From assembly GCA_021166835.1 (NCBI GenBank), contig JAJPEN010000024.1, positions 1 to 64,000 of the forward strand: a DNA stretch of 64,000 nucleotides, given 5' to 3'. The position numbers and the translations under genes were made by a program. Positions 1 to 64,000 of the stretch are shown here, in pieces; position 1 is the first letter of the stretch, and each line of letters opens with the position of its first letter. Source of the DNA: Burkholderiaceae bacterium (GTDB lineage: Bacteria > Pseudomonadota > Gammaproteobacteria > Burkholderiales > Burkholderiaceae). The notes below the pieces were generated by a model. That model ran no database searches and had not been told where the DNA came from. It saw nothing but the letters and a program-made list of their open reading frames with translations.

Positions 1-56
1 CCGTGGACCTGGAACACGTTCTTGGCCAGATCGATTCCGACTGTCGTAATCTGCAT
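1..56 (-). CDS. IS110-family transposase, N-terminal fragment
   Basis: Reading the minus strand from an ATG at 56-54 gives MQITTVGIDLAKNVFQVH before the window ends. This is the characteristic N-terminus of IS110/IS1111-type DEDD recombinases; the Asp in GIDLAK is the first acidic residue of the RuvC-like catalytic core. Only 18 codons are visible, so whether the gene is intact cannot be judged. The reading frame and the start are clear, but the subgroup (IS110 or IS1111) is not. Confidence 0.8.
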   Translation of the reverse strand, partial: MQITTVGIDLAKNVFQVH

Positions 57-132
57 GGTGGACGCCCCTGTCTGCGAGTGGTTGGTGACACTTCCACTCT
101 GGCACATCGATGCCGTTGGGTGGGGGCGTCCA
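1..132 (-). mobile_element. IS110-family element, 5' end with non-coding leader
   Basis: This covers the transposase start (56-54) plus the non-coding DNA upstream of it. A 10-bp perfect inverted repeat, TGGACGCCCC at 59-68 and GGGGCGTCCA at 123-132, brackets that leader; one arm lies directly before the transposase start codon. Subterminal inverted repeats and structured non-coding ends are known for this family, and in some members the ends encode a bridge RNA. The true outer boundary of the element is not resolved; 132 is simply the end of the outer repeat arm. Confidence 0.5.
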
Positions 133-171
133 TCCCATTGCATTTCGCAGGGTGCCTCGGCCGGTCTTTTG

Positions 172-282
172 CAGCGCGCCTCGGCAGCGTCCCGCAGGCG
201 CATCCGAAGCCTCCCGCAGCGCGCATCCGCAGCTTCCTGCAGCGCACATCCGCAGCCTCTCGCGGCGCCTCGTCAGCTTTCC
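172..282. repeat. Imperfect 22-23-bp tandem repeat
   Basis: Nearly five degenerate units lie head to tail at 172-194, 195-216, 217-239, 240-262 and a partial copy to about 282. The shared core is CAGCGCGCATCCGCAGC with substitutions. The repeat sits between the IS110 end and the beta-glucosidase stop codon. The small reading frames across it are arginine- and proline-rich and look like compositional artefacts. Confidence 0.65.
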
Positions 283-326
283 ACTGCCGATACGCCCGGT
301 TCTTCGTCCTCGAGCGGGAAGCGGCA

Positions 327-1802
327 TCACACGACCGCACCGCGCGTGCCTGCGATCTGCCGATAGAACGAGGCGCTCAGCTTCGGCGTGCGTCGCTGCG
401 TGATGCGATCGACCCGTAGCAGGCCGAAGCGCGTGTCGTAGCCGTCGGCCCACTCGAAGTTGTCGAGCAGGCTCCAGAGGAAATACCCGCGCACCGGCAG
501 GCGCTCGGCGATCGCGCGCCGTAGCTGCGACAGGTACGCGCGCAGGAAGGCGACGCGGTCGGTGTCGTAGACCAGGCCGTCTTCCTGCGGATCGTCGGCG
601 GCCGCGCAACCGTTCTCGGTGACGAGGATCGCCGGCGGGTTCCACAGCCGTGTCACGTGCCGCGCCGCCCAATACAGCGTCGACGGATCGACGAGCTGCC
701 ACGCGGCCGCGGTCCGCGGGTGAGAGCGCGAGAAGGGGACGATCCGCCATCCGGTTGCATCGCCGGATGCGGTTGCAGCGCCGGATGCGAGGGCAGCGCC
801 GGATGCGAGAGCACCGCCGGACGCGGTTGCACCGCCAGACGCGAGGGCATCAGCGGACACGGACGCATCGCCGGACGCAAGCACGTAGCGTCCCGGACCA
901 TAGACGTTGATGCCGACGAAATCGACCGGCTCCGCGATTGTGCGCAGGTCGTCAGCCGAGCAGCGCGGCGCGTCGGGATGGGACGCGTACACATCCGGAT
1001 AGCGTCCTTCGAGCATCGTCGTCAGGCAGCCGGCATTCAACGCGCGCGTCGCGCGCTCGGCCGCCTCGGCATGCTCTTCTCCGGCCAGCGCCGGAACGGC
1101 GACGATGAGGTTCTCCGCCGGCCCGACCTGCGTGCCCGGCCGACCGTGCGCGCGGATCGCCTGCACTGCCAGCCCGTGCCCGAGCAGCGCGTGATGACGC
1201 ACCTGGTTCAGCTGTCGCGGCGCGAGCGCGGGGCCTGGCGCATGCACGCCGCTGCCGTAGCCCAGATCGACGAAGGAGCCGATCTCGTTCGTCGTCACGA
1301 AGCGGCCGATCCGATCGGCGAGCCTGCCCGCGACGAAGCCCGCGTAGTCGGCGAAGGCCTGCGACGTCTCGCGCGATTGCCAGCCGCCGAAGCGGTCCTG
1401 CAGCGCCTGCGGCAGGTCCCAGTGGTACAGCGTGGCGACCGGTTCGATGCCGGCGCCGAGCAGCGCGTCGACCAGGCGTTCGTAGAAGGCCAGGCCTTTC
1501 GGGTTCGGCGCGCCGGCGCCGTCGGGGAAGACGCGCGGCCAGGCAACCGAGAACCGGTAGGCGTTGACGCCCAGATCCTTCATCGACCCGACGTCGTCGA
1601 GATACCGATGGTAGTGGTCGCAGGCGACGTCGCCGGTGTCGCCGTTGCGAATGCGACCGGGCGTGCGCGAGAAGCGGTCCCAGATGGATTCGCCTCGCCC
1701 GTCCTCGTTCACCGCGCCTTCGATCTGGTACGCCGAGGTGGCCGTGCCCCACAGGAAACCGTCGGGGAAGCGGCCGGGCGAATCGACGAAGTGGTCCTTC
1801 AC
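327..1802 (-). CDS. Glycoside hydrolase family 1 beta-glucosidase
   Basis: A 491-residue GH1 (beta/alpha)8 hydrolase, expected to hydrolyse terminal beta-glucosides or beta-galactosides in the cytoplasm. The N-terminal signature FLWGTATSAYQIEGA is at 16-30. The acid/base Glu is in TTNEIGSF (E173) and the nucleophile Glu in VTENG (E395). The usual NEP triplet reads NEI, so the conserved Pro after the acid/base is missing. An Ala/Ser/Gly-rich stretch at about 308-350, encoded by an 18-bp minisatellite, enlarges the loop after FVGINVYGPGR. The rest matches the family length. No sugar transporter is adjacent on the same strand, and the next gene upstream on this strand is the unrelated phosphoesterase. 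Function is confident at family level; the substrate is unknown. Confidence 0.93.
   Translation of the reverse strand: MKDHFVDSPGRFPDGFLWGTATSAYQIEGAVNEDGRGESIWDRFSRTPGRIRNGDTGDVACDHYHRYLDDVGSMKDLGVNAYRFSVAWPRVFPDGAGAPNPKGLAFYERLVDALLGAGIEPVATLYHWDLPQALQDRFGGWQSRETSQAFADYAGFVAGRLADRIGRFVTTNEIGSFVDLGYGSGVHAPGPALAPRQLNQVRHHALLGHGLAVQAIRAHGRPGTQVGPAENLIVAVPALAGEEHAEAAERATRALNAGCLTTMLEGRYPDVYASHPDAPRCSADDLRTIAEPVDFVGINVYGPGRYVLASGDASVSADALASGGATASGGALASGAALASGAATASGDATGWRIVPFSRSHPRTAAAWQLVDPSTLYWAARHVTRLWNPPAILVTENGCAAADDPQEDGLVYDTDRVAFLRAYLSQLRRAIAERLPVRGYFLWSLLDNFEWADGYDTRFGLLRVDRITQRRTPKLSASFYRQIAGTRGAVV
758..883. repeat. 18-bp in-frame minisatellite (7 copies)
   Basis: Seven consecutive 18-bp units (758-775, 776-793, 794-811, 812-829, 830-847, 848-865, 866-883) follow the pattern CATCGCCGGATGCGGTTG with substitutions; a partial copy precedes them. 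Because 18 is a multiple of 3, each unit adds six residues of the ALASGA/ATASGD type to the beta-glucosidase without breaking frame. Confidence 0.85.
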
Positions 1803-1860
1803 GTTACGCGCATCGCATATACGCCGCCCGATCGGATCGGGGAATGCCGCAGGGCTTCGC

Positions 1861-2367
1861 TCAGAGCGTGAGCCCTGTTTCCAGGTCGACGATCCGCGCC
1901 GACACGCGGCCGTTCTCGATCAGCAGCTCGCCGGCGGCGATCGGCAAGCGGAAACGGCGCGGCCCGGCGCTGCCGGGATTCACGTACAGGACGTCGCCGC
2001 GCGTCTCGACCCGCGGCTGGTGCGAATGCCCGTGGACGACGACGTCGACCTGCGCTTCGAGCGCATCGATCGGCAGGTCGGACAGATCGTGTATCGCGTA
2101 GAGGTGCAGGCCGCCGGCGCCGAGGCAGTCGCTGTAGGGCAGGCGCTCGGCCCATGCGCCGTGGTCGGTGTTGCCGCGTACGACGGTGAGCGGCGCCAGC
2201 GCGGCCAGCGACTCGAGGACGAGTGAGTTCCCGACGTCGCCCGCGTGCACGATGAAGTCGCTTCCGGCGAGGAACTCCAACGCCTGCGGGCGCAGCAGGC
2301 CATGGGTGTCGGAAATGAGGCCGATGCGCAGCACGGCGTCGAGTCTGCAGGGGATGGATGCCCCCAT
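1861..2367 (-). CDS. YfcE/MJ0936-type metallophosphodiesterase
   Basis: A calcineurin-like phosphoesterase of the small YfcE type. Metal-binding motifs appear in order: ISDTHG near the N-terminus, HAGDVGN, RGNTD (in place of the common GNCD), VVHGHSHQP and YVNPGS. These bind a dinuclear metal centre and hydrolyse phosphodiesters. The ATG at 2367 adds about 11 non-conserved residues; a GTG at 2334 begins directly at the conserved RIGLISDTHG and may be the true start. Neither has an obvious ribosome-binding site. The gene lies on the same strand as the beta-glucosidase, 58 bp upstream of it, without an evident functional link. Confidence 0.88.
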   Translation of the reverse strand: MGASIPCRLDAVLRIGLISDTHGLLRPQALEFLAGSDFIVHAGDVGNSLVLESLAALAPLTVVRGNTDHGAWAERLPYSDCLGAGGLHLYAIHDLSDLPIDALEAQVDVVVHGHSHQPRVETRGDVLYVNPGSAGPRRFRLPIAAGELLIENGRVSARIVDLETGLTL

Positions 2368-2480
2368 GGTACTCGGCGGATTCGCGACCGGTCGCTGCCG
2401 CTGCCTGCGCCGTGCCGGGTTTCGTGCACGCCGCGAAGCCCTGCACTAGCATTCGTCGATCTCGACCCCGGAGACGAACG

Positions 2481-3122
2481 GTGAGACTCTGCGGATTCCG
2501 CTTCAGCAACTACCACAACAAGGTGCGTCTCGCGCTGCTCGAGAAGGGCATCGAGCACGAGGAGGACGACTCGTGCAAGCCGTCGCAGGAGGCGGCCTTC
2601 CTCGAGCGCTCGGTGCTCGGCAAGGTGCCGTTCCTCGAGGTCGATGGCGCCGTGCTCACCGAGTCGGACGTCATCTGCGAGTACCTCGAGGACACGTATC
2701 CGCAGCGCCCGCTGCTGCCGAAGGAGCCGCTGGCGCGCGCGAAGGTGCGCGAGCTGAACCGCTGCATCGAGCTGCACCTCGAGCTGGTTGCGCGGCGGCT
2801 GTACAAGGAGGCGTTCTTCGGCGGCAAGGTGTCCGACGGGACGAAGCGCGAGGTGGAGCACACGCTGGAGAAGGGCGTGCGCGCGCTGGCGAGGCTGGCC
2901 CGCTTCGACCCCTACATAGCCGGCGCCGAGCTCACGCTCGCCGATTGCGCCGCCTTCGTGCACCTGCCGATCGTCTCGCTGGCGTCGAAATCGATCTACG
3001 GGCGCGACGTGCTCGAGCCGATCGCGCCGCTGAAGGGCTACCTGCGGATGCTCGGCGAGCGCGAGTGCTTCGCGCGGGTCACGCGCGAGCGCAAGGAGGC
3101 GACGGCGGCGATGCGGCCGTAG
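2481..3122 (+). CDS. Glutathione S-transferase family protein
   Basis: A 213-residue GST. The N-terminal thioredoxin-like domain contains FRFSNYHNKVRLALLEKGI and the cis-Pro/glutathione-contact segment GKVPFLEVDGAVLTESDVI. The all-helical C-terminal domain contains the N-capping motif LTLADCAAF. The start is the GTG at 2481, preceded 7-10 bp by GGAG; the frame is open further upstream, but those residues are Arg-rich and not GST-like. The glutathione-activating residue could be the Ser in RFSNYHN. The physiological substrate is unknown. It is divergent from the phosphodiesterase and convergent with the DM13 pseudogene. Confidence 0.9.
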   Translation: MRLCGFRFSNYHNKVRLALLEKGIEHEEDDSCKPSQEAAFLERSVLGKVPFLEVDGAVLTESDVICEYLEDTYPQRPLLPKEPLARAKVRELNRCIELHLELVARRLYKEAFFGGKVSDGTKREVEHTLEKGVRALARLARFDPYIAGAELTLADCAAFVHLPIVSLASKSIYGRDVLEPIAPLKGYLRMLGERECFARVTRERKEATAAMRP

Positions 3123-3132
3123 TCGCCTCGGC

Positions 3133-3543
3133 CTACCGATAGCGGGCCGCCGTGATGAACTGGCTGAAGGATTCGCACCAGACGATCACCGTGTCGTACG
3201 CGGACACGTCGATCGATTCCGGCACCGGGACGACGAAGTTCTCCAAGGTGCGTACGTCCCCGACGGGCACCATGCGCGGCTTCAGGCGTTCGAAGTCGGC
3301 TTCGGTCTCTACGAGCTCCGGCGACAGGTAGAGCTTGTAGTCGGGACCGGGGCGATGCGGCCGACGAGGACGATGTTCCGCGGGCCGACCGAAACGGAGC
3401 CTTCGCCCCGGTGCAGGAAATCGCTGTCGCGCAGGTCGCGCCGGAACGTGCCGACATACGCGGCCTGGCTCGCGGCCGCGACTGCGGTCGGGGGACGGAA
3501 GACGGCTGCGCACGAGGCCGTCGTGCGCAGTGAGTCGCTGCAT
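3133..3543 (-). pseudogene. Frameshifted DM13-domain protein
   Basis: The last about 70 codons encode a clear DM13 C-terminus: GPDYKLYLSPELVETE, then NFVVPVPE and YDTVIVWCESFSQFITAARY. Immediately upstream, the matching first half (VGTFRRDLRDSDFLHRGEGS, then SVGPRNIVLVGRIAP) lies in a different frame. The switch falls in the run GCCCCGG near 3345-3350, where one base appears missing. Further upstream, the only ATG (3543) is in the C-terminal frame while the Ala-rich, signal-like stretch is in the other, so a second shift is also needed. DM13 proteins are usually exported and possibly redox-linked. It could be a real pseudogene or two sequencing errors. Confidence 0.65.
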
Positions 3544-3611
3544 CAGCGCTCGGCTTCAGGCCACGAAGCGGCAGGCCGAAGATTCGCCGGTGGCGGTGAG
3601 GCTTCGCGCCA

Positions 3612-4418
3612 CTAGAAACGCAATACCGCCAGCATCGGTTCGATCTCGCACGCTGCCGCCTGCAATCGGCCGACGATCTCGGCCTGGCGCGCCTCGGTCA
3701 GCGTTGCCGACGACGCGGCGATACTGATCGACGCGACGGGATCGTTCGTCGGCGAACGAATCGCGACGCCGAGCGCGGCGATGCGCGGAATGATGTCCTC
3801 GAAATTGCAGCCGAAGCCCAGCGCGCGCGAGCGTCGCAGCATCCGTCGCACCGCCTCTTGCCGCGATTCGTCGCTCCGCGCGATCGACCGCAGGTTGGCT
3901 GCTTCCGCGGCCCGCTGCTCTGCGCGCGGCAGCGCGATCAGGATCGCCACGCCGCCCGCCGACAGCGCCAGGGGTCGACGGGTTCCGACGCCGACCGTGT
4001 AGGCCTTCAGTGCGTGCCGGCCCTCGTGCCGGGCGACGCACACCGTTTCGTTGCCGCTGCGCACGTTCATGAAGACGATCGAGCGAGTCTCGGCCGCGAG
4101 ACGTGCGAGCACGGGAGCGGCGAGCGCGTCGAGCGAGAAATGCGGTGCGGCCGCCTTGCCGAGTTCCCACGCCAGGGGGCCGAGCGAATACCGCCGCGAG
4201 CCGGGAACCCGGCAGGCAAGGCGTTCGCGCACCAGCGCATCGAGCACGCGATGCACGGTGCCGCGGCTCAGGCCGGTTTCCTCTGCGAGGTCGCTCAGTC
4301 GCCATCCCGTGGACAGGTGTGTCGACAGCACCTTCAGCAGCAGGAACGCGCGGGACAGGCACTGCGTGCCGCCCGGCGCGGAGGCGGCGTTCACGGTCGT
4401 GCGCGAGTTTTTGTCCAC
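3612..4418 (-). CDS. IclR-family transcriptional regulator
   Basis: About 268 residues. The N-terminal winged helix-turn-helix contains GWRLSDLAEETGLSRGTVHR. The C-terminal IclR effector-binding domain contains the typical ETVCVARHEG, AGGVAILIALP and ARALGFG-like segments, ending SATLTEARQAEIVGRL. The frame stays open far upstream across the divergent flavoprotein gene, but that is antisense to it; GTG at 4418 (VDKNSRTT...) is chosen because it lies just outside conserved sequence, with GTG at 4394 as an alternative. It is divergent from the flavoprotein/ABC-importer genes and is the obvious candidate for their ligand-responsive regulator. Confidence 0.88.
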   Translation of the reverse strand: MDKNSRTTVNAASAPGGTQCLSRAFLLLKVLSTHLSTGWRLSDLAEETGLSRGTVHRVLDALVRERLACRVPGSRRYSLGPLAWELGKAAAPHFSLDALAAPVLARLAAETRSIVFMNVRSGNETVCVARHEGRHALKAYTVGVGTRRPLALSAGGVAILIALPRAEQRAAEAANLRSIARSDESRQEAVRRMLRRSRALGFGCNFEDIIPRIAALGVAIRSPTNDPVASISIAASSATLTEARQAEIVGRLQAAACEIEPMLAVLRF

Positions 4419-4456
4419 GATGCGGAATTCTAGCCTGCCGATGCCGGCCGCGGCCC

Positions 4457-4485
4457 TTGAGCCCGCGTGCGCGCCTGCCAATAAT
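4457..4485 (+). promoter_or_regulatory. Candidate sigma70 promoter for the flavoprotein/ABC operon
   Basis: TTGAGC at 4457-4462 and AATAAT at 4480-4485 are separated by exactly 17 bp. They match the -35 consensus at 4 of 6 positions and the -10 consensus at 5 of 6, in the spacer between the divergent IclR gene and the flavoprotein start at 4536. Regulator binding in this 117-bp region is expected but no operator was defined. Confidence 0.5.
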
Positions 4486-4535
4486 CGCCTCAGCGCCCGG
4501 CGCCACTTGCCGGCGAAGACAGGAGGACAAGCCCC

Positions 4536-5969
4536 ATGTCGCTGGAAGCCGCCCGCGACGGAGCGCGAGGCGATCGCAGGGTCGTCGAAGCAGACATCGT
4601 CGTGCTCGGCGCCGGCGCCGCGGGAATCGCCGCCGCGATCAGCGCCGCGCGTACCGGTGCGCGCACGTTGCTGATCGATGCCGGTTCGATACCCGGCGGC
4701 GAGTTGATCAGCGGAATGGCGATCGACGGCGCGCTGAATGCCCGCGGCGAATGGATTATGGGCGGGGTCGGACGCGAGCTGCTTTCCGAGTGCGAGCGAA
4801 TGGGCGGCTACATCGGACCGCTGAACGACTTCCGCCTGATCTGGTACGTGTGCCTCGACCCGGAAGTGATGAAGCTCGCGGTGGCGAACTCGCTCGCTCG
4901 TGCCGGCGTGCAGCTGTGGCTGCACAGCTTCGCGACCGCGGTGCGTGCAACCGACGGACGTGTCGAGTCTCTCCTCGTCCTCAACAAGGAAGGCGAAGCC
5001 GAGGTCCGGGCGCCGTTGTTCATCGACTGCTCGGGCGACGCTGACATCGTGCGCGGCGCCGGCGGCACCGTGTTCCACGGCGGCCCGAAGGGCGAGCTGC
5101 AGCCGGTGTCGCTGATGTTCCGGATGTCGGGCGTCGAGACTGCTGCGCTCCTCGCCTTCCTCCGCGACCACCCCGAGCACTTCGCGCTCGGCGAGAGCGA
5201 GGCGATCCGGGCAGGCCGCACCGATCGCCAGCTCGCCGACGCCGCTGCCGAGCAGGGACAGCCGACGGTCTTCCTGAAGGGGAACGGGCCGCTGCTCGAA
5301 GCTGCGATCGCGAGCGGGGAGATGTACCCGACGGCACTGATCATGATCCAGCCGACGTCTGTCGCACGACGCGAGGTTTGCCTGAACACGACGCGGGTCG
5401 GGGGCATCGACGGTACGCGCACCGGCGAGCTGAGCGCGACGCTTGCGTCGCTCGCCGCTCAGGTCTGGCAATGCAGCGAGTTCATGCGTCGCAACGTTCC
5501 CGGATTCGGGGACGCCAGCTACAGCGGGATCGCGACCCGCATCGGCGTGCGCGAGACGCGCCGCATCGACGGTGCGGCGACGCTGCAGGGCGAAGACGTG
5601 CTGCAGGCGCGCAAGCGCGCCGACGGCATCGGCAAGGGATCGCACCACGTCGACATCCATCAGTCCGGTACGGGGCAGATCCGCATACCCGTCCGCGACG
5701 GCGGTTCGTACGATATCCCGTGGGGATGCCTGCTGCCGAAGGGGATCGCGAACGTCGTCGCGGCGGGGCGGGTGCTGTCGGCCGATCGTGAAGCCCACGG
5801 CTCGGCACGTGTGATGGGGCCGTGTCTCGCGATGGGCCAGGCGGCGGGTACGGCCGCAGCGATGCTGCTGGAAGCGGGCGGGGCGAATCCCGCATTCGCG
5901 TCGATCGAAGTACAGGCGCTGCGCGCCCGCCTGAAGGCGGAAGGCGCAGTTCTCGGCGATACGCACTGA
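4536..5969 (+). CDS. FAD-dependent oxidoreductase (FAD_oxidored type)
   Basis: A 477-residue flavoprotein. An N-terminal Rossmann motif, VVLGAGAAGIAAAIS, sits at about residues 24-38. GGELISGMAIDGALN and a C-terminal FAD-contact region, PWGCLLPKGIANVVAAGRVL followed by ARVMGPCLAMGQAAGTAAAM, are typical of the pfam12831-type oxidoreductases. The start is supported by AGGAGG at 4520-4525. No signal peptide is visible, so it is probably cytoplasmic. It is the first gene of the operon-like run with the ABC importer and the GMC oxidoreductase and presumably oxidises the imported compound or a derivative. The substrate is unknown. Confidence 0.85.
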   Translation: MSLEAARDGARGDRRVVEADIVVLGAGAAGIAAAISAARTGARTLLIDAGSIPGGELISGMAIDGALNARGEWIMGGVGRELLSECERMGGYIGPLNDFRLIWYVCLDPEVMKLAVANSLARAGVQLWLHSFATAVRATDGRVESLLVLNKEGEAEVRAPLFIDCSGDADIVRGAGGTVFHGGPKGELQPVSLMFRMSGVETAALLAFLRDHPEHFALGESEAIRAGRTDRQLADAAAEQGQPTVFLKGNGPLLEAAIASGEMYPTALIMIQPTSVARREVCLNTTRVGGIDGTRTGELSATLASLAAQVWQCSEFMRRNVPGFGDASYSGIATRIGVRETRRIDGAATLQGEDVLQARKRADGIGKGSHHVDIHQSGTGQIRIPVRDGGSYDIPWGCLLPKGIANVVAAGRVLSADREAHGSARVMGPCLAMGQAAGTAAAMLLEAGGANPAFASIEVQALRARLKAEGAVLGDTH

Positions 5970-6009
5970 ACCGTTCCGCACGAGCCACGCAGAAGCGAAG
6001 GAGACCCGA

Positions 6010-7296
6010 ATGAAGCGATCGATAGGCGCCGGACTGCTCGCGATTTCCGCCGCGGTCCTCTGGGTAGTGCCCGCAGCCGCGCAGGAGGTCACCTTGACCA
6101 TCCTGAGCCACAAGGTGCACGAGAACGTGTCGCGAGGCCTCGTGCCGGGAACCACCGGCGGAGACGTGGCGGGCGAGTGGGCGGCGCGCAACGGCGTGAA
6201 GCTGAACTGGGTCACCGCGAATATCGAACCGATGCACGACCGGCTGTTCCGGGAGCTGTCGCTGCGCGAGACCTCCGTGGACTTGGCATTCGTCATCAAC
6301 AAGTTCCAGGTGCCGAAGATCAGCAAGCTGCTCGAGCCTCTCGACGCGCGGCAGGCAGAGGCGCCGATCGAGGATCTAGGCGGCATTCCCGCGAACCTGC
6401 TCGAGGCCGACCGCTACAACGGCGTTCTCACCGGCATCCCGTTCCGCCATGCGACGACCGGCCTGCACTGGAACACGGTGCTGTTCAAGGAGAAGGGCCT
6501 CGACCGGGCGCCGCGAACGGCCGACGAGGTCGCCGACTTCGCGCGCAAGCTCACGTATACGCGCAGCGACGGCACCCGCGTCAACGGGCTCATCTTCAAC
6601 TCGGGCGACGAGCATCTGTCCACGCTGCAGTTCCTCAACATGTACGGCGCCGTGCTCATCGACGGCGACATGAAGGTGCGCGCGAACTCGCCGCAAATGA
6701 TCCGCGGCCTCACGGAGCTCGCGAAGATGTACAAGGACGGCGTGCTGCCGACGAACTACGCTTCGGTCAGCATCGACGACGTGATCGGCGCCGTACAGAG
6801 CGGCCGTGCCGCGATGGCAATCGATCCGTTCGCGCGCTTCACCGTCTACAACAACCCGAAGGCGGCGCGCGACCCTGGTGCCGTGCACGTCGCCGTGGTT
6901 CCGGCGGATCCGTCGACGGGCCGCCAGTTCACCGCGCTGACCGAAATCTGGTCAATGGTGATCCCGAAGAACTCGAAGCACAAGGAGCTTGCCTGGAGCC
7001 TGATCCGCGAGTTGTCGAAGCCCGAGAACACCGTGCGCATCGCGCTCAACGGGAACGGGCCGGTGCGGCCGGCCGCCTATTCCGACGAGCGCCTAAAGAA
7101 GCAGTTGCCCTACACTGCCGAGGAAGCGAAGGCGATCGCCGAGGCGCAGATCATTCCGTCGGGCTTCGACGAGTCGCTGCGCGCGCTCGCGATCTTCCGC
7201 GAGGAGTCGCAGGCGGCCGTCATTGGCCTTAAGACGCCGCAGGCGGCTGCCGAGTCGATGCAGAAGCGGCTCGAACCGCTGGTCCACTCGAAATAG
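6010..7296 (+). CDS. ABC transporter extracellular solute-binding protein (family 1)
   Basis: A 428-residue periplasmic binding protein of the sugar/polyol (MalE/UgpB-like) class. The Sec signal peptide is residues 1-25 (basic MKRS, hydrophobic GLLAISAAVLWVVPAAA, cleavage before QEV). GIPFRHATTGLHWNTVLFKE and the RAAMAIDPFARF region are typical of the two-lobe fold. AAGGAG at 5997-6002 lies 7 bp before the ATG. It is followed by two permeases and, further on, an ATPase, completing an importer. Its flavoenzyme neighbours suggest a carbohydrate, polyol or related hydroxylated substrate, but nothing in the sequence identifies it. Confidence 0.92.
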   Translation: MKRSIGAGLLAISAAVLWVVPAAAQEVTLTILSHKVHENVSRGLVPGTTGGDVAGEWAARNGVKLNWVTANIEPMHDRLFRELSLRETSVDLAFVINKFQVPKISKLLEPLDARQAEAPIEDLGGIPANLLEADRYNGVLTGIPFRHATTGLHWNTVLFKEKGLDRAPRTADEVADFARKLTYTRSDGTRVNGLIFNSGDEHLSTLQFLNMYGAVLIDGDMKVRANSPQMIRGLTELAKMYKDGVLPTNYASVSIDDVIGAVQSGRAAMAIDPFARFTVYNNPKAARDPGAVHVAVVPADPSTGRQFTALTEIWSMVIPKNSKHKELAWSLIRELSKPENTVRIALNGNGPVRPAAYSDERLKKQLPYTAEEAKAIAEAQIIPSGFDESLRALAIFREESQAAVIGLKTPQAAAESMQKRLEPLVHSK

Positions 7297-7354
7297 GCTG
7301 ATCGATCGCGGGCGGCGTCGCAGCGCCGCTTGCGAACGCGCTGCGAATCCGAAC

Positions 7355-8221
7355 TTGCGTAAGCCGGATCTCTCGACCCTCGTACTGCTGGCGCCGGTTC
7401 ACCTGCTGCTGCTGGCGATTCTCGCCGTCCCGTCGCTGTACGTCTTCTGGCTGAGCCTGACGGTTTCCAGCTACGGTTCCGACGCCGAGTTCGTCGGCCT
7501 GGCGAACTACGCGCAGATCTTCTCCGATCCGTATTTCTGGCGCGCGGCGCTCAACACGTTCGTCGTCGTGAACGTGGTCGTCTACGCCGAGCTGCTCCTC
7601 GGCACCGGGCTCGCCGTCGTCTTCGTGCGCGGCGTGCCGTTCCCGCGGCTGATGCTCGCGATCGTGCTGATGCCCTACGCGATCTCGCAGGTGGTGGGCG
7701 TGCTCACGTGGAAGCTGCTGATGGACCCGTCGGTAGGCGCGATCAGCCGCACGCTCGAGGCGATCGGGCTGCATGGCCTGAACTGGAGCGTCTCGCCGGT
7801 GCAGGGGTTGGCGCTGATCTCGACGATCAGCGTCTGGCACAACCTGCCGTTCACGTTCCTGCTGCTGTATGCCGGCATGCTCTCGATTCCGCGCTCGGTG
7901 TACGAGGCGGCGATGATCGACGGTGCGAGCGCCTGGCAGACCTTCCGCCGGGTCACGCTGCCGCTGCTGGTGCCCTCGATCCTGCTCGCGATGATCTTCC
8001 GGCTGGTGTTCGCATTCCGCCTGTTCGAGGAGGTGTGGTTGTTGACGAAGGGCGGCCCGGCGCGGCTCACCGAGGTGCTCGCGGTCTACCTGTATCAACG
8101 CGGATTCCGCTACGCCGAGTTCGGCGCCGCCGCGGCAACCGGCTGGGTGATGGTCGCGGGCTCGCTGCTGCTGGCCTCGTTCTACCTGTACAAGATGCAT
8201 CGCCGGATGGTCGTCGCATGA
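7355..8221 (+). CDS. ABC transporter permease, MalF/UgpA type
   Basis: About 288 residues with six predicted membrane segments, beginning with LVLLAPVHLLLLAILAVPSL. The EAA loop that contacts the ATPase reads EAAMIDGASAWQTFRRVTLP. The frame is open upstream into the binding-protein gene; a TTG at 7355 (LRKPDLSTLVLLAP) gives the normal family length, and a CTG at 7298 right after the binding-protein stop is the other option. The stop codon overlaps the next permease start (ATGA at 8218-8221), indicating translational coupling. It forms the inner-membrane channel with the following gene. Confidence 0.88.
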   Translation: MRKPDLSTLVLLAPVHLLLLAILAVPSLYVFWLSLTVSSYGSDAEFVGLANYAQIFSDPYFWRAALNTFVVVNVVVYAELLLGTGLAVVFVRGVPFPRLMLAIVLMPYAISQVVGVLTWKLLMDPSVGAISRTLEAIGLHGLNWSVSPVQGLALISTISVWHNLPFTFLLLYAGMLSIPRSVYEAAMIDGASAWQTFRRVTLPLLVPSILLAMIFRLVFAFRLFEEVWLLTKGGPARLTEVLAVYLYQRGFRYAEFGAAAATGWVMVAGSLLLASFYLYKMHRRMVVA

Positions 8222-9048
8222 TCGGGGCGGTGTTCGGGGCGGCTCTGCGCGCGCTGGTCTACCTGCTGACCGTTCTCTGGTCGGCGGTGCCGATCGCCTA
8301 CATCGTGCTGTCGTCGCTGAAGCCGGCGAACGAGATGTTCGTGTTCCCGCCCGCCCTCTGGTTCCGGCCGACCTTCGTCCACTACGAGACGCTGTGGAAC
8401 GAATGGGGCGAGTTCTTCGACACGCTGCGCAACAGCCTGATCATCTCGATCGGTGCCACGGTCCTGACCGCCGCCGCCAGCTTCCTCGCCGGCTATGCGT
8501 ATTCGCGCTATGCCAGCCGGTGGCTGGCAAGCAGCGCGCTCTACCTGATCGCGATCCGGCTGCTGCCGCCCATCGTCGTCACGCTGCCGCTCTTTCCGCT
8601 GGCCGACTACCTGCGCGTGAGCGATACGCACCTGCTGCTGATCGTCCTGTACTCGACGTTCTGGGTCTCGCTGTTCACGATGATCATGAAGACCTTCATC
8701 GACGAGGTTCCGGTCGAACTCGACGAGGCCGCTTTCATCGACGGGGCGTCCCTCTGGCAGACGCTGCGCCGCATCGTGTTTCCGCTGACGCTGCAGGGAA
8801 TGGCGGCGGGTGCCGTCTTCGTCTTCGTCTATTCGTGGAACGAGTTCCTGTTCGCGCTGATCTTCACGACGCAGCACGCGAAGACCGCGCCGCTCGTCAT
8901 CAGCGAGGTGATGGGCGCGGTGGACGGAACCGCGTGGGGCGTACTGTTCGCGGGCGTCACGGTGCAACTGCTCCCGGTCGTTCTCGTCGTTGCACTCCTG
9001 CAGCGGCTGCTCGTCGCGGGGCTCACGGCCGGCGCGGTGAAGGGATGA
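8218..9048 (+). CDS. ABC transporter permease, MalG/UgpE type
   Basis: 276 residues with about six membrane segments, starting MIGAVFGAALRALVYLLTVL. The coupling loop reads EAAFIDGASLWQTLRRIVFP. It starts at the ATG that overlaps the previous gene's stop, and its own stop overlaps the ATG of the GMC oxidoreductase (ATGA at 9045-9048). With the upstream permease it would form the heterodimeric translocation pore of a carbohydrate-type importer. Family assignment is clear; the substrate is not. Confidence 0.92.
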   Translation: MIGAVFGAALRALVYLLTVLWSAVPIAYIVLSSLKPANEMFVFPPALWFRPTFVHYETLWNEWGEFFDTLRNSLIISIGATVLTAAASFLAGYAYSRYASRWLASSALYLIAIRLLPPIVVTLPLFPLADYLRVSDTHLLLIVLYSTFWVSLFTMIMKTFIDEVPVELDEAAFIDGASLWQTLRRIVFPLTLQGMAAGAVFVFVYSWNEFLFALIFTTQHAKTAPLVISEVMGAVDGTAWGVLFAGVTVQLLPVVLVVALLQRLLVAGLTAGAVKG

Positions 9049-10685
9049 GAGACGAGTTCTGGGACTACATCGTCGTGGGGGCCGGCTCGGCGGGCTGCGT
9101 GCTCGCGAACCGGCTTTCCGCCGATCCCGCAGTGCGCGTGTTGCTGCTCGAGGCGGGTCCTCCCGATCGCAGCCCGTGGATCCACGCGCCGGGCGGAATC
9201 TTCAAGCTGATCCACAACCCCCGGCTCGACTGGTGCTTCGAGACGCAGCCCGAACCGGGCCTCGGCGGACGCACGATCCGCTGGCCGCGGGGCAAGGTGC
9301 TGGGCGGATCGAGTTCGATCAACGGCATGGTCTACATCCGCGGCCAGCGCGAGGACTTCGACGAATGGCGCGATCTGGGCAACCCGGGCTGGTCCTTCGA
9401 CGAGGTGCTGCCGTACTTCCGCCGCAGCGAGCGGCAGGCGCGCGGCGACGACCCGTACCACGGCACGCAGGGCGCGCTGTGCGTGTCCGATCCGCAGTTT
9501 CGGCTGCGCATCGTCGATGCCTTTGTCGAGGCGGCGCAACAGGCCGGTCTGCCGTACAACCCCGATTTCAACGGCGAGCGCCAGGAAGGCGTCGGCCTGT
9601 TCCAGCTCAACGTCGAACGCGGAAGGCGCTGCAGCGCCGCGCGGGCGTTCCTGCGCCCGGCGCTCGGGCGGCCGAACCTGCGCGTGGTCACGCAGGCGCT
9701 CGTCGAACAGATCGTGTTGCAGGCGGGACGAGCCGCGGGCGTGCGCTGGTCGCAGGCGGGCGAGAACCGGACGTCTCGCTGCCGGGGCGAAGTCGTCGTC
9801 TGCGCGGGGGCCATCGGTTCCCCGCATCTGCTGCATCTGTCGGGTGTCGGCGATCCGGCGATGCTGAACTCCTGCGGGATCGACGTGGTGCATCCGTTGC
9901 CCGGCGTCGGTCGCAACCTGCAGGACCATTTCCAGGCGAAGACGATCCACCGTGTCGCGGGCTGTGCGACGCTGAACGAGCAGACGCAGACCGTCTTCGG
10001 CCGGATGCGCATCGGTGCCGACTACGTGTTCCGCCGGCGCGGCGTGCTGAGTTTCGGCGCAAGTCTCGCCGGCGCGTTCGCGCGTAGCGCCCCGGACGTC
10101 GACCGGCCGGACCTGCAGTTCCATTTCCAGCCGTTGAGCCTTGATCGCTACGACGGCGGGCTGCATCCGTTTCCTGCGTTCACGATGCACGTGTGCGCGT
10201 TGCGTCCGGCAAGTCGCGGCGAGATCCGCACACATTCGGCCGACCCGCGCGTCCCGCCCGGTATCTACGCGAGCTACCTGACCGCCTCCGAGGACTGCGC
10301 CGCGCTCGTGCGCGCGATTCGCCTCGCGCGACGAATCGCCGCCGCGCCCGCGCTCGCCCGATGGGTCGAATCGGAGTGGAGGCCGGGCCCCGACGCGCGC
10401 AGCGACGACGAGATCCTCGACTACGTGCGCGCGCAGGGGAATACCGTCTTTCACCCCGCAGGCACCTGCCGGATGGGCATCGGCGGCGACGCAGTCGTCG
10501 ACGCCCGGTTGCGCGTGCACGGAATCGACGGCCTGCGCGTCGCCGACGCTTCGATCATGCCTACGCTCGTGTCCGGCAACACGAATGCCGCGGCGATCAT
10601 GATCGGAGAGAAGGCGGCGGACCTGATCATCGAGGCGCGCAACGCACGGGTGTCGCGGGCGGCAGGCGCGGGCGCGTTCGCCTGA
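9045..10685 (+). CDS. GMC-family (choline/alcohol dehydrogenase-like) oxidoreductase
   Basis: A 546-residue flavoprotein of the glucose-methanol-choline family. The N-terminal dinucleotide motif is DYIVVGAGSAGCVLANRLS at about residues 6-24. The GMC signature regions RWPRGKVLGGSSSINGMVYI and GAIGSPHLLHLSGVGD follow. The C-terminal catalytic segment contains FHPAGTCRMG and LVSGNTNAAAIMIGEKAADL with the expected His and Asn. It oxidises an alcohol group to a carbonyl. The ATG overlaps the upstream permease stop, so it is translated with the importer, which is unusual placement and ties it to the imported substrate. Choline dehydrogenase itself is only one possibility. Confidence 0.92.
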   Translation: MRDEFWDYIVVGAGSAGCVLANRLSADPAVRVLLLEAGPPDRSPWIHAPGGIFKLIHNPRLDWCFETQPEPGLGGRTIRWPRGKVLGGSSSINGMVYIRGQREDFDEWRDLGNPGWSFDEVLPYFRRSERQARGDDPYHGTQGALCVSDPQFRLRIVDAFVEAAQQAGLPYNPDFNGERQEGVGLFQLNVERGRRCSAARAFLRPALGRPNLRVVTQALVEQIVLQAGRAAGVRWSQAGENRTSRCRGEVVVCAGAIGSPHLLHLSGVGDPAMLNSCGIDVVHPLPGVGRNLQDHFQAKTIHRVAGCATLNEQTQTVFGRMRIGADYVFRRRGVLSFGASLAGAFARSAPDVDRPDLQFHFQPLSLDRYDGGLHPFPAFTMHVCALRPASRGEIRTHSADPRVPPGIYASYLTASEDCAALVRAIRLARRIAAAPALARWVESEWRPGPDARSDDEILDYVRAQGNTVFHPAGTCRMGIGGDAVVDARLRVHGIDGLRVADASIMPTLVSGNTNAAAIMIGEKAADLIIEARNARVSRAAGAGAFA

Positions 10686-10746
10686 ACCGGAAGGCAACCG
10701 GCCCCGCGGCCGGACGAGACGAGAGTCGGGAAGGAGAACATCGAAG

Positions 10747-11805
<1,059 letters not shown>

Positions 11806-11809
11806 TACA

Positions 11810-11833
11810 GGGGCGCCTCGCGACGGACGCCCC
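11810..11833. terminator. Candidate bidirectional hairpin between convergent genes
   Basis: GGGGCG at 11810-11815 pairs with CGCCCC at 11828-11833 in the 35-bp gap between the ABC ATPase and metY, which converge here. The stem is short and no strong T-run follows, so this is a weak call. Confidence 0.3.
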
Positions 11834-11840
11834 GGCCCTC

Positions 11841-13115
11841 TTAAGCCGCCTCGAGCGCCCGATCCAGATCCTCGATCAGGTCATCGACGTGCTCGATGCC
11901 GATCGACAGCCGGATCATGTCCTCGCTCACACCGGCCTTCGCCAGTTCCTCGGGCGAGAGCTGTCGATGCGTGGTGGAGGCCGGGTGCGTCGCCAGTGAT
12001 TTCGCGTCGCCGATGTTCACCAGCCGCGTGAAGAGTTGCAGCGCATCGAGCACGCGCGCGCCCGCTTCGCGCCCGCCCGCCTTCAAGCCGAAGGACAGGA
12101 TGCCCGATGCACGTCCGCCCATGTATTTCTGCACGAGCGCGTGATCCGGGTGCTCGGGCAGTCCGGCGTACTGCACCCAGCCCACTTTCGGATGCTTCTG
12201 CAGGTGCTTCGCGATGGCGAGCGAGTTCTCGCAGATGCGGTCCATGCGCAGCGGCAGCGTCTCGATGCCCTGCAGGATCAGGAACGCGTTGAACGGCGAG
12301 ATGGCGGCGCCGGTGTTGCGCAGCGGAACGACGCGCGCGCGGCCGATGTAGGCGGCCGGCCCGAGCGCTTCGGTGTAGACGACGCCGTGATAGCTGACGT
12401 CGGGCTCGTTCAGCCGCTTGAAGCGTGCCTTGTGCTCGGCCCACGGGAACCGGCCGCTGTCGACGATCGCGCCGCCGATGCTGTTGCCGTGTCCGCCGAG
12501 GTATTTCGTGAGCGCGTGCACGACGATGTCGGCGCCGTGCTCGAAGGGCCGCAACAGGTAGGGGCTCGGCACCGTGTTGTCGACGACGAGCGGAATGCCG
12601 TGCGCGTGCGCCACTTCGGCGAGCTTCGCCACGTCGACGACGTTGCCGAGCGGGTTGCCGATCGATTCGACGAAGATCAGCTTCGTGCGCGCGTCGATCT
12701 TCGCGGCGAAGCTCTCCGGCCTGCGCGCGTCGGCGAAGCGCACCTCGATGCCCTGCTGCGGGAAGGTGTGCGCGAACAGGTTGTAGGTGCCGCCGTACAG
12801 CGTGCTGGCCGAGACGATGTTGTCGCCCGCCTCGGTGATCGTCTGCACGGCATAGGTGATCGCCGACATTCCGGAAGCCAGCGCGAGCGCCCCGACCCCA
12901 CCTTCGAGCGCGGCGACGCGCTGCTCGAGCACGTCCTCGGTCGGGTTCATGATCCGCGTGTAGATGTTGCCCGGCACCTTCAGGTCGAACAGGTCGGCGC
13001 CGTGCTGCGCGCTGTCGAAGGCATAGGCGACGGTCTGGTAGATCGGCACGGCAACCGATTTCGTCGTCGGCTCCGGCTTGTAGCCGGCGTGTACGGCCAG
13101 GGTTTCGATGCGCAT
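11841..13115 (-). CDS. metY: O-acetylhomoserine aminocarboxypropyltransferase
   Basis: About 424 residues of the Cys/Met-metabolism PLP enzyme family. It would make homocysteine from O-acetylhomoserine and sulfide. N-terminal ETLAVHAGYKPEPTTKSVAV and the large, MetY-like length distinguish it from cystathionine synthases (about 380-400). The PLP lysine is in HALTKYLGGHGNSIGG (about residue 204) and the substrate contact YTRIMNPT is present. The ATG at 13115 begins at MRIETLAVHAG; an ATG at 13154 would add 13 non-conserved Pro/Glu residues. No SAM riboswitch or other leader was recognised upstream. Confidence 0.9.
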   Translation of the reverse strand: MRIETLAVHAGYKPEPTTKSVAVPIYQTVAYAFDSAQHGADLFDLKVPGNIYTRIMNPTEDVLEQRVAALEGGVGALALASGMSAITYAVQTITEAGDNIVSASTLYGGTYNLFAHTFPQQGIEVRFADARRPESFAAKIDARTKLIFVESIGNPLGNVVDVAKLAEVAHAHGIPLVVDNTVPSPYLLRPFEHGADIVVHALTKYLGGHGNSIGGAIVDSGRFPWAEHKARFKRLNEPDVSYHGVVYTEALGPAAYIGRARVVPLRNTGAAISPFNAFLILQGIETLPLRMDRICENSLAIAKHLQKHPKVGWVQYAGLPEHPDHALVQKYMGGRASGILSFGLKAGGREAGARVLDALQLFTRLVNIGDAKSLATHPASTTHRQLSPEELAKAGVSEDMIRLSIGIEHVDDLIEDLDRALEAA

Positions 13116-13282
13116 GGAGGGTTCCGGTTCGGGTGGTCGGCGCAGTCGGCCCAACGGGCCGCGCCACGGGAACCGGAGATTCTGCCAGCGTCGGGCGCAT
13201 GCCTGCGTCGATATGCGTCCGGCGAAGATGCTGATGCCCGGCGCGCGCCCGATGCGCTGCTACCCGCTGCTACCCGCCGCTG

Positions 13283-14332
13283 CTACCGATTCCCCGCGCC
13301 GCCGGAGGCATCGGCGCCCGTCGAGGCGCCCTCGATCGGCGGCGCCTCGCCGACGCGCTCGGCGAGGAAGGGCGCGACCTCTCCGTCGCGGGTGGCGACC
13401 GCGCCGATCATCCGGCCCGGCTCGATGCGCGCGTCGACGATGCGCAGCGCTCCGTCGGTGTCGGTGAAGGCGAAGTGCACCTGGTCGCCCAGCACGCGCG
13501 CCTCGCGCATCGTCGTCTCCACGCCGGCGAGCCCGACGCGACCGTCGAGCATCTGGAAGCGCTGGCGGATCTTCATCGTGGCGTCGATAGCGCCACCGGA
13601 CTGCTGCAGGCGCAGCCGCCAGTCGCCGCCGGCATTGGCCGGGACGACCCACAGGTGCATCGATCGCAGGCCGATCTTCGAGCTTTCCTCGGGTTCCCAG
13701 TCGCCCATCCGGAACTCGCGCGAAACGATGCGCGTGCCCGGTTGCGCGGCCAGCAGCGCGCGCCGCAGCCGCAGTGTGAGCTCGGGCGTCAGGTACATCG
13801 TGACGACGGTGGCAGACGACAGGTCGGCCGCGAGGAGATCGCCCTGCTCGAAAGTGGCGAGCGCAGCGACGCCGGCCTGCTCGGCGTTGCGCCGCGCCAG
13901 TTCGACGACGTTCGCGTCGTAGTCGATTCCGCGCGCGTGCGCGCCGAAGTCGCGCGCGGCGGCGATCGCGATCCTGCCGTCGCCGGAGCCGAGATCGACG
14001 AGCGTATCGGACGAGCCGACCTGCGCGAGGTGCAGCATCCGCAGGACGAGCGGATCGGGCGCCGCGACGCGCGGTGCGGCGCGGGTGGCCGGATCGTCGC
14101 CCGGGCGAAGCCTGCTACCGACCTCATCCTGCACGGCGGGCGCGGAGTCGGCCGCGCGAGCCGCTGGCATCGGCGAGACGAGCCCGAGCGCGAGCGCGAG
14201 CGCGAGCCTGAGCCCGAGCGCGAGCCTGGGCGCGAGCCCGAGCCCGAGCGTCGTTCCCCCGAGCCTTGGCGCCGCCAGCGCGCAGGCGCCCGATACCCGG
14301 AGGAAATCGCGTCGGTCCCGGCTCGTCGTCAT
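13283..14332 (-). CDS. SAM-dependent methyltransferase with Tat-like signal
   Basis: 349 residues. A class I methyltransferase core starts near residue 100; motif I is VDLGSGDGRIAIAAAR, followed by ARGIDYDANVVELARRNA and the post-motif TVVTMYLTPELTLRLRR. This resembles the FAM173/lysine-methyltransferase-like group. The N-terminus, RRDFLRVSGACALA, fits a twin-arginine signal and is followed by a Leu/Ala/Gly hydrophobic stretch and PAARAA, a plausible cleavage site. The hydrophobic stretch is encoded by a GAGCGC-type hexanucleotide repeat. Export of a SAM enzyme would be odd, so the leader may be a membrane anchor or a mis-assigned start. It lies 25 bp downstream of the FNT channel gene, probably in one operon. 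Confidence 0.78.
   Translation of the reverse strand: MTTSRDRRDFLRVSGACALAAPRLGGTTLGLGLAPRLALGLRLALALALGLVSPMPAARAADSAPAVQDEVGSRLRPGDDPATRAAPRVAAPDPLVLRMLHLAQVGSSDTLVDLGSGDGRIAIAAARDFGAHARGIDYDANVVELARRNAEQAGVAALATFEQGDLLAADLSSATVVTMYLTPELTLRLRRALLAAQPGTRIVSREFRMGDWEPEESSKIGLRSMHLWVVPANAGGDWRLRLQQSGGAIDATMKIRQRFQMLDGRVGLAGVETTMREARVLGDQVHFAFTDTDGALRIVDARIEPGRMIGAVATRDGEVAPFLAERVGEAPPIEGASTGADASGGAGNR
14179..14251. repeat. GAGCGC-type hexanucleotide repeat
   Basis: About 12 imperfect hexamers (GAGCCC, GAGCGC, GAGCCT) run through this segment. On the coding (minus) strand they give alternating Leu/Gly/Ala/Arg codons that form the hydrophobic part of the methyltransferase leader peptide. Confidence 0.7.
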
Positions 14333-14357
14333 CGCTTCCGTTCCTTCCGCGCGCCGC

Positions 14358-15182
14358 TCAACGCGCGGGAATCTCCTTCATCACCTGAGCATAGGCGAGC
14401 AGCGCGAAGATCGCGGTGCCGCCGACGATGTTGCCGAGCAGCGAGGGTAGTAGAAACTCGCCGACGAACTCGCCGATGCCGATACGCGCGTTCAGCAGCA
14501 GGAACCAGGCCTCGATGCTTCCGGCGACGATGTGCGCGAAGCCGCCAGCGGCGATGAGCCAGGTCATGACGAGGATCACCAGGGTCTGGCTGTGCCCGGC
14601 GCCGGGCGTCATCCACACCAGCGTGGCCATCAGGAAGCCGGCGCCGACCGCGCGGATCGTCACCTCGAACCACGGACCGCCGATCGCATGTTCGCTCACC
14701 CGCAGCATCGCGTCGAAGGTCTCGGGCGGGACCGCAGGCAGGAAGGTGGCGAAGGCCGCGGAGATCAGCGTGCCGGTGAGGTTGGCACTGAGGACGATCG
14801 CCCAGTTGCGGGCGGCCGCGCCGAAGTTCGCGGCGGTGGGCTCGGCCATCACCGGCAGCACGACGGTGATCGTGTTCTCGGTGAACAGTTGCTGGCGGCC
14901 GAGGATCACGATGAGGAAGCCGATCGGATATCCGAGCGCAACGAGAAGTTCCCGTCCCGCCATTTCCGGCAGATGGCGCATCAGCACCGCCTGCGCGACC
15001 AGCGAGAAGCTGATCGACAGGCCGGCGGCGAGCCCCGACCACCACAGCGAAACGGCCGGCCGCGCCATCTCCTCTTCGCCGTTGCGGCGCACGGCCTGGT
15101 AGATGATCGGCGACGGCGGCGTGGCGCGTCGCTCGAGCTGCTCGATCTTCTCGAGATCTCCCTGCTCCTGTGTCTTCGGCAT
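14358..15182 (-). CDS. Formate/nitrite transporter (FNT) family protein, YfdC-like
   Basis: 274 residues with six hydrophobic segments, preceded by a charged cytosolic N-terminus (MPKTQEQGDLEKIEQLERRA). Segments such as LVALGYPIGFLIVILGRQQL, FTENTITVVLPVM and ARNWAIVLSANLTGTLISAA match the FNT fold as found in the YfdC branch, which is less characterised than FocA/NirC. It would form a pentameric inner-membrane channel for small monovalent anions; the actual substrate is unknown. The ATG at 15182 is chosen because the long upstream open frame is antisense to the efflux-pump ORF. It is upstream of the methyltransferase on the same strand. Confidence 0.87.
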   Translation of the reverse strand: MPKTQEQGDLEKIEQLERRATPPSPIIYQAVRRNGEEEMARPAVSLWWSGLAAGLSISFSLVAQAVLMRHLPEMAGRELLVALGYPIGFLIVILGRQQLFTENTITVVLPVMAEPTAANFGAAARNWAIVLSANLTGTLISAAFATFLPAVPPETFDAMLRVSEHAIGGPWFEVTIRAVGAGFLMATLVWMTPGAGHSQTLVILVMTWLIAAGGFAHIVAGSIEAWFLLLNARIGIGEFVGEFLLPSLLGNIVGGTAIFALLAYAQVMKEIPAR

Positions 15183-15292
15183 CGCGGATTTCCGTCGTCG
15201 GAAACGGCCGGCGCAGCAAGGGCGTGGCCCGAGGACGCGCGAGGCTTCGTCGCCGTCGCGTGCAAGCGGGTGCCAGCGCCACGCGCGTTTCG

Positions 15293-18200
15293 CTACCAGT
15301 CTCCGCCGATCGCGCGCAGCAGCGCCACCGTGGCGACCAGTCGTCGGCCGTGCAGCGACAGCAGTGCCTGCTCGCCCTGCAGCACCGTCGTCTGCGCCTG
15401 GATCACGTTCAGGTACGAGACCGTGCCGGCCTTGTACTGCAGGGTGACGATGTCCAGCGAGATGCGCGCCGCGGCCACGACTTCGCGTTGCACGCCTTCT
15501 TCGTCGGCCAGCACGCGCAGCGCGACGAGGTTGTCCTCGACCTCCTGGAAGGCCTGCAGCACCGTCTGCCGATACGCGGCGACCGTCGCGTCGTAGTCGG
15601 CCAGCGCCTGTTCGGTGGCCGCTTCGCGCGCGCCGGCGTCGAAGATCAGCGCGGCCAGCGCCGGGCCGAGCGACCAGACGCGGCTGGGCAGCGAGAACAG
15701 GTCGCCGAAGCGGTTCGAGCGCAGGCCGACGTCGGCCGACAGCGTGAGCGACGGGAAATACGCGGCGCGCGCGATGCCGATGCGCGCGTTGGCCGCAGCC
15801 ACCTGCCGCTCGGCGGCTGCGATGTCGGGCCGGCGTTCGAGCAGGCGCGACGGCAGTCCCGGCGGGATCGGCGGCACCGCTTCCGGCAGCGGACGTTCGT
15901 CGAGCGCGAAGGACGAGGGCGCGCGTCCGGTGAGCAGCGCGATCGCGTGCTCGAGCTGCGCGCGCGCGATGCCGACGTCCATGCGCTGCGCCTCGACGGT
16001 CTTCAGCTGCGCCTCGGCCTGCGCCACGTCGGCGCGCGTGGCGACGCCTGCTGCCAGCCGGTCGCGCGTGAGCTGCAGCGAGCGCTGGTACGACGCGACC
16101 GTCTCGCCGAGCAGGCGTCGCTGCGCGTCGGCCACGCGCAGCTGGAAATAGCTCTGCGCGAGCAGCGCGTGCGCCGACAGCCGCGCCGCGGCCAGCTCCG
16201 CCGCGCTCGCCTCGGCGCCCGACTGCGCAGCGGCGACACTCGCGCGCACGCGGCCCCACAGGTCCACTTCCCAGCTCGCGCCGACGTCCACGCCGTATAC
16301 GTCGTTCGTGATACCCGTCGTCGAGCGGCCGCGGCTGGCCGAAGCGCCGGCCGAGACGCTGGGATACAGCGCCGCGCGTGCGGCGGTCACGGCGGCGCGG
16401 GCGCCCCGCAGCTGCGCTTCGGCGATGCGCAAGTTCTGGTTCGACAGGTCGACGTCGGCGACCAGCGACTCGAGCACCGGATCGTCGAAGACCTCCCATG
16501 AGACGGCCGCGGCGGGAACGTCGGGCTGCGCCGGCTGCCAGACGCCGGTGGGTTGCACTTCCTTGTATTCGGGCGGAACGGCGATTGCCGGCCTCGCGTA
16601 TTCGGGCGCCGCTGCGCAGCCGGCGAGCAGCGCGGCCGCGGCGACCAGCGCGAGCAGGCGCAGCGGATGCGCGAGGCGCCCGCCGGGGGGGCCGCCCGGA
16701 CCGCCCGGCCCTTCGCGTCGCGAGCGAGCGCTGCGGCTCCAGCGCAGCCGCAAGCGATCGAGCGACAGGTAGACGACCGGGGTCGTGTACAGCGTCAGCA
16801 ACTGGCTCACGGCGAGGCCGCCGACGATCGCGATGCCCAGCGGCCGTCGCAACTCGGCACCGTCGCCGGCGCCCAGCGCCAGCGGCACGGCGCCGAGCAT
16901 CGCCGCCATCGTCGTCATCAGGATCGGGCGGAAGCGCAGCCGGCACGCGCGATGGATCGCCTCGCGCGGCGACAGTCCCTGCTCGCGCTCGGCGGCGAGC
17001 GCGAAATCGATCAGGATGATCGCGTTCTTCTTGACGATGCCGATCAGCAGCAGCACGCCGATCAGCGCGATGACGGTGAATTCGGTGCCGGTGGCCATCA
17101 GCGCGAGCAGCGCGCCGACGCCGGCCGACGGCAGCGTCGAGAGAATGGTGAGCGGATGCACGAGGCTCTCGTAGAGGATGCCGAGCACGAGGTAGACGGT
17201 AACGAGCGCGGCGAGGATCAGCACGGGCTGGTTCGCCACGGATTTCTGGAAGGCGCTCGCCGTGCCCTCGAAGCCGTGCTGCAGCGTGGACGGCGTGCCG
17301 ATGCGGGCGATCGCATCCTCGATCGCCTCGGTGGCCTGCGACAGCGGGACGCCCTCGGCGAGCCCGAAGGAGATCGTCGAGGCGACGAAGCCGGCATCGT
17401 GCGCGACCGACAAGGGCGCGGTCGTCGGCCCCCAGCTGGCGAACATCGACAGCGGCACCGGCTCGCCCGCGGCGTTCGGCACGCTCAGGTTGCGCAGGTC
17501 TTCGGGGCTGTCGCGGAACTGCGCGGCGACGTCGAGCACGACGTGGTACTGGTTCAGCGGCTCGTAGATCGTCGACACCTGCCGCTGCCCGTAGGCGTCG
17601 TTGAGCAGGCTGGTGATCTGCCGCGTGCGGATCCCCACGCGCGCGGCCGCGTCGCGGTCGATCGTCAGCGTCACCTGGCTGCCCTTGTCCTCGGCGTCGG
17701 TGTCGATGTCGACGAGCTGCGGCAGCCGGCTCATCGCGTTGCGGATGCGCGGCTCCCACAGCCGCAGCTCGTTCAGGTCGTCGCCCTTCAGCGTGTACTG
17801 CCAGGTCGAGCTGCTCTCGCGACCGCCGATGCGGATCTCGCGCTGCGGGGCCATGTACAGCCGGGCGCCGGGCACCTTCGCCGTCGCGCTGCGCAGCCGG
17901 GCGATGACCGCGTCGGTACTCTCCCTGCGTTGCGCCAGCGGAACGAGCGAGATGAACATCGCGCCGCTGTTCACGCGCGAGCCGCCGGTGTAGCCGGTGA
18001 CGTTGGCGACCGCCGGATCGCGGCGCACGATCTCGATGAACGCGTCGAGCTTCTCGCGCATCGAGAGGAAGGAGATGCTCTGGTCGCCGCGGATCGACGC
18101 GAACACGCGGCCGGTGTCCTGCTCGGGGAAGAAGCCCTTGGGCACGACCGTGTACAGCCAGACGTTCAGCGCGATCGTGGCGGCCAGCACGAGCAGCATG

Positions 18201-19867
18201 AACCAGCGGTGGTCGAGCGCCCAGCCGACGCTGCGCGAATAGCCGGCGGCGATCCGCTCGAAGCCGTGGCCGCGCCGCGAGTGGCCGATCTGTCCTGCGT
18301 CGCGCTGGCGCGAGGCTTCGCCGCGTTCGCGCGAGGCTCCGACGCGCTGGCGCGAGGCTTCGCCGCTACCGGCCGGCGCTTCTCCTCGCTCCCTTCCGAG
18401 AAAGCGCGCGCCGAGCATCGGCGTCGTGGTCAGCGACACGACGAGCGAGATCAGGATCGCCACGGACAGCACGATGCCGAACTCGCGGAAATAGCGCCCC
18501 ACGAGCCCGCCCATCGCCAGGATCGGAATGAACACGGCGATCAGCGACAGGCTGATCGCCACGACGGTGAAGCCGACCTCGCGCGCGCCGTGGATCGCGG
18601 CTTCGAATCGGCCCTCGCCCGCCTCGCGGCGGCGCGCGATGTTCTCGATGACGACGATCGCGTCGTCGACGACGAAGCCGGTGGCGATGGTCAGCGCCAT
18701 CAGCGACAGGTTGTCCAGGCTATAGCCGGCGAGGTACATGACGCCGAAGGTGCCGATCAGCGAGGTCGGCACCGCCACCGCCGGAATCAGCGTCGCGCGC
18801 AGGCTGCGCAGGAAGATCAGCACGACGAGCACGACGAGCACCACCGACAGCACGAGCGTCTGCTGCACCTCGCGCAGCGACGCGCGGATCGTCGTCGTGC
18901 GATCCATCGTCACGTCGAGATCGATCGCTGCCGGCGCCGATGCCCGCAGCGAAGGCATCAGCTCGTAGATGCGATCGACCGTCTCGATGATGTTCGCCGC
19001 CGGCTCGCGGTAGGCGATCAGCAGCACCGACGGCCGCCCGTTGGCCGAGCCGGCCTGGCGTTCGTCCTCCACCGATTCGCGCACCCAGGCGACGTCGGAC
19101 AGCCGCACCGCGGCCCCGTTGCGCCAGGCCACGACGAGCGGGAGGTAGTCGGCGGCCGAGCGCGACTGGTCGTTGGCGCCGATCTGCCAGCGCCGCTCGC
19201 CGTCGGCCACCGCTCCCTTCGGGCGGTTCGCGTTGGCGTCGGCGATCGCCTGGCGCACGGCTTCGAGGCCGATGCCGTAGCGGTCGAGCTGCAGCGGGTT
19301 CACCGACACGCGCACCGCCGGCAGCGAGCTGCCGCCGACGACCACCTGTCCCACGCCGGCCACGCGCGAGAGCTTCTGCGCGAGCACCGTCGAGGCGACG
19401 TCGTAGATCTGGCCCTGCGTCATCGATTCGGAGGTGAGCGCGAGGATCAGGATCGGAGATTCGGCCGGGTTCACCTTGCGGTAGGTGGGGTTGCGCACCA
19501 GGCCCGACGGCAGCGAAGCGCGCGACGCGTTGATCGCCGCCTGCACGTCGACGGCGGCCGATTCGATGCTGCGATCGAGGTCGAACTGCAGGATGACGCG
19601 CGTCTGCCCGAGCGAGCTGTACGAGGTCATCTCGGTGACGCCGGCGATCTTGCCCAGCGCGCGCTCGAGCGGCGTGGCGACGGTGGCAGCCATCGTCTCC
19701 GGGTTCGCGCCGGGCAGCGACGCCGATACTGAGATCGTCGGATAGTCGACCTGCGGCAGCGGCGCGACCGGCAGCATGGCCAGCCCGGCCAGGCCCGCCA
19801 GCACGATCGCCGCGGTCAGCAGCGTGGTCGCCACCGGCCGGCGCACGAAGGTCTCGAAGAATCCCAT
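15293..19867 (-). CDS. mdtC: RND efflux permease (MdtC-like) fused in frame to a NodT-type outer-membrane factor
   Basis: One 1524-codon frame. Residues about 1-1030 are an RND permease: start FVRRPVATTLLTAAIVLAGL, proton-relay Asp pair in [17 protein letters not shown], and the late helices ending LYTTPVVYLSLDRLRLRW. A Gly/Pro-rich stretch (GPGGPGGPPGG) then leads straight into LLALVAAAALLAGCAAA, a lipobox of a TolC/NodT outer-membrane factor that runs to the end (about 460 residues; ERRPDIAAAERQVAAANARI is typical). The two proteins are normally separate and act in different membranes. The junction lies in a seven-base C/G run at 16684-16690, and a TTG near 16753 could start the second protein. 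A 21-bp repeat encodes a cytoplasmic loop insert near residues 500-520. Confidence 0.85.
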   Translation of the reverse strand: MGFFETFVRRPVATTLLTAAIVLAGLAGLAMLPVAPLPQVDYPTISVSASLPGANPETMAATVATPLERALGKIAGVTEMTSYSSLGQTRVILQFDLDRSIESAAVDVQAAINASRASLPSGLVRNPTYRKVNPAESPILILALTSESMTQGQIYDVASTVLAQKLSRVAGVGQVVVGGSSLPAVRVSVNPLQLDRYGIGLEAVRQAIADANANRPKGAVADGERRWQIGANDQSRSAADYLPLVVAWRNGAAVRLSDVAWVRESVEDERQAGSANGRPSVLLIAYREPAANIIETVDRIYELMPSLRASAPAAIDLDVTMDRTTTIRASLREVQQTLVLSVVLVVLVVLIFLRSLRATLIPAVAVPTSLIGTFGVMYLAGYSLDNLSLMALTIATGFVVDDAIVVIENIARRREAGEGRFEAAIHGAREVGFTVVAISLSLIAVFIPILAMGGLVGRYFREFGIVLSVAILISLVVSLTTTPMLGARFLGRERGEAPAGSGEASRQRVGASRERGEASRQRDAGQIGHSRRGHGFERIAAGYSRSVGWALDHRWFMLLVLAATIALNVWLYTVVPKGFFPEQDTGRVFASIRGDQSISFLSMREKLDAFIEIVRRDPAVANVTGYTGGSRVNSGAMFISLVPLAQRRESTDAVIARLRSATAKVPGARLYMAPQREIRIGGRESSSTWQYTLKGDDLNELRLWEPRIRNAMSRLPQLVDIDTDAEDKGSQVTLTIDRDAAARVGIRTRQITSLLNDAYGQRQVSTIYEPLNQYHVVLDVAAQFRDSPEDLRNLSVPNAAGEPVPLSMFASWGPTTAPLSVAHDAGFVASTISFGLAEGVPLSQATEAIEDAIARIGTPSTLQHGFEGTASAFQKSVANQPVLILAALVTVYLVLGILYESLVHPLTILSTLPSAGVGALLALMATGTEFTVIALIGVLLLIGIVKKNAIILIDFALAAEREQGLSPREAIHRACRLRFRPILMTTMAAMLGAVPLALGAGDGAELRRPLGIAIVGGLAVSQLLTLYTTPVVYLSLDRLRLRWSRSARSRREGPGGPGGPPGGRLAHPLRLLALVAAAALLAGCAAAPEYARPAIAVPPEYKEVQPTGVWQPAQPDVPAAAVSWEVFDDPVLESLVADVDLSNQNLRIAEAQLRGARAAVTAARAALYPSVSAGASASRGRSTTGITNDVYGVDVGASWEVDLWGRVRASVAAAQSGAEASAAELAAARLSAHALLAQSYFQLRVADAQRRLLGETVASYQRSLQLTRDRLAAGVATRADVAQAEAQLKTVEAQRMDVGIARAQLEHAIALLTGRAPSSFALDERPLPEAVPPIPPGLPSRLLERRPDIAAAERQVAAANARIGIARAAYFPSLTLSADVGLRSNRFGDLFSLPSRVWSLGPALAALIFDAGAREAATEQALADYDATVAAYRQTVLQAFQEVEDNLVALRVLADEEGVQREVVAAARISLDIVTLQYKAGTVSYLNVIQAQTTVLQGEQALLSLHGRRLVATVALLRAIGGDW
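18301..18363. repeat. 21-bp in-frame tandem repeat in the RND permease gene
   Basis: Three units at 18301-18321, 18322-18342 and 18343-18363; the first and third are identical (CGCGCTGGCGCGAGGCTTCG plus C). On the minus strand each unit encodes seven residues of the GEASRQR/VGASRER type, extending the central cytoplasmic linker of the permease. Confidence 0.75.
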
Positions 19868-19913
19868 CAGGCGGCTCGCAGTCGGGCCTTCAGTTGACTC
19901 ATCAATTGGCTCA

Positions 19914-22900
19914 TCACGCGGCTCGACCGCGGCGCGCGAGCCAGCGCGCCGAGCGGTCGAAGGCGAGGTAGACGACGGGCGTCGTGAACAGCGTGAGCAC
20001 CTGGCTGAGCAGCAGTCCGCCGACCATCGTGACGCCCAGCGGATGGCGAAGCTCCGAGCCGACGCCGGTGCCCAGCATCAGCGGCAGCGCCGAGAGCAGC
20101 GCGGCCATCGTCGTCATCAGGATCGGTCGAAAGCGCAGCAGCGCCGCCTGGTAGATCGCTTCGCGCGGCGGCTTGCCCTCGATGCGTTCGGCGTCGAGCG
20201 CGAAGTCGATCATCAGGATCGCGTTCTTCTTCACGATGCCGATCAGCAGCACGATGCCGATGACGGCGACGATGCCCAGGTCGCTGCCCGAGAGCATCAG
20301 CGCGAGCAGTGCGCCGACGCCGGCCGAAGGCAGCGTCGAGAGGATCGTGATCGGGTGCACGTAGCTCTCGTAGAGCACGCCCAGCACGATGTACATGGTG
20401 ACGAGCGCGGCCAGGATCAGCAGCACGGTGCTGTCCAGCGATGCCTGGAAGGCGAGCGCCGCGCCCTGGAAGCCGGTCTGCAGACTCGCCGGCAGGCCCA
20501 GCTCGCGCTCGGCGGCATGCACCGCTTCGACCGCTTCGCCCAGCGAGAAGCCGGGCGCGAGGTTGAACGAGATCGTCGCCGACGGAAACTGCCCGAGATG
20601 GTGGATCGCCAGCATCGCCGGGCGCTCGACGACGCGCGCGATGCTCGACAGGGGTACCAGCGCGCCGTCGCGGCCGGTCACGCGGATTGCCGCGATCGAC
20701 TCGGGGCTCGACGCGTATTGCGGCTCGACCTCGAGCACGACGCGGTACTGGTTCGCCTGCGTGAAGATCGTCGACACCTGGCGCTGTCCGAAAGCGGTGT
20801 ACAGCGCCTGGTCGATCGCCGTCATCGACACGCCGGTGCGCGCGGCCGCGTCGCGATCGATCTCGAGGTAGGCCTGCAGTCCGCTGTCCTGCAGGTCGCT
20901 GGCCACGTCGGCCAGTTGGGGAAGCGCGCGCATGCGCTCGACCAGTCGCGGCACCCACAACGCTAGCCGCTGCGGATCGGGCTCTTCCACGGTGAACTGG
21001 TACTGCGTGCGCGCGAGGCGATCCTCGATCGTCAGGTCCTGTACCGGCTGCAGGTACAGCGTGATGCCCGGCACCTCGGCGGCGCGCTGCTGCAATCGCC
21101 GGATGACGCCCACCGCATCGAGATCGCGCTCGGCGAGCGGCTTCAGGTCGATCAGCATGCGCCCGGTGTTCAGCGTCGGGTTCGCGCCGTCGACGCCGAT
21201 GAACGAAGTCAGGCTCTGTACCGCAGGATCCTGCAGGATCGCGCGTGCGAGTTCCCGCTGGCGCTCGGCCATCGCGGCAAAGGAGATCGACTGGCGGGCC
21301 TCGGAGATGCCCTGCAGCAGGCCGGTGTCCTGCACCGGGAAGAATCCCTTCGGAACGACGAGGTACAGCAGCACCGTGAGCACGAGCGTGGCGGCGGCGA
21401 CGAGCAGCGTCGCCGGCTGGTGGTCGAGCACCCACGACAGCCAGCGGCCGTAGCCGGCGACGAGGCGGTCGAACCAGCCGGGCCGGTGCGGCGTGCTTCC
21501 GTCGTCCGGCGGCGCGCTCCGCTCGTGCGCGGCGTCGCCGGCCGCCTCGCCTTCCCCGCTTCGCCGGCCGTCGCGCAGCAGGCGCGCGCACATCATCGGC
21601 GTGAGCGTCAGCGACACGACGGCCGAGATCAGGATCGCCACCGCCAGCGTGATCGCGAACTCGCGGAACAGCCGCCCGACCACCTCGCGCATGAACAGCA
21701 GCGGGATCAGCACCGCGATCAGCGACACGGTCAGCGAGACGATGGTGAAAGCGATCTGCTTCGATCCCTTCAGCGCGGCCTCGAGCGGCGTCTCGCCTTC
21801 CTCGCGAAAGCGCGCGACGTTCTCGATCATCACGATCGCGTCGTCGACGACGAAGCCGGTGGCGATGGTCAGCGCCATCAGCGTGAGGTTGTTCAGCGAG
21901 AAGCCGGCGAGGTACATCACGCCGAAGGTGCCGACCAGCGACAGCGGGACCGCCACCGCCGGGATGATCGTCGCCGGCACGCTGCGCAGGAACAGGAAGA
22001 TCACTATCACGACGAGCGCGATCGCCAGCATCAGCTCGAACTGCACGGCGCGCACCGACGCGCGGATCGTCACCGTGCGGTCGCTGAGCACGTGCAGCGT
22101 CGCCGCCGCCGGCAGCGATGCGCGCAGCGAGGGCAGCAGCGCCTGGATGCGATCGACGACCTCGATGACGTTCGACCCGGGCTGGCGCTGGATGTTCAGC
22201 ACGATCGCCGGCTCGTCGTTCGCCCAGGCGGCCAGCTGCGCGTTCTCCGCGCCTTCGTCGACGCGCGCGACGTCGGACAGGCGCAGCGGCGCGCCCTGGC
22301 GGTAAGCGAGCACGAGGTTGCGGTAGCCCTCGACCGCGCGGATCTGGTCGTTCGCGTCGATCGTCGCCGCGCGCTCCGGGCCGTCGAAGCTGCCCTTGGC
22401 CTGGTTCGAGTTCGCGGCGACGATCGCGCTGCGCACGTCCTCCACCGACAGCCCCGAGGCGGCGAGCGCCAGCGGGTCCACCCGCACGCGCACCGCCGGG
22501 CGCTGCCCGCCGCTGATCGAAACGAGACCCACGCCGGCCAGTTGCGAGATCTTCTGCGCGATGCGCGTCTCGACGAGGTCCTGCAGCCGCGTGAGGGGGA
22601 TCGTCTTCGACGTGATGCCCAGCGTGATCACCGGCGCGTCGGCCGGGTTCACCTTGCTGTAGATCGGCGGCGCGGGCAGGTCGGTGGGCAGCATCGACAT
22701 CGCCGCGTTGATCGCCGCCTGCACCTGCTGCTCGGCGACGTCGAGCGCGAGCGCGAGATCGAACTGCAGCGTCACCACCGACGCGCCGCCCGAGCTGGTC
22801 GACGACATCTGCTTCAGGCCCGGCATCTGGCCGAACTGCCGCTCCAGCGGCGCAGTGACCGACGAGGCCATCACGTCGGGACTCGCGCCCGGATACAACG

Positions 22901-23045
22901 TCGTCACCTGGATGGTCGGGTAGTCGACCTCGGGCAGCGCCGACAGCGGCAGCATCCGATAGCCGACAAGGCCGGCCAGCAGGATCGCGACCATCAGCAG
23001 CGAGGTCGCCACCGGGCGCAGGATGAACAGGCGCGACGGGTTCAA
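19914..23045 (-). CDS. mdtB: RND efflux permease, MdtB-like
   Basis: 1043 residues, the usual RND length. It starts [20 protein letters not shown] at a TTG (23045); the frame extends upstream but only as Arg/Ser-rich sequence antisense-like to mdtA. Conserved features are [20 protein letters not shown], the proton-relay Asp pair in [20 protein letters not shown], the periplasmic docking motif [13 protein letters not shown] and a C-terminal [19 protein letters not shown]. Together with the neighbouring MdtC-like protein it would form the heteromultimeric MdtBC pump exporting drugs, bile-salt-like amphiphiles or similar. It lies 49 bp after mdtA and 46 bp before the next permease. Confidence 0.93.
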
Positions 23046-23094
23046 GGCCGGCGGCTCCCGAAGCAGCGTTTCACGGGCCGCGCCGCCGCGCTCG

Positions 23095-24441
23095 TCAGGA
23101 GCGCGCGCCCGCCGTGCGGCGGCGCGGCTCGCCGGGTTGCTCCGCGGCGCGTTCGGCCGCCTCCTTGTCGATCGGCTCGACGCGCGCGCCGTCGCGCAGG
23201 TTGTCGACGCCGTCGACGACGACGCGCTCGCCGGCCGACACGCCGTCGCGCACGACGGTGCGCTGCCCGTCGGCCGGCCCGAGCGACACGCGGCGCAGCG
23301 CGACGGTGTTGCCGGCCTGCACCACATAGACGTAGGTGCCGGGCGAGCCGCGCTGCACGGCCGCGCTCGGGATCACGATCGCATCGCGCAGCTTGTCGAT
23401 CTGCACGCGCACGTTGACGAACTGGTTCGGAAAGAGCGCCGCATCGGCGTTGGCGAACTCCGCCTTCATCTTCAGCGTGCCGGTGGTCGTGTCGATCTGG
23501 TTGTCGATCGTCGTCAGCCGCCCGGTGGCGAGCACCTCGCGCTGGTCGCGATCGAGCGCCTGCACCTGCATCTCGCGCCCCGCGCGATAGCGTTCGAGGA
23601 TCGGGCCGAGATCCTTCTCGGCAACCGAGAAGGTGACGCCGATCGGCTGGATCTGCGTGATCGTCACCAGCCCGGTCGTGTCGCCGGCGCGAACGAGGTT
23701 GCCCGGGTCGACCAGGCGCAGTCCGGCGCGGCCGGCGAAGGGCGCGGTGATCCGCGTGTAGCCGAGCTGCAGGCGTGCGTTGTCGACCTGCGCCTGGTCG
23801 GTCTTCAGCGTTCCCTCGTACTGGCGCACGAGCGCCGCCTGCGTGTCGAGCTGCTGCGCGCTCGCCGCGTCCTGCTTCACCAGCGTGCGGTAGCGTTCGA
23901 GGTCGACCTTCGCGTTCTCCAGCAGCGCGCGGTCGCGTGCGAGCTGGCCCTGCGCCTGCGCGAGCTGCACCTCGAAGGGCCGCGGATCGATCTCGGCGAG
24001 CAGCTCGCCGGCCTTCACCAGCTGCCCTTCGCGGAAGGTGACGCGCAGCAGCTGGCCGTCGACCTGCGCGCGCACGACGACCGTGCGCAGCGACGTGACG
24101 GTGCCGAGCGCATCGCGCACGATCGGCACGTCCGCGCGCGCCGCGGCAACGACGGTGACCGGAAGCACGCGCGTCGCCTCGCTGCCGCGCTGTGCGCCCG
24201 TCGGCGACCCCCGGCGGGCGGCCGACGAGGCTGGTGCGCCGCCGCCGGCTGCCGGCGACGAGGTGCCGGCGCCCGGCGAGGACGCGCCCGCGGGTGCGGC
24301 GGCGCGATGCTGCCACCACCACCAGCCGAACGCAGCGGCCACGAGCAGCACGAGAACCACGACTACCGACGGCCACGCGCGCCGCGCGGGCGCATCGCGC
24401 GAGCTCGGATCGGTCGCGCGAGCATCGGACGGTTCGGGCAT
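23095..24441 (-). CDS. mdtA: RND efflux periplasmic adaptor, MdtA-like
   Basis: 448 residues. An N-terminal membrane anchor ([20 protein letters not shown]) is followed by a disordered Ala/Gly/Ser/Pro stretch. The lipoyl and hairpin domains come next ([40 protein letters not shown]), then the beta-barrel and membrane-proximal segments ([38 protein letters not shown]). The adaptor links the inner-membrane RND pumps to the outer-membrane factor. It is the first gene of mdtA-mdtB-mdtC/OMF on the minus strand and is divergent from the acyl-CoA synthetase gene; no TetR or two-component regulator is adjacent. Confidence 0.93.
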
Positions 24442-24527
24442 CGTGCGGATCGGGCGGTGCTTCTGCAGCCGGGTTGCCTGCGTGGCAGAATCCTCGATAG
24501 TACGCGTGCCGGCAGCGGAGCGAGACG

Positions 24528-26063
24528 ATGAATCTGGCGCACTGGCTCGAGCGCAGCGCCGCCGTCTTCGGCGACCGGCCGGCGCTCGCGCTGGGCCACG
24601 AGGTCGCCGCCACCTACGCGCAGTTCGCGCAGTCGGCCGCCTGCGGCGCGCAGTGGCTGAGCGAGCAGGGGCTGCAGCCCGGAGACCGCGTCGGCCTGTT
24701 CCTCGGCAATCATCCGGATTATCTGCGCCTGCTGTGGAGCGTCTGGTGGGCGGGGCTCGTCGCCGTGCCGATCAACGCGCGCCTGCACGGCAGCGAAGCG
24801 GCGTTCATGCTGTCCGACTGCGCGGCCACGCTGTGCTTCGTCGATTCCAGCCACGCCGACGCGCTGGCCGGCTTCGTGCCGGGCGCGTGCCGCGTCATCG
24901 ACCAGCACGGCTTCCTCGACGACCGCTCGCTGCCGCCCGCGCCGGTGGCCGCGCGCAGCGAGGACGACGACGCCTGGCTCTTCTACACCAGCGGCACCAC
25001 CGGCAAGCCGAAGGGCGTGCGCCTGAGCGCGCGCAACCTGCGCTGGGCGACGATGGGTTATCTCGCCGAGGTGCAGCCGGTCGCGCCCGGCGACAGCTGC
25101 CTGCATCCGGCGCCGCTGTCGCACGGCTCGGGCATCTATCACCTGCCCTACGTGCTGCGCGGCGGCGTCAACGTCGTGCCGGCCTCGGGCGGCTTTGACG
25201 GCGCCGAGATCGCCGCGCTCGCCGCGCACTGGCGCAACGCGTCGTTCTTCGCGGCGCCGACGATGGTGCGCCGCCTGGTCGACTGGGCGCGCCGGCAGCC
25301 GGCGCCCCTGGCCGGGCTCGCCACCGTCGTCTATGGCGGCGGTCCGATGTACCTGGCCGACGTGCTCGATGCGCGCGAGGTGCTGGGCCCGCACCTGGCG
25401 CAGATCTACGGCCAGGGCGAGAGCCCGATGACGATCACCGTGCTGCCGAAGCACGTGATCGAAGACCGCGCGCACCCGCGCTGGCTCGAGAGGCTGGCGT
25501 CGGTGGGCTACGCGCAGCCGATGGTCGAGATCGGGATCCACGCCGACGATGGCACGCCGCTGGCCGTGGGAGAACCCGGCGAGGTCTGCGTGCGCGGCGA
25601 AGTCGTGATGAAAGGCTACTGGGAGAACCCGCACGCCACCGCCGAGACGATCCGCGACGGGTGGCTGCGCACCGGCGACATCGGGCGCCTGGATGACGAC
25701 GGGTTCCTCACGCTGCTCGACCGCAGTCGCGACCTCATCATCAGCGGCGGCACGAACATCTATCCGCGCGAGGTCGAGGAGGCGCTGCTGCGGCATCCGC
25801 ACGTGGCGGAGGCCAGCGTCATCGGCGCGCCGCACGCCGAATGGGGCGAGACGGTGGTGGCCTGGGTGGTCACCAGCGCGCCGGTCAGCGAGGCCGAACT
25901 GGACGCGCACTGCCTCGACACCATCGCGCGCTTCAAGCGGCCGCGCCGCTATCGCTTCATCGACTCGCTGCCGAAGAACAACTACGGCAAGGTGCTGAAG
26001 ACCGAGTTGCGCGAGCGGGAGGCGGCGCTGGCGGCTGCGGAGGGGACGACGGCCGCGGGGTGA
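24528..26063 (+). CDS. AMP-dependent acyl-CoA synthetase/ligase
   Basis: 511 residues of the adenylate-forming superfamily. The P-loop-like A3 motif is LFYTSGTTGKPKGVRLSA. A5 is YGQGESP, A7 is LRTGDIGRLDDDGFL, A8 is RDLIISGGTNIYPREVEEAL, and the catalytic A10 Lys is in LPKNNYGKVLKTEL. It activates a carboxylate as acyl-AMP and transfers it to CoA. Family resemblance is to medium/long-chain or aromatic acyl-CoA ligases; the substrate cannot be read from sequence. The start ATG is preceded by GGAG. It stands alone between mdtA (divergent) and a structured non-coding stretch. Confidence 0.9.
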   Translation: MNLAHWLERSAAVFGDRPALALGHEVAATYAQFAQSAACGAQWLSEQGLQPGDRVGLFLGNHPDYLRLLWSVWWAGLVAVPINARLHGSEAAFMLSDCAATLCFVDSSHADALAGFVPGACRVIDQHGFLDDRSLPPAPVAARSEDDDAWLFYTSGTTGKPKGVRLSARNLRWATMGYLAEVQPVAPGDSCLHPAPLSHGSGIYHLPYVLRGGVNVVPASGGFDGAEIAALAAHWRNASFFAAPTMVRRLVDWARRQPAPLAGLATVVYGGGPMYLADVLDAREVLGPHLAQIYGQGESPMTITVLPKHVIEDRAHPRWLERLASVGYAQPMVEIGIHADDGTPLAVGEPGEVCVRGEVVMKGYWENPHATAETIRDGWLRTGDIGRLDDDGFLTLLDRSRDLIISGGTNIYPREVEEALLRHPHVAEASVIGAPHAEWGETVVAWVVTSAPVSEAELDAHCLDTIARFKRPRRYRFIDSLPKNNYGKVLKTELREREAALAAAEGTTAAG

Positions 26064-26375
26064 AGCGGGAGCGCTGGAGCGGCGCGGCACGATGTCGTTG
26101 CGCCGCGCGCCGCCGGCGTGTGGCAAACCCGCTGTCGTCGAACGCGTCGCTGTGGCCGATCACGCGAGGTGGGCTGCGCGGAGCAGCGTTTCGGCGCCCG
26201 AAGCGGCTTTCGTGGCGAGAAACGCTGCGTTCTGCAGCGCGGGTGGCCGGCGCCCGCCGCCGGCGCGGGCCGCCGGTGCGCGTGCGTGCGTTGGTGCGCG
26301 TGCGGTGCGCGGGGGCGTGTGCGGTGCGCGGGGCGCGTGCGGTGCACGGGCGTGCAGGCGCCCTTGCGCGGGCGC
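26064..26375. other. Non-coding stretch with hairpin and GTGCG-rich repeat
   Basis: About 310 bp between two convergent genes. It holds the palindromic element at about 26181-26240 and, from about 26275 to 26365, a low-complexity run of GTGCG/GCGCGTGC words. No protein-like reading frame is visible. Confidence 0.6.
26181..26240. repeat. Palindromic interspersed element, copy A
   Basis: GCAGCGTTTC at 26183-26192 and GAAACGCTGC at 26219-26228 form a 10-bp perfect stem. The interior CGAAGC and the end TTCTGCAGCGCG resemble the elements near 29.4 kb and 53.1 kb. It lies after the acyl-CoA ligase stop codon. Confidence 0.5.
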
Positions 26376-27101
26376 TCAGCCCACGTGCTTCGCGAAGAAC
26401 TCCAGCGTCCGCTGCCGCGCGAGCCTGGACGCGTCGGCGTCATACGAAGCCCGCTGGTCGCAGTTGAAGCCGTGTCCCGCGTCGTAGAAATGCCCTTCCA
26501 CCGACGGATGCGCGTCCAGCACCGACCTCGCCTGCTCGGGCGACGGCGTCCGGTCGCGCTTGCCGAAATGGCAGAGCACCGGGCACTGCGGCTGTTCCCC
26601 GACGTAGTTCGCGATGTTGCCGCCGTAGTACACGACCGCGCAGGCCAGGCCCTGGACGCGCGCGGCGGCGACCCACGACATCGTGCCGCCCCAGCAGTAG
26701 CCGACGATCCCGACGCGGCCGGCCGCGCCCGGCGCGGCGTCGCTGCCCGCACCGCCCGCGCCCGCGCCGCCTGCACCTGCCCCGCTCGCCACCTTCACCG
26801 TCGCGGCGAGGTCCTTCATCACGTCGTCGATGCCGGCCTTCTGCGCGAGCGCGCGCCCGGCCTTGATGTCCTCGTCGTCGTAGCCGCTTTCGAAGCCCGG
26901 CTGCACCCGATCGAACAGCGCCGGCGCGATCGCGTGATAGCCGTCGGCGGCGAAGCCGTCGGCGATCGAGCGAATGTGGCTGTTGACGCCGAAGATCTCC
27001 TGGATGACGACGATCGCGCCGCGCGCGGGCTTGTCCGGCGTCGCCTCCCAGGCGGGCAGCCGATGCCCGTCTCCGGAAATCACCTCGATCCAGCGTCCCA
27101 T
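26376..27101 (-). CDS. Dienelactone hydrolase family protein
   Basis: 241 residues of alpha/beta hydrolase fold. The catalytic Cys is in GYCWGG, the Asp in FGKRDRTPSPEQ and the His in YDAGHGFNCDQRASY; the early conserved VVIQEIFGVNSHIRSIADGF is present. Family members hydrolyse dienelactone to maleylacetate or act on related esters and lactones in the cytoplasm. A Gly/Ala-rich insert (GAGAGGAGAGGAG) sits before the Cys motif. The start is well supported: AAGGAGG lies 5 bp before the ATG at 27101, whereas the frame upstream has only unrelated sequence. Two hairpins separate it from the upstream co-chaperone gene. Confidence 0.92.
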   Translation of the reverse strand: MGRWIEVISGDGHRLPAWEATPDKPARGAIVVIQEIFGVNSHIRSIADGFAADGYHAIAPALFDRVQPGFESGYDDEDIKAGRALAQKAGIDDVMKDLAATVKVASGAGAGGAGAGGAGSDAAPGAAGRVGIVGYCWGGTMSWVAAARVQGLACAVVYYGGNIANYVGEQPQCPVLCHFGKRDRTPSPEQARSVLDAHPSVEGHFYDAGHGFNCDQRASYDADASRLARQRTLEFFAKHVG

Positions 27102-27120
27102 TGCGTCCTCCTTCAGGGCA

Positions 27121-27140
27121 AGGACCTGCGCACAGGTCCT
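27121..27140 (-). promoter_or_regulatory. Perfect 8-bp hairpin before the dienelactone hydrolase RBS
   Basis: AGGACCTG at 27121-27128 and CAGGTCCT at 27133-27140 form a perfect stem with a 4-nt loop. It is about 7 bp upstream of the ribosome-binding site of the downstream gene on the minus strand. It has no T-run, so a leader/attenuation role or an mRNA-stability role is as likely as termination. Confidence 0.4.
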
Positions 27141-27141
27141 G

Positions 27142-27202
27142 GTGCAGTGTTTGCGCTGAGCGCCGCTGGCTTGTAAGCGGCGCTGAGCACGAAGCACTGC
27201 AC
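27142..27202. repeat. Long imperfect hairpin directly after ybbN
   Basis: Outer arms GTGCAGTG (27142-27149) and CACTGCAC (27195-27202), and inner arms AGCGCCGCT (27159-27167) and AGCGGCGCT (27176-27184), nest around an 8-bp loop. The structure abuts the co-chaperone stop codon. It may be a terminator or a relative of the palindromic elements elsewhere in the window, sharing the word TGCAGTGTTT with copy B. Confidence 0.5.
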
Positions 27203-28047
27203 TAGAACAGCACCGAGCTGAGCCGGCGCCGCCATTCGGAAACGAGCTGCGGCTGCGCGGCCGCCTTCTCGAAGCCCTCGATCATCGTCCTGCGACCGAC
27301 GTCGTCGCCGAAGGCGCGGTCGCGGCGGACGATCTCGAGCAGCTGCTCGAAGGCCGGCGCCCAGTGCTTCTGCTCCATGTAGTGCTGCGCCAGTTCGAGC
27401 CGCGCCGCTAGGTCGTCCGGATTGCCGGCGACCCGGTCGAGCAGGTCGTCGGACGGCGGCTCGAGACCCTCCTTCATCTCGCGCTGCGCGCGCTCGATCA
27501 GCGCGGCGACCTGCGGATCCTGTTGCGCCGCCGGCGAGACGAGTTCGAGCTGCGCGTGGGCCGCGCCCGGGTCCTTCTGCTGCAGCAGCAGCTGCGCGTA
27601 CATCAGCCGCGCGTTGTCGTTGCCCGTATCGATCGCGATCGCCTTCTTCAGATGCTGCTCGGCGGCCTCGATCTCGCCGTGCTCGATCGCCTGCAGCGCC
27701 TGCTCGACCTCGACGTCGCCGGGGTTCGGCAGCAGCCGGTCGATGAACTCGCGCAATTGCGTCTCGGGGACGACGCCCTGGAACTGGTCTACCGGCTGGC
27801 CGTTGACGATGCCGAAGACCGTGGGGATGGAGCGGATGCGGAAATGCTGCGCCAGCTCGGGTTGCGCGTCGGTATCGACCTTCACCAGCACGAAGCGGCC
27901 GCCGTACTGCTGCTCGAGCCGCTCGAGCATCGGGCCGAGCGTCTTGCAGGGGCCGCACCAGGGCGCCCAGAAATCGAGCACGACCGGCGTGCGCATCGAC
28001 GTGTCGAGCACGTCGGCCTGGAATCGTTCGAGGGTCGTCTCGATCAT
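27202..28047 (-). CDS. ybbN: Thioredoxin-fold co-chaperone CnoX/YbbN
   Basis: 281 residues. The N-terminal thioredoxin domain (about 1-110) has an intact WCGPC active site in VVLDFWAPWCGPCKTLGPML, plus FRIRSIPTVFGI with the cis-Pro. The C-terminal half is a TPR-like helical array (ALQAIEHGEIEAAEQHLKKA and following). This layout is that of CnoX/YbbN, a chaperedoxin that protects proteins from aggregation and hands them to GroEL/DnaK. E. coli YbbN has SxxC, whereas CXXC versions are redox-active. It is followed closely by the structured spacer and the hydrolase gene. Confidence 0.92.
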   Translation of the reverse strand: MIETTLERFQADVLDTSMRTPVVLDFWAPWCGPCKTLGPMLERLEQQYGGRFVLVKVDTDAQPELAQHFRIRSIPTVFGIVNGQPVDQFQGVVPETQLREFIDRLLPNPGDVEVEQALQAIEHGEIEAAEQHLKKAIAIDTGNDNARLMYAQLLLQQKDPGAAHAQLELVSPAAQQDPQVAALIERAQREMKEGLEPPSDDLLDRVAGNPDDLAARLELAQHYMEQKHWAPAFEQLLEIVRRDRAFGDDVGRRTMIEGFEKAAAQPQLVSEWRRRLSSVLF

Positions 28048-28105
28048 CGTCGTGGTCCGTCGATGCGTCGTGTACGGCCGGGGAGGTGTACGCCGCGCCG
28101 GTCGT

Positions 28106-28579
28106 TCATTGCGACACGCGCGTGGTTCCGCGCGCGGGATCGGTGATGATGCGAACGCGCTGCCCGGGCGCGAACTGCTCGCCGCCGGCCTCCTGGACCA
28201 CCGCGAAGGTGTTGCCGCTGTCGGTGCGCACGGTGATCTCCAGTGCCGGCCGATCGCTCAGCGACTGTTCTGCGTGGCTGCCCAATACGCCGCCTGCGAC
28301 GGCGCCCAGCACGCCGGCGACGATGCTGCCTTTGCCGCCGCCGATGTTCGAGCCGGCTACGCCGCCGACGACGGCGCCGGCTCCGGTGCCCACGCCGGTC
28401 TGCTGGTCGCGTTCGAGCCGGACTTCGCGGATCGCCTGGATGACGCCGGTCTGCACCTGCATCGGCCGGCGCGCCTCGCCGGCGGTGTACGTATGACCGG
28501 CGGTCGACGGCGCAGCGCAGCCGGCGAGCAGCACTGCCGCCGCGACGATCGCGCCGGCCAGCATTTCCCTATGGAGCAT
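28106..28579 (-). CDS. slyB: Outer-membrane lipoprotein with glycine-zipper domain, SlyB/Pcp-like
   Basis: 157 residues. The signal peptide ends in a lipobox, AAVLLAGC, so the mature lipoprotein starts at about Cys21. A glycine-zipper 2TM region (GTGAGAVVGGVAGSNIGGGK and GVLGAVAGGVLGSHAEQSL) follows, then a short beta domain with LEITVRTDSG and PGQRVRIITDPA. Members sit in the outer membrane and stabilise it under stress. It is a single-gene unit upstream of ybbN on the same strand. Confidence 0.87.
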   Translation of the reverse strand: MLHREMLAGAIVAAAVLLAGCAAPSTAGHTYTAGEARRPMQVQTGVIQAIREVRLERDQQTGVGTGAGAVVGGVAGSNIGGGKGSIVAGVLGAVAGGVLGSHAEQSLSDRPALEITVRTDSGNTFAVVQEAGGEQFAPGQRVRIITDPARGTTRVSQ

Positions 28580-28795
28580 TCGAATTCCCTCTCTCGCAGG
28601 AGAGTCGAGGATGAGATGGAACGCCGATTATGTCAGGGGCTGCGGCCGGGGCGCGCGCCGAGGGGCGGGCGGACGTTGGCGCTTGCCCGGCAAAGCCGCG
28701 CGACCAGCGTCCGCCGCGCTTGCTGCGTCCCACGCGAAGCGCCTGACGAAGTCGCGATGCAAGGGGCGTACCGACGCGAGCGACGCGAAGCCGTG

Positions 28796-29044
28796 CTAAG
28801 GAACGGCGCTGGAGACAGCGACTGCCGTGCCGGTCTGTGCCGGCGACGCGGCAGCGAGCAGGGCTGATTCGCGCAGCTCGGCGCCGGCCATCACCAGGCC
28901 GACAACGAGCGCAATCGGCGCGGCGGCCTGCGCGCAGGCATAGAGGAACTGGTTGCGGGATTCGCGGTTGCGGAGAAACGCAAGGAAGATCGTACTGACC
29001 GGGCGCCTTGCGTTGTCCCCGTGCTGGGAAGCACGGATCGACAT
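28796..29044 (-). CDS. Small hypothetical membrane protein
   Basis: 82 residues, not recognised. It begins MSIRASQHGDNARRPVSTIF at the ATG 29044, with GAGG about 10 bp upstream. One probable membrane helix (AAAPIALVVGLVMAGA) is followed by an Ala/Thr-rich tail. The frame extends upstream to 29128 but without a better start. It is isolated and has no obvious partner; it could also be a chance frame. Confidence 0.4.
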   Translation of the reverse strand: MSIRASQHGDNARRPVSTIFLAFLRNRESRNQFLYACAQAAAPIALVVGLVMAGAELRESALLAAASPAQTGTAVAVSSAVP

Positions 29045-29284
29045 GGGGACACCTCTGAGGAGACAGCCGCGGCAGCCTTCGCCGGATGCGATCCCGCGCC
29101 GGTTCGTCGGCGTCGCAAGCTGTTGCAATCATACCACAGAGGGGTACGCTCCGCGGGCGCCGTGGCTCGGGCGTCGGGGCCGGGGATCTGGTGCCCGCGC
29201 TCGGGGGCGCCGCGCTTTGGGCCACGCCGCGCTCCGGGAGGCGTGCCGGGTTTCGGGAGCCCGCGCCGCGCTTCGGGGCTGTGT

Positions 29285-29379
29285 GCCGCGCTTTGGAGAC
29301 GGCGCCGCGCTTTGGAGACGGCGCCGCGCTTCGGAGACGGCGCCGCGCTCCGGGGGCACCGCGCCGCGCTCGGGGGATC
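29285..29379. repeat. 19-bp tandem repeat (3 strong, 2 decayed copies)
   Basis: Units GCCGCGCTTTGGAGACGGC at 29285-29303 and 29304-29322 are identical; 29323-29341 has one change; 29342-29360 and 29361-29379 are degenerate. Looser copies of GCCGCGCT extend leftward to about 29196. Confidence 0.8.
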
Positions 29380-29387
29380 GCCCCCGC

Positions 29388-29455
29388 TACAAACTGAAGC
29401 GTTCTCGTTCGTGGAACCGATTCCACGAGCCGAAGCGCTACATCTTGCAGCGCGT
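29388..29455. repeat. Palindromic interspersed element, copy D
   Basis: Contains GAAGCGTTCTCG, a perfect hairpin TCGTGGAA / TTCCACGA around CCGA, then CGAAGC and the terminal TTGCAGCGCG. The order and words match copy A (26.2 kb) and copy B (53.1 kb). Confidence 0.45.
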
Positions 29456-29616
29456 GCTTCGTCGATTTGCCGGCGTGACGATTGCGCCCCGCGGAAGAGC
29501 GGCGCCGGCGCCCTTCCAGCTTCCCGGAGTGGGCGCGCCCAAACGGCACCAACACCACCAACGACGCTGGCGACCCAACCAACGCCGGCGCGCCTGAACG
29601 CTCTCGCGGCCAGCGC

Positions 29617-29651
29617 CGGACGAAATGCGCGGAACTCGCGCATTTCGTCCG
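29617..29651. repeat. 15-bp perfect hairpin
   Basis: CGGACGAAATGCGCG (29617-29631) and CGCGCATTTCGTCCG (29637-29651) are perfect complements around a 5-nt loop, GAACT. No T-run follows on either strand. Two related weaker hairpins follow at 29682-29698 and 29722-29748. Confidence 0.7.
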
Positions 29652-29966
29652 ATGGGATCCTCATCTCTAACAGAATCGCGCGGAAAGCGCGCGTTTCCCA
29701 CCGCGCCGATCCACCGATGACGGAAAGCGCGTGGTAGGCGCGCGTTCCTGGCCGCATCGATCGGCTCCTTCGCGCGACGAGATACGCCGCGTTACGGATG
29801 CAACCGGCACGAATGCAACCGGCCAGCGCAAGCTCCGGCGCCGGCTTTACCCACACCCGCTGCGCCAAGGCGCGCGGCGTGCTGCACAATGAGCAGCTTC
29901 CGCGTCCGCCGCGCCCCATTTCGTTCAGCGCGTGCAGGCGCCGGCGCGACGGAGGTCGCAACCGCG

Positions 29967-30569
29967 ATGGAATCGCCGACTGCCACAGTAAGCATCCTCG
30001 TGCTCGACGCGAGCGGCACGCCGCGCCGCTGGATCGGCATCGAGGACGCCGTCGGCTACTACTACAAGGAACAGGTCGCCTGGGACCTCGGCCGGCACGC
30101 GTTCACGCTGCACGGCGGAACGAGCCGTGTCACCGGCCTGCGCTCGATGCTCACGCTGCGTTCGATCGTCGCCGTGCGCGGCGACGCCTCACGACGGGCG
30201 CGCTTCCATCCGGTGCCCGCGCTCACCCGAGAGATGCTGTTCGCGCGCGACCGTTTCGTCTGCGCGTACTGCGGCGGGCGCTTCCGCCACAGCGAACTCA
30301 CCTGCGAGCACGTGAAGCCGCAGAGCCGCGGCGGGCGCGACACGTGGACCAACCTCGTCAGCGCCTGCAAGCCGTGCAACCTGCGCAAGGGCGACCGCAC
30401 GCCCGAGCAGGCGCGCATGCCGCTGCTGTACGTGCCCTACGTGCCGAACCTGCACGAAGCGTTCATCCTGCGCAACCGCCGCATCCTGGCCGATCAGATG
30501 GAATTCCTGATGGCCGGCGTGCCGCGGCACTCGCGGCTTCACGAGGAAGAGCGGGCGCTGCCGGCGTGA
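29967..30569 (+). CDS. HNH endonuclease
   Basis: 200 residues. The nuclease part (about 90-155) has a zinc-binding pair of CxxC motifs (FVCAYCGGRF and SACKPCNLRKGD) flanking the beta-beta-alpha-metal core TCEHVKPQSRGGRDTWTNLV, with the catalytic His in CEHV. The N-terminal about 80 residues resemble the small beta domain seen in stand-alone HNH proteins of proteobacteria. The ATG 29967 is preceded by GGAGG; an upstream ATG (29889) would add an Arg/Ala-rich leader. No restriction partner, intein or phage gene is adjacent. The target is unknown. Confidence 0.88.
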   Translation: MESPTATVSILVLDASGTPRRWIGIEDAVGYYYKEQVAWDLGRHAFTLHGGTSRVTGLRSMLTLRSIVAVRGDASRRARFHPVPALTREMLFARDRFVCAYCGGRFRHSELTCEHVKPQSRGGRDTWTNLVSACKPCNLRKGDRTPEQARMPLLYVPYVPNLHEAFILRNRRILADQMEFLMAGVPRHSRLHEEERALPA

Positions 30570-30585
30570 AGCGCCCGTCCCTCGA

Positions 30586-31484
30586 TCACCGTTCCTTCGC
30601 TCCGATCCGGATCGTCGTCGCAAGCCGCTCGGCAGGGTCGATCCGTGGCATCGTCGCCCGGAAATCCGTCCTGATCCATTCCTCGCTCCCGATGCCGTCG
30701 GGAGGCGTCGTCAGGGCGGCCGGATAGCGCCGCACATCGACCAGCATGGTCTTGCCGTGGACGCGGCGGACAGTGCCGTAGGCGGTCTCCTGCGCGGCCT
30801 GGTGGCCCTTGCCGCGGCTCATCTCGACTCGTCCGGCGGGGCCTTCGAAGCTCGAATGCTCGAAGGCCGCCGCGATCTGCTTCTGTGACGGCCGCGTTCC
30901 GCCGTTGGCAGCTTGCGCCTTCTCCCACGCACTCTTCACCCCGAGGATCGCCTGCGCCATCTTGTACGCCGGATAGGTCGGCGAGACCGAATAGCGTTTC
31001 CGGTACGCGTCGCGGAACCAGCGATGAAGTGCGGTATCGGGCGCGAACATCGCGAAGGGACCGCGCGCGCCGACGATCGTTCCGTCGGGCATCCGGCTGC
31101 CCAGTCGGGTGATCGTCGGGCCGCCGGCCGTCATCACCAGCGTGGACCGGCGGAACAACTCGCGCGGGATTCCCTGCTCGATCAGCGCCTCGGCGTCCCT
31201 GCCCCAGACGCTCGAATGCACGACCTCGGCGCCGCGGACGATGGAGATCTCCGGATCGTATTCGCCGGCGAGGAGCTTGTGTGTCTGCCCACGGATGATC
31301 TGTACGCCGGGCACCAGCACCTTGATGGCCGCCTCGAACGCGCTCCACGAGTCTCGTTCCCAGGCGTAGTCCGGATTGATCCCCGACACCTTCTTCAGGC
31401 CCGGCTTCATCTCGGCCACGTACAGCGCGGCTGCCGTGGAGTCCATCGTCGTGGTCGCACCGCTGCGGAACAGGTACCGGTGGT
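30586..31484 (-). pseudogene. 5'-truncated ABC substrate-binding protein (LivK-like)
   Basis: About 295 codons match the C-terminal two thirds of a branched-chain amino acid-type binding protein: AALYVAEMKPGLKKVSGINP, then DYAWERDSWSAFEAAIKVL, KLLAGEYDPEISIVRG, HSSVWGRDAEALI and SPTYPAYKMAQAILGVKSAW. The signal peptide and first about 130-150 residues are absent; only 33 bp separate the start of homology from the next gene's stop, and nothing in other frames restores them. An ATG at about 31448 is internal to the domain. The Gly expected in DYAWGRDS is Glu. No permease or ATPase genes are present. Confidence 0.7.
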
Positions 31485-31517
31485 CGGACCCTCGGCCGCG
31501 CCGAACGCTCAGGGCGG

Positions 31518-32114
31518 TCAGGCGGGGCAGGCGTGCTGCGGCTCGGGCGCCGCCGCCGCGGCATGCGTGGCGGTTAGCCGCCGCACCAGGCGCGCCAGGC
31601 GCGCATCGTGCACGCCGCGCGCCTCGAGCGCATGCCAGGTGTTGATGGCGTAGTCGCGGTTGGCACCGCGCAGGCCGCTGCAGCCTTCGAGGCGGGCGAG
31701 GATTTCCTCGTCGCCGAGCCGGCGGTAGGAGGGCTGGCGGCGGTCGGCCACGAAGGTGAGCGCGGGCACGAGCCGGCCGCAGGGCATGCGCACCTCGACC
31801 ACCAGCGGCCGGTAGACCCGCTCCTGCCGGTCGGGCATCTCCCGTTCGTACAGGAGCCGGATCGAGGCGGTGCGCGTCTCGGCGCGCAGCCGGAACACGA
31901 CGCCGATGCAGCTGCCGCCGCGGTCGAGCCCGAGCACCACGCCGGGCCGCTCGGGCGTGCCGCGGTAGTGCCGTGAGGCGATGCAGAACGCCCGGTGGTA
32001 GCCGTGCAGGCGCGCCAGCGCGGCGTGCTCGAAGTCGATCTCGGGGTTCCAGATCAGCGAGCCGTAGCCGAACACCCAGTCGGTATCGACGGAGGCGGGA
32101 TGCATGCAGACCAT
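31518..32114 (-). CDS. chaC: Gamma-glutamylcyclotransferase, ChaC-like
   Basis: 198 residues. The diagnostic substrate-loop motif VFGYGSLIWNPEIDFEHAAL is at the N-terminus, followed by RLHGYHRAFCIASRHYRGTP, GVVLGLDRGGSCIGVVFRL and the C-terminal GANRDYAINTWHALEARGVHD, all typical of ChaC. The enzyme cleaves glutathione to 5-oxoproline and Cys-Gly in the cytoplasm. Starts at 32114 or 32105 (MHPASVDTDW) are both possible, and no strong ribosome-binding site decides between them. The ChaC-type GST connection is coincidental here. Confidence 0.9.
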   Translation of the reverse strand: MVCMHPASVDTDWVFGYGSLIWNPEIDFEHAALARLHGYHRAFCIASRHYRGTPERPGVVLGLDRGGSCIGVVFRLRAETRTASIRLLYEREMPDRQERVYRPLVVEVRMPCGRLVPALTFVADRRQPSYRRLGDEEILARLEGCSGLRGANRDYAINTWHALEARGVHDARLARLVRRLTATHAAAAAPEPQHACPA

Positions 32115-32229
32115 GCCCGCAAGGATACCGTCGCCGCGCCCGTCGGGAGGCGCCGGTCGCCGTGTCCGTGCCGCCGCTGAAGCCGTGGCCTTCGATCAGC
32201 GGCACGCGCGCGCCGGCGCAGCCGTGCGT

Positions 32230-32928
32230 TCAGCGCACCGTGATGTCGAGCGAGCTGAGCCCCTCGATCTCCCCGTGCATGCGATCGCCGCGCACCACCG
32301 AGGCCACGCCTTCAGGGGTGCCGGTCATGATCAGATCGCCGGGGGCGAGGCTCCAGGCCATCGACAGGTGCTCGATCACCTCGGAGACGCTCCAGATGAG
32401 CTGCGAGATGTCGCTCGCCTGGCGCGGCTGGCCGTTGACGGTGAGCGCGATGCGCCCGCGGGTGAGCGCGCCGCTGACGGCAATGGGGGTGATCGCGCCG
32501 ACCGGCGCCGACTGGTCGAAGGCCTTGCCGATGCACCACGGCCGGCCCTGCTTCTTCATGTCGGCCTGCAGGTCGCGGCGCGTCATGTCGAGGCCGACCG
32601 CATAGCCGAAGACGTGCCGCATCGCGTCGGCCGCGGCGATCTGCCTGCCGCCCTCGCCGATCGCGACGACCAGCTCGATCTCGTGGTGCAGGTCTTTCGT
32701 CAGCGGCGGGTAGTCGATCTCGATCACCTGGCCGGCAGGCACCGGTACCACCGCATCGGCCGGCTTCAGGAAGAAGAACGGCGGCTCGCGTCCGCTGAAG
32801 CCCATCTCCTGCGCGTGCGCGACGTAGTTGCGTCCGACGCAGTAGACGCGGCGCACGGGGAAGCGCGCGTCGCTGCCGACGACGGGCAGCGACACCGTGG
32901 GGGCCGCCGGTACGACGAAGTCGTTCAA
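32230..32928 (-). CDS. Fumarylacetoacetate hydrolase family protein, probable fumarylpyruvate hydrolase
   Basis: 232 residues of the FAH fold. Metal-binding acidic residues lie in the DLHHEIELVVAIG segment. RVYCVGRNYVAHAQEMGF, DMTRRDLQADMKKQGRPW and MTGTPEGVASVVRGD are the standard family motifs. The start is a TTG at 32928, with AAGGAGA 5-11 bp upstream. It lies directly downstream of the gentisate dioxygenase on the same strand (29 bp), which supports the role of cleaving fumarylpyruvate to fumarate and pyruvate in the gentisate pathway. The maleylpyruvate isomerase that normally completes the route is not in this window. Confidence 0.88.
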   Translation of the reverse strand: MNDFVVPAAPTVSLPVVGSDARFPVRRVYCVGRNYVAHAQEMGFSGREPPFFFLKPADAVVPVPAGQVIEIDYPPLTKDLHHEIELVVAIGEGGRQIAAADAMRHVFGYAVGLDMTRRDLQADMKKQGRPWCIGKAFDQSAPVGAITPIAVSGALTRGRIALTVNGQPRQASDISQLIWSVSEVIEHLSMAWSLAPGDLIMTGTPEGVASVVRGDRMHGEIEGLSSLDITVR

Positions 32929-32957
32929 GTCGTTCTCCTTCTCGATTTCGATGATCG

Positions 32958-34043
32958 TCAGCGGGCGTCGTCGAGCTTCTCTTCGCGATGCATCGCGAGC
33001 GCCTCGTGGATCGGGCGGTCGGAGAAGCTGAAGAGCACGCTCTCCTCGTCCGCCGACAGCCGGCACGTGTGCCACGACGGTACGACGAAATGGTCGCGCG
33101 GGCCGAATTCGAAGACTGTCCGCTCGCTCTGTCCGGGCCTTTCGATCGTCGCGCGGCCGCGTCCCTCGACGACGCTGTAGACGATGCCGTCGGTCTGCCG
33201 CCACGGCCTGCCTTCGAAGCCGGCCGGCAGCAGTTGCAGGTACGCGCCGATCGTCGGCATCGGCCAGCCGCCGGTGGCCGGGTTCAGGTAGCGCATCTTC
33301 GTGCCCTGCCACGGATCGATCGGCGACTCGCGACGCAGGCGTTCGAGTGCGGCGCGCGAGCGCGCATAGGGCCAGGCGAACAGCGGCGAGGCGGCGCCGT
33401 GCGGCCTGGCTCCGGCGTCGCCGGGCATCGGCGCGAGGTTCTCGCCGAAGCGCGCGAGGTTCGTGCCTTCGCTGCGCTCGATCGGCTGCTGCTTCGCCGG
33501 GAAGTCCTCGGCGAAGCCGGCGTCGAGCAGTCGTACGGTGGGGATGTCGAGCCCGTCGAGCCAGACCACCGGCACGTCGGCCTCGTTGCCGTGATCGTGG
33601 AAGGTCCAGCTCGGCGTGATGATGAAGTCGCCGGGATGCATCGACGTGCGCTCGCCGTTCACCGCGGTGAACGCACCCGAGCCTTCGACGACGAAACGCA
33701 GCGCGGTCTGCACGTGCCGATGGCTCGGCGCGATCTCGCCGGGCAGGATGAGCTGCAGCCCGGCGTACAGCGACTGCGTGATCGCCGACTGCCCCGGAAT
33801 GCCGGGGTTCTCGAGGATCAGCACGCGGCGCACCGCTTCTTCCGCCGAGATGAGCTCGCCCGCGCGCGCGAGGAACGGACGCACCTCGTCGTAGCGCCAC
33901 AGCGCCGGCACGCAGGGCGATGCGGGGCTCTTCGGCACGAGCGCGTGCAGCGACTCCCACAGCGGCGTGAGATTCGCTGGCCGCATGCCGGCATACAGGC
34001 GCTCGCGCGCGGCGCGCCGGTCGTTCGTCGTTGCTTCGTTCAT
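32958..34043 (-). CDS. Gentisate 1,2-dioxygenase
   Basis: 361 residues of a two-cupin enzyme that opens the gentisate ring to maleylpyruvate with Fe(II) and O2. The N-terminal cupin has the metal ligands in SHRHVQTALRFVVEG and the second conserved segment in HPGDFIITPSWTFHDHGN. The C-terminal cupin has VYSVVEGRGRATIE and RDHFVVPSWHTCRLSADEES. WESLHALVPKSPASPCVPAL at the N-terminus is typical of the bacterial GDO family. It is probably translated with the FAH-family gene 29 bp downstream. No LysR or MarR regulator is adjacent. Confidence 0.93.
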   Translation of the reverse strand: MNEATTNDRRAARERLYAGMRPANLTPLWESLHALVPKSPASPCVPALWRYDEVRPFLARAGELISAEEAVRRVLILENPGIPGQSAITQSLYAGLQLILPGEIAPSHRHVQTALRFVVEGSGAFTAVNGERTSMHPGDFIITPSWTFHDHGNEADVPVVWLDGLDIPTVRLLDAGFAEDFPAKQQPIERSEGTNLARFGENLAPMPGDAGARPHGAASPLFAWPYARSRAALERLRRESPIDPWQGTKMRYLNPATGGWPMPTIGAYLQLLPAGFEGRPWRQTDGIVYSVVEGRGRATIERPGQSERTVFEFGPRDHFVVPSWHTCRLSADEESVLFSFSDRPIHEALAMHREEKLDDAR

Positions 34044-34097
34044 CGCGATCCTCCTTCAGGCGATCGCCGTTTCGGCTTCGACGCGCCTCGTGCCGGC

Positions 34098-36845
<2,748 letters not shown>

Positions 36846-37016
36846 GGGGGCGCCATCATAAGTGGGGCCCGACGGCAGGCGCAACAAGCCATCGGGATCG
36901 TCCGATCGCGGCGCGCCGGCGACGCCGTTTCGTGCAAGACTGACGCGCGGGCGCGCTGACGGGCGATCGACGCGCGCCTGCGGCCCGCGTCGATCGCCTG
37001 CCTGCGCGGCCCGCGC

Positions 37017-38360
37017 CTACCGCCCCTGGCGCCCCGCCTGCGGCCCCGCCCGCGCGTAGCGGCCGTCGATCCACCGCTGCGCGAGCCCCGCCAGCTCCAG
37101 TTCGAGCAGCGCCGCGGCGACCTCGCCGGCCGGCAGCGCGGATCGGGCGATCAGCGTATCGACATCGACGGGATCCCAGCCGAGCGCCTGCAGCAGGATG
37201 CGCGCGGCGGGACTGGCCGATCGACCTGCTTGCGACGCGGCGTGGCTCGCGGATGCCGCCCCGGGGTCGCGCTCCGTGTGAACGACCCGCGGCGGCGCGC
37301 CCGCGTCCCTGGGCTCGTGCGTCCGCTCGTGCGTGTGCTCGTGCATCCGCCCGACCACCCGCCCGTCCGCCCGCCCGCGCATCTGCCCGCGCAGCTCCGC
37401 CAGCACGTCCTCCGCCGATTCGACGAGCTTCGCGCCCTCGCGGATCAGCCGATGGCAACCGCGCGCCACCGGCGAGTGGATCGACCCGGGAATCGCCATC
37501 ACCTCGCGGCCGGATTCGGCGGCATGCCTCGCGGTGATCAGCGAACCCGAATGAGGCGCCGCCTCGACGACCAGCACGCCGAGCGACAGCCCCGCGATGA
37601 TCCGGTTGCGCCGCGGAAAGTTGGCGCGCTGCACTTCGGTGCCCAGCGGCAGCTCCGAGACGATCGCGCCTCGCTGCGCGATCGCGTGCGCAAGCTGCCG
37701 GTGCGCCGCCGGGTAGACCCGGTCGACGCCGGTGCCGACCACGGCGATCGTGCCGGCGCGCCCCTCGAGCGCCCCTCGATGCGCGGCGGCATCGATGCCG
37801 CGCGCCAGTCCGCTGCAGATCGCCAGCCCTTCGTCGGCCAGTGCGCGGGCGAAATCGTGCGCGTTCGCCTCGCCGCCCGGCGTGGCGTGCCGGCTGCCGA
37901 CGATGGCGAGCAGGTCGCCGCACAGCGCCTCTGGGGACCCGCGCACGTACAGCAGCGGCGGCGGATCGCCGATCTGCAGCAGCGGCTGCGGGTATCGGGG
38001 ATCGGCAAGCGCGAGCAGATGGTTTTCGTCGCTGCGCGCCCAGTCGAGCGCGGCGGCGATCTTCGCCTCGCGTGCGTCGTCGTCGGCGAGCAGCGCCGCG
38101 GCGCGCGGCGCATCGAGCACCGCGGCGATGCGGGTGCGGGCTGCGCGAAAGACGTCCTCGGGCAGGCCGAAGGCTTCGAGCAGGCGCCGCGCCGCGGCGG
38201 GGCCGATGCCCGGCGTCAGCGTCAGGCGCAGCCACCAGGCGTATTCGTCGCGCGCTGCGGCGTCGAGCGGCAATTCGAGTCTCCCGTTGCCGCGCGCGGA
38301 AGGCGCCGGCCGTCGCGCGGCCCCCAAGCCGGCGGGCGTCAAGCCGGCGGCGGGCGTCAA
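37017..38360 (-). CDS. dprA: DNA-processing protein DprA
   Basis: About 447 codons. An N-terminal HhH/SAM-like part (WLRLTLTPGIGPAAARRLLE) precedes the DprA Rossmann fold: LLAIVGSRHATPGGEANAHD, GLAICSGLARGIDAAAHRGA, TIAVVGTGVDRVYPAAHRQL, FPRRNRIIAGLSLGVLVVEA and SGSLITARHAAESGREVMAI. A C-terminal winged-helix (DML1-like) domain ends the protein. Between fold and tail is a His/Arg-rich, repeat-encoded insert (GRMHEHTHERTHEP). DprA loads RecA on incoming single-stranded DNA during transformation. The first in-frame start is TTG (38360), with other TTGs at 38342 and about 38327; none has a clear ribosome-binding site. Confidence 0.92.
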   Translation of the reverse strand: MTPAAGLTPAGLGAARRPAPSARGNGRLELPLDAAARDEYAWWLRLTLTPGIGPAAARRLLEAFGLPEDVFRAARTRIAAVLDAPRAAALLADDDAREAKIAAALDWARSDENHLLALADPRYPQPLLQIGDPPPLLYVRGSPEALCGDLLAIVGSRHATPGGEANAHDFARALADEGLAICSGLARGIDAAAHRGALEGRAGTIAVVGTGVDRVYPAAHRQLAHAIAQRGAIVSELPLGTEVQRANFPRRNRIIAGLSLGVLVVEAAPHSGSLITARHAAESGREVMAIPGSIHSPVARGCHRLIREGAKLVESAEDVLAELRGQMRGRADGRVVGRMHEHTHERTHEPRDAGAPPRVVHTERDPGAASASHAASQAGRSASPAARILLQALGWDPVDVDTLIARSALPAGEVAAALLELELAGLAQRWIDGRYARAGPQAGRQGR

Positions 38361-38429
38361 ACCGGCGGCGCTCCGCCAAACGAAAGCGCCGCGCTCGAGG
38401 CGCGGCGCAATCGCCGGATTGCGAGCGGA

Positions 38430-39518
38430 TCAGGGGTTCGCGACGTCGTCGCCGACCGCGATCGGCTGCGAGGCGCTCATCACGAGCCCGTAGGAGATCT
38501 TATCGAAGACGCGGAAGACGAGAAGATGGCCGACCGGCTCGTCCGGAAGGACGACCTTCTCGCGATCGGGCGCCGTGCGATCGGTGATCGTGGCGCCGCG
38601 ATGCTCGATGCCGAGCACGTGGCCGACCTCGAGGCCGTCCTCCTTGCCGACGTTCATCGCGACGACGCTGTTGCGTCCCACCTGCGTCACGCCGCGATAG
38701 ACGGCGACGATGCGGCCCGACACCTGCGACTCCGGCGGCCTCGGCGCGTAGAGCATCGGCAGCGCCCGCTCGGCCGGCATCAGCCGGTCGCCGGGGCCGA
38801 CTTCCTCGTTGGTGGCGACCACGCGCAGCGAGGCCGGATCGCCCGGGCGTTCGAGCTTGCCGGTGCCGAGGAACAGCGCCTCCCAGGCGATCGGCTTGCG
38901 CGTGTCGGGGTCGAGCAGCGGTCGCGCCGAGCGGTAGATGTGCCACTCCGTCACCTGCGGCTGCTCGATGCCGCGCACGTAGGCCAGCTCGCCGCGGCCG
39001 AGGAACACGCGTCCTTCCTGCGTGGCGACGATGCGCGGATGCGACGCCAGCCCATGCTCGTCGACCACCAGCGGGCGGTTCAGGAAGGCTTCGATGTCGG
39101 TGGAGCTGATCGTAGGGATCGCCTCGCGGCCGAGCGGCTCCGCGCGCACGCGCGGACCGAGCTTCTCGACCGGAAGGTCGCCGCCCGCGCCCGGGCCGCC
39201 GGCGCCCACCGACCGCGCCAGGCGCAGCCGCGGCGTCGCCCCGCTGCGATCGAGCAGGATGACGTCGCCCGGATAGATCCAGTGCGGATCGCGGATCTCC
39301 TCGCGATTCATCTCCCAGATCTCGGGCCAGCGCCACGGCTTCTGCAGGAAGCGCCCGGAGATGTCCCACAGCGTGTCGCCCTTGACGACGACGTAGCGGT
39401 CCGGCGCGTCCTTCGCCAGCTCGAGCGGGGCGGTAGCCGGTTGTGCCAACGCCAGCCCCGCCGCGCAGGCGAGCCCCGCGACAGCCAGTGCCAGAAATTG
39501 CACGGAGAGCTTTCTCAT
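38430..39518 (-). CDS. Exported LysM-domain protein
   Basis: 362 residues. The Sec signal peptide MRKLSVQFLALAVAGLACAA ends near LALAQP. One LysM domain follows (YVVVKGDTLWDISGRFLQKP, then NREEIRDPHWIYPGDVILLD), and a long C-terminal region lacks recognised catalytic motifs. LysM binds peptidoglycan, so a periplasmic cell-envelope role is likely. Its position next to dprA and divergent from def is conserved in many Burkholderiales. The ATG at 39518 begins the signal peptide; the open frame upstream to 39623 has no such feature. Confidence 0.9.
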   Translation of the reverse strand: MRKLSVQFLALAVAGLACAAGLALAQPATAPLELAKDAPDRYVVVKGDTLWDISGRFLQKPWRWPEIWEMNREEIRDPHWIYPGDVILLDRSGATPRLRLARSVGAGGPGAGGDLPVEKLGPRVRAEPLGREAIPTISSTDIEAFLNRPLVVDEHGLASHPRIVATQEGRVFLGRGELAYVRGIEQPQVTEWHIYRSARPLLDPDTRKPIAWEALFLGTGKLERPGDPASLRVVATNEEVGPGDRLMPAERALPMLYAPRPPESQVSGRIVAVYRGVTQVGRNSVVAMNVGKEDGLEVGHVLGIEHRGATITDRTAPDREKVVLPDEPVGHLLVFRVFDKISYGLVMSASQPIAVGDDVANP

Positions 39519-39680
39519 GAGCGCGCGTGCCTGCGAACGTGTGGGATACTCGACGAGGAGGGTTGATCGAGTCGCATTCGCCCCGAAATCAGCCTCGTAG
39601 TCCGTTTTGGATTCTGCCGCCACTGTATCGGCGCAACCGGCATCGCGCCGCGCGAGCCTACCGGCGGTCGCAAATCACCG

Positions 39681-40187
39681 ATGGCCGTATTGGACATTCT
39701 TCGCTATCCCGATCCCCGGCTGCACCGGGTCGCAAAGCCCGTGCGCGAGGTCGACGAGCGCATCCGTACGCTCGTGCGCGACATGGCCGAGACGATGTAC
39801 GCCGCTCCGGGCATCGGGCTGGCCGCCACGCAGGTCGACGTGCACGAGCGCGTGATCGTGCTCGACGTCTCCGACGCGCGCGACGAGCTGCACGTCTTCA
39901 TCAACCCCGAGATCGTCCGCGCGAGCGACGAGACGAAGGTCTTCGAGGAAGGCTGCCTGTCGGTGCCCGGCATCTACGACGAGGTCGAGCGGCCCGACCG
40001 CGTCGTCGTGCGCGCGCTCGACGAGAACGGCAAGCCCTTCGAGCTCGAGGCCGACGGCCTGCTCGCCGTCTGCGTGCAGCACGAGATCGACCACTTGAAC
40101 GGCCGCGTCTTCGTGCAGTACCTGTCGCGGCTGAAGCAGTCGCGCATCCGCAGCCGGCTGCTGAAGGCCGAGCGGGTCGACGCGTAG
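39681..40187 (+). CDS. def: Peptide deformylase
   Basis: 168 residues with all three deformylase motifs: GIGLAATQV (about 44-52), EEGCLSVPG with the metal Cys (about 89-97) and QHEIDHLNG with the two metal His residues (about 131-139). It removes the N-formyl group from nascent proteins at the ribosome. It is directly followed by fmt (12 bp between stop and start), the usual def-fmt pair. The 161-bp divergent spacer upstream must hold its promoter. Confidence 0.96.
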
Positions 40188-40199
40188 CGGAGCCCGGCG

Positions 40200-41150
40200 C
40201 TGCGCCTCGTCTTCGCCGGCACTCCCGACTTCGCCGCCGCGGCGCTCGCCGCGCTGCTCGACGCGGGGCACGAGATCGTTCTCGTGCTCACGCGCCCTGA
40301 CCAGCCCGCCGGACGCGGACAGGCGCTGCGCGAAAGCGCCGTGAAGCGCCTGGCGCTCGCGCGCGGACTGCCGCTCGCGCAGCCGCGCACGCTGCGCGAC
40401 CCGGCGCTGCACGAGCGGCTGCGCGCGCTCGACGCCGACGCGATGATCGTCGCCGCCTACGGCGCGATCCTGCCGGCCGAGGTGCTCGCGATTCCGCGCC
40501 ATGGCTGCCTGAACATCCACGCCTCGCTGCTGCCGCGCTGGCGGGGCGCCGCGCCGATCCAGCGCGCCATCGAGGCGGGTGACGCCGAGACCGGCGTCAC
40601 CATCATGCAGATGGACGAAGGCCTGGACACCGGAGCGATGCTGCTCGTCGCGCGCACGCCGATAGGCGACGACGACACGGGCGGCAGCGTGCACGATCGG
40701 CTCGCCGCGCTCGGCGCCCGCGCGATCGTCGACGCGCTGGCGGCGCTGCAGCGGGGCGAGCTGGTCGCCACGCCGCAGCCCGACGAAGGCGTCACCTACG
40801 CGCGCAAGCTCACGCGCGAGGACGCCGCGATCGACTGGACGATGCCGGCGCGAAGCATCGGCTATCGCGTGCGGGCCTTCGATCCGGCGCCGGGAGCGAC
40901 GGCGCGGCTGGACGACGCGGCCGGGACGACGATCAAGGTATGGCGTGCGGCGGTCCGGCCTGCCGCCGGCGGGACTCTCCCCGCGCCCGGCACCGTGCTC
41001 GACGTGCCCGGGCGCATCGTCGTCGCCTGCGGCGACGGCGCGGTCGAGCTGCTCGAACTGCAGAAGCCGGGCGGTCGACGGCTTGCCGTCGACGAGTTCC
41101 TGCGCGGCTACGCGGTGCCGGCGGGCGCGCGTTTCGCCGCGCCGCGCTGA
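40200..41150 (+). CDS. fmt: Methionyl-tRNA formyltransferase with apparent CTG start
   Basis: 316 codons. The N-terminus [20 protein letters not shown] aligns with the normal Fmt start (M-R-x-x-F-A-G-T-P-x-F) but its first codon is CTG at 40200; the next canonical start in frame is GTG at 40284, which would delete the conserved FAGTPDF and part of the active site. TPDQ-equivalent [10 protein letters not shown], the catalytic Asn/His region [20 protein letters not shown] and the C-terminal OB-fold domain are intact. GGAG lies about 7 bp before the CTG, shortly after the def stop. It formylates Met-tRNA(fMet). A sequence error at the start cannot be excluded. Confidence 0.9.
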
Positions 41151-41264
41151 GAGCGCCTTCGCCCGAGTCGGTCCCGCCGCAGCGCGGCCGGCGGTGGCCG
41201 GTCCCCAGCGGCCGGCTGGCCCCGTTCCCGCCGACCGTCCGCGCCCCGCAACGGTACAGTTGCC

Positions 41265-41293
41265 CTTGCAGCGCCGGCATCGCGCCCCGATAT
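41265..41293 (+). promoter_or_regulatory. Candidate sigma32 (heat-shock) promoter for htpX
   Basis: CTTGCAG at 41265-41271 and CCCCGATAT at 41285-41293 are separated by 13 bp. They resemble the RpoH consensus CTTGAAA and CCCCATNT with correct spacing, about 56 bp upstream of the htpX ATG. htpX is a heat-shock gene in several proteobacteria, which supports the reading. No experimental basis is available here. Confidence 0.42.
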
Positions 41294-41348
41294 GCGTCGA
41301 AGCCGGGCGCACGCAACGCATCGGCGCAACGAGGAGCCACGAAGAAAC

Positions 41349-42206
41349 ATGATCAACTGGTTGAAGACCGGCATCCTGATGGCCGGCATCATGGCGCTGT
41401 TCGGCGCCGTGGGATCGATCATCGGCGGCCGCGAAGGAATGATGCTGGCGCTCGGTTTCGGGCTGATCAGCAACTTCTTCGCGTACTGGTTCTCCGACAA
41501 GCTGGTACTGCGGATGTACCGGGCCCGCGAAGTCGACGAGACGAGCGCGCCGCAGTTCTACCGGATGGTGCAGGAGCTGGCGCAGCGCGCACAGCTGCCG
41601 ATGCCGCGCGTCTACCTGATCGACGAAGACGCGCCGAACGCCTTCGCCACCGGGCGCAATCCGCACAACGCGGCGGTTGCCGCCACCACCGGCATCCTGC
41701 GCGTCCTCGACGCGCGCGAACTGCGCGGCGTGATGGCGCACGAGCTGTCGCACGTGAAGCACCGCGACATCCTGATCTCGACGATCTCGGCCACGCTCGC
41801 CGGCGCGATCTCCGCGCTCGCCAACTTCGCGATGTTCTTCGGCGGCCGCGACAGCGAGGGCCGCTCGAACCCGGTGGCCTCGATCGCCGTCGCGATCCTC
41901 GCGCCGATCGCCGCGATGCTGATCCAGATGGCGATCTCGCGCGCCCGCGAGTTCGAGGCCGACCGCCGCGGCGCGGAGATCTCCGGCGACCCACGGGCGC
42001 TGGCGTCGGCGCTGGAGAAGATCGACCACTACGCGCGCGGCATCCCGCTCGAGACCGCCGAGCGCCACCCCGAAACCGCGCAGATGATGATCATGAATCC
42101 GCTGTCCGGCGGCGGGCTGCGCGGCATGTTTTCCACGCACCCGGACACCGCCGAGCGCATCCGCCGGTTGCTGGCGATGCCGGCTGGAGTCGCTGCAAGG
42201 GTGTGA
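41349..42206 (+). CDS. htpX: Membrane protease HtpX
   Basis: 285 residues of an M48 zinc metalloprotease. Two N-terminal membrane helices ([20 protein letters not shown] and the following [18 protein letters not shown]), the active site [10 protein letters not shown] at about 131-140 and the third zinc ligand in [20 protein letters not shown] are all present, with two further hydrophobic segments between. It degrades misfolded inner-membrane proteins. A GGAG lies 15 bp upstream of the ATG. Its TGA overlaps the GTG of rsmB. Confidence 0.95.
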
Positions 42207-43669
42207 GCGCGCACTCGCGCCAGGAAGCGGAAAACGGCGCGGCTTCCGGCGCGGAGCAGCGCGCGGCCGACGAAAACGCCGGCGCCCGGCGCGCCGCGCT
42301 TTCGCGCGAACTGGCCTGCGCGGCGCGGGCGATCGAAGCCCTCGTCGCCGGCCGCTCGCTTCCCGACGCCCTCGACCGGGCGATCGAAGCCGGGTCGGCT
42401 CGCGAGCCGCTGCCCGTCGCCTCGCACGGAGCGGTGCGCGATCTCGCCTATCGTAGCTGCCGCGAGCTGGGGCTCGTCCGCGAGCTGGCGCGCGGCCTGA
42501 ACGCGCGCGAGCCGGCGCCCGCGCTCGCGGCACTGCAGTGGGTTGCGCTCGCGCAACTGGTCGAAGGCGTGCGCGCCGACGCGGTCCTCGTCGATCAGGC
42601 CGTGCGAGCCGCGCATGCGCTGCCCGGCGGCGGCGCCGTTGCCGGCTTCCTGAACGCGACCCTGCGCCGCTTCGTGCGCGAGCGCGAAGCACGTCTGCAG
42701 GCTGCCCGCCGCAAGCCGGAAGCGCGGTGGAACCATCCCGACTGGTGGATCGACCGGCTGCGCCGCGCCTGGCCCGAACGCTGGCGGCAGATCCTCGAGG
42801 CCGGCAACGGCGCGCCGCCGATGACGTTGCGCGTGAATCGCCGCCGCACGAGCGCCGACGCCTACCTCACGCGACTGCGCGAGCAGGGGATCGGCGCGCG
42901 CCGCATCGGCGAGCAGGCCGTCGTGCTCGACGATGCCGTGCCGGTAGCGACGCTGCCTGGCTGGCACGACGGGCTCGTCAGCGTTCAGGACGCCGCCGCC
43001 CAGCTCGCCGCGCCCTTTCTCGCTCCTGTCGATGGTGAGCGCTTGCTCGACGCCTGCGCCGCACCCGGCGGCAAGACCACGCACCTGCTCGAACTGGCCG
43101 ACGTCCAACTCACCGCGCTCGACGTCGACCCCGCCCGCCTGCGCATCGTGCGCGAGAACCTCGAGCGACTGCGCTTCGCGAACGCGGCCCCGGCAGAGCA
43201 CGACGCGGCCGCCGCGACCGGCTCCGCACCCGCGGATGCCCCGACCCTCGTTGCCGGCGACGCCAGCCGCCCCTCCGACTGGTGGGACGGCCGTCCCTTC
43301 GACCGCATCCTGCTCGACGCCCCGTGCACGGCCTCCGGCATCGTCCGCCGCCATCCCGACGTGCGCTGGCTGCGCCGCCGTAGCGATCTCGCGACATTGT
43401 CCCGACGCCAGTCGGAAATCCTCGCGGCGCTTTGGTCGGTGCTCCGCCCGGGTGGTAAATTGCTCTACACCACGTGCTCCGTCTTTCCCGAGGAAGGCGA
43501 GGAAGTAGTCACTCGCTTTCTTGGGAGGCAACGGGATGCATCGAGACTGCCCCTGCAGTGGTGCTTCGACGGCCGCACGCCGGAACCGGTGTCGACCCTG
43601 CTTCCGGTTGCCACGGCTACGCGCGACCACGACGGATTCTTCTTCGCCCTGCTGGAAAAACGCCCTTGA
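42203..43669 (+). CDS. rsmB: 16S rRNA (cytosine-967-C5)-methyltransferase
   Basis: 488 residues. An N-terminal NusB-like RNA-binding domain (about 25-160) precedes the NOL1/NOP2/Sun methyltransferase domain: SAM motif [18 protein letters not shown] at about 282-299, the release/catalytic Cys pair in [20 protein letters not shown] and [19 protein letters not shown]. It makes m5C967 in 16S rRNA. The GTG start at 42203 overlaps the htpX stop by four bases; the open frame upstream is antisense/shifted htpX. The stop overlaps the TTG of the next gene. The first about 25 residues are non-conserved. Confidence 0.94.
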
Positions 43670-44235
43670 TCGTCCGTCACGCCCTGGCGCTGGTGCTCCT
43701 GCTGGTGGCCACGCTGTGCGGACAGGCGCCGGCGGCGCGGGCGGCCGATGATCCGGAGTTCTCCCGTCCGCGGCTCGAGCTCGATGCGGCGTCCAATGGC
43801 TGGATGCTGTCGGGCGACTTCGAGGTGCCGCTCACCCGTTCGCTCGAGGAAGCCGTGCGCCGCGGCGTGCCGCTGTATTTCGTCCTCGAGTTCGAGCTGA
43901 TCCGCCCCCGCTGGTGGTGGACCGACGAAACGGTCGTCCAGCGCTCGGTCGTCTATCGCCTCGCCTACCACGCGCTCACTCGCCAATACCGGTTGAACTT
44001 CGACGGCCTGACGCAGACCTGGGACACGCTGTCCGACGCGACGCAGGCGATGAGCCGCGTACGCCACTGGCGCGTGTTCGACGCCTCGGTCGTCAAGCCG
44101 GGGACGCAATACGAGGCTCGGGTACGCTTGAAGCTCGACGCGTCGCAACTGCCCAAGCCGTTCCAGGTCAACGCGATCACCGATCGCGACTGGAACCCGC
44201 AGTCCGAATGGAAGGATTTCGCGTTCAGACCCTAG
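43666..44235 (+). CDS. DUF4390 family exported protein
   Basis: 189 residues. A signal peptide, [20 protein letters not shown], cleaves near ARAADD. The DUF4390-type domain with EEAVRRGVPLYFVLEFELIR, YRLAYHALTRQYRLNFDGL and QTWDTLSDATQAMSRVRHW makes up the rest. It starts at a TTG (43666) that overlaps the rsmB TGA, and its end overlaps the start of ntrY by 28 bp. In many Burkholderiales this gene sits between rsmB and ntrY; its function is unknown, and the position suggests a periplasmic accessory to the NtrY sensor. Confidence 0.9.
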   Translation: MIVRHALALVLLLVATLCGQAPAARAADDPEFSRPRLELDAASNGWMLSGDFEVPLTRSLEEAVRRGVPLYFVLEFELIRPRWWWTDETVVQRSVVYRLAYHALTRQYRLNFDGLTQTWDTLSDATQAMSRVRHWRVFDASVVKPGTQYEARVRLKLDASQLPKPFQVNAITDRDWNPQSEWKDFAFRP

Positions 44236-46541
44236 ACTCCGAGAAGCGCGCGGTCGGCCGGCTGCTGCGCTTCGCGCTGATCGGCTCGGTGGTGCTCGCG
44301 GTCATCCTGCTGCTGCTGCTTGCGGTGGCGAGCGCGAACACCGAGCTGTTCGAGAGCCAGTACCCGATGCTGCTGTGGCTCACCGTCGGACTGGCGGTGG
44401 GCCTGCTGCTGCTGGTGCTCGAGCTGCTGCGCCGGCTCGTCGTGCGCTACCGGCGCGGGCTCTTCGGCACGCGGCTGATGGCGCGCATGGCGATGTCGTT
44501 CACGCTGATGACCGTGCTGCCGGTCGCGCTGATCTACCTCGTCTCGGTGCAGTTCGTCGGCCGTTCGATCGAGTCGTGGTTCGCCGTGCCGGTCGAGCGC
44601 GGGCTCGAGTCGGGCCTGACGCTGGGCAGGACTGCGCTCGATTCGCTGCTCGCCGATCTGACGCAGAAGGCGCGCAGCGTCGCCGTCGAATTGTCGGACA
44701 CGCCGCGTGCCTCGTGGCCCGAAACGCTGAACAGCCGCCGCGAGCAGTTGGGCGTCACCGACGCGATGATCGCTTCCGGCACCGGACGCATCATCACGAC
44801 CAGCGGCAGCCGTTTCTCCGGGCTCGTGCCCGACCTGCCGCCGCCGAGCGCGATGCGCCAGGCGCGCCTGACCCGCCAGTACGCGGCGGTGGAGCCCTCC
44901 GGCGACGGCACGCAGCTGAAGATGCGCGTCATCGTCGCCATCGACACCGAGGGCCAGCTGCCCGACGAGCACCGCTATCTGCAACTCGTGCAGCCGGTGC
45001 CCGGCGCGCTGTCGGAGAACGCCGAGGCGGTCGAGCAGGGTCGGCGCGACTTCCAGCAGCTGTCGCTGTCGCGCGAGGGCCTGGCGCGCATCTTCCGCAT
45101 CACGCTGACGCTGATCTTCCTGCTCACCGTGTTCTCGGCGGTGGCCGCGTCCTTCCTGCTGTCGGGCTGGCTCACCGGGCCGCTGTCGATGCTCGCCGCC
45201 GGCACGCGCGCGGTGGCCGAGGGCGACTACCGGCCGGTGAAGGACTACACCGGGCGCGACGAACTGGGCGTGCTCACGCAGTCGTTCAACCTGATGACGC
45301 GGCAGCTCGAGGACGCGCGCATGCAGGTCGAGCGCAACCAGCGCGAGCTGGAGCGCGTGAACGCACGCCTGGAGAGCGTGCTGGCCAACCTCACCGCCGG
45401 CGTGCTCGTGCTCGACTCCGATTTCCGGCTCACGCTCGCCAATGCCGGCGCCGAGCGCATCCTCGGGCTGGCGCTCACCGAGCATCTGGACAAGCCGATC
45501 GCCGAGGTGCCGCGGCTCGCGGCGCTCGCGCCGGCGATCCGCGCGGCGTTCAACGAGCAGGCCGCGGCCGGCGCGGCGAGCTGGCAACGCCAGTTCGTGC
45601 TGCCGCAGGCCGCGCCTGCCGCGACGGCTGCGCACGGGGGCAACGGAACGGCCACCGATGCGCCGCGCGCGCCCGGCGCGCCGGGCACCACCACCGACCA
45701 GACGATCTTCGCGCGCGGGTCGATCCTGCCCGAGCGGCGCGTCGGTTATGTCGTCGTGTTCGACGACATCAGCGAAGTGATCTCGGCGCAGCGCGCCGTC
45801 GCGTGGGCCGAGGTCGCCCGGCGCCTGGCGCACGAGATCAAGAATCCGCTCACGCCGATCCAGCTCGCCGCCGAGCGCACGCAGCGCAAGCTCGCCGACA
45901 AGCTGCCGCCGGCCGACGCCGAACTGCTGGCGAAGAACTCGCAGACCATCGTCAACCAGGTCGCGGCGCTCAAGCGGATGGTCGACGAGTTCCGCGACTA
46001 CGCGCGCCTGCCCGCCGCGCAGCTCGCGCCGCTGGACCTGAACGAGCTGGTCGACGAGGTGCTGCGCCTGTACGCGGCCGCCGGCGGGCGCGTCTCGATC
46101 CGTCCGCGCCTGGCGCCGATGCTGCCGCAGGTGCTGGGCGACGCCACGCAGCTGCGCCAGGTGATCCACAACCTGATCAAGAACGCGGTCGAGGCCACCG
46201 ACCAGGTCGAGCACCCCGACGTCGAGCTGCTCACCGAGGCGCTCTCGCTGGCCGACGGCGAAGCGGCGGTGCGGCTGCTGGTGCGCGACAACGGAGGTGG
46301 TTTTTCGCCGAGCGCGCTGGCGCGCGTGTTCGAGCCCTACGTCACCAACAAGCCGCGCGGTACCGGCCTGGGCCTGGCGATCGTCAAGAAGATCGTCGAC
46401 GAGCACGGCGCGCGCATCGACGTCGCGAACTGGGGCGAGAGCGCCGCCGGCGCGCCGGTCGGCGCACAGATCTCGGTGCTATTTACGAAACTGGCCAAAA
46501 GCGAGGACAATCGTCGTTTGATGGCAACACTGCACGGATAG
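44208..46541 (+). CDS. ntrY: NtrY-type sensor histidine kinase
   Basis: 777 residues. Membrane helices (FALIGSVVLAVILLLLLAVA, WLTVGLAVGLLLLVLELL, SFTLMTVLPVALIYLVSV) and a periplasmic part are followed by another helix and HAMP (GWLTGPLSMLAAGTRAVAEG). A PAS domain with an Ala/Gly/Thr-rich insert follows, then HisKA with phospho-acceptor His in RLAHEIKNPLTPIQLAAERT (about residue 541). The HATPase_c boxes are N-box VIHNLIKNAVEAT, G1 RDNGGGFS and G2 TGLGLAIVKKIVDEHG. The ATG at 44208 overlaps the DUF4390 gene. Partner of the NtrX-like regulator 16 bp downstream; the pair is linked in other bacteria to nitrogen, redox or envelope signals. Confidence 0.93.
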   Translation: MEGFRVQTLDSEKRAVGRLLRFALIGSVVLAVILLLLLAVASANTELFESQYPMLLWLTVGLAVGLLLLVLELLRRLVVRYRRGLFGTRLMARMAMSFTLMTVLPVALIYLVSVQFVGRSIESWFAVPVERGLESGLTLGRTALDSLLADLTQKARSVAVELSDTPRASWPETLNSRREQLGVTDAMIASGTGRIITTSGSRFSGLVPDLPPPSAMRQARLTRQYAAVEPSGDGTQLKMRVIVAIDTEGQLPDEHRYLQLVQPVPGALSENAEAVEQGRRDFQQLSLSREGLARIFRITLTLIFLLTVFSAVAASFLLSGWLTGPLSMLAAGTRAVAEGDYRPVKDYTGRDELGVLTQSFNLMTRQLEDARMQVERNQRELERVNARLESVLANLTAGVLVLDSDFRLTLANAGAERILGLALTEHLDKPIAEVPRLAALAPAIRAAFNEQAAAGAASWQRQFVLPQAAPAATAAHGGNGTATDAPRAPGAPGTTTDQTIFARGSILPERRVGYVVVFDDISEVISAQRAVAWAEVARRLAHEIKNPLTPIQLAAERTQRKLADKLPPADAELLAKNSQTIVNQVAALKRMVDEFRDYARLPAAQLAPLDLNELVDEVLRLYAAAGGRVSIRPRLAPMLPQVLGDATQLRQVIHNLIKNAVEATDQVEHPDVELLTEALSLADGEAAVRLLVRDNGGGFSPSALARVFEPYVTNKPRGTGLGLAIVKKIVDEHGARIDVANWGESAAGAPVGAQISVLFTKLAKSEDNRRLMATLHG

Positions 46542-46557
46542 GGGTCAGACGGCATCC

Positions 46558-47382
46558 ATGGCGGAAATACTCGTTGTCGACGACGAAATCGGAATTCGTG
46601 AGCTGCTCTCCGAGATCCTCGGCGACGAAGGCCACTCGGTGCTGCTCGCGGAAAGCGCGCAACAGGCGCGCCAGGTGCGCGAAGAAAATCCGATCGACCT
46701 CGTCCTGCTGGACATCTGGATGCCCGACACCGACGGCGTCACGCTGCTCAAGGAATGGGCGAGCTGCGGCAAGCTGACGATGCCGGTGATCATGATGTCG
46801 GGGCACGCCACGATCGACACCGCGGTCGAGGCCACGCGCATCGGCGCGCTCGATTTCCTCGAGAAGCCGATCACGCTGCAGAAGCTGCTGAAGGCGGTCG
46901 AAACCGGGCTGGAGCGCGGCCGCGGCAACGACCCGAACGTCGCCGCCTCGCCCTCCGGCGCGCAGATGCGTGCGGTGCATACCGGCTACCAGGCGAGCGC
47001 GCGCATCGGCATCACCGTACCGGGCGCGCATGCGCAGCCTCCGATGACGCTCGTTCACCCCGCGCCGGCGGGCGGCGCAGGCGAGGGCGCCGGTTACGCC
47101 GCCGTCCCGGCGGCCGCGCACGTGGTCGCCGCGGTCGGCGGCGCGACGATCGGCGTCACGCCCGCGCACGTCGGCGTGCGCGAGCTGCCGCTCGACCTGC
47201 CGTTGCGCGAGGCGCGCGACTGCTTCGAGCGCGCCTACTTCGAGCATCACCTTACGCGCGAGCACGGCAGCATGACGCGCGTGGCCGAGCGCACCGGGCT
47301 CGAGCGCACGCACCTGTATCGCAAGCTCAAGCAGCTCGGCATCGACCTGTCGCGCGGCGCCTATCGCAAGCAGGGTTCGTAG
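46558..47382 (+). CDS. ntrX: NtrX-like response regulator lacking the AAA+ domain
   Basis: 274 residues. The receiver domain (about 1-120) has the acidic pocket VVDDE, phospho-acceptor Asp in VLLDIWMPDTDG and the switch Lys in FLEKPITL. A Pro/Ala/Gly-rich linker of about 90 residues replaces the sigma54-interacting AAA+ ATPase domain; there is no Walker A, GAFTGA or Walker B sequence. The C-terminal Fis-type helix-turn-helix is intact (MTRVAERTGLERTHLYRKLK). Canonical NtrX is about 450 residues. Therefore it probably binds DNA but cannot remodel sigma54-polymerase. Confidence 0.9.
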   Translation: MAEILVVDDEIGIRELLSEILGDEGHSVLLAESAQQARQVREENPIDLVLLDIWMPDTDGVTLLKEWASCGKLTMPVIMMSGHATIDTAVEATRIGALDFLEKPITLQKLLKAVETGLERGRGNDPNVAASPSGAQMRAVHTGYQASARIGITVPGAHAQPPMTLVHPAPAGGAGEGAGYAAVPAAAHVVAAVGGATIGVTPAHVGVRELPLDLPLREARDCFERAYFEHHLTREHGSMTRVAERTGLERTHLYRKLKQLGIDLSRGAYRKQGS

Positions 47383-47418
47383 CGGCGCGTCGCCGCGGCC
47401 GGCGCGAGCGCGTTTCCC

Positions 47419-48849
47419 GTGAAAATCCTGATCCTCGGCGCCGGTCGTGTCGGCGCGTCGGTTGCGGCGAGCCTCGTCTCCGAGCGCAACGACATCACGG
47501 TCATCGACACCGACCCGCTGCAGCTGCGCCAGCTCGCCGACAAGCTCGACCTGCGCACGGTGGCCGGCAACGGAACGCATCCGCCGGTGCTCGAGCAGGC
47601 CGGCGCCGAAGACGCCGACATGCTGATCGCCGCCGCCGCGCGCGACGAGACGAACCTCGTCGCCTGCCAGATCGCGGCGCGCATGTTCAACGTGCCCACG
47701 CGCATCGCGCGCGTGCGCGCTCCCGAGTTCCAGAATCATCCCGAGATCACCGGCGAGGGCGGCTTCTACGTCGACTACCTGATCTGCCCCGAACAGACGG
47801 TCACCGACTACATCTCGAAGCTGATCGAGTTTCCCGGCGCGCTGCAGGTGCTCGAGTTCGCCGGCGGGCGCGTCAGCCTGATCGCGGTGCGCGCGTATTC
47901 GGGCGGCCCGCTCGTCTCGCGCCACATCCGCGACCTGCGCGCGGCGCACCCCGACGTGGACATGCGCATCGTCGCGATCTTCCGCAACGACCGGCCGGTG
48001 CGGCCCGAAGGCGACACGAAGATCGAGCCGGGCGACGAGGTGTTCCTGCTCGCCCCGTCGAACCACATCCGCACCGCGTTGTCGGATCTGCGGCGCAACG
48101 ACGAGCCGGTGCGCCGCGTGATGATCGCCGGCGGCGGCAACATCGGGCTGCGCCTGGCGCGACACCTCGGCACCGCCTACCAGGTGAAGGTGATCGAGGG
48201 CAACCGCACCCGCTGCAACTACCTCGCCACGCAGCTGCCCACGTCCACGCTGATCCTGCATGGAGACTCCACCGACGAGACGCTGCTCGCCGAGGAAGGC
48301 GTGGCCGAGATGGATCTCTTCGTCGCGCTCACCTCCGACGACGAGACGAACATCATGTCGTGCATGCTCGCCAGGCGCATCGGCGCGCGGCGCACGATCG
48401 CGCTGATCAACCGGCAGGCCTACGCCGACCTCGTCGAGGGCAGTCGCATCGACATCGCGATCGTGCCTTCGCAGACGACGATCGGGCAGCTGCTCACGCA
48501 CGTGCGGCGCGGCGACGTCGTCTCGGTGCATTCGCTGCGCCGCGGCGCGGCCGAGGCGCTCGAGCTGATCGCGCACGGCGACCCGAAGTCGTCGAAGGTG
48601 GTCGGCCGGCGCATCGAGGAGATCGACCTGCCGCGCGGCGCGACGATCGGCGCGATCGTGCGCTCGCTCGACGGCGAACCGCTGCCGCTCGAGCCGGTGC
48701 GCGGCCGCGCGGCGCCGCGCTTCGAGGTCGTCATGGCGCACCACGACACCGAGATCCGCTCGGGCGACCACGTGATCGTGTTCGTCGACAACAAGCGCAC
48801 GATCCCGAAGGTCGAGAAATCGTTCCAGGTGAACGTCGGCTTCTTCTAG
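47419..48849 (+). CDS. trkA: Trk potassium uptake regulator TrkA
   Basis: 476 residues with the duplicated RCK layout of TrkA. The first Rossmann NAD-binding site is KILILGAGRVGASVAASLVS and the second is MIAGGGNIGLRLARHLGTAY; each is followed by a TrkA_C domain (IRTALSDLRR... and the C-terminal ETEIRSGDHVIVFVDN-like segment HDTEIRSGDHVIVFVDNKR). It gates TrkH as a cytosolic NAD(H)/ATP-binding ring. It starts at GTG 47419, 36 bp after ntrX, with no good ribosome-binding site. Its partner trkH lies 6 kb away, beyond the TRAP and amidase genes. Confidence 0.94.
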   Translation: MKILILGAGRVGASVAASLVSERNDITVIDTDPLQLRQLADKLDLRTVAGNGTHPPVLEQAGAEDADMLIAAAARDETNLVACQIAARMFNVPTRIARVRAPEFQNHPEITGEGGFYVDYLICPEQTVTDYISKLIEFPGALQVLEFAGGRVSLIAVRAYSGGPLVSRHIRDLRAAHPDVDMRIVAIFRNDRPVRPEGDTKIEPGDEVFLLAPSNHIRTALSDLRRNDEPVRRVMIAGGGNIGLRLARHLGTAYQVKVIEGNRTRCNYLATQLPTSTLILHGDSTDETLLAEEGVAEMDLFVALTSDDETNIMSCMLARRIGARRTIALINRQAYADLVEGSRIDIAIVPSQTTIGQLLTHVRRGDVVSVHSLRRGAAEALELIAHGDPKSSKVVGRRIEEIDLPRGATIGAIVRSLDGEPLPLEPVRGRAAPRFEVVMAHHDTEIRSGDHVIVFVDNKRTIPKVEKSFQVNVGFF

Positions 48850-48905
48850 TACGTTGCGGGCGCCGGACCGGCCCCGGCCGCCGCGGCTCGACGTCCGGCG
48901 TCACT

Positions 48906-48919
48906 ACGGGAAAACCCGT
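48906..48919. promoter_or_regulatory. Inverted repeat ACGGGAAAACCCGT upstream of the TRAP operon
   Basis: Arms ACGGG and CCCGT flank AAAA, in the 205-bp spacer between trkA and dctP. A 12/14 match in reverse orientation (ACGGGTTTTCCCCG) occurs at 56480-56493 after trkH. It could be an operator for TRAP-transporter control or part of a trkA terminator. Confidence 0.35.
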
Positions 48920-49054
48920 GCGCGGCGAACGATCGCGTGACAGCCCCTCCCGTCGTGATTAGCATTTGGTGCCTTTCGCGCAAGGGGCATCGATAGCCCG
49001 CGCCGAACGCAGAAAAACCGATTCCCGTTGCCATTCCTTTCCGGAGACACAAGC

Positions 49055-50179
49055 ATGGCCGAACAGATTCGCTCACGCCGCAAGTTCATCGGCACGGCTG
49101 CCGCTGCGGGCGCAGGAACGCTGGCTTTTCCGATGATCGTCAAGGCGCAGGGCCCGATCTCGATGCGCTGGCAGAGCACCTGGCCGTCGAAGGACATCTT
49201 CCACGAATACGCGATCGACTTCGCCAGGAAGGTCAACGACATGACCGGCGGCGACCTGAAGATCGAGGTGCTGCCCGCGGGCGCCGTCGTTCCCGCCTTC
49301 AACCTGCTCGATGCCGTGTCGAAAGGCACGCTCGATGGCGGCCACGGCGTCGTCGTCTACCACTACGGCAAGAACAACGCGCTCGCGTTGTGGGGCTCGG
49401 GCCCGGCCTACGGCATGGACGCGAACATGCTGCTCGCCTGGCACAAGTACGGCGGCGGCAAGGAGTTCCTCGAGCGGCTGTACCAGTCGATCGGCGCGCA
49501 GGTGAAGTCCTACGTCTACGGACCGATGGCCTCGCAGCCGCTGGGCTGGTTCAAGAAGCCGGTAACGAAGGCCGAGGACATGAAGGGGCTGAAGTTCCGC
49601 ACCGTCGGCCTGTCGATCGACGTCTTCACCGGCATGGGCGTCGCGGTGAACGCACTGCCCGGCGGCGAGATCGTCCCGGCGCTCGACCGCGGCCTGCTCG
49701 ACGGCGCCGAGTTCAACAACGCGAGTTCCGACCGCCTGCTCGGCTTCCCCGACGTCTCGAAGGTGTGCATGCTGCAGAGCTACCACCAGAACGCCGAACA
49801 GTTCGAGGTGCTCTTCAACAAGGCGAAGTTCGACGCCCTGCCCGAGAAGATGCGCGCGATCATCGACAACGCCGTCGAGGCCGCCTCGGCCGACATGTCG
49901 TGGAAGGCGATCGACCGCTACTCGAAGGACTACGAGGAGATGCAGGCCAAGGACGGCGTGAAGTTCTACAAGACGCCCGATCCGATCCTGCAGCAGCAAC
50001 TCGTCATCTACGACCAGGTCGCCGACAAGATGGCCGCGGGCAATCCGCTGTTCAAGGAGATCCTCGACTCGCAGCGCAAGTTCGCCGCGCGCACGGTGAA
50101 GTGGGATCTCGACACGAACACGAACCGTCGCATGGCCTACAACCACTACTTCGGGCCGAAGCAGCAGAAGAAAGGCTGA
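49055..50179 (+). CDS. dctP: TRAP transporter substrate-binding protein DctP
   Basis: 374 residues. The N-terminus MAEQIRSRRKFIGTAAAAGA carries a twin-arginine-type motif (RSRRKFIG), and cleavage is likely near IVKAQG. The DctP fold follows: MRWQSTWPSKDIFHEYAIDF, WGSGPAYGMDANMLLAWHKY, MKGLKFRTVGLSIDVFTGMG and EFNNASSDRLLGFPDVSKV, the last resembling 2-oxo/hydroxy-carboxylate (TakP-like) binders. GGAGA lies 7 bp upstream of the ATG. It captures a small carboxylate in the periplasm for the DctQM symporter encoded next; the ligand is inferred only. Confidence 0.92.
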   Translation: MAEQIRSRRKFIGTAAAAGAGTLAFPMIVKAQGPISMRWQSTWPSKDIFHEYAIDFARKVNDMTGGDLKIEVLPAGAVVPAFNLLDAVSKGTLDGGHGVVVYHYGKNNALALWGSGPAYGMDANMLLAWHKYGGGKEFLERLYQSIGAQVKSYVYGPMASQPLGWFKKPVTKAEDMKGLKFRTVGLSIDVFTGMGVAVNALPGGEIVPALDRGLLDGAEFNNASSDRLLGFPDVSKVCMLQSYHQNAEQFEVLFNKAKFDALPEKMRAIIDNAVEAASADMSWKAIDRYSKDYEEMQAKDGVKFYKTPDPILQQQLVIYDQVADKMAAGNPLFKEILDSQRKFAARTVKWDLDTNTNRRMAYNHYFGPKQQKKG

Positions 50180-50404
50180 CGCCCGAGCGGCGACGGGCGC
50201 CATCGCGCGGCTGACCGCCCGCCGGAGCGCATCCGCGTTCCGGTGGGCCGGCCCGGGATGTTGCGCTCGCACGGGCGGTGCGCCTGCCCGCAGGATGGGG
50301 CGACTCCCCGCGCGCAGGGGTGCTCGCCTCCCGTCGCCGCCCTTTCGCCCCGCCGTCGCCTGGCGCGCGGCACGGGCTTCGATGCAGCAGCACGCAGGGC
50401 CATC

Positions 50405-51004
50405 ATGCAAAACCTGTTTCTGGCCGTCGACCGGTTCAACACCCGGATCGGTCACTTCTTCGCGTGGCTGATCGTCGCGCTCACCGGGCTGATTACCTGG
50501 GAGGTGTTCTCGCGCTATGCGCTGAATGCGCCGCACCCGTGGGCCTTCGACGCGCAGATGATGCTCTACGGCACGCTGTTCATGATGGCGGGCGCCTACA
50601 CGCTGGCGGCCAACGGGCACGTGCGCGGCGACATCCTCTACGGTTTCTTCTCGCCGCGTGCGCAGGCCTTCTTCGACCTGGTGCTCTACATCGTCTTCTT
50701 CATTCCCGGCATCGTCGCGATGGTGTGGGCGGGCTACGTCTATGCCGGCGAGTCCTTCGAGATCCGCGAGCACTCGTCGATCACCGCGAACGGGCCGCCG
50801 ATCTACCCGTTCAAGGCGGTGATCCCGCTGGCCGGCGCGCTGCTGATCCTGCAGGGCGCGATCGAGATCCTGCGCTGCATCGTGTGCCTGAAGACCGGCG
50901 CATGGCCGAAGCGGCTCGACGACGTCGAGGAAGTCGACGTGGACAAGCTGCGCGCGATGGTCAAAGAGCACGTCGCCGAGAACGCGGCGCACGACGCGCA
51001 CTGA
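50405..51004 (+). CDS. dctQ: TRAP transporter small permease DctQ
   Basis: 199 residues with four membrane helices, including FFAWLIVALTGLITWEVFSR, MMLYGTLFMMAGAYTLAANG, FDLVLYIVFFIPGIVAMVWA and FKAVIPLAGALLILQGAIEI. RYALNAPHPWAFDAQMML is typical of DctQ. The ATG at 50405 is chosen over an upstream frame that is Arg/Pro-rich. The 225-bp spacer after dctP holds no recognised gene. It pairs with DctM, whose AAGGAG begins at the dctQ stop. Confidence 0.9.
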   Translation: MQNLFLAVDRFNTRIGHFFAWLIVALTGLITWEVFSRYALNAPHPWAFDAQMMLYGTLFMMAGAYTLAANGHVRGDILYGFFSPRAQAFFDLVLYIVFFIPGIVAMVWAGYVYAGESFEIREHSSITANGPPIYPFKAVIPLAGALLILQGAIEILRCIVCLKTGAWPKRLDDVEEVDVDKLRAMVKEHVAENAAHDAH

Positions 51005-51018
51005 AGGAGCCGAACGAG

Positions 51019-52929
51019 ATGCGCAAGGAACTCCTCTTCGGCCTGTCGATCCTCGGCCTGATCGTCCTCGCCGTTGCCCTGCTCACGCCCTGGGGCTCGC
51101 TCACCAGCGGCCACCTCGGCCTGCTGATGCTCGCGCTGATCGTCGCCGCGATCATGCTCGGCTTTCCCACCGCGTTCACGCTGATGGGCATGGGCGTGAT
51201 GTTCGCGTTCTTCGCCTACATGGATCGAACGGGAAGCACCGAGCAGGCGATCCACCAGACGCTCGACCTGATGGTCCAGCGCACCTATGCGGTGATGGCC
51301 AACGACGTGCTGATCGCGGTGCCGCTGTTCGTGTTCATGGGCTATCTGGTCGAGCGCGCGAACCTGATCGAGCGGCTGTTCAAGTCGTTGCACCTGGCCA
51401 TGGCGCGGCTGCCCGGCTCGCTGGCGGTGGCCACGATCTTCACCTGCGCGGTGTTCGCCACCGCCACCGGCATCGTCGGCGCCGTAGTTACGTTGATGGG
51501 GCTGCTCGCGCTGCCGGCGATGCTCAAGGCCGGCTACGACACGCGCGTTTCGGCCGGCGCGATCACCGCGGGCGGTTGCCTGGGCATCCTGATTCCGCCG
51601 TCGGTGCTGCTGATCGTCTACGGCGCCACCGCCGGCGTGTCGGTCGTGCAGCTGTATGCGGGCGCCTTCTTCCCCGGAATCATGCTCGCGGGCCTGTACA
51701 TCCTGTACGTGATCATCCTGGCGAAGATCAAGCCGCACCTGATGCCGCCGCTGCCCGACGAGGCGCGGCACGTCGTGCTGTCGGCTCCGGCGGAACGCTT
51801 GCGCGAGCGCTTCGGCAACCGTGCGCTGCCGGCGATCGTGCGCGCGATGAAAGGCTCGCGCAACGCCGAACTGCCGATGTCGACGCTCGCCCGCCAGCTG
51901 TTCGTCACGCTGCTGCCGGCAATCACGCTGTTCGTGATGCTCGCGCTCGCGTGGCAAAGCGCCACCGCGCCGAAAGTCCAGTTCGACACCAGCGGACTGC
52001 AGCAGCTCGGCGGCTACGCCACTGCCGACAACTCGCTCGACGGCGGCCTCGCCGAGCCGCAAGCCGACGACAACACGGTGGCGGAGCCGGCCGGCGCCGC
52101 TGCATCGGCCTCCGCCTCCACGGCCGAGCCCGGCGATGCCGCTACCGCCGAACAGCAGGCCGGCACGAAGCTGAGCGAAGTGCCGATCTGGTTCTGGACG
52201 ATGGCCGCGCTGGGCGCGCTGCTGCTCTTCGCCTACTACCTGATGCTCAGCTTCGCGCGGCTCGAGATCTTCCGCATGCTGCTGGCGTCGTTCTTCCCGC
52301 TCGCCACGCTGATCGTCGCCGTGCTCGGCTCGATCGTGTTCGGGCTGGCCACGCCGAGCGAAGCGGCGGCGGTCGGCTCCTTCGGCGGCTTCCTGCTCGC
52401 GATCGCCTACCGGCAACTGAATGCCGAGGTGATGAAGGAGTCGGTGTTCCTCACCGCGAAGACCTCGGCGATGGTGTGCTGGCTGTTCGTCGGCTCGTCG
52501 ATCTTCTCGGCCGCCTTCGCGCTGCTCGGCGGCCAGGAGCTGATCGAGCGCTGGGTGCTGTCGCTCGGACTGTCGAAGGTGCAGTTCCTGCTGCTCGCGC
52601 AGGTGATCATCTTCCTGCTCGGCTGGCCGCTCGAGTGGACCGAGATCATCGTCATCTTCATGCCGATCTTCATTCCGCTGGTCGCGCACTTCCAGGTGGA
52701 CCCGCTGTTCTTCGGGCTGCTCGTCGCGCTGAACCTGCAGACCGCCTTCCTCTCGCCGCCGGTGGCGATGGCCGCGTTCTACCTGAAGGGCGTCGCGCCG
52801 CCGCACGTGACGCTCGGGCAGATCTTCATGGGGATGATGCCGTTCATGGGGCTGCAGATCCTCGCGATCTTCATCCTGTACATGTTCCCCGGGATGGGGC
52901 TGTGGTTGCCGTCGGTGCTGTATCGGTGA
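51019..52929 (+). CDS. dctM: TRAP transporter large permease DctM
   Basis: 636 residues, longer than the usual about 430. The conserved core is present: MLGFPTAFTLMGMGVMFAFF, VPLFVFMGYLVERANLIERL, GAITAGGCLGILIPPSVLLI, PSEAAAVGSFGGFLLAIAYR and LNLQTAFLSPPVAMAAFYLK. A large insert (about residues 255-395) contains one extra membrane segment and an Ala/Ser/Glu-rich stretch (AEPAGAAASASASTAEPGDA). Such long DctM forms occur in some TRAP systems. It imports its substrate with a Na+ or H+ gradient. AAGGAG lies 9 bp before the ATG. Confidence 0.93.
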   Translation: MRKELLFGLSILGLIVLAVALLTPWGSLTSGHLGLLMLALIVAAIMLGFPTAFTLMGMGVMFAFFAYMDRTGSTEQAIHQTLDLMVQRTYAVMANDVLIAVPLFVFMGYLVERANLIERLFKSLHLAMARLPGSLAVATIFTCAVFATATGIVGAVVTLMGLLALPAMLKAGYDTRVSAGAITAGGCLGILIPPSVLLIVYGATAGVSVVQLYAGAFFPGIMLAGLYILYVIILAKIKPHLMPPLPDEARHVVLSAPAERLRERFGNRALPAIVRAMKGSRNAELPMSTLARQLFVTLLPAITLFVMLALAWQSATAPKVQFDTSGLQQLGGYATADNSLDGGLAEPQADDNTVAEPAGAAASASASTAEPGDAATAEQQAGTKLSEVPIWFWTMAALGALLLFAYYLMLSFARLEIFRMLLASFFPLATLIVAVLGSIVFGLATPSEAAAVGSFGGFLLAIAYRQLNAEVMKESVFLTAKTSAMVCWLFVGSSIFSAAFALLGGQELIERWVLSLGLSKVQFLLLAQVIIFLLGWPLEWTEIIVIFMPIFIPLVAHFQVDPLFFGLLVALNLQTAFLSPPVAMAAFYLKGVAPPHVTLGQIFMGMMPFMGLQILAIFILYMFPGMGLWLPSVLYR

Positions 52930-52981
52930 GTGTGGCGGGGTGACCGGGGGTGCCGCCGGGGATCGGCGGCGCGTCGAACAC

Positions 52982-53037
52982 GACTTGCCCCCCGTCGGCG
53001 TTTGCGTGGCTTGCGCCACGCCGCCGGGGGACAAGTC
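52982..53037 (+). terminator. Nested hairpin after dctM
   Basis: Outer arms GACTTG (52982-52987) with CAAGTC (53032-53037) and CCCCCG (52989-52994) with CGGGGG (53025-53030); inner arms GCGTGGC (53004-53010) and GCCACGC (53015-53021). A strong structure about 50 bp after the dctM stop, but without a T-run. Confidence 0.45.
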
Positions 53038-53040
53038 TGC

Positions 53041-53067
53041 GGCGGAGGCGGTTCGGACGCCTCCGCC
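53041..53067 (+). terminator. 9-bp GC-rich hairpin after dctM
   Basis: GGCGGAGGC (53041-53049) pairs perfectly with GCCTCCGCC (53059-53067) around a 9-nt loop. It directly follows the larger nested hairpin; no T-run, so termination is plausible but not shown. Confidence 0.4.
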
Positions 53068-53116
53068 TCAGCAGTTGCCCGCTGCCGCCGCCTCTGGCTC
53101 AGCAGTTGCCCGCTGC
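53067..53116. repeat. 19-bp direct repeat
   Basis: CTCAGCAGTTGCCCGCTGC occurs at 53067-53085 and again, identically, at 53098-53116; the starts are 31 bp apart. The second copy runs into palindromic element copy B. Confidence 0.75.
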
Positions 53117-53177
53117 AAAACACAGCGTTTTTCGTTGCGAAGCCGTTTGCGCAGCAGAGAATGCAGTGTTTTGCAGC
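53112..53177. repeat. Palindromic interspersed element, copy B
   Basis: GCTGCAAAACAC (53112-53123) and GTGTTTTGCAGC (53166-53177) form a perfect 12-bp terminal stem. The interior words CAGCGTTT, CGAAGC and the end TTTTGCAGCG are shared with copies at 26.2 and 29.4 kb. Confidence 0.65.
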
Positions 53178-53287
53178 GTGTCGGTGGGTCTCGTTGCCGG
53201 GCAGGCGCCGCTACCGGCCATTGACGCCCCAAACGCGCGCGCCGCAACGTAGAGCCCCCAGCGCACACTCCCAAACCACACGCCGCC

Positions 53288-54613
53288 ATGCCCGACGCCC
53301 ACGCAGCCCTCACCGCTCTCGATGCAGCCCGCGAAATCCGTGAGCGACGCCTCGGCTGCATCGACTACACCGAGGCTCTGCTGAAGGTCATCGACGAACG
53401 CGAGCCCGAGGTGCAGGCCTGGGAGCGTCTCGATCGCACGCAGGTTCTTGCGGCGGCGCGCGCCATCGACGACGCGATCGCGCGCGGCGACGCAGGCGGC
53501 CCGCTGCTCGGCGTGCCTGTCGGGATCAAGGACATCATCGACGTGCGCGGCATGCCCACCGGCGACGGCACCGTGCTGCACGCCGGCCGCATCGCGAGCG
53601 ACGACGCCGCGCTCGTGCACGCGATGCGTCGAGCCGGCGGCTGGCCGATCGGCAAGGCGGTGACGACCGAGCTTGCCACCTACGCGCCCGGCAAGACGCG
53701 CAATCCGCACGATTTCGCACACTCCCCCGGCGGTTCGTCGAGCGGTTCGGCCGCGGCGGTGGCCTGCGGCATGGTGCCGCTGGCGATCGGAACCCAGACG
53801 AACGGATCGGTGATCCGGCCCGCTTCGTTCTGCGGTGTCGTCGGCTACAAGCCGAGCTTCGGGCGCATCGCGCGCGGCGGCGTGCTGCGCCAGTCGCCCA
53901 CGCTCGACCAGATCGGCGTGTTCGCGCGCAACGTCGACGACGCCGCAGCGCTCGCCGAGGCGCTCTTCGGGCCCGATCCTTCCGACCCGGCTACCGCACT
54001 CGCGCCGATGCCGCCGCTTGCCGCGATTGCCGCGCAAACGCCGCCGACCCGGCTGCACCTGGCGTGGACGCGCACTCCCTGGTGGGATCGCGTCGCATCC
54101 GACGCGCGGGCCGCCTTCGACGAATGGATCGAGTCGCTCGGAGACGCGGTCGAATCGATCGAGCTTCCCGCCGATGCACAGCCTGCGATCGGCTGGCTGC
54201 GTACCGTCATGGAAGCCGACATCGCCGCGTCGTACGAGCGCGAGTACGACACCGGCCGCCTGCAGTTGTCGGAGTCGCTGCAGCGGCAGATCGAACGAGG
54301 GCGCGCGATCACCGCCGTCGACTACCGCAAGGCGATCGAGAACCGCGCGCGCGTCGTGGCATCGATCGACCCGTTCTTCGACCGCTTCGACGCGATCGCC
54401 TGCCCCGCCACGCTCGGCACCGCGCCGCCGGCTTCCGAAGGCACCGGCGATCCGCTGATGTGCACGCTGTGGACCTACATCGGCGCGCCGGCGATCAGCC
54501 TGCCGCTGCTCGCGGGCGCGAACGGCCTGCCGCTCGGCGTCCAACTGGTCGGCCGGCACGGCGACGATGCCCGCCTGCTGCGCACCGCCCGAGCGCTGAT
54601 GCAGGCGTCTTGA
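53288..54613 (+). CDS. Amidase signature family protein
   Basis: 441 residues. The Ser-cisSer-Lys triad is visible: Lys in GVPVGIKDIIDVRG (about residue 80) and the Gly/Ser-rich motif SPGGSSSGSAAAVACGMVPL with both catalytic Ser (about 150-170), followed by GTQTNGSVIRPASFCGVVGY. Members hydrolyse amides, ureides or transamidate Glu-tRNA(Gln); length and lack of gatB/gatC neighbours argue against GatA. It may process an amide imported by the adjacent TRAP system, though several hairpins separate it from dctM. Confidence 0.9.
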   Translation: MPDAHAALTALDAAREIRERRLGCIDYTEALLKVIDEREPEVQAWERLDRTQVLAAARAIDDAIARGDAGGPLLGVPVGIKDIIDVRGMPTGDGTVLHAGRIASDDAALVHAMRRAGGWPIGKAVTTELATYAPGKTRNPHDFAHSPGGSSSGSAAAVACGMVPLAIGTQTNGSVIRPASFCGVVGYKPSFGRIARGGVLRQSPTLDQIGVFARNVDDAAALAEALFGPDPSDPATALAPMPPLAAIAAQTPPTRLHLAWTRTPWWDRVASDARAAFDEWIESLGDAVESIELPADAQPAIGWLRTVMEADIAASYEREYDTGRLQLSESLQRQIERGRAITAVDYRKAIENRARVVASIDPFFDRFDAIACPATLGTAPPASEGTGDPLMCTLWTYIGAPAISLPLLAGANGLPLGVQLVGRHGDDARLLRTARALMQAS

Positions 54614-54710
54614 CGCCGGTCGCGCCGGTCCCGCCGCACGCATCCGCCGCCGATGCACGTGTCATCATCCCGCTGACGCAGACCCCCGCGCCCTCCGGTA
54701 CCATCTCCGC

Positions 54711-55016
54711 ATGAGCTCGATCGACACGCTGCTGCGGCAGCTCGCGTCGGCCGGCGAGCCGGCGCCGCTGCCCGAAGCGCTCGTCTTCCTGAAGACGCGC
54801 CTGGGCCGCGAGGAATCGCGACGCGCTGAAGCGACGATCCCGCGCCGCCTGCGCACGGTGCTCGCGCTGGTCGACGGCCGGCGCAGCGTGCAGGTGCTGC
54901 GTACGCTGCTGCACAGCTATCGCGGCCTCGACGATGCGCTCGACATGCTGCACAAGATGGGCCTGATCGAGCCGCTACCCGAGCGCTGGGATCTCGGTCC
55001 GACCGGCTCCGATTGA
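54711..55016 (+). CDS. Small hypothetical protein overlapping trkH
   Basis: 101 residues, family not recognised. It is soluble and has no signal peptide. The C-terminal half (VLALVDGRRSVQVLRTLLHS, then DDALDMLHKMGLIEPLP) looks like a small helical or winged-helix-like domain of the sort found at the ends of bacterial regulators. Its stop overlaps the TTG of trkH (TTGA at 55013-55016), which implies translational coupling and a possible link to potassium uptake. Start at the ATG 54711, though no strong ribosome-binding site precedes it. Confidence 0.7.
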   Translation: MSSIDTLLRQLASAGEPAPLPEALVFLKTRLGREESRRAEATIPRRLRTVLALVDGRRSVQVLRTLLHSYRGLDDALDMLHKMGLIEPLPERWDLGPTGSD

Positions 55017-56470
55017 ACCGCCTGCTCGTCATCGCCCACGTGCTGGGCGGCATGCTGATGGTGTTCTCGGCGACCTTCGCGCTGCCCTTCGCGTGGTCGA
55101 TCGCCGTCCACGACGGCAGCTACCGCAGCTTCCTGGTCGCGAGCGCCGCCTGCCTCGTCGTCGGCGCGTTGCTGTGGCTCGTCACCCGGCCCTACAGGCG
55201 CGAGCTGGAGCCGCGCGACGGCTGCCTGCTCGTCGTGCTCGGCTGGCTGACGATGTCGCTGGCGGGCGCCGTACCGCTGCTGCTCGAGATTCCCGGGCTG
55301 TCGTTCACCGACGCCTATTTCGAAGCGGTCGCCGGATTGACGACGACCGGCTCGACGATTCTCGACCACATCGAGCGGCTGCCGCAGTCGGTGAACGTCT
55401 GGCGCCATGCGATGCAGTGGTACGGCGGCATGGGGATCATCGTGATGGCCGTCGCGATCCTTCCGCTGCTCGGCGTCGGCGGAATGCAGTTGTTCCGCAA
55501 CGAGATGCCCGGGCCGATGAAGGAGAACCGGCTCACGCCGCGCATCACGCAGACGGCGAAATACCTGTGGCTCGTCTACACCGGCCTCACCGGCGCGTGC
55601 ATCGTCGCGCTGCACTGGGCCGGGCTCGACTGGTTCGAGTCGGTCTGTCACGCGTTCTCCGCGATGTCGCTCGGCGGCTTCTCCACGCGCGATGCGAGCA
55701 TCGCCGCGATCGAGTCGCCGGCGGTCGAAGCCGTGCTCACCGTGTTCATGCTGATCGCCGTGCTGAACTTCTTCACGCACTCCGTCGCGCTGCGCCAGCG
55801 TTCGCTGCTCGCCTACTGGCGCGATCCGGAGGCGCCGGCCGTCTGGGGCCTGCTGATCGGCAGCGCGATCGCGCTCGGCGTGTATCTGCACTGGACGGGC
55901 GAGTATCCGAGTCTGGTCGTCTCGCTGCGCCACGCACTGTTCAACACGGTGTCGCTGGGCACCACCACCGGCTTCGTCAGCCAGGACTACGCGTCGTGGC
56001 CGCTGTTCGCGCCGCTATGGCTGCTGTTTCTTGCCTGCGTCGGCTCGTCGGCCGGCTCGACCGGCGGCGGCATCAAGATGATCCGCTCGCTGATTCTCAT
56101 CAAGCAGGCGCGGCGCGAACTCACGCGTCTCGTGCACCCGCGGGCGATCGCCCCGCTCACGCTGAACGGGCAGATCGTCGACAACCGGATCATCTTCTCG
56201 GTGCTCGGCTACATGCTGCTGTGGGGCTTGACGCAACTCGCGCTCGCGCTGGTTCTGCTCGCGGTCGGTGAGGACTTCCTTACCGCGGTTTCCGCGGCGG
56301 TGGCCACCGTGAACAACGTCGGTCCGGCGCTCGGACGCTACGGGCCCACCAGCAACTACGCGGCGATGAGCGATTTCGAGACCTGGCTGCTTGCCTTCGC
56401 GATGCTCGCCGGCCGCCTCGAGCTGCTGACCTTCTTCGTGATCTTCACGCCCGCGTTCTGGCGAAGATGA
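55013..56470 (+). CDS. trkH: Trk potassium transporter TrkH
   Basis: 485 residues with the four-repeat M1-P-M2 architecture of TrkH. Selectivity-filter loops carry the expected Gly: AVAGLTTTGSTIL, HAFSAMSLGGFSTRD, FNTVSLGTTTGFVSQDY and ATVNNVGPALGRYGP. The glycine-rich SSAGSTGGGIKMIR loop is conserved. It starts at TTG 55013 (LNRLLVIAHVLGGMLMVFSA), overlapping the upstream small gene. It is the K+-translocating subunit that works with TrkA. Its separation from trkA is unusual compared with the adjacent pair often seen in relatives. Confidence 0.95.
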   Translation: MNRLLVIAHVLGGMLMVFSATFALPFAWSIAVHDGSYRSFLVASAACLVVGALLWLVTRPYRRELEPRDGCLLVVLGWLTMSLAGAVPLLLEIPGLSFTDAYFEAVAGLTTTGSTILDHIERLPQSVNVWRHAMQWYGGMGIIVMAVAILPLLGVGGMQLFRNEMPGPMKENRLTPRITQTAKYLWLVYTGLTGACIVALHWAGLDWFESVCHAFSAMSLGGFSTRDASIAAIESPAVEAVLTVFMLIAVLNFFTHSVALRQRSLLAYWRDPEAPAVWGLLIGSAIALGVYLHWTGEYPSLVVSLRHALFNTVSLGTTTGFVSQDYASWPLFAPLWLLFLACVGSSAGSTGGGIKMIRSLILIKQARRELTRLVHPRAIAPLTLNGQIVDNRIIFSVLGYMLLWGLTQLALALVLLAVGEDFLTAVSAAVATVNNVGPALGRYGPTSNYAAMSDFETWLLAFAMLAGRLELLTFFVIFTPAFWRR

Positions 56471-56702
56471 ATGTTCCCCACGGGTTTTCCCCGCTGGTGG
56501 GCAGATCGCTTGCTGCACATACTGCGAAAGCAACAGGAATTCAAATACGCCCTAGAGCAAAGCGGTTTTTCGCGATAGTATGTGCTAACTAATGGGCATC
56601 GGAACGGCGCCCATCGGAGCGGCAAGGACGGCGGTCGGCTGGCGCTTCGCTTGAACATCGCGGCCGGCGACCCTATTTTCCCAGCACTGGGAGAGGTGCC
56701 GG
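56471..56702. other. Relatively AT-rich intergenic region, likely promoter of the DUF3567 gene
   Basis: 232 bp with the most AT-rich stretch of the window (about 56530-56600, including TAGTATGTGCTAACTAATGG). No -35/-10 pair with good spacing could be fixed. It also contains the ACGGGTTTTCCCCG word at 56480-56493. Confidence 0.35.
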
Positions 56703-56951
56703 ATGAACATGATCTACAACAGCTCGAACTACTGCGTCGTCGAGTTTCGCGACCCGGAAGGCGGCGACGTCGGCGGTTTCGAGATCATGGACAAGCACGG
56801 CCGCAGGGAAATCTATCTCGGCGGAGATCTTGCCGAGCACTTCCGCAGCGGCGTGCAGGAGCTGATCGAAAGCGAGCCGTCCGAAGAGCAGGTAGACGAT
56901 TTCCTGCGGCGCTTCGAGGGGCTGATGCAGCATCCGCTGGTGCTGCACTGA
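56703..56951 (+). CDS. DUF3567 family protein
   Basis: 82 residues, MNMIYNSSNYCVVEFRDPEG, then GGFEIMDKHGRREIYLGGDL and a C-terminal FLRRFEGLMQHPLVLH. This compact acidic protein matches the DUF3567 family typical of Burkholderiales (other members begin M-x-M-I-Y-N-S-x-N-Y-C-V-V-E-F). Function unknown. GGGAGAGG lies 7 bp before the ATG. It is a single-gene unit followed by hairpins at 57034-57114. Confidence 0.92.
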   Translation: MNMIYNSSNYCVVEFRDPEGGDVGGFEIMDKHGRREIYLGGDLAEHFRSGVQELIESEPSEEQVDDFLRRFEGLMQHPLVLH

Positions 56952-57033
56952 TTCTGCACCGGTTGCCGATGCGCTGACCGCTGCTGCCTGCGCTGCCTGC
57001 TCGCACGGCAGCGCTTCGCTGATCCGTGTCCCA

Positions 57034-57114
57034 ACGCCCGCTCTTGCGGGCGTTCGTATGGAAAGCCCGCTCTGCGGGTACTCGTATGGAAACGCCCCGC
57101 TCCGCGGGCGTTTT
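57034..57114 (+). terminator. Triple tandem hairpin with final T-run
   Basis: Three related units: ACGCCCGC/GCGGGCGT (57034-57053, perfect 8-bp stem, TCTT loop), CCCGC/GCGGG (57066-57078), and AACGCCC/GGGCGTT (57091-57112) followed by TT. The spacers share TCGTATGGAAA. The last is the best intrinsic-terminator candidate downstream of the DUF3567 gene; the repetition suggests duplication of one hairpin. Confidence 0.6.
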
Positions 57115-57157
57115 AGTCTGTCCCGCCTTCCGCAGGCTCTTCCTGCCCCCGCGCGCG

Positions 57158-57177
57158 GCAAGCGGCACCCCGCTTGC
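57158..57177 (+). promoter_or_regulatory. Perfect inverted repeat upstream of the carbamoyltransferase
   Basis: GCAAGCGG (57158-57165) and CCGCTTGC (57170-57177) are perfect complements with a CACC spacer, 40 bp before the start codon of the carbamoyltransferase. It could be an operator or a leader hairpin controlling the three-gene cassette. Confidence 0.35.
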
Positions 57178-57217
57178 TCGGATCCCCGGCATCGGATGCA
57201 ACGGAAAGGGGATCCTC

Positions 57218-58906
57218 ATGCCTGCAGGCGACACCGGGCCGCGCGTCGTCGGCGTCAATCGAACGCAGGACGGCAGCATCTGCGTGATGGACGGCTCGCG
57301 CGTCGTCTGCTGCATCCAGAAGGAGCGGCTCAGCCGCCGGAAGCATCATTGGGGCAGGCTCGGTGACCTGCGCGATTTCTATCGGAACGCCATTGCCGAT
57401 CTTGCGACGCGTCCGATCGACGCGCTCGTCGAATGTTTCTCCTCCGACCGCGAGATCGAGCGCCTCGACCAGTACGACGACGAGCTGCGCGCGACGCTGA
57501 CGCTCGCGCCGAACGCCAGGCGCGCCCGCATCTCGCATCATCTCTCGCATCTGTACAGCGTGTTCCCGCCGTCGCCCTTCGACGAGGCGGCGGTGATGAT
57601 CGTCGACGGACAGGGCAGTCCCGCGTCGCAGTTCGACGAGAGCTGGCCGGGTCGCGAACGCACGCCCGGCCACTGGCGCGAGGTGTCGTCGTTCTACCGC
57701 GCCGATCGCAGCGGACGCCTCGAATGCCTCGACAAGCAGCTGTGGAGCGGCGACGAGGGCGAGCCGGTCGGCCTCGGCATGTTCTATTTCCTGCTCACGC
57801 AGGCGATGTTTCCGGGCGAAGGCAACGAGGGCAAGGTGATGGGGCTCGCTCCGCACGGCGACCCGGAGGCCTTCGGCCTGCCGCCGCTCGAGGTGAACGG
57901 CTTCGACGTGACGATTCCGGCCGCGTGGCGCGAGATCGTCGCGGTGCGTCCGCGCTTTCGCTACGACCCGAACGATCGCTCGCGCTTCGACGACGTTGCC
58001 AATCTCGCTGCCGCCGGCCAGCGCGCGTTCGAGGATGCGTTGCTGAAGCTCGCGACGACGCTGCACGAGCGCACCGGCCTGGACGCCCTGTGCTTCGCCG
58101 GCGGCACCGGTCTGAACTGCTCGGCGAACGACCGGCTGCTGCGCGAGTCGCCCTTCACGCAGCTGTTCATCCCGCCGGCGCCGAGCGACGCCGGCACTTC
58201 CCTGGGCTGCGCAGTCTACGGCCTCAACGCGCTGCTCGGCGAGCGCTGCGACTGGCGCTGGCGCGACGACTTCCTCGGCCCCGAACTGCGCGAGGGCGCG
58301 ATCGAGCGCGCGCTGGCAGGCGCACACGACCTCGTCGTCGAGAAGCCCGACGACCTGCCGAAGCGCTTGGTCGACGAGCTGCTCGCCACGCGCGTGGTCG
58401 CGCTCTACCAGGGCCGCAGCGAGTTCGGTCCGCGCGCGCTCGGACATCGCAGCATCGTCGGCGACCCTCGCGAAGGCATCGTGCGCGACTGGATCAACGC
58501 GCAGGTGAAGGAGCGCGAGTGGTTCCGCCCGCTCGCGCCGATCGTGCTGCTCGAGGAGGCCGATCGCTGGTTCGACATCCGCCGTCCGTCGCCGTTCATG
58601 CAGTTCGCCGCGCCGGTGCATGCGGAAGCGGCTGCGCGCATTCCGGCGGTCACGCACGTCGACGGCACCGCGCGGCTGCAGACGGTGGCCCGCGACGACG
58701 ATCCGCTGCTGCGCGCGCTGCTCGAAGGCTTCGCCGCGCGAACCGGCGTTCCCGTGCTGCTGAACACGTCGTTCAATCGCAGGGAGGAGCCGATCGTCGA
58801 GACGCCGCAGCAGGCGCTCGACTCGTTCCGCCGCATGCCGCTGCATTCGATCGCGATGCCGCCGTATTTCGTGCGCAAGCGCTCGGCGCCGGCGTCGCTC
58901 GCCTGA
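57218..58906 (+). CDS. NodU/CmcH-type carbamoyltransferase
   Basis: 562 residues. The N-terminal ASKHA-like domain (about 1-360) has HHLSHLYSVFPPSPFDEAAV, MIVDGQGSPAS, EGNEGKVMGLAPHGDP and CFAGGTGLNCSANDRLL. The C-terminal carbamoyltransferase domain has ALYQGRSEFGPRALGHRSIV, REWFRPLAPIVL and LNTSFNRREEPIVETPQQAL. Such enzymes move a carbamoyl group from carbamoyl phosphate via carbamoyl-adenylate to a hydroxyl of a sugar or natural product. The ATG at 57218 (MPAGDTGPRVVGVNRTQDGS) is preceded by AAAGGGG; the frame upstream crosses the hairpins and is not protein-like. It leads the cassette with the two downstream genes. Confidence 0.9.
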   Translation: MPAGDTGPRVVGVNRTQDGSICVMDGSRVVCCIQKERLSRRKHHWGRLGDLRDFYRNAIADLATRPIDALVECFSSDREIERLDQYDDELRATLTLAPNARRARISHHLSHLYSVFPPSPFDEAAVMIVDGQGSPASQFDESWPGRERTPGHWREVSSFYRADRSGRLECLDKQLWSGDEGEPVGLGMFYFLLTQAMFPGEGNEGKVMGLAPHGDPEAFGLPPLEVNGFDVTIPAAWREIVAVRPRFRYDPNDRSRFDDVANLAAAGQRAFEDALLKLATTLHERTGLDALCFAGGTGLNCSANDRLLRESPFTQLFIPPAPSDAGTSLGCAVYGLNALLGERCDWRWRDDFLGPELREGAIERALAGAHDLVVEKPDDLPKRLVDELLATRVVALYQGRSEFGPRALGHRSIVGDPREGIVRDWINAQVKEREWFRPLAPIVLLEEADRWFDIRRPSPFMQFAAPVHAEAAARIPAVTHVDGTARLQTVARDDDPLLRALLEGFAARTGVPVLLNTSFNRREEPIVETPQQALDSFRRMPLHSIAMPPYFVRKRSAPASLA

Positions 58907-58913
58907 AGAAGCT

Positions 58914-60374
58914 GTGAACGGATCGCGGCCCGTGATCCGCGGCTATCCGCACAGGCCGAGCGTGAAGCCCGGCCACACGCTCGTGCTGCACGTGTCCACC
59001 GGCGCGCCGGCATTTCGCGTCGCGTTCCACCGCTGGATCGGGCAATTCGTCGCGATGTACGTGTCGGGCTGGCTGCCGGGAACGGATGCGCCCGAGCGCG
59101 CGCCCGACGTCGACTGGCAATGGCCGGCGTTCGAGTTCCGCATTCCGTCTGACTGGCCATCGGGCGTCTACGTCGCGCACCTGCAGGAGCAGGGTCGCGA
59201 ACCCGGGAGGCTCGACGTGTCGATGGACCGCGCCGCCGCGCTCTTCGTCGTGCGCGGGCCCGGGCGCAGCCCGATCGTCTACAAGCTGCCGATCGCGACC
59301 TGGCACGCCTACAACTGCACCGGCGGCGCGTGCTTCTATCACGACCCGCCGCGCTCGATCGATCCGCCCGGCGCGCGCGTGAGCTGGCGCAGGCCGGGCG
59401 GCGGGATCGGCGGCATCACCTTCGGCGCGGTCGACCACTACGACGAGCGCTCGCCGCGGCAGACCTTCGCGCACTGGGACGCCGGCTTCATCGGGTGGCT
59501 GCGCGCCCGGGGACACGAGCCCGAATACTGCACCGACCTCGACCTGCACGAGGACGACGGCCTGCTCGCGCAGCATCGGCTGATGCTCAGCGTCGGCCAC
59601 GACGAGTACTGGAGCGAGACGATGCGTGCGCAGGTCGAGCGCTTCGTTGCCGGCGGCGGCAACGCGTGCTTCTTCGGCGCGAACGTGTGCTGGTGGCGCA
59701 TCCATCTCGTCGACGACTGCGGCGCGATGGTCTGCCACCAGGGCGGGCCGCGCGGCGCGCTCGATCACTGGTGGTCCCCGGTGGGCGCGGCGCGCCCCGA
59801 AGACTCGCTCACCGGCGTCAGCTACCGGCACGGCGGCGGCTGGTGGGACGGCCCGCGCGAAACGCGCGGCTTCATCGTGCAGGACGATGCGCACTGGGTC
59901 TTCGACGGCACCGGGCTGCGCACCGGCGACGCTTTCGGCGCGAACACGACGCCGCCGATCGTCGGCTACGAATGCGACGGCGCGCCGCTGCTGCCGGTCG
60001 ATGCGGCGCGCGGGCTGTACGCGCTGGCGCCCGACGCCGCCCGCTACGGCACGCCGCGCAGCTTCCGCGCGCTCGCCGTCGGTCCGCTCGACGAACGCTG
60101 GCAGGAGCTGCCGCACCGCGAGGGATACGACGCCAGGCAAGGCGTGCACTCGGCCACGCTCGGGCTGTACGAGCGCGACGGCACGGTCTTCACCGCGGGG
60201 TCGGTCGACTGGGCGCAGGCGCTCGCCCACGGCAGCGAGCCCGCCATCGAACGGATCACGCGCAACGTGATCGAGCGTCTGGCCGGCATCGGGCCCGACC
60301 GCGACTTGGGCGCCAATCCCGACCAGGGCTCGGGGCGCGGCGCGACCTCGTCCGCCTCGAGCCGGAACCGCTGA
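58914..60374 (+). CDS. N,N-dimethylformamidase large-subunit-like protein
   Basis: 486 residues. An N-terminal beta-rich domain (VKPGHTLVLHVSTGAP, WPSGVYVAHLQ) precedes the domain seen at the C-terminus of dimethylformamidase large subunits: YKLPIATWHAYNCTGGACFY, HRLMLSVGHDEYWSETMRAQ, VERFVAGGGNACFFGANVCW and GALDHWWSP. In dimethylformamidase this fold holds a mononuclear iron that hydrolyses a small amide; no small subunit is present here. The start is GTG 58914, 8 bp after the carbamoyltransferase stop; the next gene starts 4 bp after its own stop. Probably an amide- or carbamate-acting or glycan-modifying enzyme; function inferred only. Confidence 0.8.
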   Translation: MNGSRPVIRGYPHRPSVKPGHTLVLHVSTGAPAFRVAFHRWIGQFVAMYVSGWLPGTDAPERAPDVDWQWPAFEFRIPSDWPSGVYVAHLQEQGREPGRLDVSMDRAAALFVVRGPGRSPIVYKLPIATWHAYNCTGGACFYHDPPRSIDPPGARVSWRRPGGGIGGITFGAVDHYDERSPRQTFAHWDAGFIGWLRARGHEPEYCTDLDLHEDDGLLAQHRLMLSVGHDEYWSETMRAQVERFVAGGGNACFFGANVCWWRIHLVDDCGAMVCHQGGPRGALDHWWSPVGAARPEDSLTGVSYRHGGGWWDGPRETRGFIVQDDAHWVFDGTGLRTGDAFGANTTPPIVGYECDGAPLLPVDAARGLYALAPDAARYGTPRSFRALAVGPLDERWQELPHREGYDARQGVHSATLGLYERDGTVFTAGSVDWAQALAHGSEPAIERITRNVIERLAGIGPDRDLGANPDQGSGRGATSSASSRNR

Positions 60375-60378
60375 TCCC

Positions 60379-62214
60379 ATGGCTCGACTCCCGTCGCCCC
60401 GCATCAGCGTGCTGATGCCGACCTACGAGCAGCCGGCCTTCCTCGCGCGCGCGCTCGACTCGCTGTACCGGCAACGCATCGACGACTGGGAGCTGGTGCT
60501 GGTCGACGCGAGCTTCTCCGACGACACCGCGCGCGTCGTCGATCGCTGGCTCTCCGACTCGCGCATCCGCTACCTGCGCATCCACGAGGGCGGCCTGGGC
60601 TTCGCGCTGAACGTCGCACTCGATCACGCGCGCGCCGGACGCATCGCCTATCTGCCTAGCGACGACCTCTGGTACGAGGAGCACCTCGACCGCCTCGATG
60701 CGCTGCTCGAAGCGCATCCTCGGGCGGTGCTCGCCCATTCGGGCGTGCGCTACCGCTACAACCGCGAGGCGCCCGGCGCCGTTCCCGGCTTCGCCCTGCA
60801 GCTCGTGCAGTGCATGCACCGGCGCGTATCCGAGCGCTGGACCGAGCGCGACGAGATCGAGTCCGACGACCTCGACCGTCTCTACTGGAACCGGCTGCGC
60901 GCACATGGCGCCTTCGTCGGCGGCGAGCGCGTCAGCTGCGAATGGGTCGATCATCCGGCGCAGCGGCACAAGCGCATGCGGGAGCCGGTGGGCGGCATCA
61001 ATCCGTTCCGGCAGCACTATCGGGTAAGCACGCCGTTGCGCTTCCAAACGACGACGGGCAACTTCATCGACGAGGAAACGCAGTACCGCGCGCAGCGCGC
61101 CCGCGCCGGCACGCCGCGCGCGCGCGACGGCCTGAAGATCCTGCTGGTCGGCGAGCTGGCCTACAACGCCGATCGCGTGCTCGCGCTCGAGGAGCGCGGC
61201 CACGAGCTGCACGGCCTGTGGATGCCGGACCCCTACTGGTACAACACGGTAGGCCCGCTGCCCTTCGGCCACGTGCGCGATCTGCCGCGCGACGACTGGC
61301 GACGCGCGTTGGGTGAACTGCAACCCGACCTCGTCTATGCGCTGCTGAACTGGCAGGCGGTGCCCTTCGCACACGAGGTGATGCGCGAGGCGCGCGGCAT
61401 TCCCTTCGTCTGGCATTTCAAGGAAGGTCCGTTCATCTGCCTCGAGAAGGGCACCTGGCCGCAGCTCGTCGAGCTGCATCGCGACGCCGACGGACAGATC
61501 TTCAGCAGCCCCGAAATGCGCGACTGGTTCGACACCGTGGTGCCGGGCCTTTCACGGCGCACGCCGACGCACGTGCTCGACGGCGACCTGCCGCGTGCCG
61601 GATGGTTCCGCGGCGAGCCCTCGCCGAAACTGTCGGCGAGCGACGGCGAGATCCACACCGTCGTTCCCGGCAGGCCGATCGGCCTGCACCCGCCCGACGT
61701 CGCGACGCTCGCGCGACAGCGCATTCATCTGCATTTCTACGGCGACTTCACGCACGGCCAGTGGCTCGAGTGGATCGCGAAGGCGCGCGCGCTCGCGCCG
61801 CATCACCTGCATCTGCATCCGCACGTCGACGCGTCCGGCTGGGTGCGCGAGTTCTCGCAGTACGACGCAGGCTGGCTGCACGCGTTTCGCAGCGTCAACG
61901 AAGGCGAGCTGCGCCGCGCGAACTGGGACGACCTCAACTACCCGGCACGGATGACGACGCTGGCCGCGGCCGGCCTGCCGATGATCCAGCAGGCGAATCG
62001 GGGATCGATCGTCGCGACCGAGGCGCTCACGCGTCGGCTCGGCACCGGCGTCTTCTTCGACGGGTTCGACGAACTGGGGGAGATCCTGCGCGACGAGGAC
62101 GCGATGCGGACCTGCGGCGAGGCGGTGCGCACGCATCGGGAGGCGTTCACCTTCGATGCGCACGCGGACGAGCTGGTGGCGTTCTTCCGGCGCGTGATGC
62201 GCCGGGGCCTGTGA
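60379..62214 (+). CDS. Two-domain glycosyltransferase (GT2 plus GT-B/GT4-like)
   Basis: 611 residues. The N-terminal GT2 domain starts RISVLMPTYEQPAFLARALD and carries ELVLVDASFSDDT and a DxD-type motif in YLPSDDLWYEEH (Asp95-Asp96). From about residue 260 a second Rossmann-type domain begins (GLKILLVGELAYNADRVLAL) and runs through FVWHFKEGPFICLEKGTWPQ and FSSPEMRDWFD to a C-terminal ARMTTLAAAGLPMIQQANRG, resembling GT-B glycosyltransferases of the GT4/CgT type. Two transferases in one chain suggest consecutive sugar additions. It ends the cassette; no Wzx, Wzy or ABC exporter is adjacent. Confidence 0.82.
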   Translation: MARLPSPRISVLMPTYEQPAFLARALDSLYRQRIDDWELVLVDASFSDDTARVVDRWLSDSRIRYLRIHEGGLGFALNVALDHARAGRIAYLPSDDLWYEEHLDRLDALLEAHPRAVLAHSGVRYRYNREAPGAVPGFALQLVQCMHRRVSERWTERDEIESDDLDRLYWNRLRAHGAFVGGERVSCEWVDHPAQRHKRMREPVGGINPFRQHYRVSTPLRFQTTTGNFIDEETQYRAQRARAGTPRARDGLKILLVGELAYNADRVLALEERGHELHGLWMPDPYWYNTVGPLPFGHVRDLPRDDWRRALGELQPDLVYALLNWQAVPFAHEVMREARGIPFVWHFKEGPFICLEKGTWPQLVELHRDADGQIFSSPEMRDWFDTVVPGLSRRTPTHVLDGDLPRAGWFRGEPSPKLSASDGEIHTVVPGRPIGLHPPDVATLARQRIHLHFYGDFTHGQWLEWIAKARALAPHHLHLHPHVDASGWVREFSQYDAGWLHAFRSVNEGELRRANWDDLNYPARMTTLAAAGLPMIQQANRGSIVATEALTRRLGTGVFFDGFDELGEILRDEDAMRTCGEAVRTHREAFTFDAHADELVAFFRRVMRRGL

Positions 62215-62229
62215 ACAGGCAGGCCCTGG

Positions 62230-62622
62230 CTAGAACTGCTCCCACGGCAGTCCGTCGAAACGCCATCCGTTGCTCTTGCCGCGTTGGCGATCGGCGTTCA
62301 TGTCGCCCTCGAAGCCGTGCAGCACGTTGTAGACGGCGCTGAAGCCGGCCGCCTCGAGCGCCGCGGCCGCTTCCACCGAGCGCTTGCCGCTGCGGCAGAT
62401 CAGCACCACCGGCCGGTCGAGCGAGTTGCCGGCGAGCTTCTTCACGTCCGCGACGAAGTGCGGGTTGAATTCCCAGTCGGGCGCGTCGTACCAGGGGACG
62501 TGCATCGAGCCGACGGCGTGACCGACGAAGAAATACTCGGGATCGCTGCGGCAGTCGACGAACAGGACCTCGGGATTGCTGAGGATGAAGTCGTGCGCCT
62601 GGCGGGGGAGGAGGTCTTTCAT
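62230..62622 (-). CDS. Rhodanese-like sulfurtransferase
   Basis: 130 residues, one rhodanese domain with active-site loop ICRSGKRSVEAA (catalytic Cys followed by the six-residue loop RSGKRS) and the upstream FVDCRSDPEYFFVGHAVGSM. It transfers sulfane sulfur in the cytoplasm. The ATG at 62622 begins MKDLLPRQAHDFILSNPEV, and an ATG 14 codons upstream is less likely. It is convergent with the glycosyltransferase and lies about 105 bp after the rhomboid gene on the same strand. The acceptor is unknown. Confidence 0.9.
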   Translation of the reverse strand: MKDLLPRQAHDFILSNPEVLFVDCRSDPEYFFVGHAVGSMHVPWYDAPDWEFNPHFVADVKKLAGNSLDRPVVLICRSGKRSVEAAAALEAAGFSAVYNVLHGFEGDMNADRQRGKSNGWRFDGLPWEQF

Positions 62623-62727
62623 CGCGCGGATGGTAACCGGGCCCCATATCGCCGCGCCGCTCATGCGAAATGCTTCGATCGAAATGCCGAAGCGTGAAAA
62701 GCCGCCTGCGTTCCTGCGTCCAGGCCG

Positions 62728-63324
62728 TCAGCGCCGCCGGTTCCACTTCGACATGGCGCCGCCGAAGCGGTACGCGATCCACCCGCCCAGCATCCCGCCC
62801 AGGTGCGCGAAATGGGCGACCCCCGAGGCCGAGCCCGTCACGCCGAGCACCAGTTCGAGCGCGCCGTAGAGTGCGACGAACACGCGTGCCGGCATCGGGA
62901 TCGGCGGAAAGAGCAGCATCACCGTGCGGTTCGGGAACACGATCGCATAGCTGAGCAGCACCGCGAACACGCCAGCCGACGCGCCGATCACCGGCAGCCC
63001 GCCGCCGCCGAAGGCCTCGCCGACGAAGATCTGCGCGATCGCGCCGGTGACGACGCCGAGGAAATAGCCGAAAGCCAGGCGCCGCGCGCCCCAGACGCGT
63101 TCCAGGTCGGTGCCGAACATCCAGACCGCGAACATGTTGAACAGCAGGTGCGTGAGCCCGCCGTGCAGGAAGCTGTAGCTCAGCAGCGTCCACGGCGCCG
63201 CGAGCACGTTCGTCCAGGGGCTCGGCCACAGCGCGAACCACTCGATCGTCACCGGCCCGAGCAGCCCCTGCAGCAGGAAGCCGACGACGTTCGCGGTGAT
63301 CAGGAACTGGATGAAGGGGGTCAA
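62728..63324 (-). CDS. Rhomboid family intramembrane serine protease
   Basis: 198 residues with about six membrane helices. The catalytic Ser is in GLPVIGASAGVFAVL, the catalytic His in GVAHFAHLGGMLGGW, and the oxyanion-region HGGLTHLLFNMFAVWMFG loop is present. It matches the compact prokaryotic rhomboid form and ends in a basic tail, MSKWNRRR. It cleaves transmembrane helices of unknown substrates. The ATG at 63324 opens MTPFIQFLITANVVGFLLQG. It may be co-transcribed with the rhodanese. Confidence 0.92.
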   Translation of the reverse strand: MTPFIQFLITANVVGFLLQGLLGPVTIEWFALWPSPWTNVLAAPWTLLSYSFLHGGLTHLLFNMFAVWMFGTDLERVWGARRLAFGYFLGVVTGAIAQIFVGEAFGGGGLPVIGASAGVFAVLLSYAIVFPNRTVMLLFPPIPMPARVFVALYGALELVLGVTGSASGVAHFAHLGGMLGGWIAYRFGGAMSKWNRRR

Positions 63325-63454
63325 GAGTCGGTCCGGCTCGGTGGCGGAGCCGACAGCGTACCCGCAACACGCGCGCGGGGGTCCAGTGCCCGCCGGCTGC
63401 GGTCAGCGGTGCGGCTCGCCCGCTCCCGCCACCCGCGCGGCCTCGCGCGGCTGG

Positions 63455-63862
63455 TCAGTCTGGCGACTCGCCCGTCTCCAGAATCCGCGCCGCCTCGCGT
63501 ACCCGCTGTCCCTCGCGCAGCCCCGCTGCCCGCGCCGCATCGTTCACGAAGCTCACGACGCCGTTCTCGTAGCCGTCCTGCGCATCGCCGATGCGCGCGG
63601 AGTCGTGCGAATACGTCGCGCAGGCGACGCCGATCGCATCGAGCAGCCCGAGCGCGACGATGCCCGCGCGGTCCTTTCCGACGCCCGCGTCGTTGAAGAA
63701 CACCGCACGCGGCTTCGCCGGCGCGCGCAGCACGAAGCCGGTGGACGAGACGCCGCCGTGCGAGCCGGAGACGATCACCGAATCGGCGTGCGAAGCGTCG
63801 ATCGAAGTGATCGTGTCGAGCAGATGCACGACGACGCGTGCTCGGGCAGCGTCGACGCTCAT
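63455..63862 (-). CDS. Conserved hypothetical protein, coupled to a PIN-domain gene
   Basis: 135 residues, not recognised. It shows an alpha/beta pattern with glycine-rich VIVSGSHGGVSSTGFVL, AVFFNDAGVGKDRAGIVALG and an acidic/polar YSHDSARIGDAQDGYENGVV, which look like a conserved binding or catalytic site. No signal peptide or membrane segment. The ATG at 63862 overlaps the stop codon of the upstream PIN gene (TGATG), so the two are translationally coupled. It ends LREGQRVREAARILETGESP. Could be a partner or a bystander of the toxin-like gene. Confidence 0.7.
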   Translation of the reverse strand: MSVDAARARVVVHLLDTITSIDASHADSVIVSGSHGGVSSTGFVLRAPAKPRAVFFNDAGVGKDRAGIVALGLLDAIGVACATYSHDSARIGDAQDGYENGVVSFVNDAARAAGLREGQRVREAARILETGESPD

Positions 63863-64000
63863 CAGGGCAGGAAATCCGCCGTCCTGCGCCCGACCCGCAG
63901 TCCGTCCACCTGCGCGAAATGCTCGTCGAGCGTGAGAAGTGCGATACCGCGCTCGAGCGCGCTTGCCGCGATCCACAGATCGTTCGTAGGTATCGGTCGC
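63862..64000 (-). CDS. PIN-domain (VapC-like) ribonuclease, C-terminal part
   Basis: Reading the minus strand from the window edge gives RPIPTNDLWIAASALERG, then IALLTLDEHFAQVDGLRVG and RRTADFLP before a TGA at 63864-63862. This is the typical C-terminus of a VapC-type PIN nuclease: the NDLWIAA helix and the Asp in LTLDEHF belong to the acidic metal site. The N-terminus and any VapB antitoxin lie outside the window to the right. If complete it would be an RNase toxin of a type II toxin-antitoxin pair. Confidence 0.75.
   Translation of the reverse strand, partial: RPIPTNDLWIAASALERGIALLTLDEHFAQVDGLRVGRRTADFLP

Follow-up and report, generated by a model that had tools for sequence, protein, structure and literature searches.

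In the LPS core cluster of Pseudomonas, WapO (PA5005) is presented, in the part of the source consulted here, as a putative core-heptose carbamoyltransferase (PMC8005017). Proteins of the PF20254 family usually take their name from an enzyme of solvent degradation, dimethylformamidase (DMFase), whose large subunit is inactive on its own. Nod-factor tailoring (NodU, NodB, NodC) brings together a glycosyltransferase, the cleavage of an amide and a carbamoyltransferase, and follows a logic analogous to that proposed here for three genes, A, B and C, which lie head to tail on one strand of the window, the 64,000-nucleotide stretch of DNA that was analysed.

The three genes and their predicted active sites

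Gene A (57218..58906, plus strand; ATG start, 562 aa) is a class III (NodU/TobZ-type) carbamoyltransferase by its domains and metal ligands, with a predicted transfer activity. Its N-terminal Kae1-like domain (PF02543) scores 108.4 bits for a cut-off of 24 and its C-terminal YrdC-like domain (PF16861) 213.1 bits for a cut-off of 27, and its relatives in the PDB, NovN, TobZ and GdmN, are matched with E values of 1e-57 to 5e-62. The alignment and the spacing relative to these solved relatives designate H107, H111, D130 and D324 as predicted metal ligands, equivalent to H133, H137, D156 and D333 of GdmN. The first three are conserved in 32 of the 34 relatives scored and partly lost in G459 and G426, and D324 is invariant in 33 intact A proteins (32 relatives and the window). 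The score of A against the NodU equivalog NF041651, 157 bits, is under the 1000-bit cut-off.

Gene B (58914..60374, plus strand) encodes a DMFA2_C iron amidohydrolase of 486 aa, or 480 if translation starts at 58932. The family start M/V-I-R-G-Y-P matches the GTG at 58932, which makes the A-B gap 25 bp, whereas a Shine-Dalgarno-like AAGAAG supports the GTG at 58914. The 7-bp gap given by the first-pass annotation holds only with the latter start; its 4-bp gap between B and C stands. B scores 236.6 bits against PF20254 (DMFA2_C, cut-off 27) and has the fold of DMFase domains I and III. Its predicted iron ligands are Y133, Y142 and E231 (Y399, Y440 and E521 of DMFase) and its predicted catalytic residues H229, N257 and E353 (H519, N547 and E657), all six being invariant in the 14 sequences of alignment A1. 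This residue map rests on sequence alignment, because the structure model of B has a pLDDT <50 at residues 131-182 and 258-302, close to the active site. In the window, both A and B have kept their predicted active sites. The pentraxin domain II (DMFase residues 74-337) is absent from the alignment of B, which has 486 aa versus 762. As the first-pass annotation had noticed, the small subunit is missing as well: a tblastn search with the DMFase small subunit (~132 aa) matched nothing at E 1, either in the window or in the loci of 10 relatives, and the same query recovered its own locus.

Gene C (60379..62214, plus strand; ATG start, 611 aa) encodes a glycosyltransferase with an N-terminal GT2 domain (PF00535, 68.6 bits) and a C-terminal GT4-like domain of GT-B fold. 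Both halves of this fusion, already recognized in the first-pass annotation, were recovered by Pfam and PDB comparison; the PDB chains matched span the C-terminal domain only, and the GT2 half rests on PF00535. All three family assignments proposed earlier are borne out. A convergent rhodanese gene (62230-62664) lies 15 bp downstream of C.

The palindrome at 57158..57177, ~40 bp upstream of A, was found on re-check to be a perfect inverted repeat, as had been annotated, with an 8-bp stem and a 4-nt loop; it is largely conserved 5' of A in the nearest relative. Just before the start codon of A, a second perfect 8-bp inverted repeat (57180..57215; arms 57180-57187 and 57208-57215, loop 20) flanks the ribosome-binding region. 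When every perfect 8-bp stem with a loop of 3-8 was counted, overlapping windows being scored separately, the 266-bp intergenic stretch contained four, and at least one was obtained in 6 of 200 mononucleotide shuffles. The whole window has 50 of these stems, so that hairpins in themselves are no rarity there. Terminator-like stems with a T run occur upstream of the trio (57096..57110, plus strand), five being counted in the region for a shuffle mean of 2.1 (sd 1.8). Neither a sigma-70-like promoter nor an Rfam match was found.

Gene neighbourhood and co-occurrence in relatives

The contiguous arrangement A-B-C is restricted to the window and one related MAG, and operon-like spacing of the trio is seen in the window and in locus L001. 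In nearly all relatives, C is located away from A-B, which form part of a larger GT9/GT2/DUF4254 locus. On these linkage data, the self-contained operon of the first-pass annotation was rejected. Restriction to one lineage, which had been put forward as an argument against an undescribed system, applies to the contiguous trio and not to the pathway.

A and B are adjacent on one strand in all 31 loci examined that have both, with gaps of at most 53 bp, in counts seeded from B matches, A orthologues distant from B not being counted systematically. GT9a (heptosyltransferase-like) follows them on the same strand in 27 of 27 loci of the Massilia genus and G364, at a distance of at most 300 bp in 24; GT9b, GT2x and DUF4254 are usually found beside A-B-GT9a. 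In the 45 genus genomes tabulated, no full-length A or B occurs without GT9a, and a natural B-GT9a fusion (P0109; 60% and 64% identical) was detected. In L007, GT2x, C and GT9b lie side by side on one strand, ~3 kb from A-B. A further cluster, GT4-SDR-HAD-GT9w1, occurs in six of the eight relatives examined (G001, G002, G003, G007, G364 and G436) and, in G436, adjoins DUF4254-GT2x-GT9b-GT9a. In G001, G364 and G436, this cluster includes an ABC exporter-type gene, which combines PF00664 and PF00005 in L132; those of L120 and L185 are 54-65% identical to it. By its domain matches this gene may encode a glycan exporter, presumably MsbA-like. Its occurrence in three relatives undermines the earlier argument that the lack of a nearby exporter implies an acceptor shared by the whole cell.

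No relative of GT9, GT2x or DUF4254 was found in the window, so that its trio is assigned to the wider pathway by inference from G001, a MAG which itself has no GT2x or DUF4254 match. Genes at part of the relatives' loci were called with a custom caller, trained on the codon usage of the window genes, that performs poorly at some loci (L123, L124). Among 165 records of plasmid relatives of B, the 20 best listed do not exceed 46.6% identity, and those inspected have other surroundings, with glycosyltransferase or sugar genes, L119 being nearly unannotated; no plasmid relative of C was found at E 1e-30.

Of the 45 genus genomes that have the locus, 25 carry C, and none of the 17 that lack it does. 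The distribution of C follows that of GT9b: C occurs in 24 of the 29 genomes that have GT9b and in none of the 14 that lack it (p 1.5e-7); G419 and G413, whose contigs end at the locus, were left out of these counts, and G066 (partial A, GT9b) was scored absent at the 80% coverage threshold. Among tree-independent pairs, C and GT9b varied in the same sense in 6-8 and in opposite senses in none (median p 0.016), on a quick tree in which G436, G448 and G364 have long branches. GT9b without C is found in five genus genomes (G421, G427, G433, G448, G455) and in G364; absences at the level of the order are soft, at most three candidates per genome having been scored. A and B also tend to disappear together (6-8 same, 0 opposite tree-independent pairs), but they are lost independently in both directions as well: A occurs without B in G433, G444 and G447, and B without A in G456, with intact residues, and in G435 and G443, with its active site lost. 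The removal by B of the carbamoyl group of A, a "trimming" suggested in the first-pass annotation, is therefore unsupported.

A proposed surface-glycan pathway and competing explanations

It appears somewhat more probable than not that A, B and C serve to assemble and tailor the product of a single surface-glycan pathway, the genes of which are dispersed over several Burkholderiales loci. The carbamoylation of a glycan, the general theme of the first-pass annotation, is supported, and the trio is read here as tailoring a glycan of presumed heptose type. A would attach a carbamoyl group. B would act on an amide of this glycan and take off its acyl group, thus exposing an amine or an acid; the N-acyl substrate of B is a guess based on two relatives of known function, of which one depends on the small subunit missing here. 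C would add one or two sugars, working alongside GT9b and GT2x. The glycan would probably be completed on a lipid-linked carrier and then flipped by the linked ABC exporter towards a presumed surface location. Repeated loss and decay would fit a variable surface structure. Among the 25 B genes of the genus whose residues are intact, five are frameshifted. The shifts look like decay, and programmed recoding was rejected, since G008, G010 and G460 share a 13-bp insertion and G440 and G421 carry unrelated one-base shifts.

The identity of the glycan can be discussed from its GT9 enzymes, which resemble heptosyltransferases and, in G003 and G436, occur besides the canonical WaaC/WaaF. GT9a and GT9b of L003 and L007 fall under every NCBIfam heptosyltransferase cut-off, and the sugar could therefore be other than heptose. 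The same scores, with the separate waaC and waaF genes located elsewhere in G003 and G436, give no support to GT9a/b as canonical LPS core enzymes. They also make it unlikely that the pathway is LPS-core tailoring proper, in which an inner-core heptose would be the acceptor, A would act like WapO, and GT9, GT2 and C would build an outer-core branch; no core kinase is found among the annotated neighbours in L003 and L007 either. Such a role would nevertheless agree with GT9w1 of L122, which passes the heptosyltransferase II cut-off (141.0 versus 134.6), with the HAD and ABC exporter-type genes of the linked cluster, and with the association of GT9 and a NodU-type carbamoyltransferase in the Pseudomonas core, as far as described in the part of the source consulted (PMC8005017). 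The view of the trio as a unit of its own, which would produce a carbamoylated metabolite or glycan and trim it afterwards, with the product of A as the substrate of B, is very improbable: the operon-like spacing and the joint losses of A and B would suit it, but not the separation of C, the genomes having A or intact B alone, or the constant presence of GT9a.

The dispersed surface-glycan pathway may have to accommodate another function of A and B. Two separate clades of the genus, G459/G426 and G443/G435, keep a full-length B from which N257 (DMFase N547) and E353 (DMFase E657) are both lost, and the first clade also keeps an A whose catalytic residues are gone. These forms are located beside GT9a and have dN/dS values of 0.18-0.33. 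An enzyme-only role is insufficient to account for the two clades, and GT9a may have in A and B partners that also act without catalysis. It is tentatively proposed, as a possibility short of an even chance, that A and B have this second job: once the GT9b-GT2x-DUF4254-C arm is lost, the chemistry would become useless and the active sites decay, while the proteins are kept, in a repeated conversion to retained pseudoenzymes. That A and B are mainly partners of GT9a, as scaffold or chaperone, with a dispensable or secondary catalysis, is a bolder view, to which the B-GT9a fusion and the company of GT9a also lend themselves. It seems quite unlikely, given that most homologues, those of the window among them, have kept their catalytic residues (25 of the 29 full-length B of the genus and 32 of 34 A), and that dN/dS in the dead forms exceeds the range of intact pairs in two cases out of three (0.25 and 0.33). 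Catalysis is thus selected in most lineages. With the natural active-site-less forms, one can ask whether tailoring enzymes also serve as scaffolds for glycosyltransferases.

Comparison with known systems

No description of A, B, C and their partners was found in the open-access literature searched, and the carbamoylated glycan of this gene set (A, B, C, GT9a, GT9b, GT2x and DUF4254) is apparently undescribed. The set is now defined well enough to trace such a glycan, and the multi-locus pathway supplies a functional context for DUF4254. Linkage, fusion and co-loss connect this PF20254 subfamily with a carbamoyltransferase and with enzymes resembling heptosyltransferases, so that many proteins annotated as "dimethylformamidase" probably take part in glycan tailoring.

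Compared with the Nod-factor enzymes, B is presumably unrelated to NodB, and A differs from NodU by its score far under the equivalog cut-off. TobZ, GdmN and NovN share with A both domains and the four metal ligands, but they belong to antibiotic clusters whereas A lies in a glycan gene neighbourhood. The dimethylformamidase of Paracoccus (PDB 6LVB) has a pentraxin domain of ~260 residues and needs its small subunit, while B has neither the domain nor a small-subunit gene; the glycan gene context sets B apart from this enzyme and from N-acetyl-(R)-beta-phenylalanine acylase (8HUY). WapO, as presented in the part of the source consulted, is like A a NodU-type carbamoyltransferase whose gene accompanies those of GT9 heptosyltransferases and further glycosyltransferases (PMC8005017). 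Its partners there are core kinases and canonical WaaC/F, with no DMFase-family protein described, whereas those of A are B, GT9a/b, GT2x, DUF4254 and C.

Gene order around the carbamoyltransferase

The three genes proposed by the first-pass annotation are confirmed, all on the + strand: A (57218-58906), a NodU/TobZ-type carbamoyltransferase with both Pfam domains present and with NovN, TobZ and GdmN as relatives in the PDB; B (58914-60374), a PF20254 (DMFA2_C) protein of the dimethylformamidase family; and C (60379-62214), in which a GT2 domain precedes a GT-B half. The inverted repeat reported upstream of A (57158-57177) is indeed free of mismatches, and the ribosome-binding region of this gene is flanked by another perfect pair of 8 bp. 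Four such stems were counted in the 266 bp upstream, exceeding what mononucleotide shuffles yield (at least one in 6 of 200); by the same count, however, the whole window contains 50. The trio lies between a DUF3567 gene upstream and a convergent rhodanese gene downstream. Also upstream, GC-rich hairpin units resembling terminators recur over 57030-57120, with a GTATGGAAA spacer.

In related genomes, A and B are usually accompanied by the heptosyltransferase-like genes GT9a and GT9b, the GT2 gene GT2x and a DUF4254 gene. No relative of any of these was found within the window, and the wider context was therefore taken from the related genomes. All 31 examined loci containing both A and B have them side by side on one strand, with gaps of at most 53 bp. 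In all 27 loci from the genus Massilia and G364, GT9a comes next on that strand, within 300 bp in 24 cases and after about 1 kb in three. P0109, a database protein, is a natural B-GT9a fusion. In another database protein, P0025, the first 289 residues of A are joined to residues 150-460 of B, with 94% identity to the window; this joint is either a natural deletion or an assembly error.

C is contiguous with A-B in the window and the closest relative, G001, only. At locus L007, GT2x and GT9b flank it, all three on one strand and about 3 kb away from A-B. In Massilia genomes C is found elsewhere than A-B, more than 1 Mb away in G010, G423 and G431, where both lie on a single large contig; at L056, its annotated neighbors are a YdjM-type membrane protein, a chemotaxis receptor, a radical-SAM enzyme and a hybrid sensor kinase.

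Distribution and joint loss

At E 1e-3, B has 1590 homologues among 8000 scored candidates and C has 2982 among 7996; among the 120 matches listed for each, every one that carries a genus name is betaproteobacterial. Across 399 genomes of the order (centre G002 included, up to three candidates scored per genome), B is strong in two and reaches E 1e-15 in seven, and C reaches E 1e-60 in two. Of the 62 genomes in the genus to which G003 (Massilia sp. IC2-477) belongs, 32 have B, as only a 33% relative in G452 and as fragments in G422 and G427, and 25 have C. Other DMFA2_C genes can be seen between a GT4 and a nucleotide-sugar dehydrogenase gene on a Streptomyces microflavus plasmid (L116; YcaO, P450 and cyclodipeptide synthase genes nearby), in a GT2 - DMFA2_C - PAP2 phosphatase trio on a Caballeronia plasmid (L117), a differently paired glycosyltransferase and DMFA2_C protein, and near a DegT/DnrJ sugar aminotransferase gene in an Actinomycetota MAG (L009).

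The loci were tabulated for the 45 of 62 genus genomes having B or DUF4254, plus G364. No tabulated locus with full-length A or B lacks GT9a. Both full-length proteins occur in 26 genomes and neither in 13; A stands without full-length B in G433, G444 and G447, and B without full-length A in G435, G443 and G456. On a tree built from the flanking proteins and GT9a, independent pairs for A-B gave 6-8 same and 0 opposite (median p 0.016). C, found in 25 of the 45 tabulated genus genomes and 0 of the remaining 17, follows GT9b most closely: 24 of the 29 genomes with GT9b have it, versus 0 of 14 without GT9b (Fisher p 1.5e-7, two truncated contigs left out), and the independent pairs were again 6-8 same, 0 opposite (median p 0.016). 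Its associations with A (p 0.001), GT2x (0.002), B (0.009) and DUF4254 (0.012) are weaker, and GT9a offers nothing to test (p 0.44). Independent pairs were 5-7 same and 2 opposite for C-A (p 0.29), 4-6 same and 1-2 opposite for C-B (p 0.38), 2-3 same and 0 opposite for C-DUF4254, and 4-5 same with 0 opposite among those listed for C-GT2x, too few to reach 0.05. Contrary to the C-GT9b link, GT9b occurs without C in G421, G427, G433, G448, G455 and G364.

Decay of B and retention without an active site

B is frameshifted by a 13-bp insertion common to G008, G010 and G460 (L008, L010, L195), and by separate one-base events in G440 and G421 (L192, L187). Four genomes, G459, G426, G443 and G435 (L089, L189, L206, L191), encode a full-length B without the predicted active site. 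They form two separate clades on the same tree: Y142, H229, N257 and E353 are lost in G443 and G435 (E231 too in G435), and N257 and E353 in G459 and G426 (Y133 and Y142 too in G426), where A has lost H107, D130 and D324 as well. In these latter two genomes, 33-34 of the 208 invariant positions of A, as defined on 33 intact proteins, are changed, leave-one-out controls showing no more than 8; in B without its active site, 10-15 of 146 are changed versus no more than 7. GT9b, GT2x and DUF4254 are absent from the locus in all four genomes, as is C, and GT9a is kept in all four; GT2x and DUF4254 are present at 24 of 24 loci with a residue-intact B (G419, on a truncated contig, left out).

The proteins without active sites are not in free drift. 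In the G443-G435 comparison, dN/dS of B is 0.25 (dS 0.50); the G459-G426 comparison gives 0.18 (B) and 0.33 (A). Six intact pairs range over 0.12-0.23 for B and 0.04-0.28 for A. Two of the three values for the forms without active sites exceed the intact range, so constraint is somewhat relaxed and not gone. Either the retained forms still serve beside GT9a in some non-catalytic way, or, on part of the branch, the active site was lost recently enough that the average hides the relaxation.

A second cluster and a proposed pathway

The surroundings of the GT9 genes were viewed in eight relatives (G001, G002, G003, G005, G007, G364, G394, G436). A second cluster of GT4, SDR, HAD phosphatase and GT9w1 genes is present in six (L122, L127, L120, L132, L177, L185), only parts being seen in G005 and G394; in some, it includes GT9w2, GT1w, GT2w and another carbamoyltransferase. 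Three of the six clusters (G001, G364 and G436) are accompanied by an ABC exporter-type gene, and the one in G436 directly adjoins DUF4254-GT2x-GT9b-GT9a. Canonical WaaF and WaaC score over the cut-off as separate genes in G003 (415.9 and 309.9 bits) and G436 (426.1 and 304.9 bits), so that the GT9s of these loci are additional; in G001 the best WaaC-type score is 159.8, below the cut-off of 185.3. Besides A-B-C and the second cluster, the MAG G001 has a 53% relative of GT9b and a gene of GT9w2 type (46-48%), with no match to GT2x or DUF4254. It encodes three carbamoyltransferases, one of which lies beside a GT2w relative and shares 62% identity with the carbamoyltransferase of the second cluster in G002.

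Most likely, C, GT2x, GT9b and GT9a would extend a glycan on a carrier, A would carbamoylate a hydroxyl, by analogy with WapO, B would cleave an amide on a residue dependent on the GT2x/GT9b/C arm, and the product would be flipped by an ABC exporter. WapO is a carbamoyltransferase given a putative role on the core heptose in PMC8005017. What was computed is family membership, the residues, linkage and co-loss; which reactions take place, on which substrates, in what order and on what acceptor is inferred. In the open-access literature searched, neither this gene combination nor a GT4-SDR-HAD-GT9 glycan cluster was found described, and DUF4254 has a single mention; each protein family is already known.
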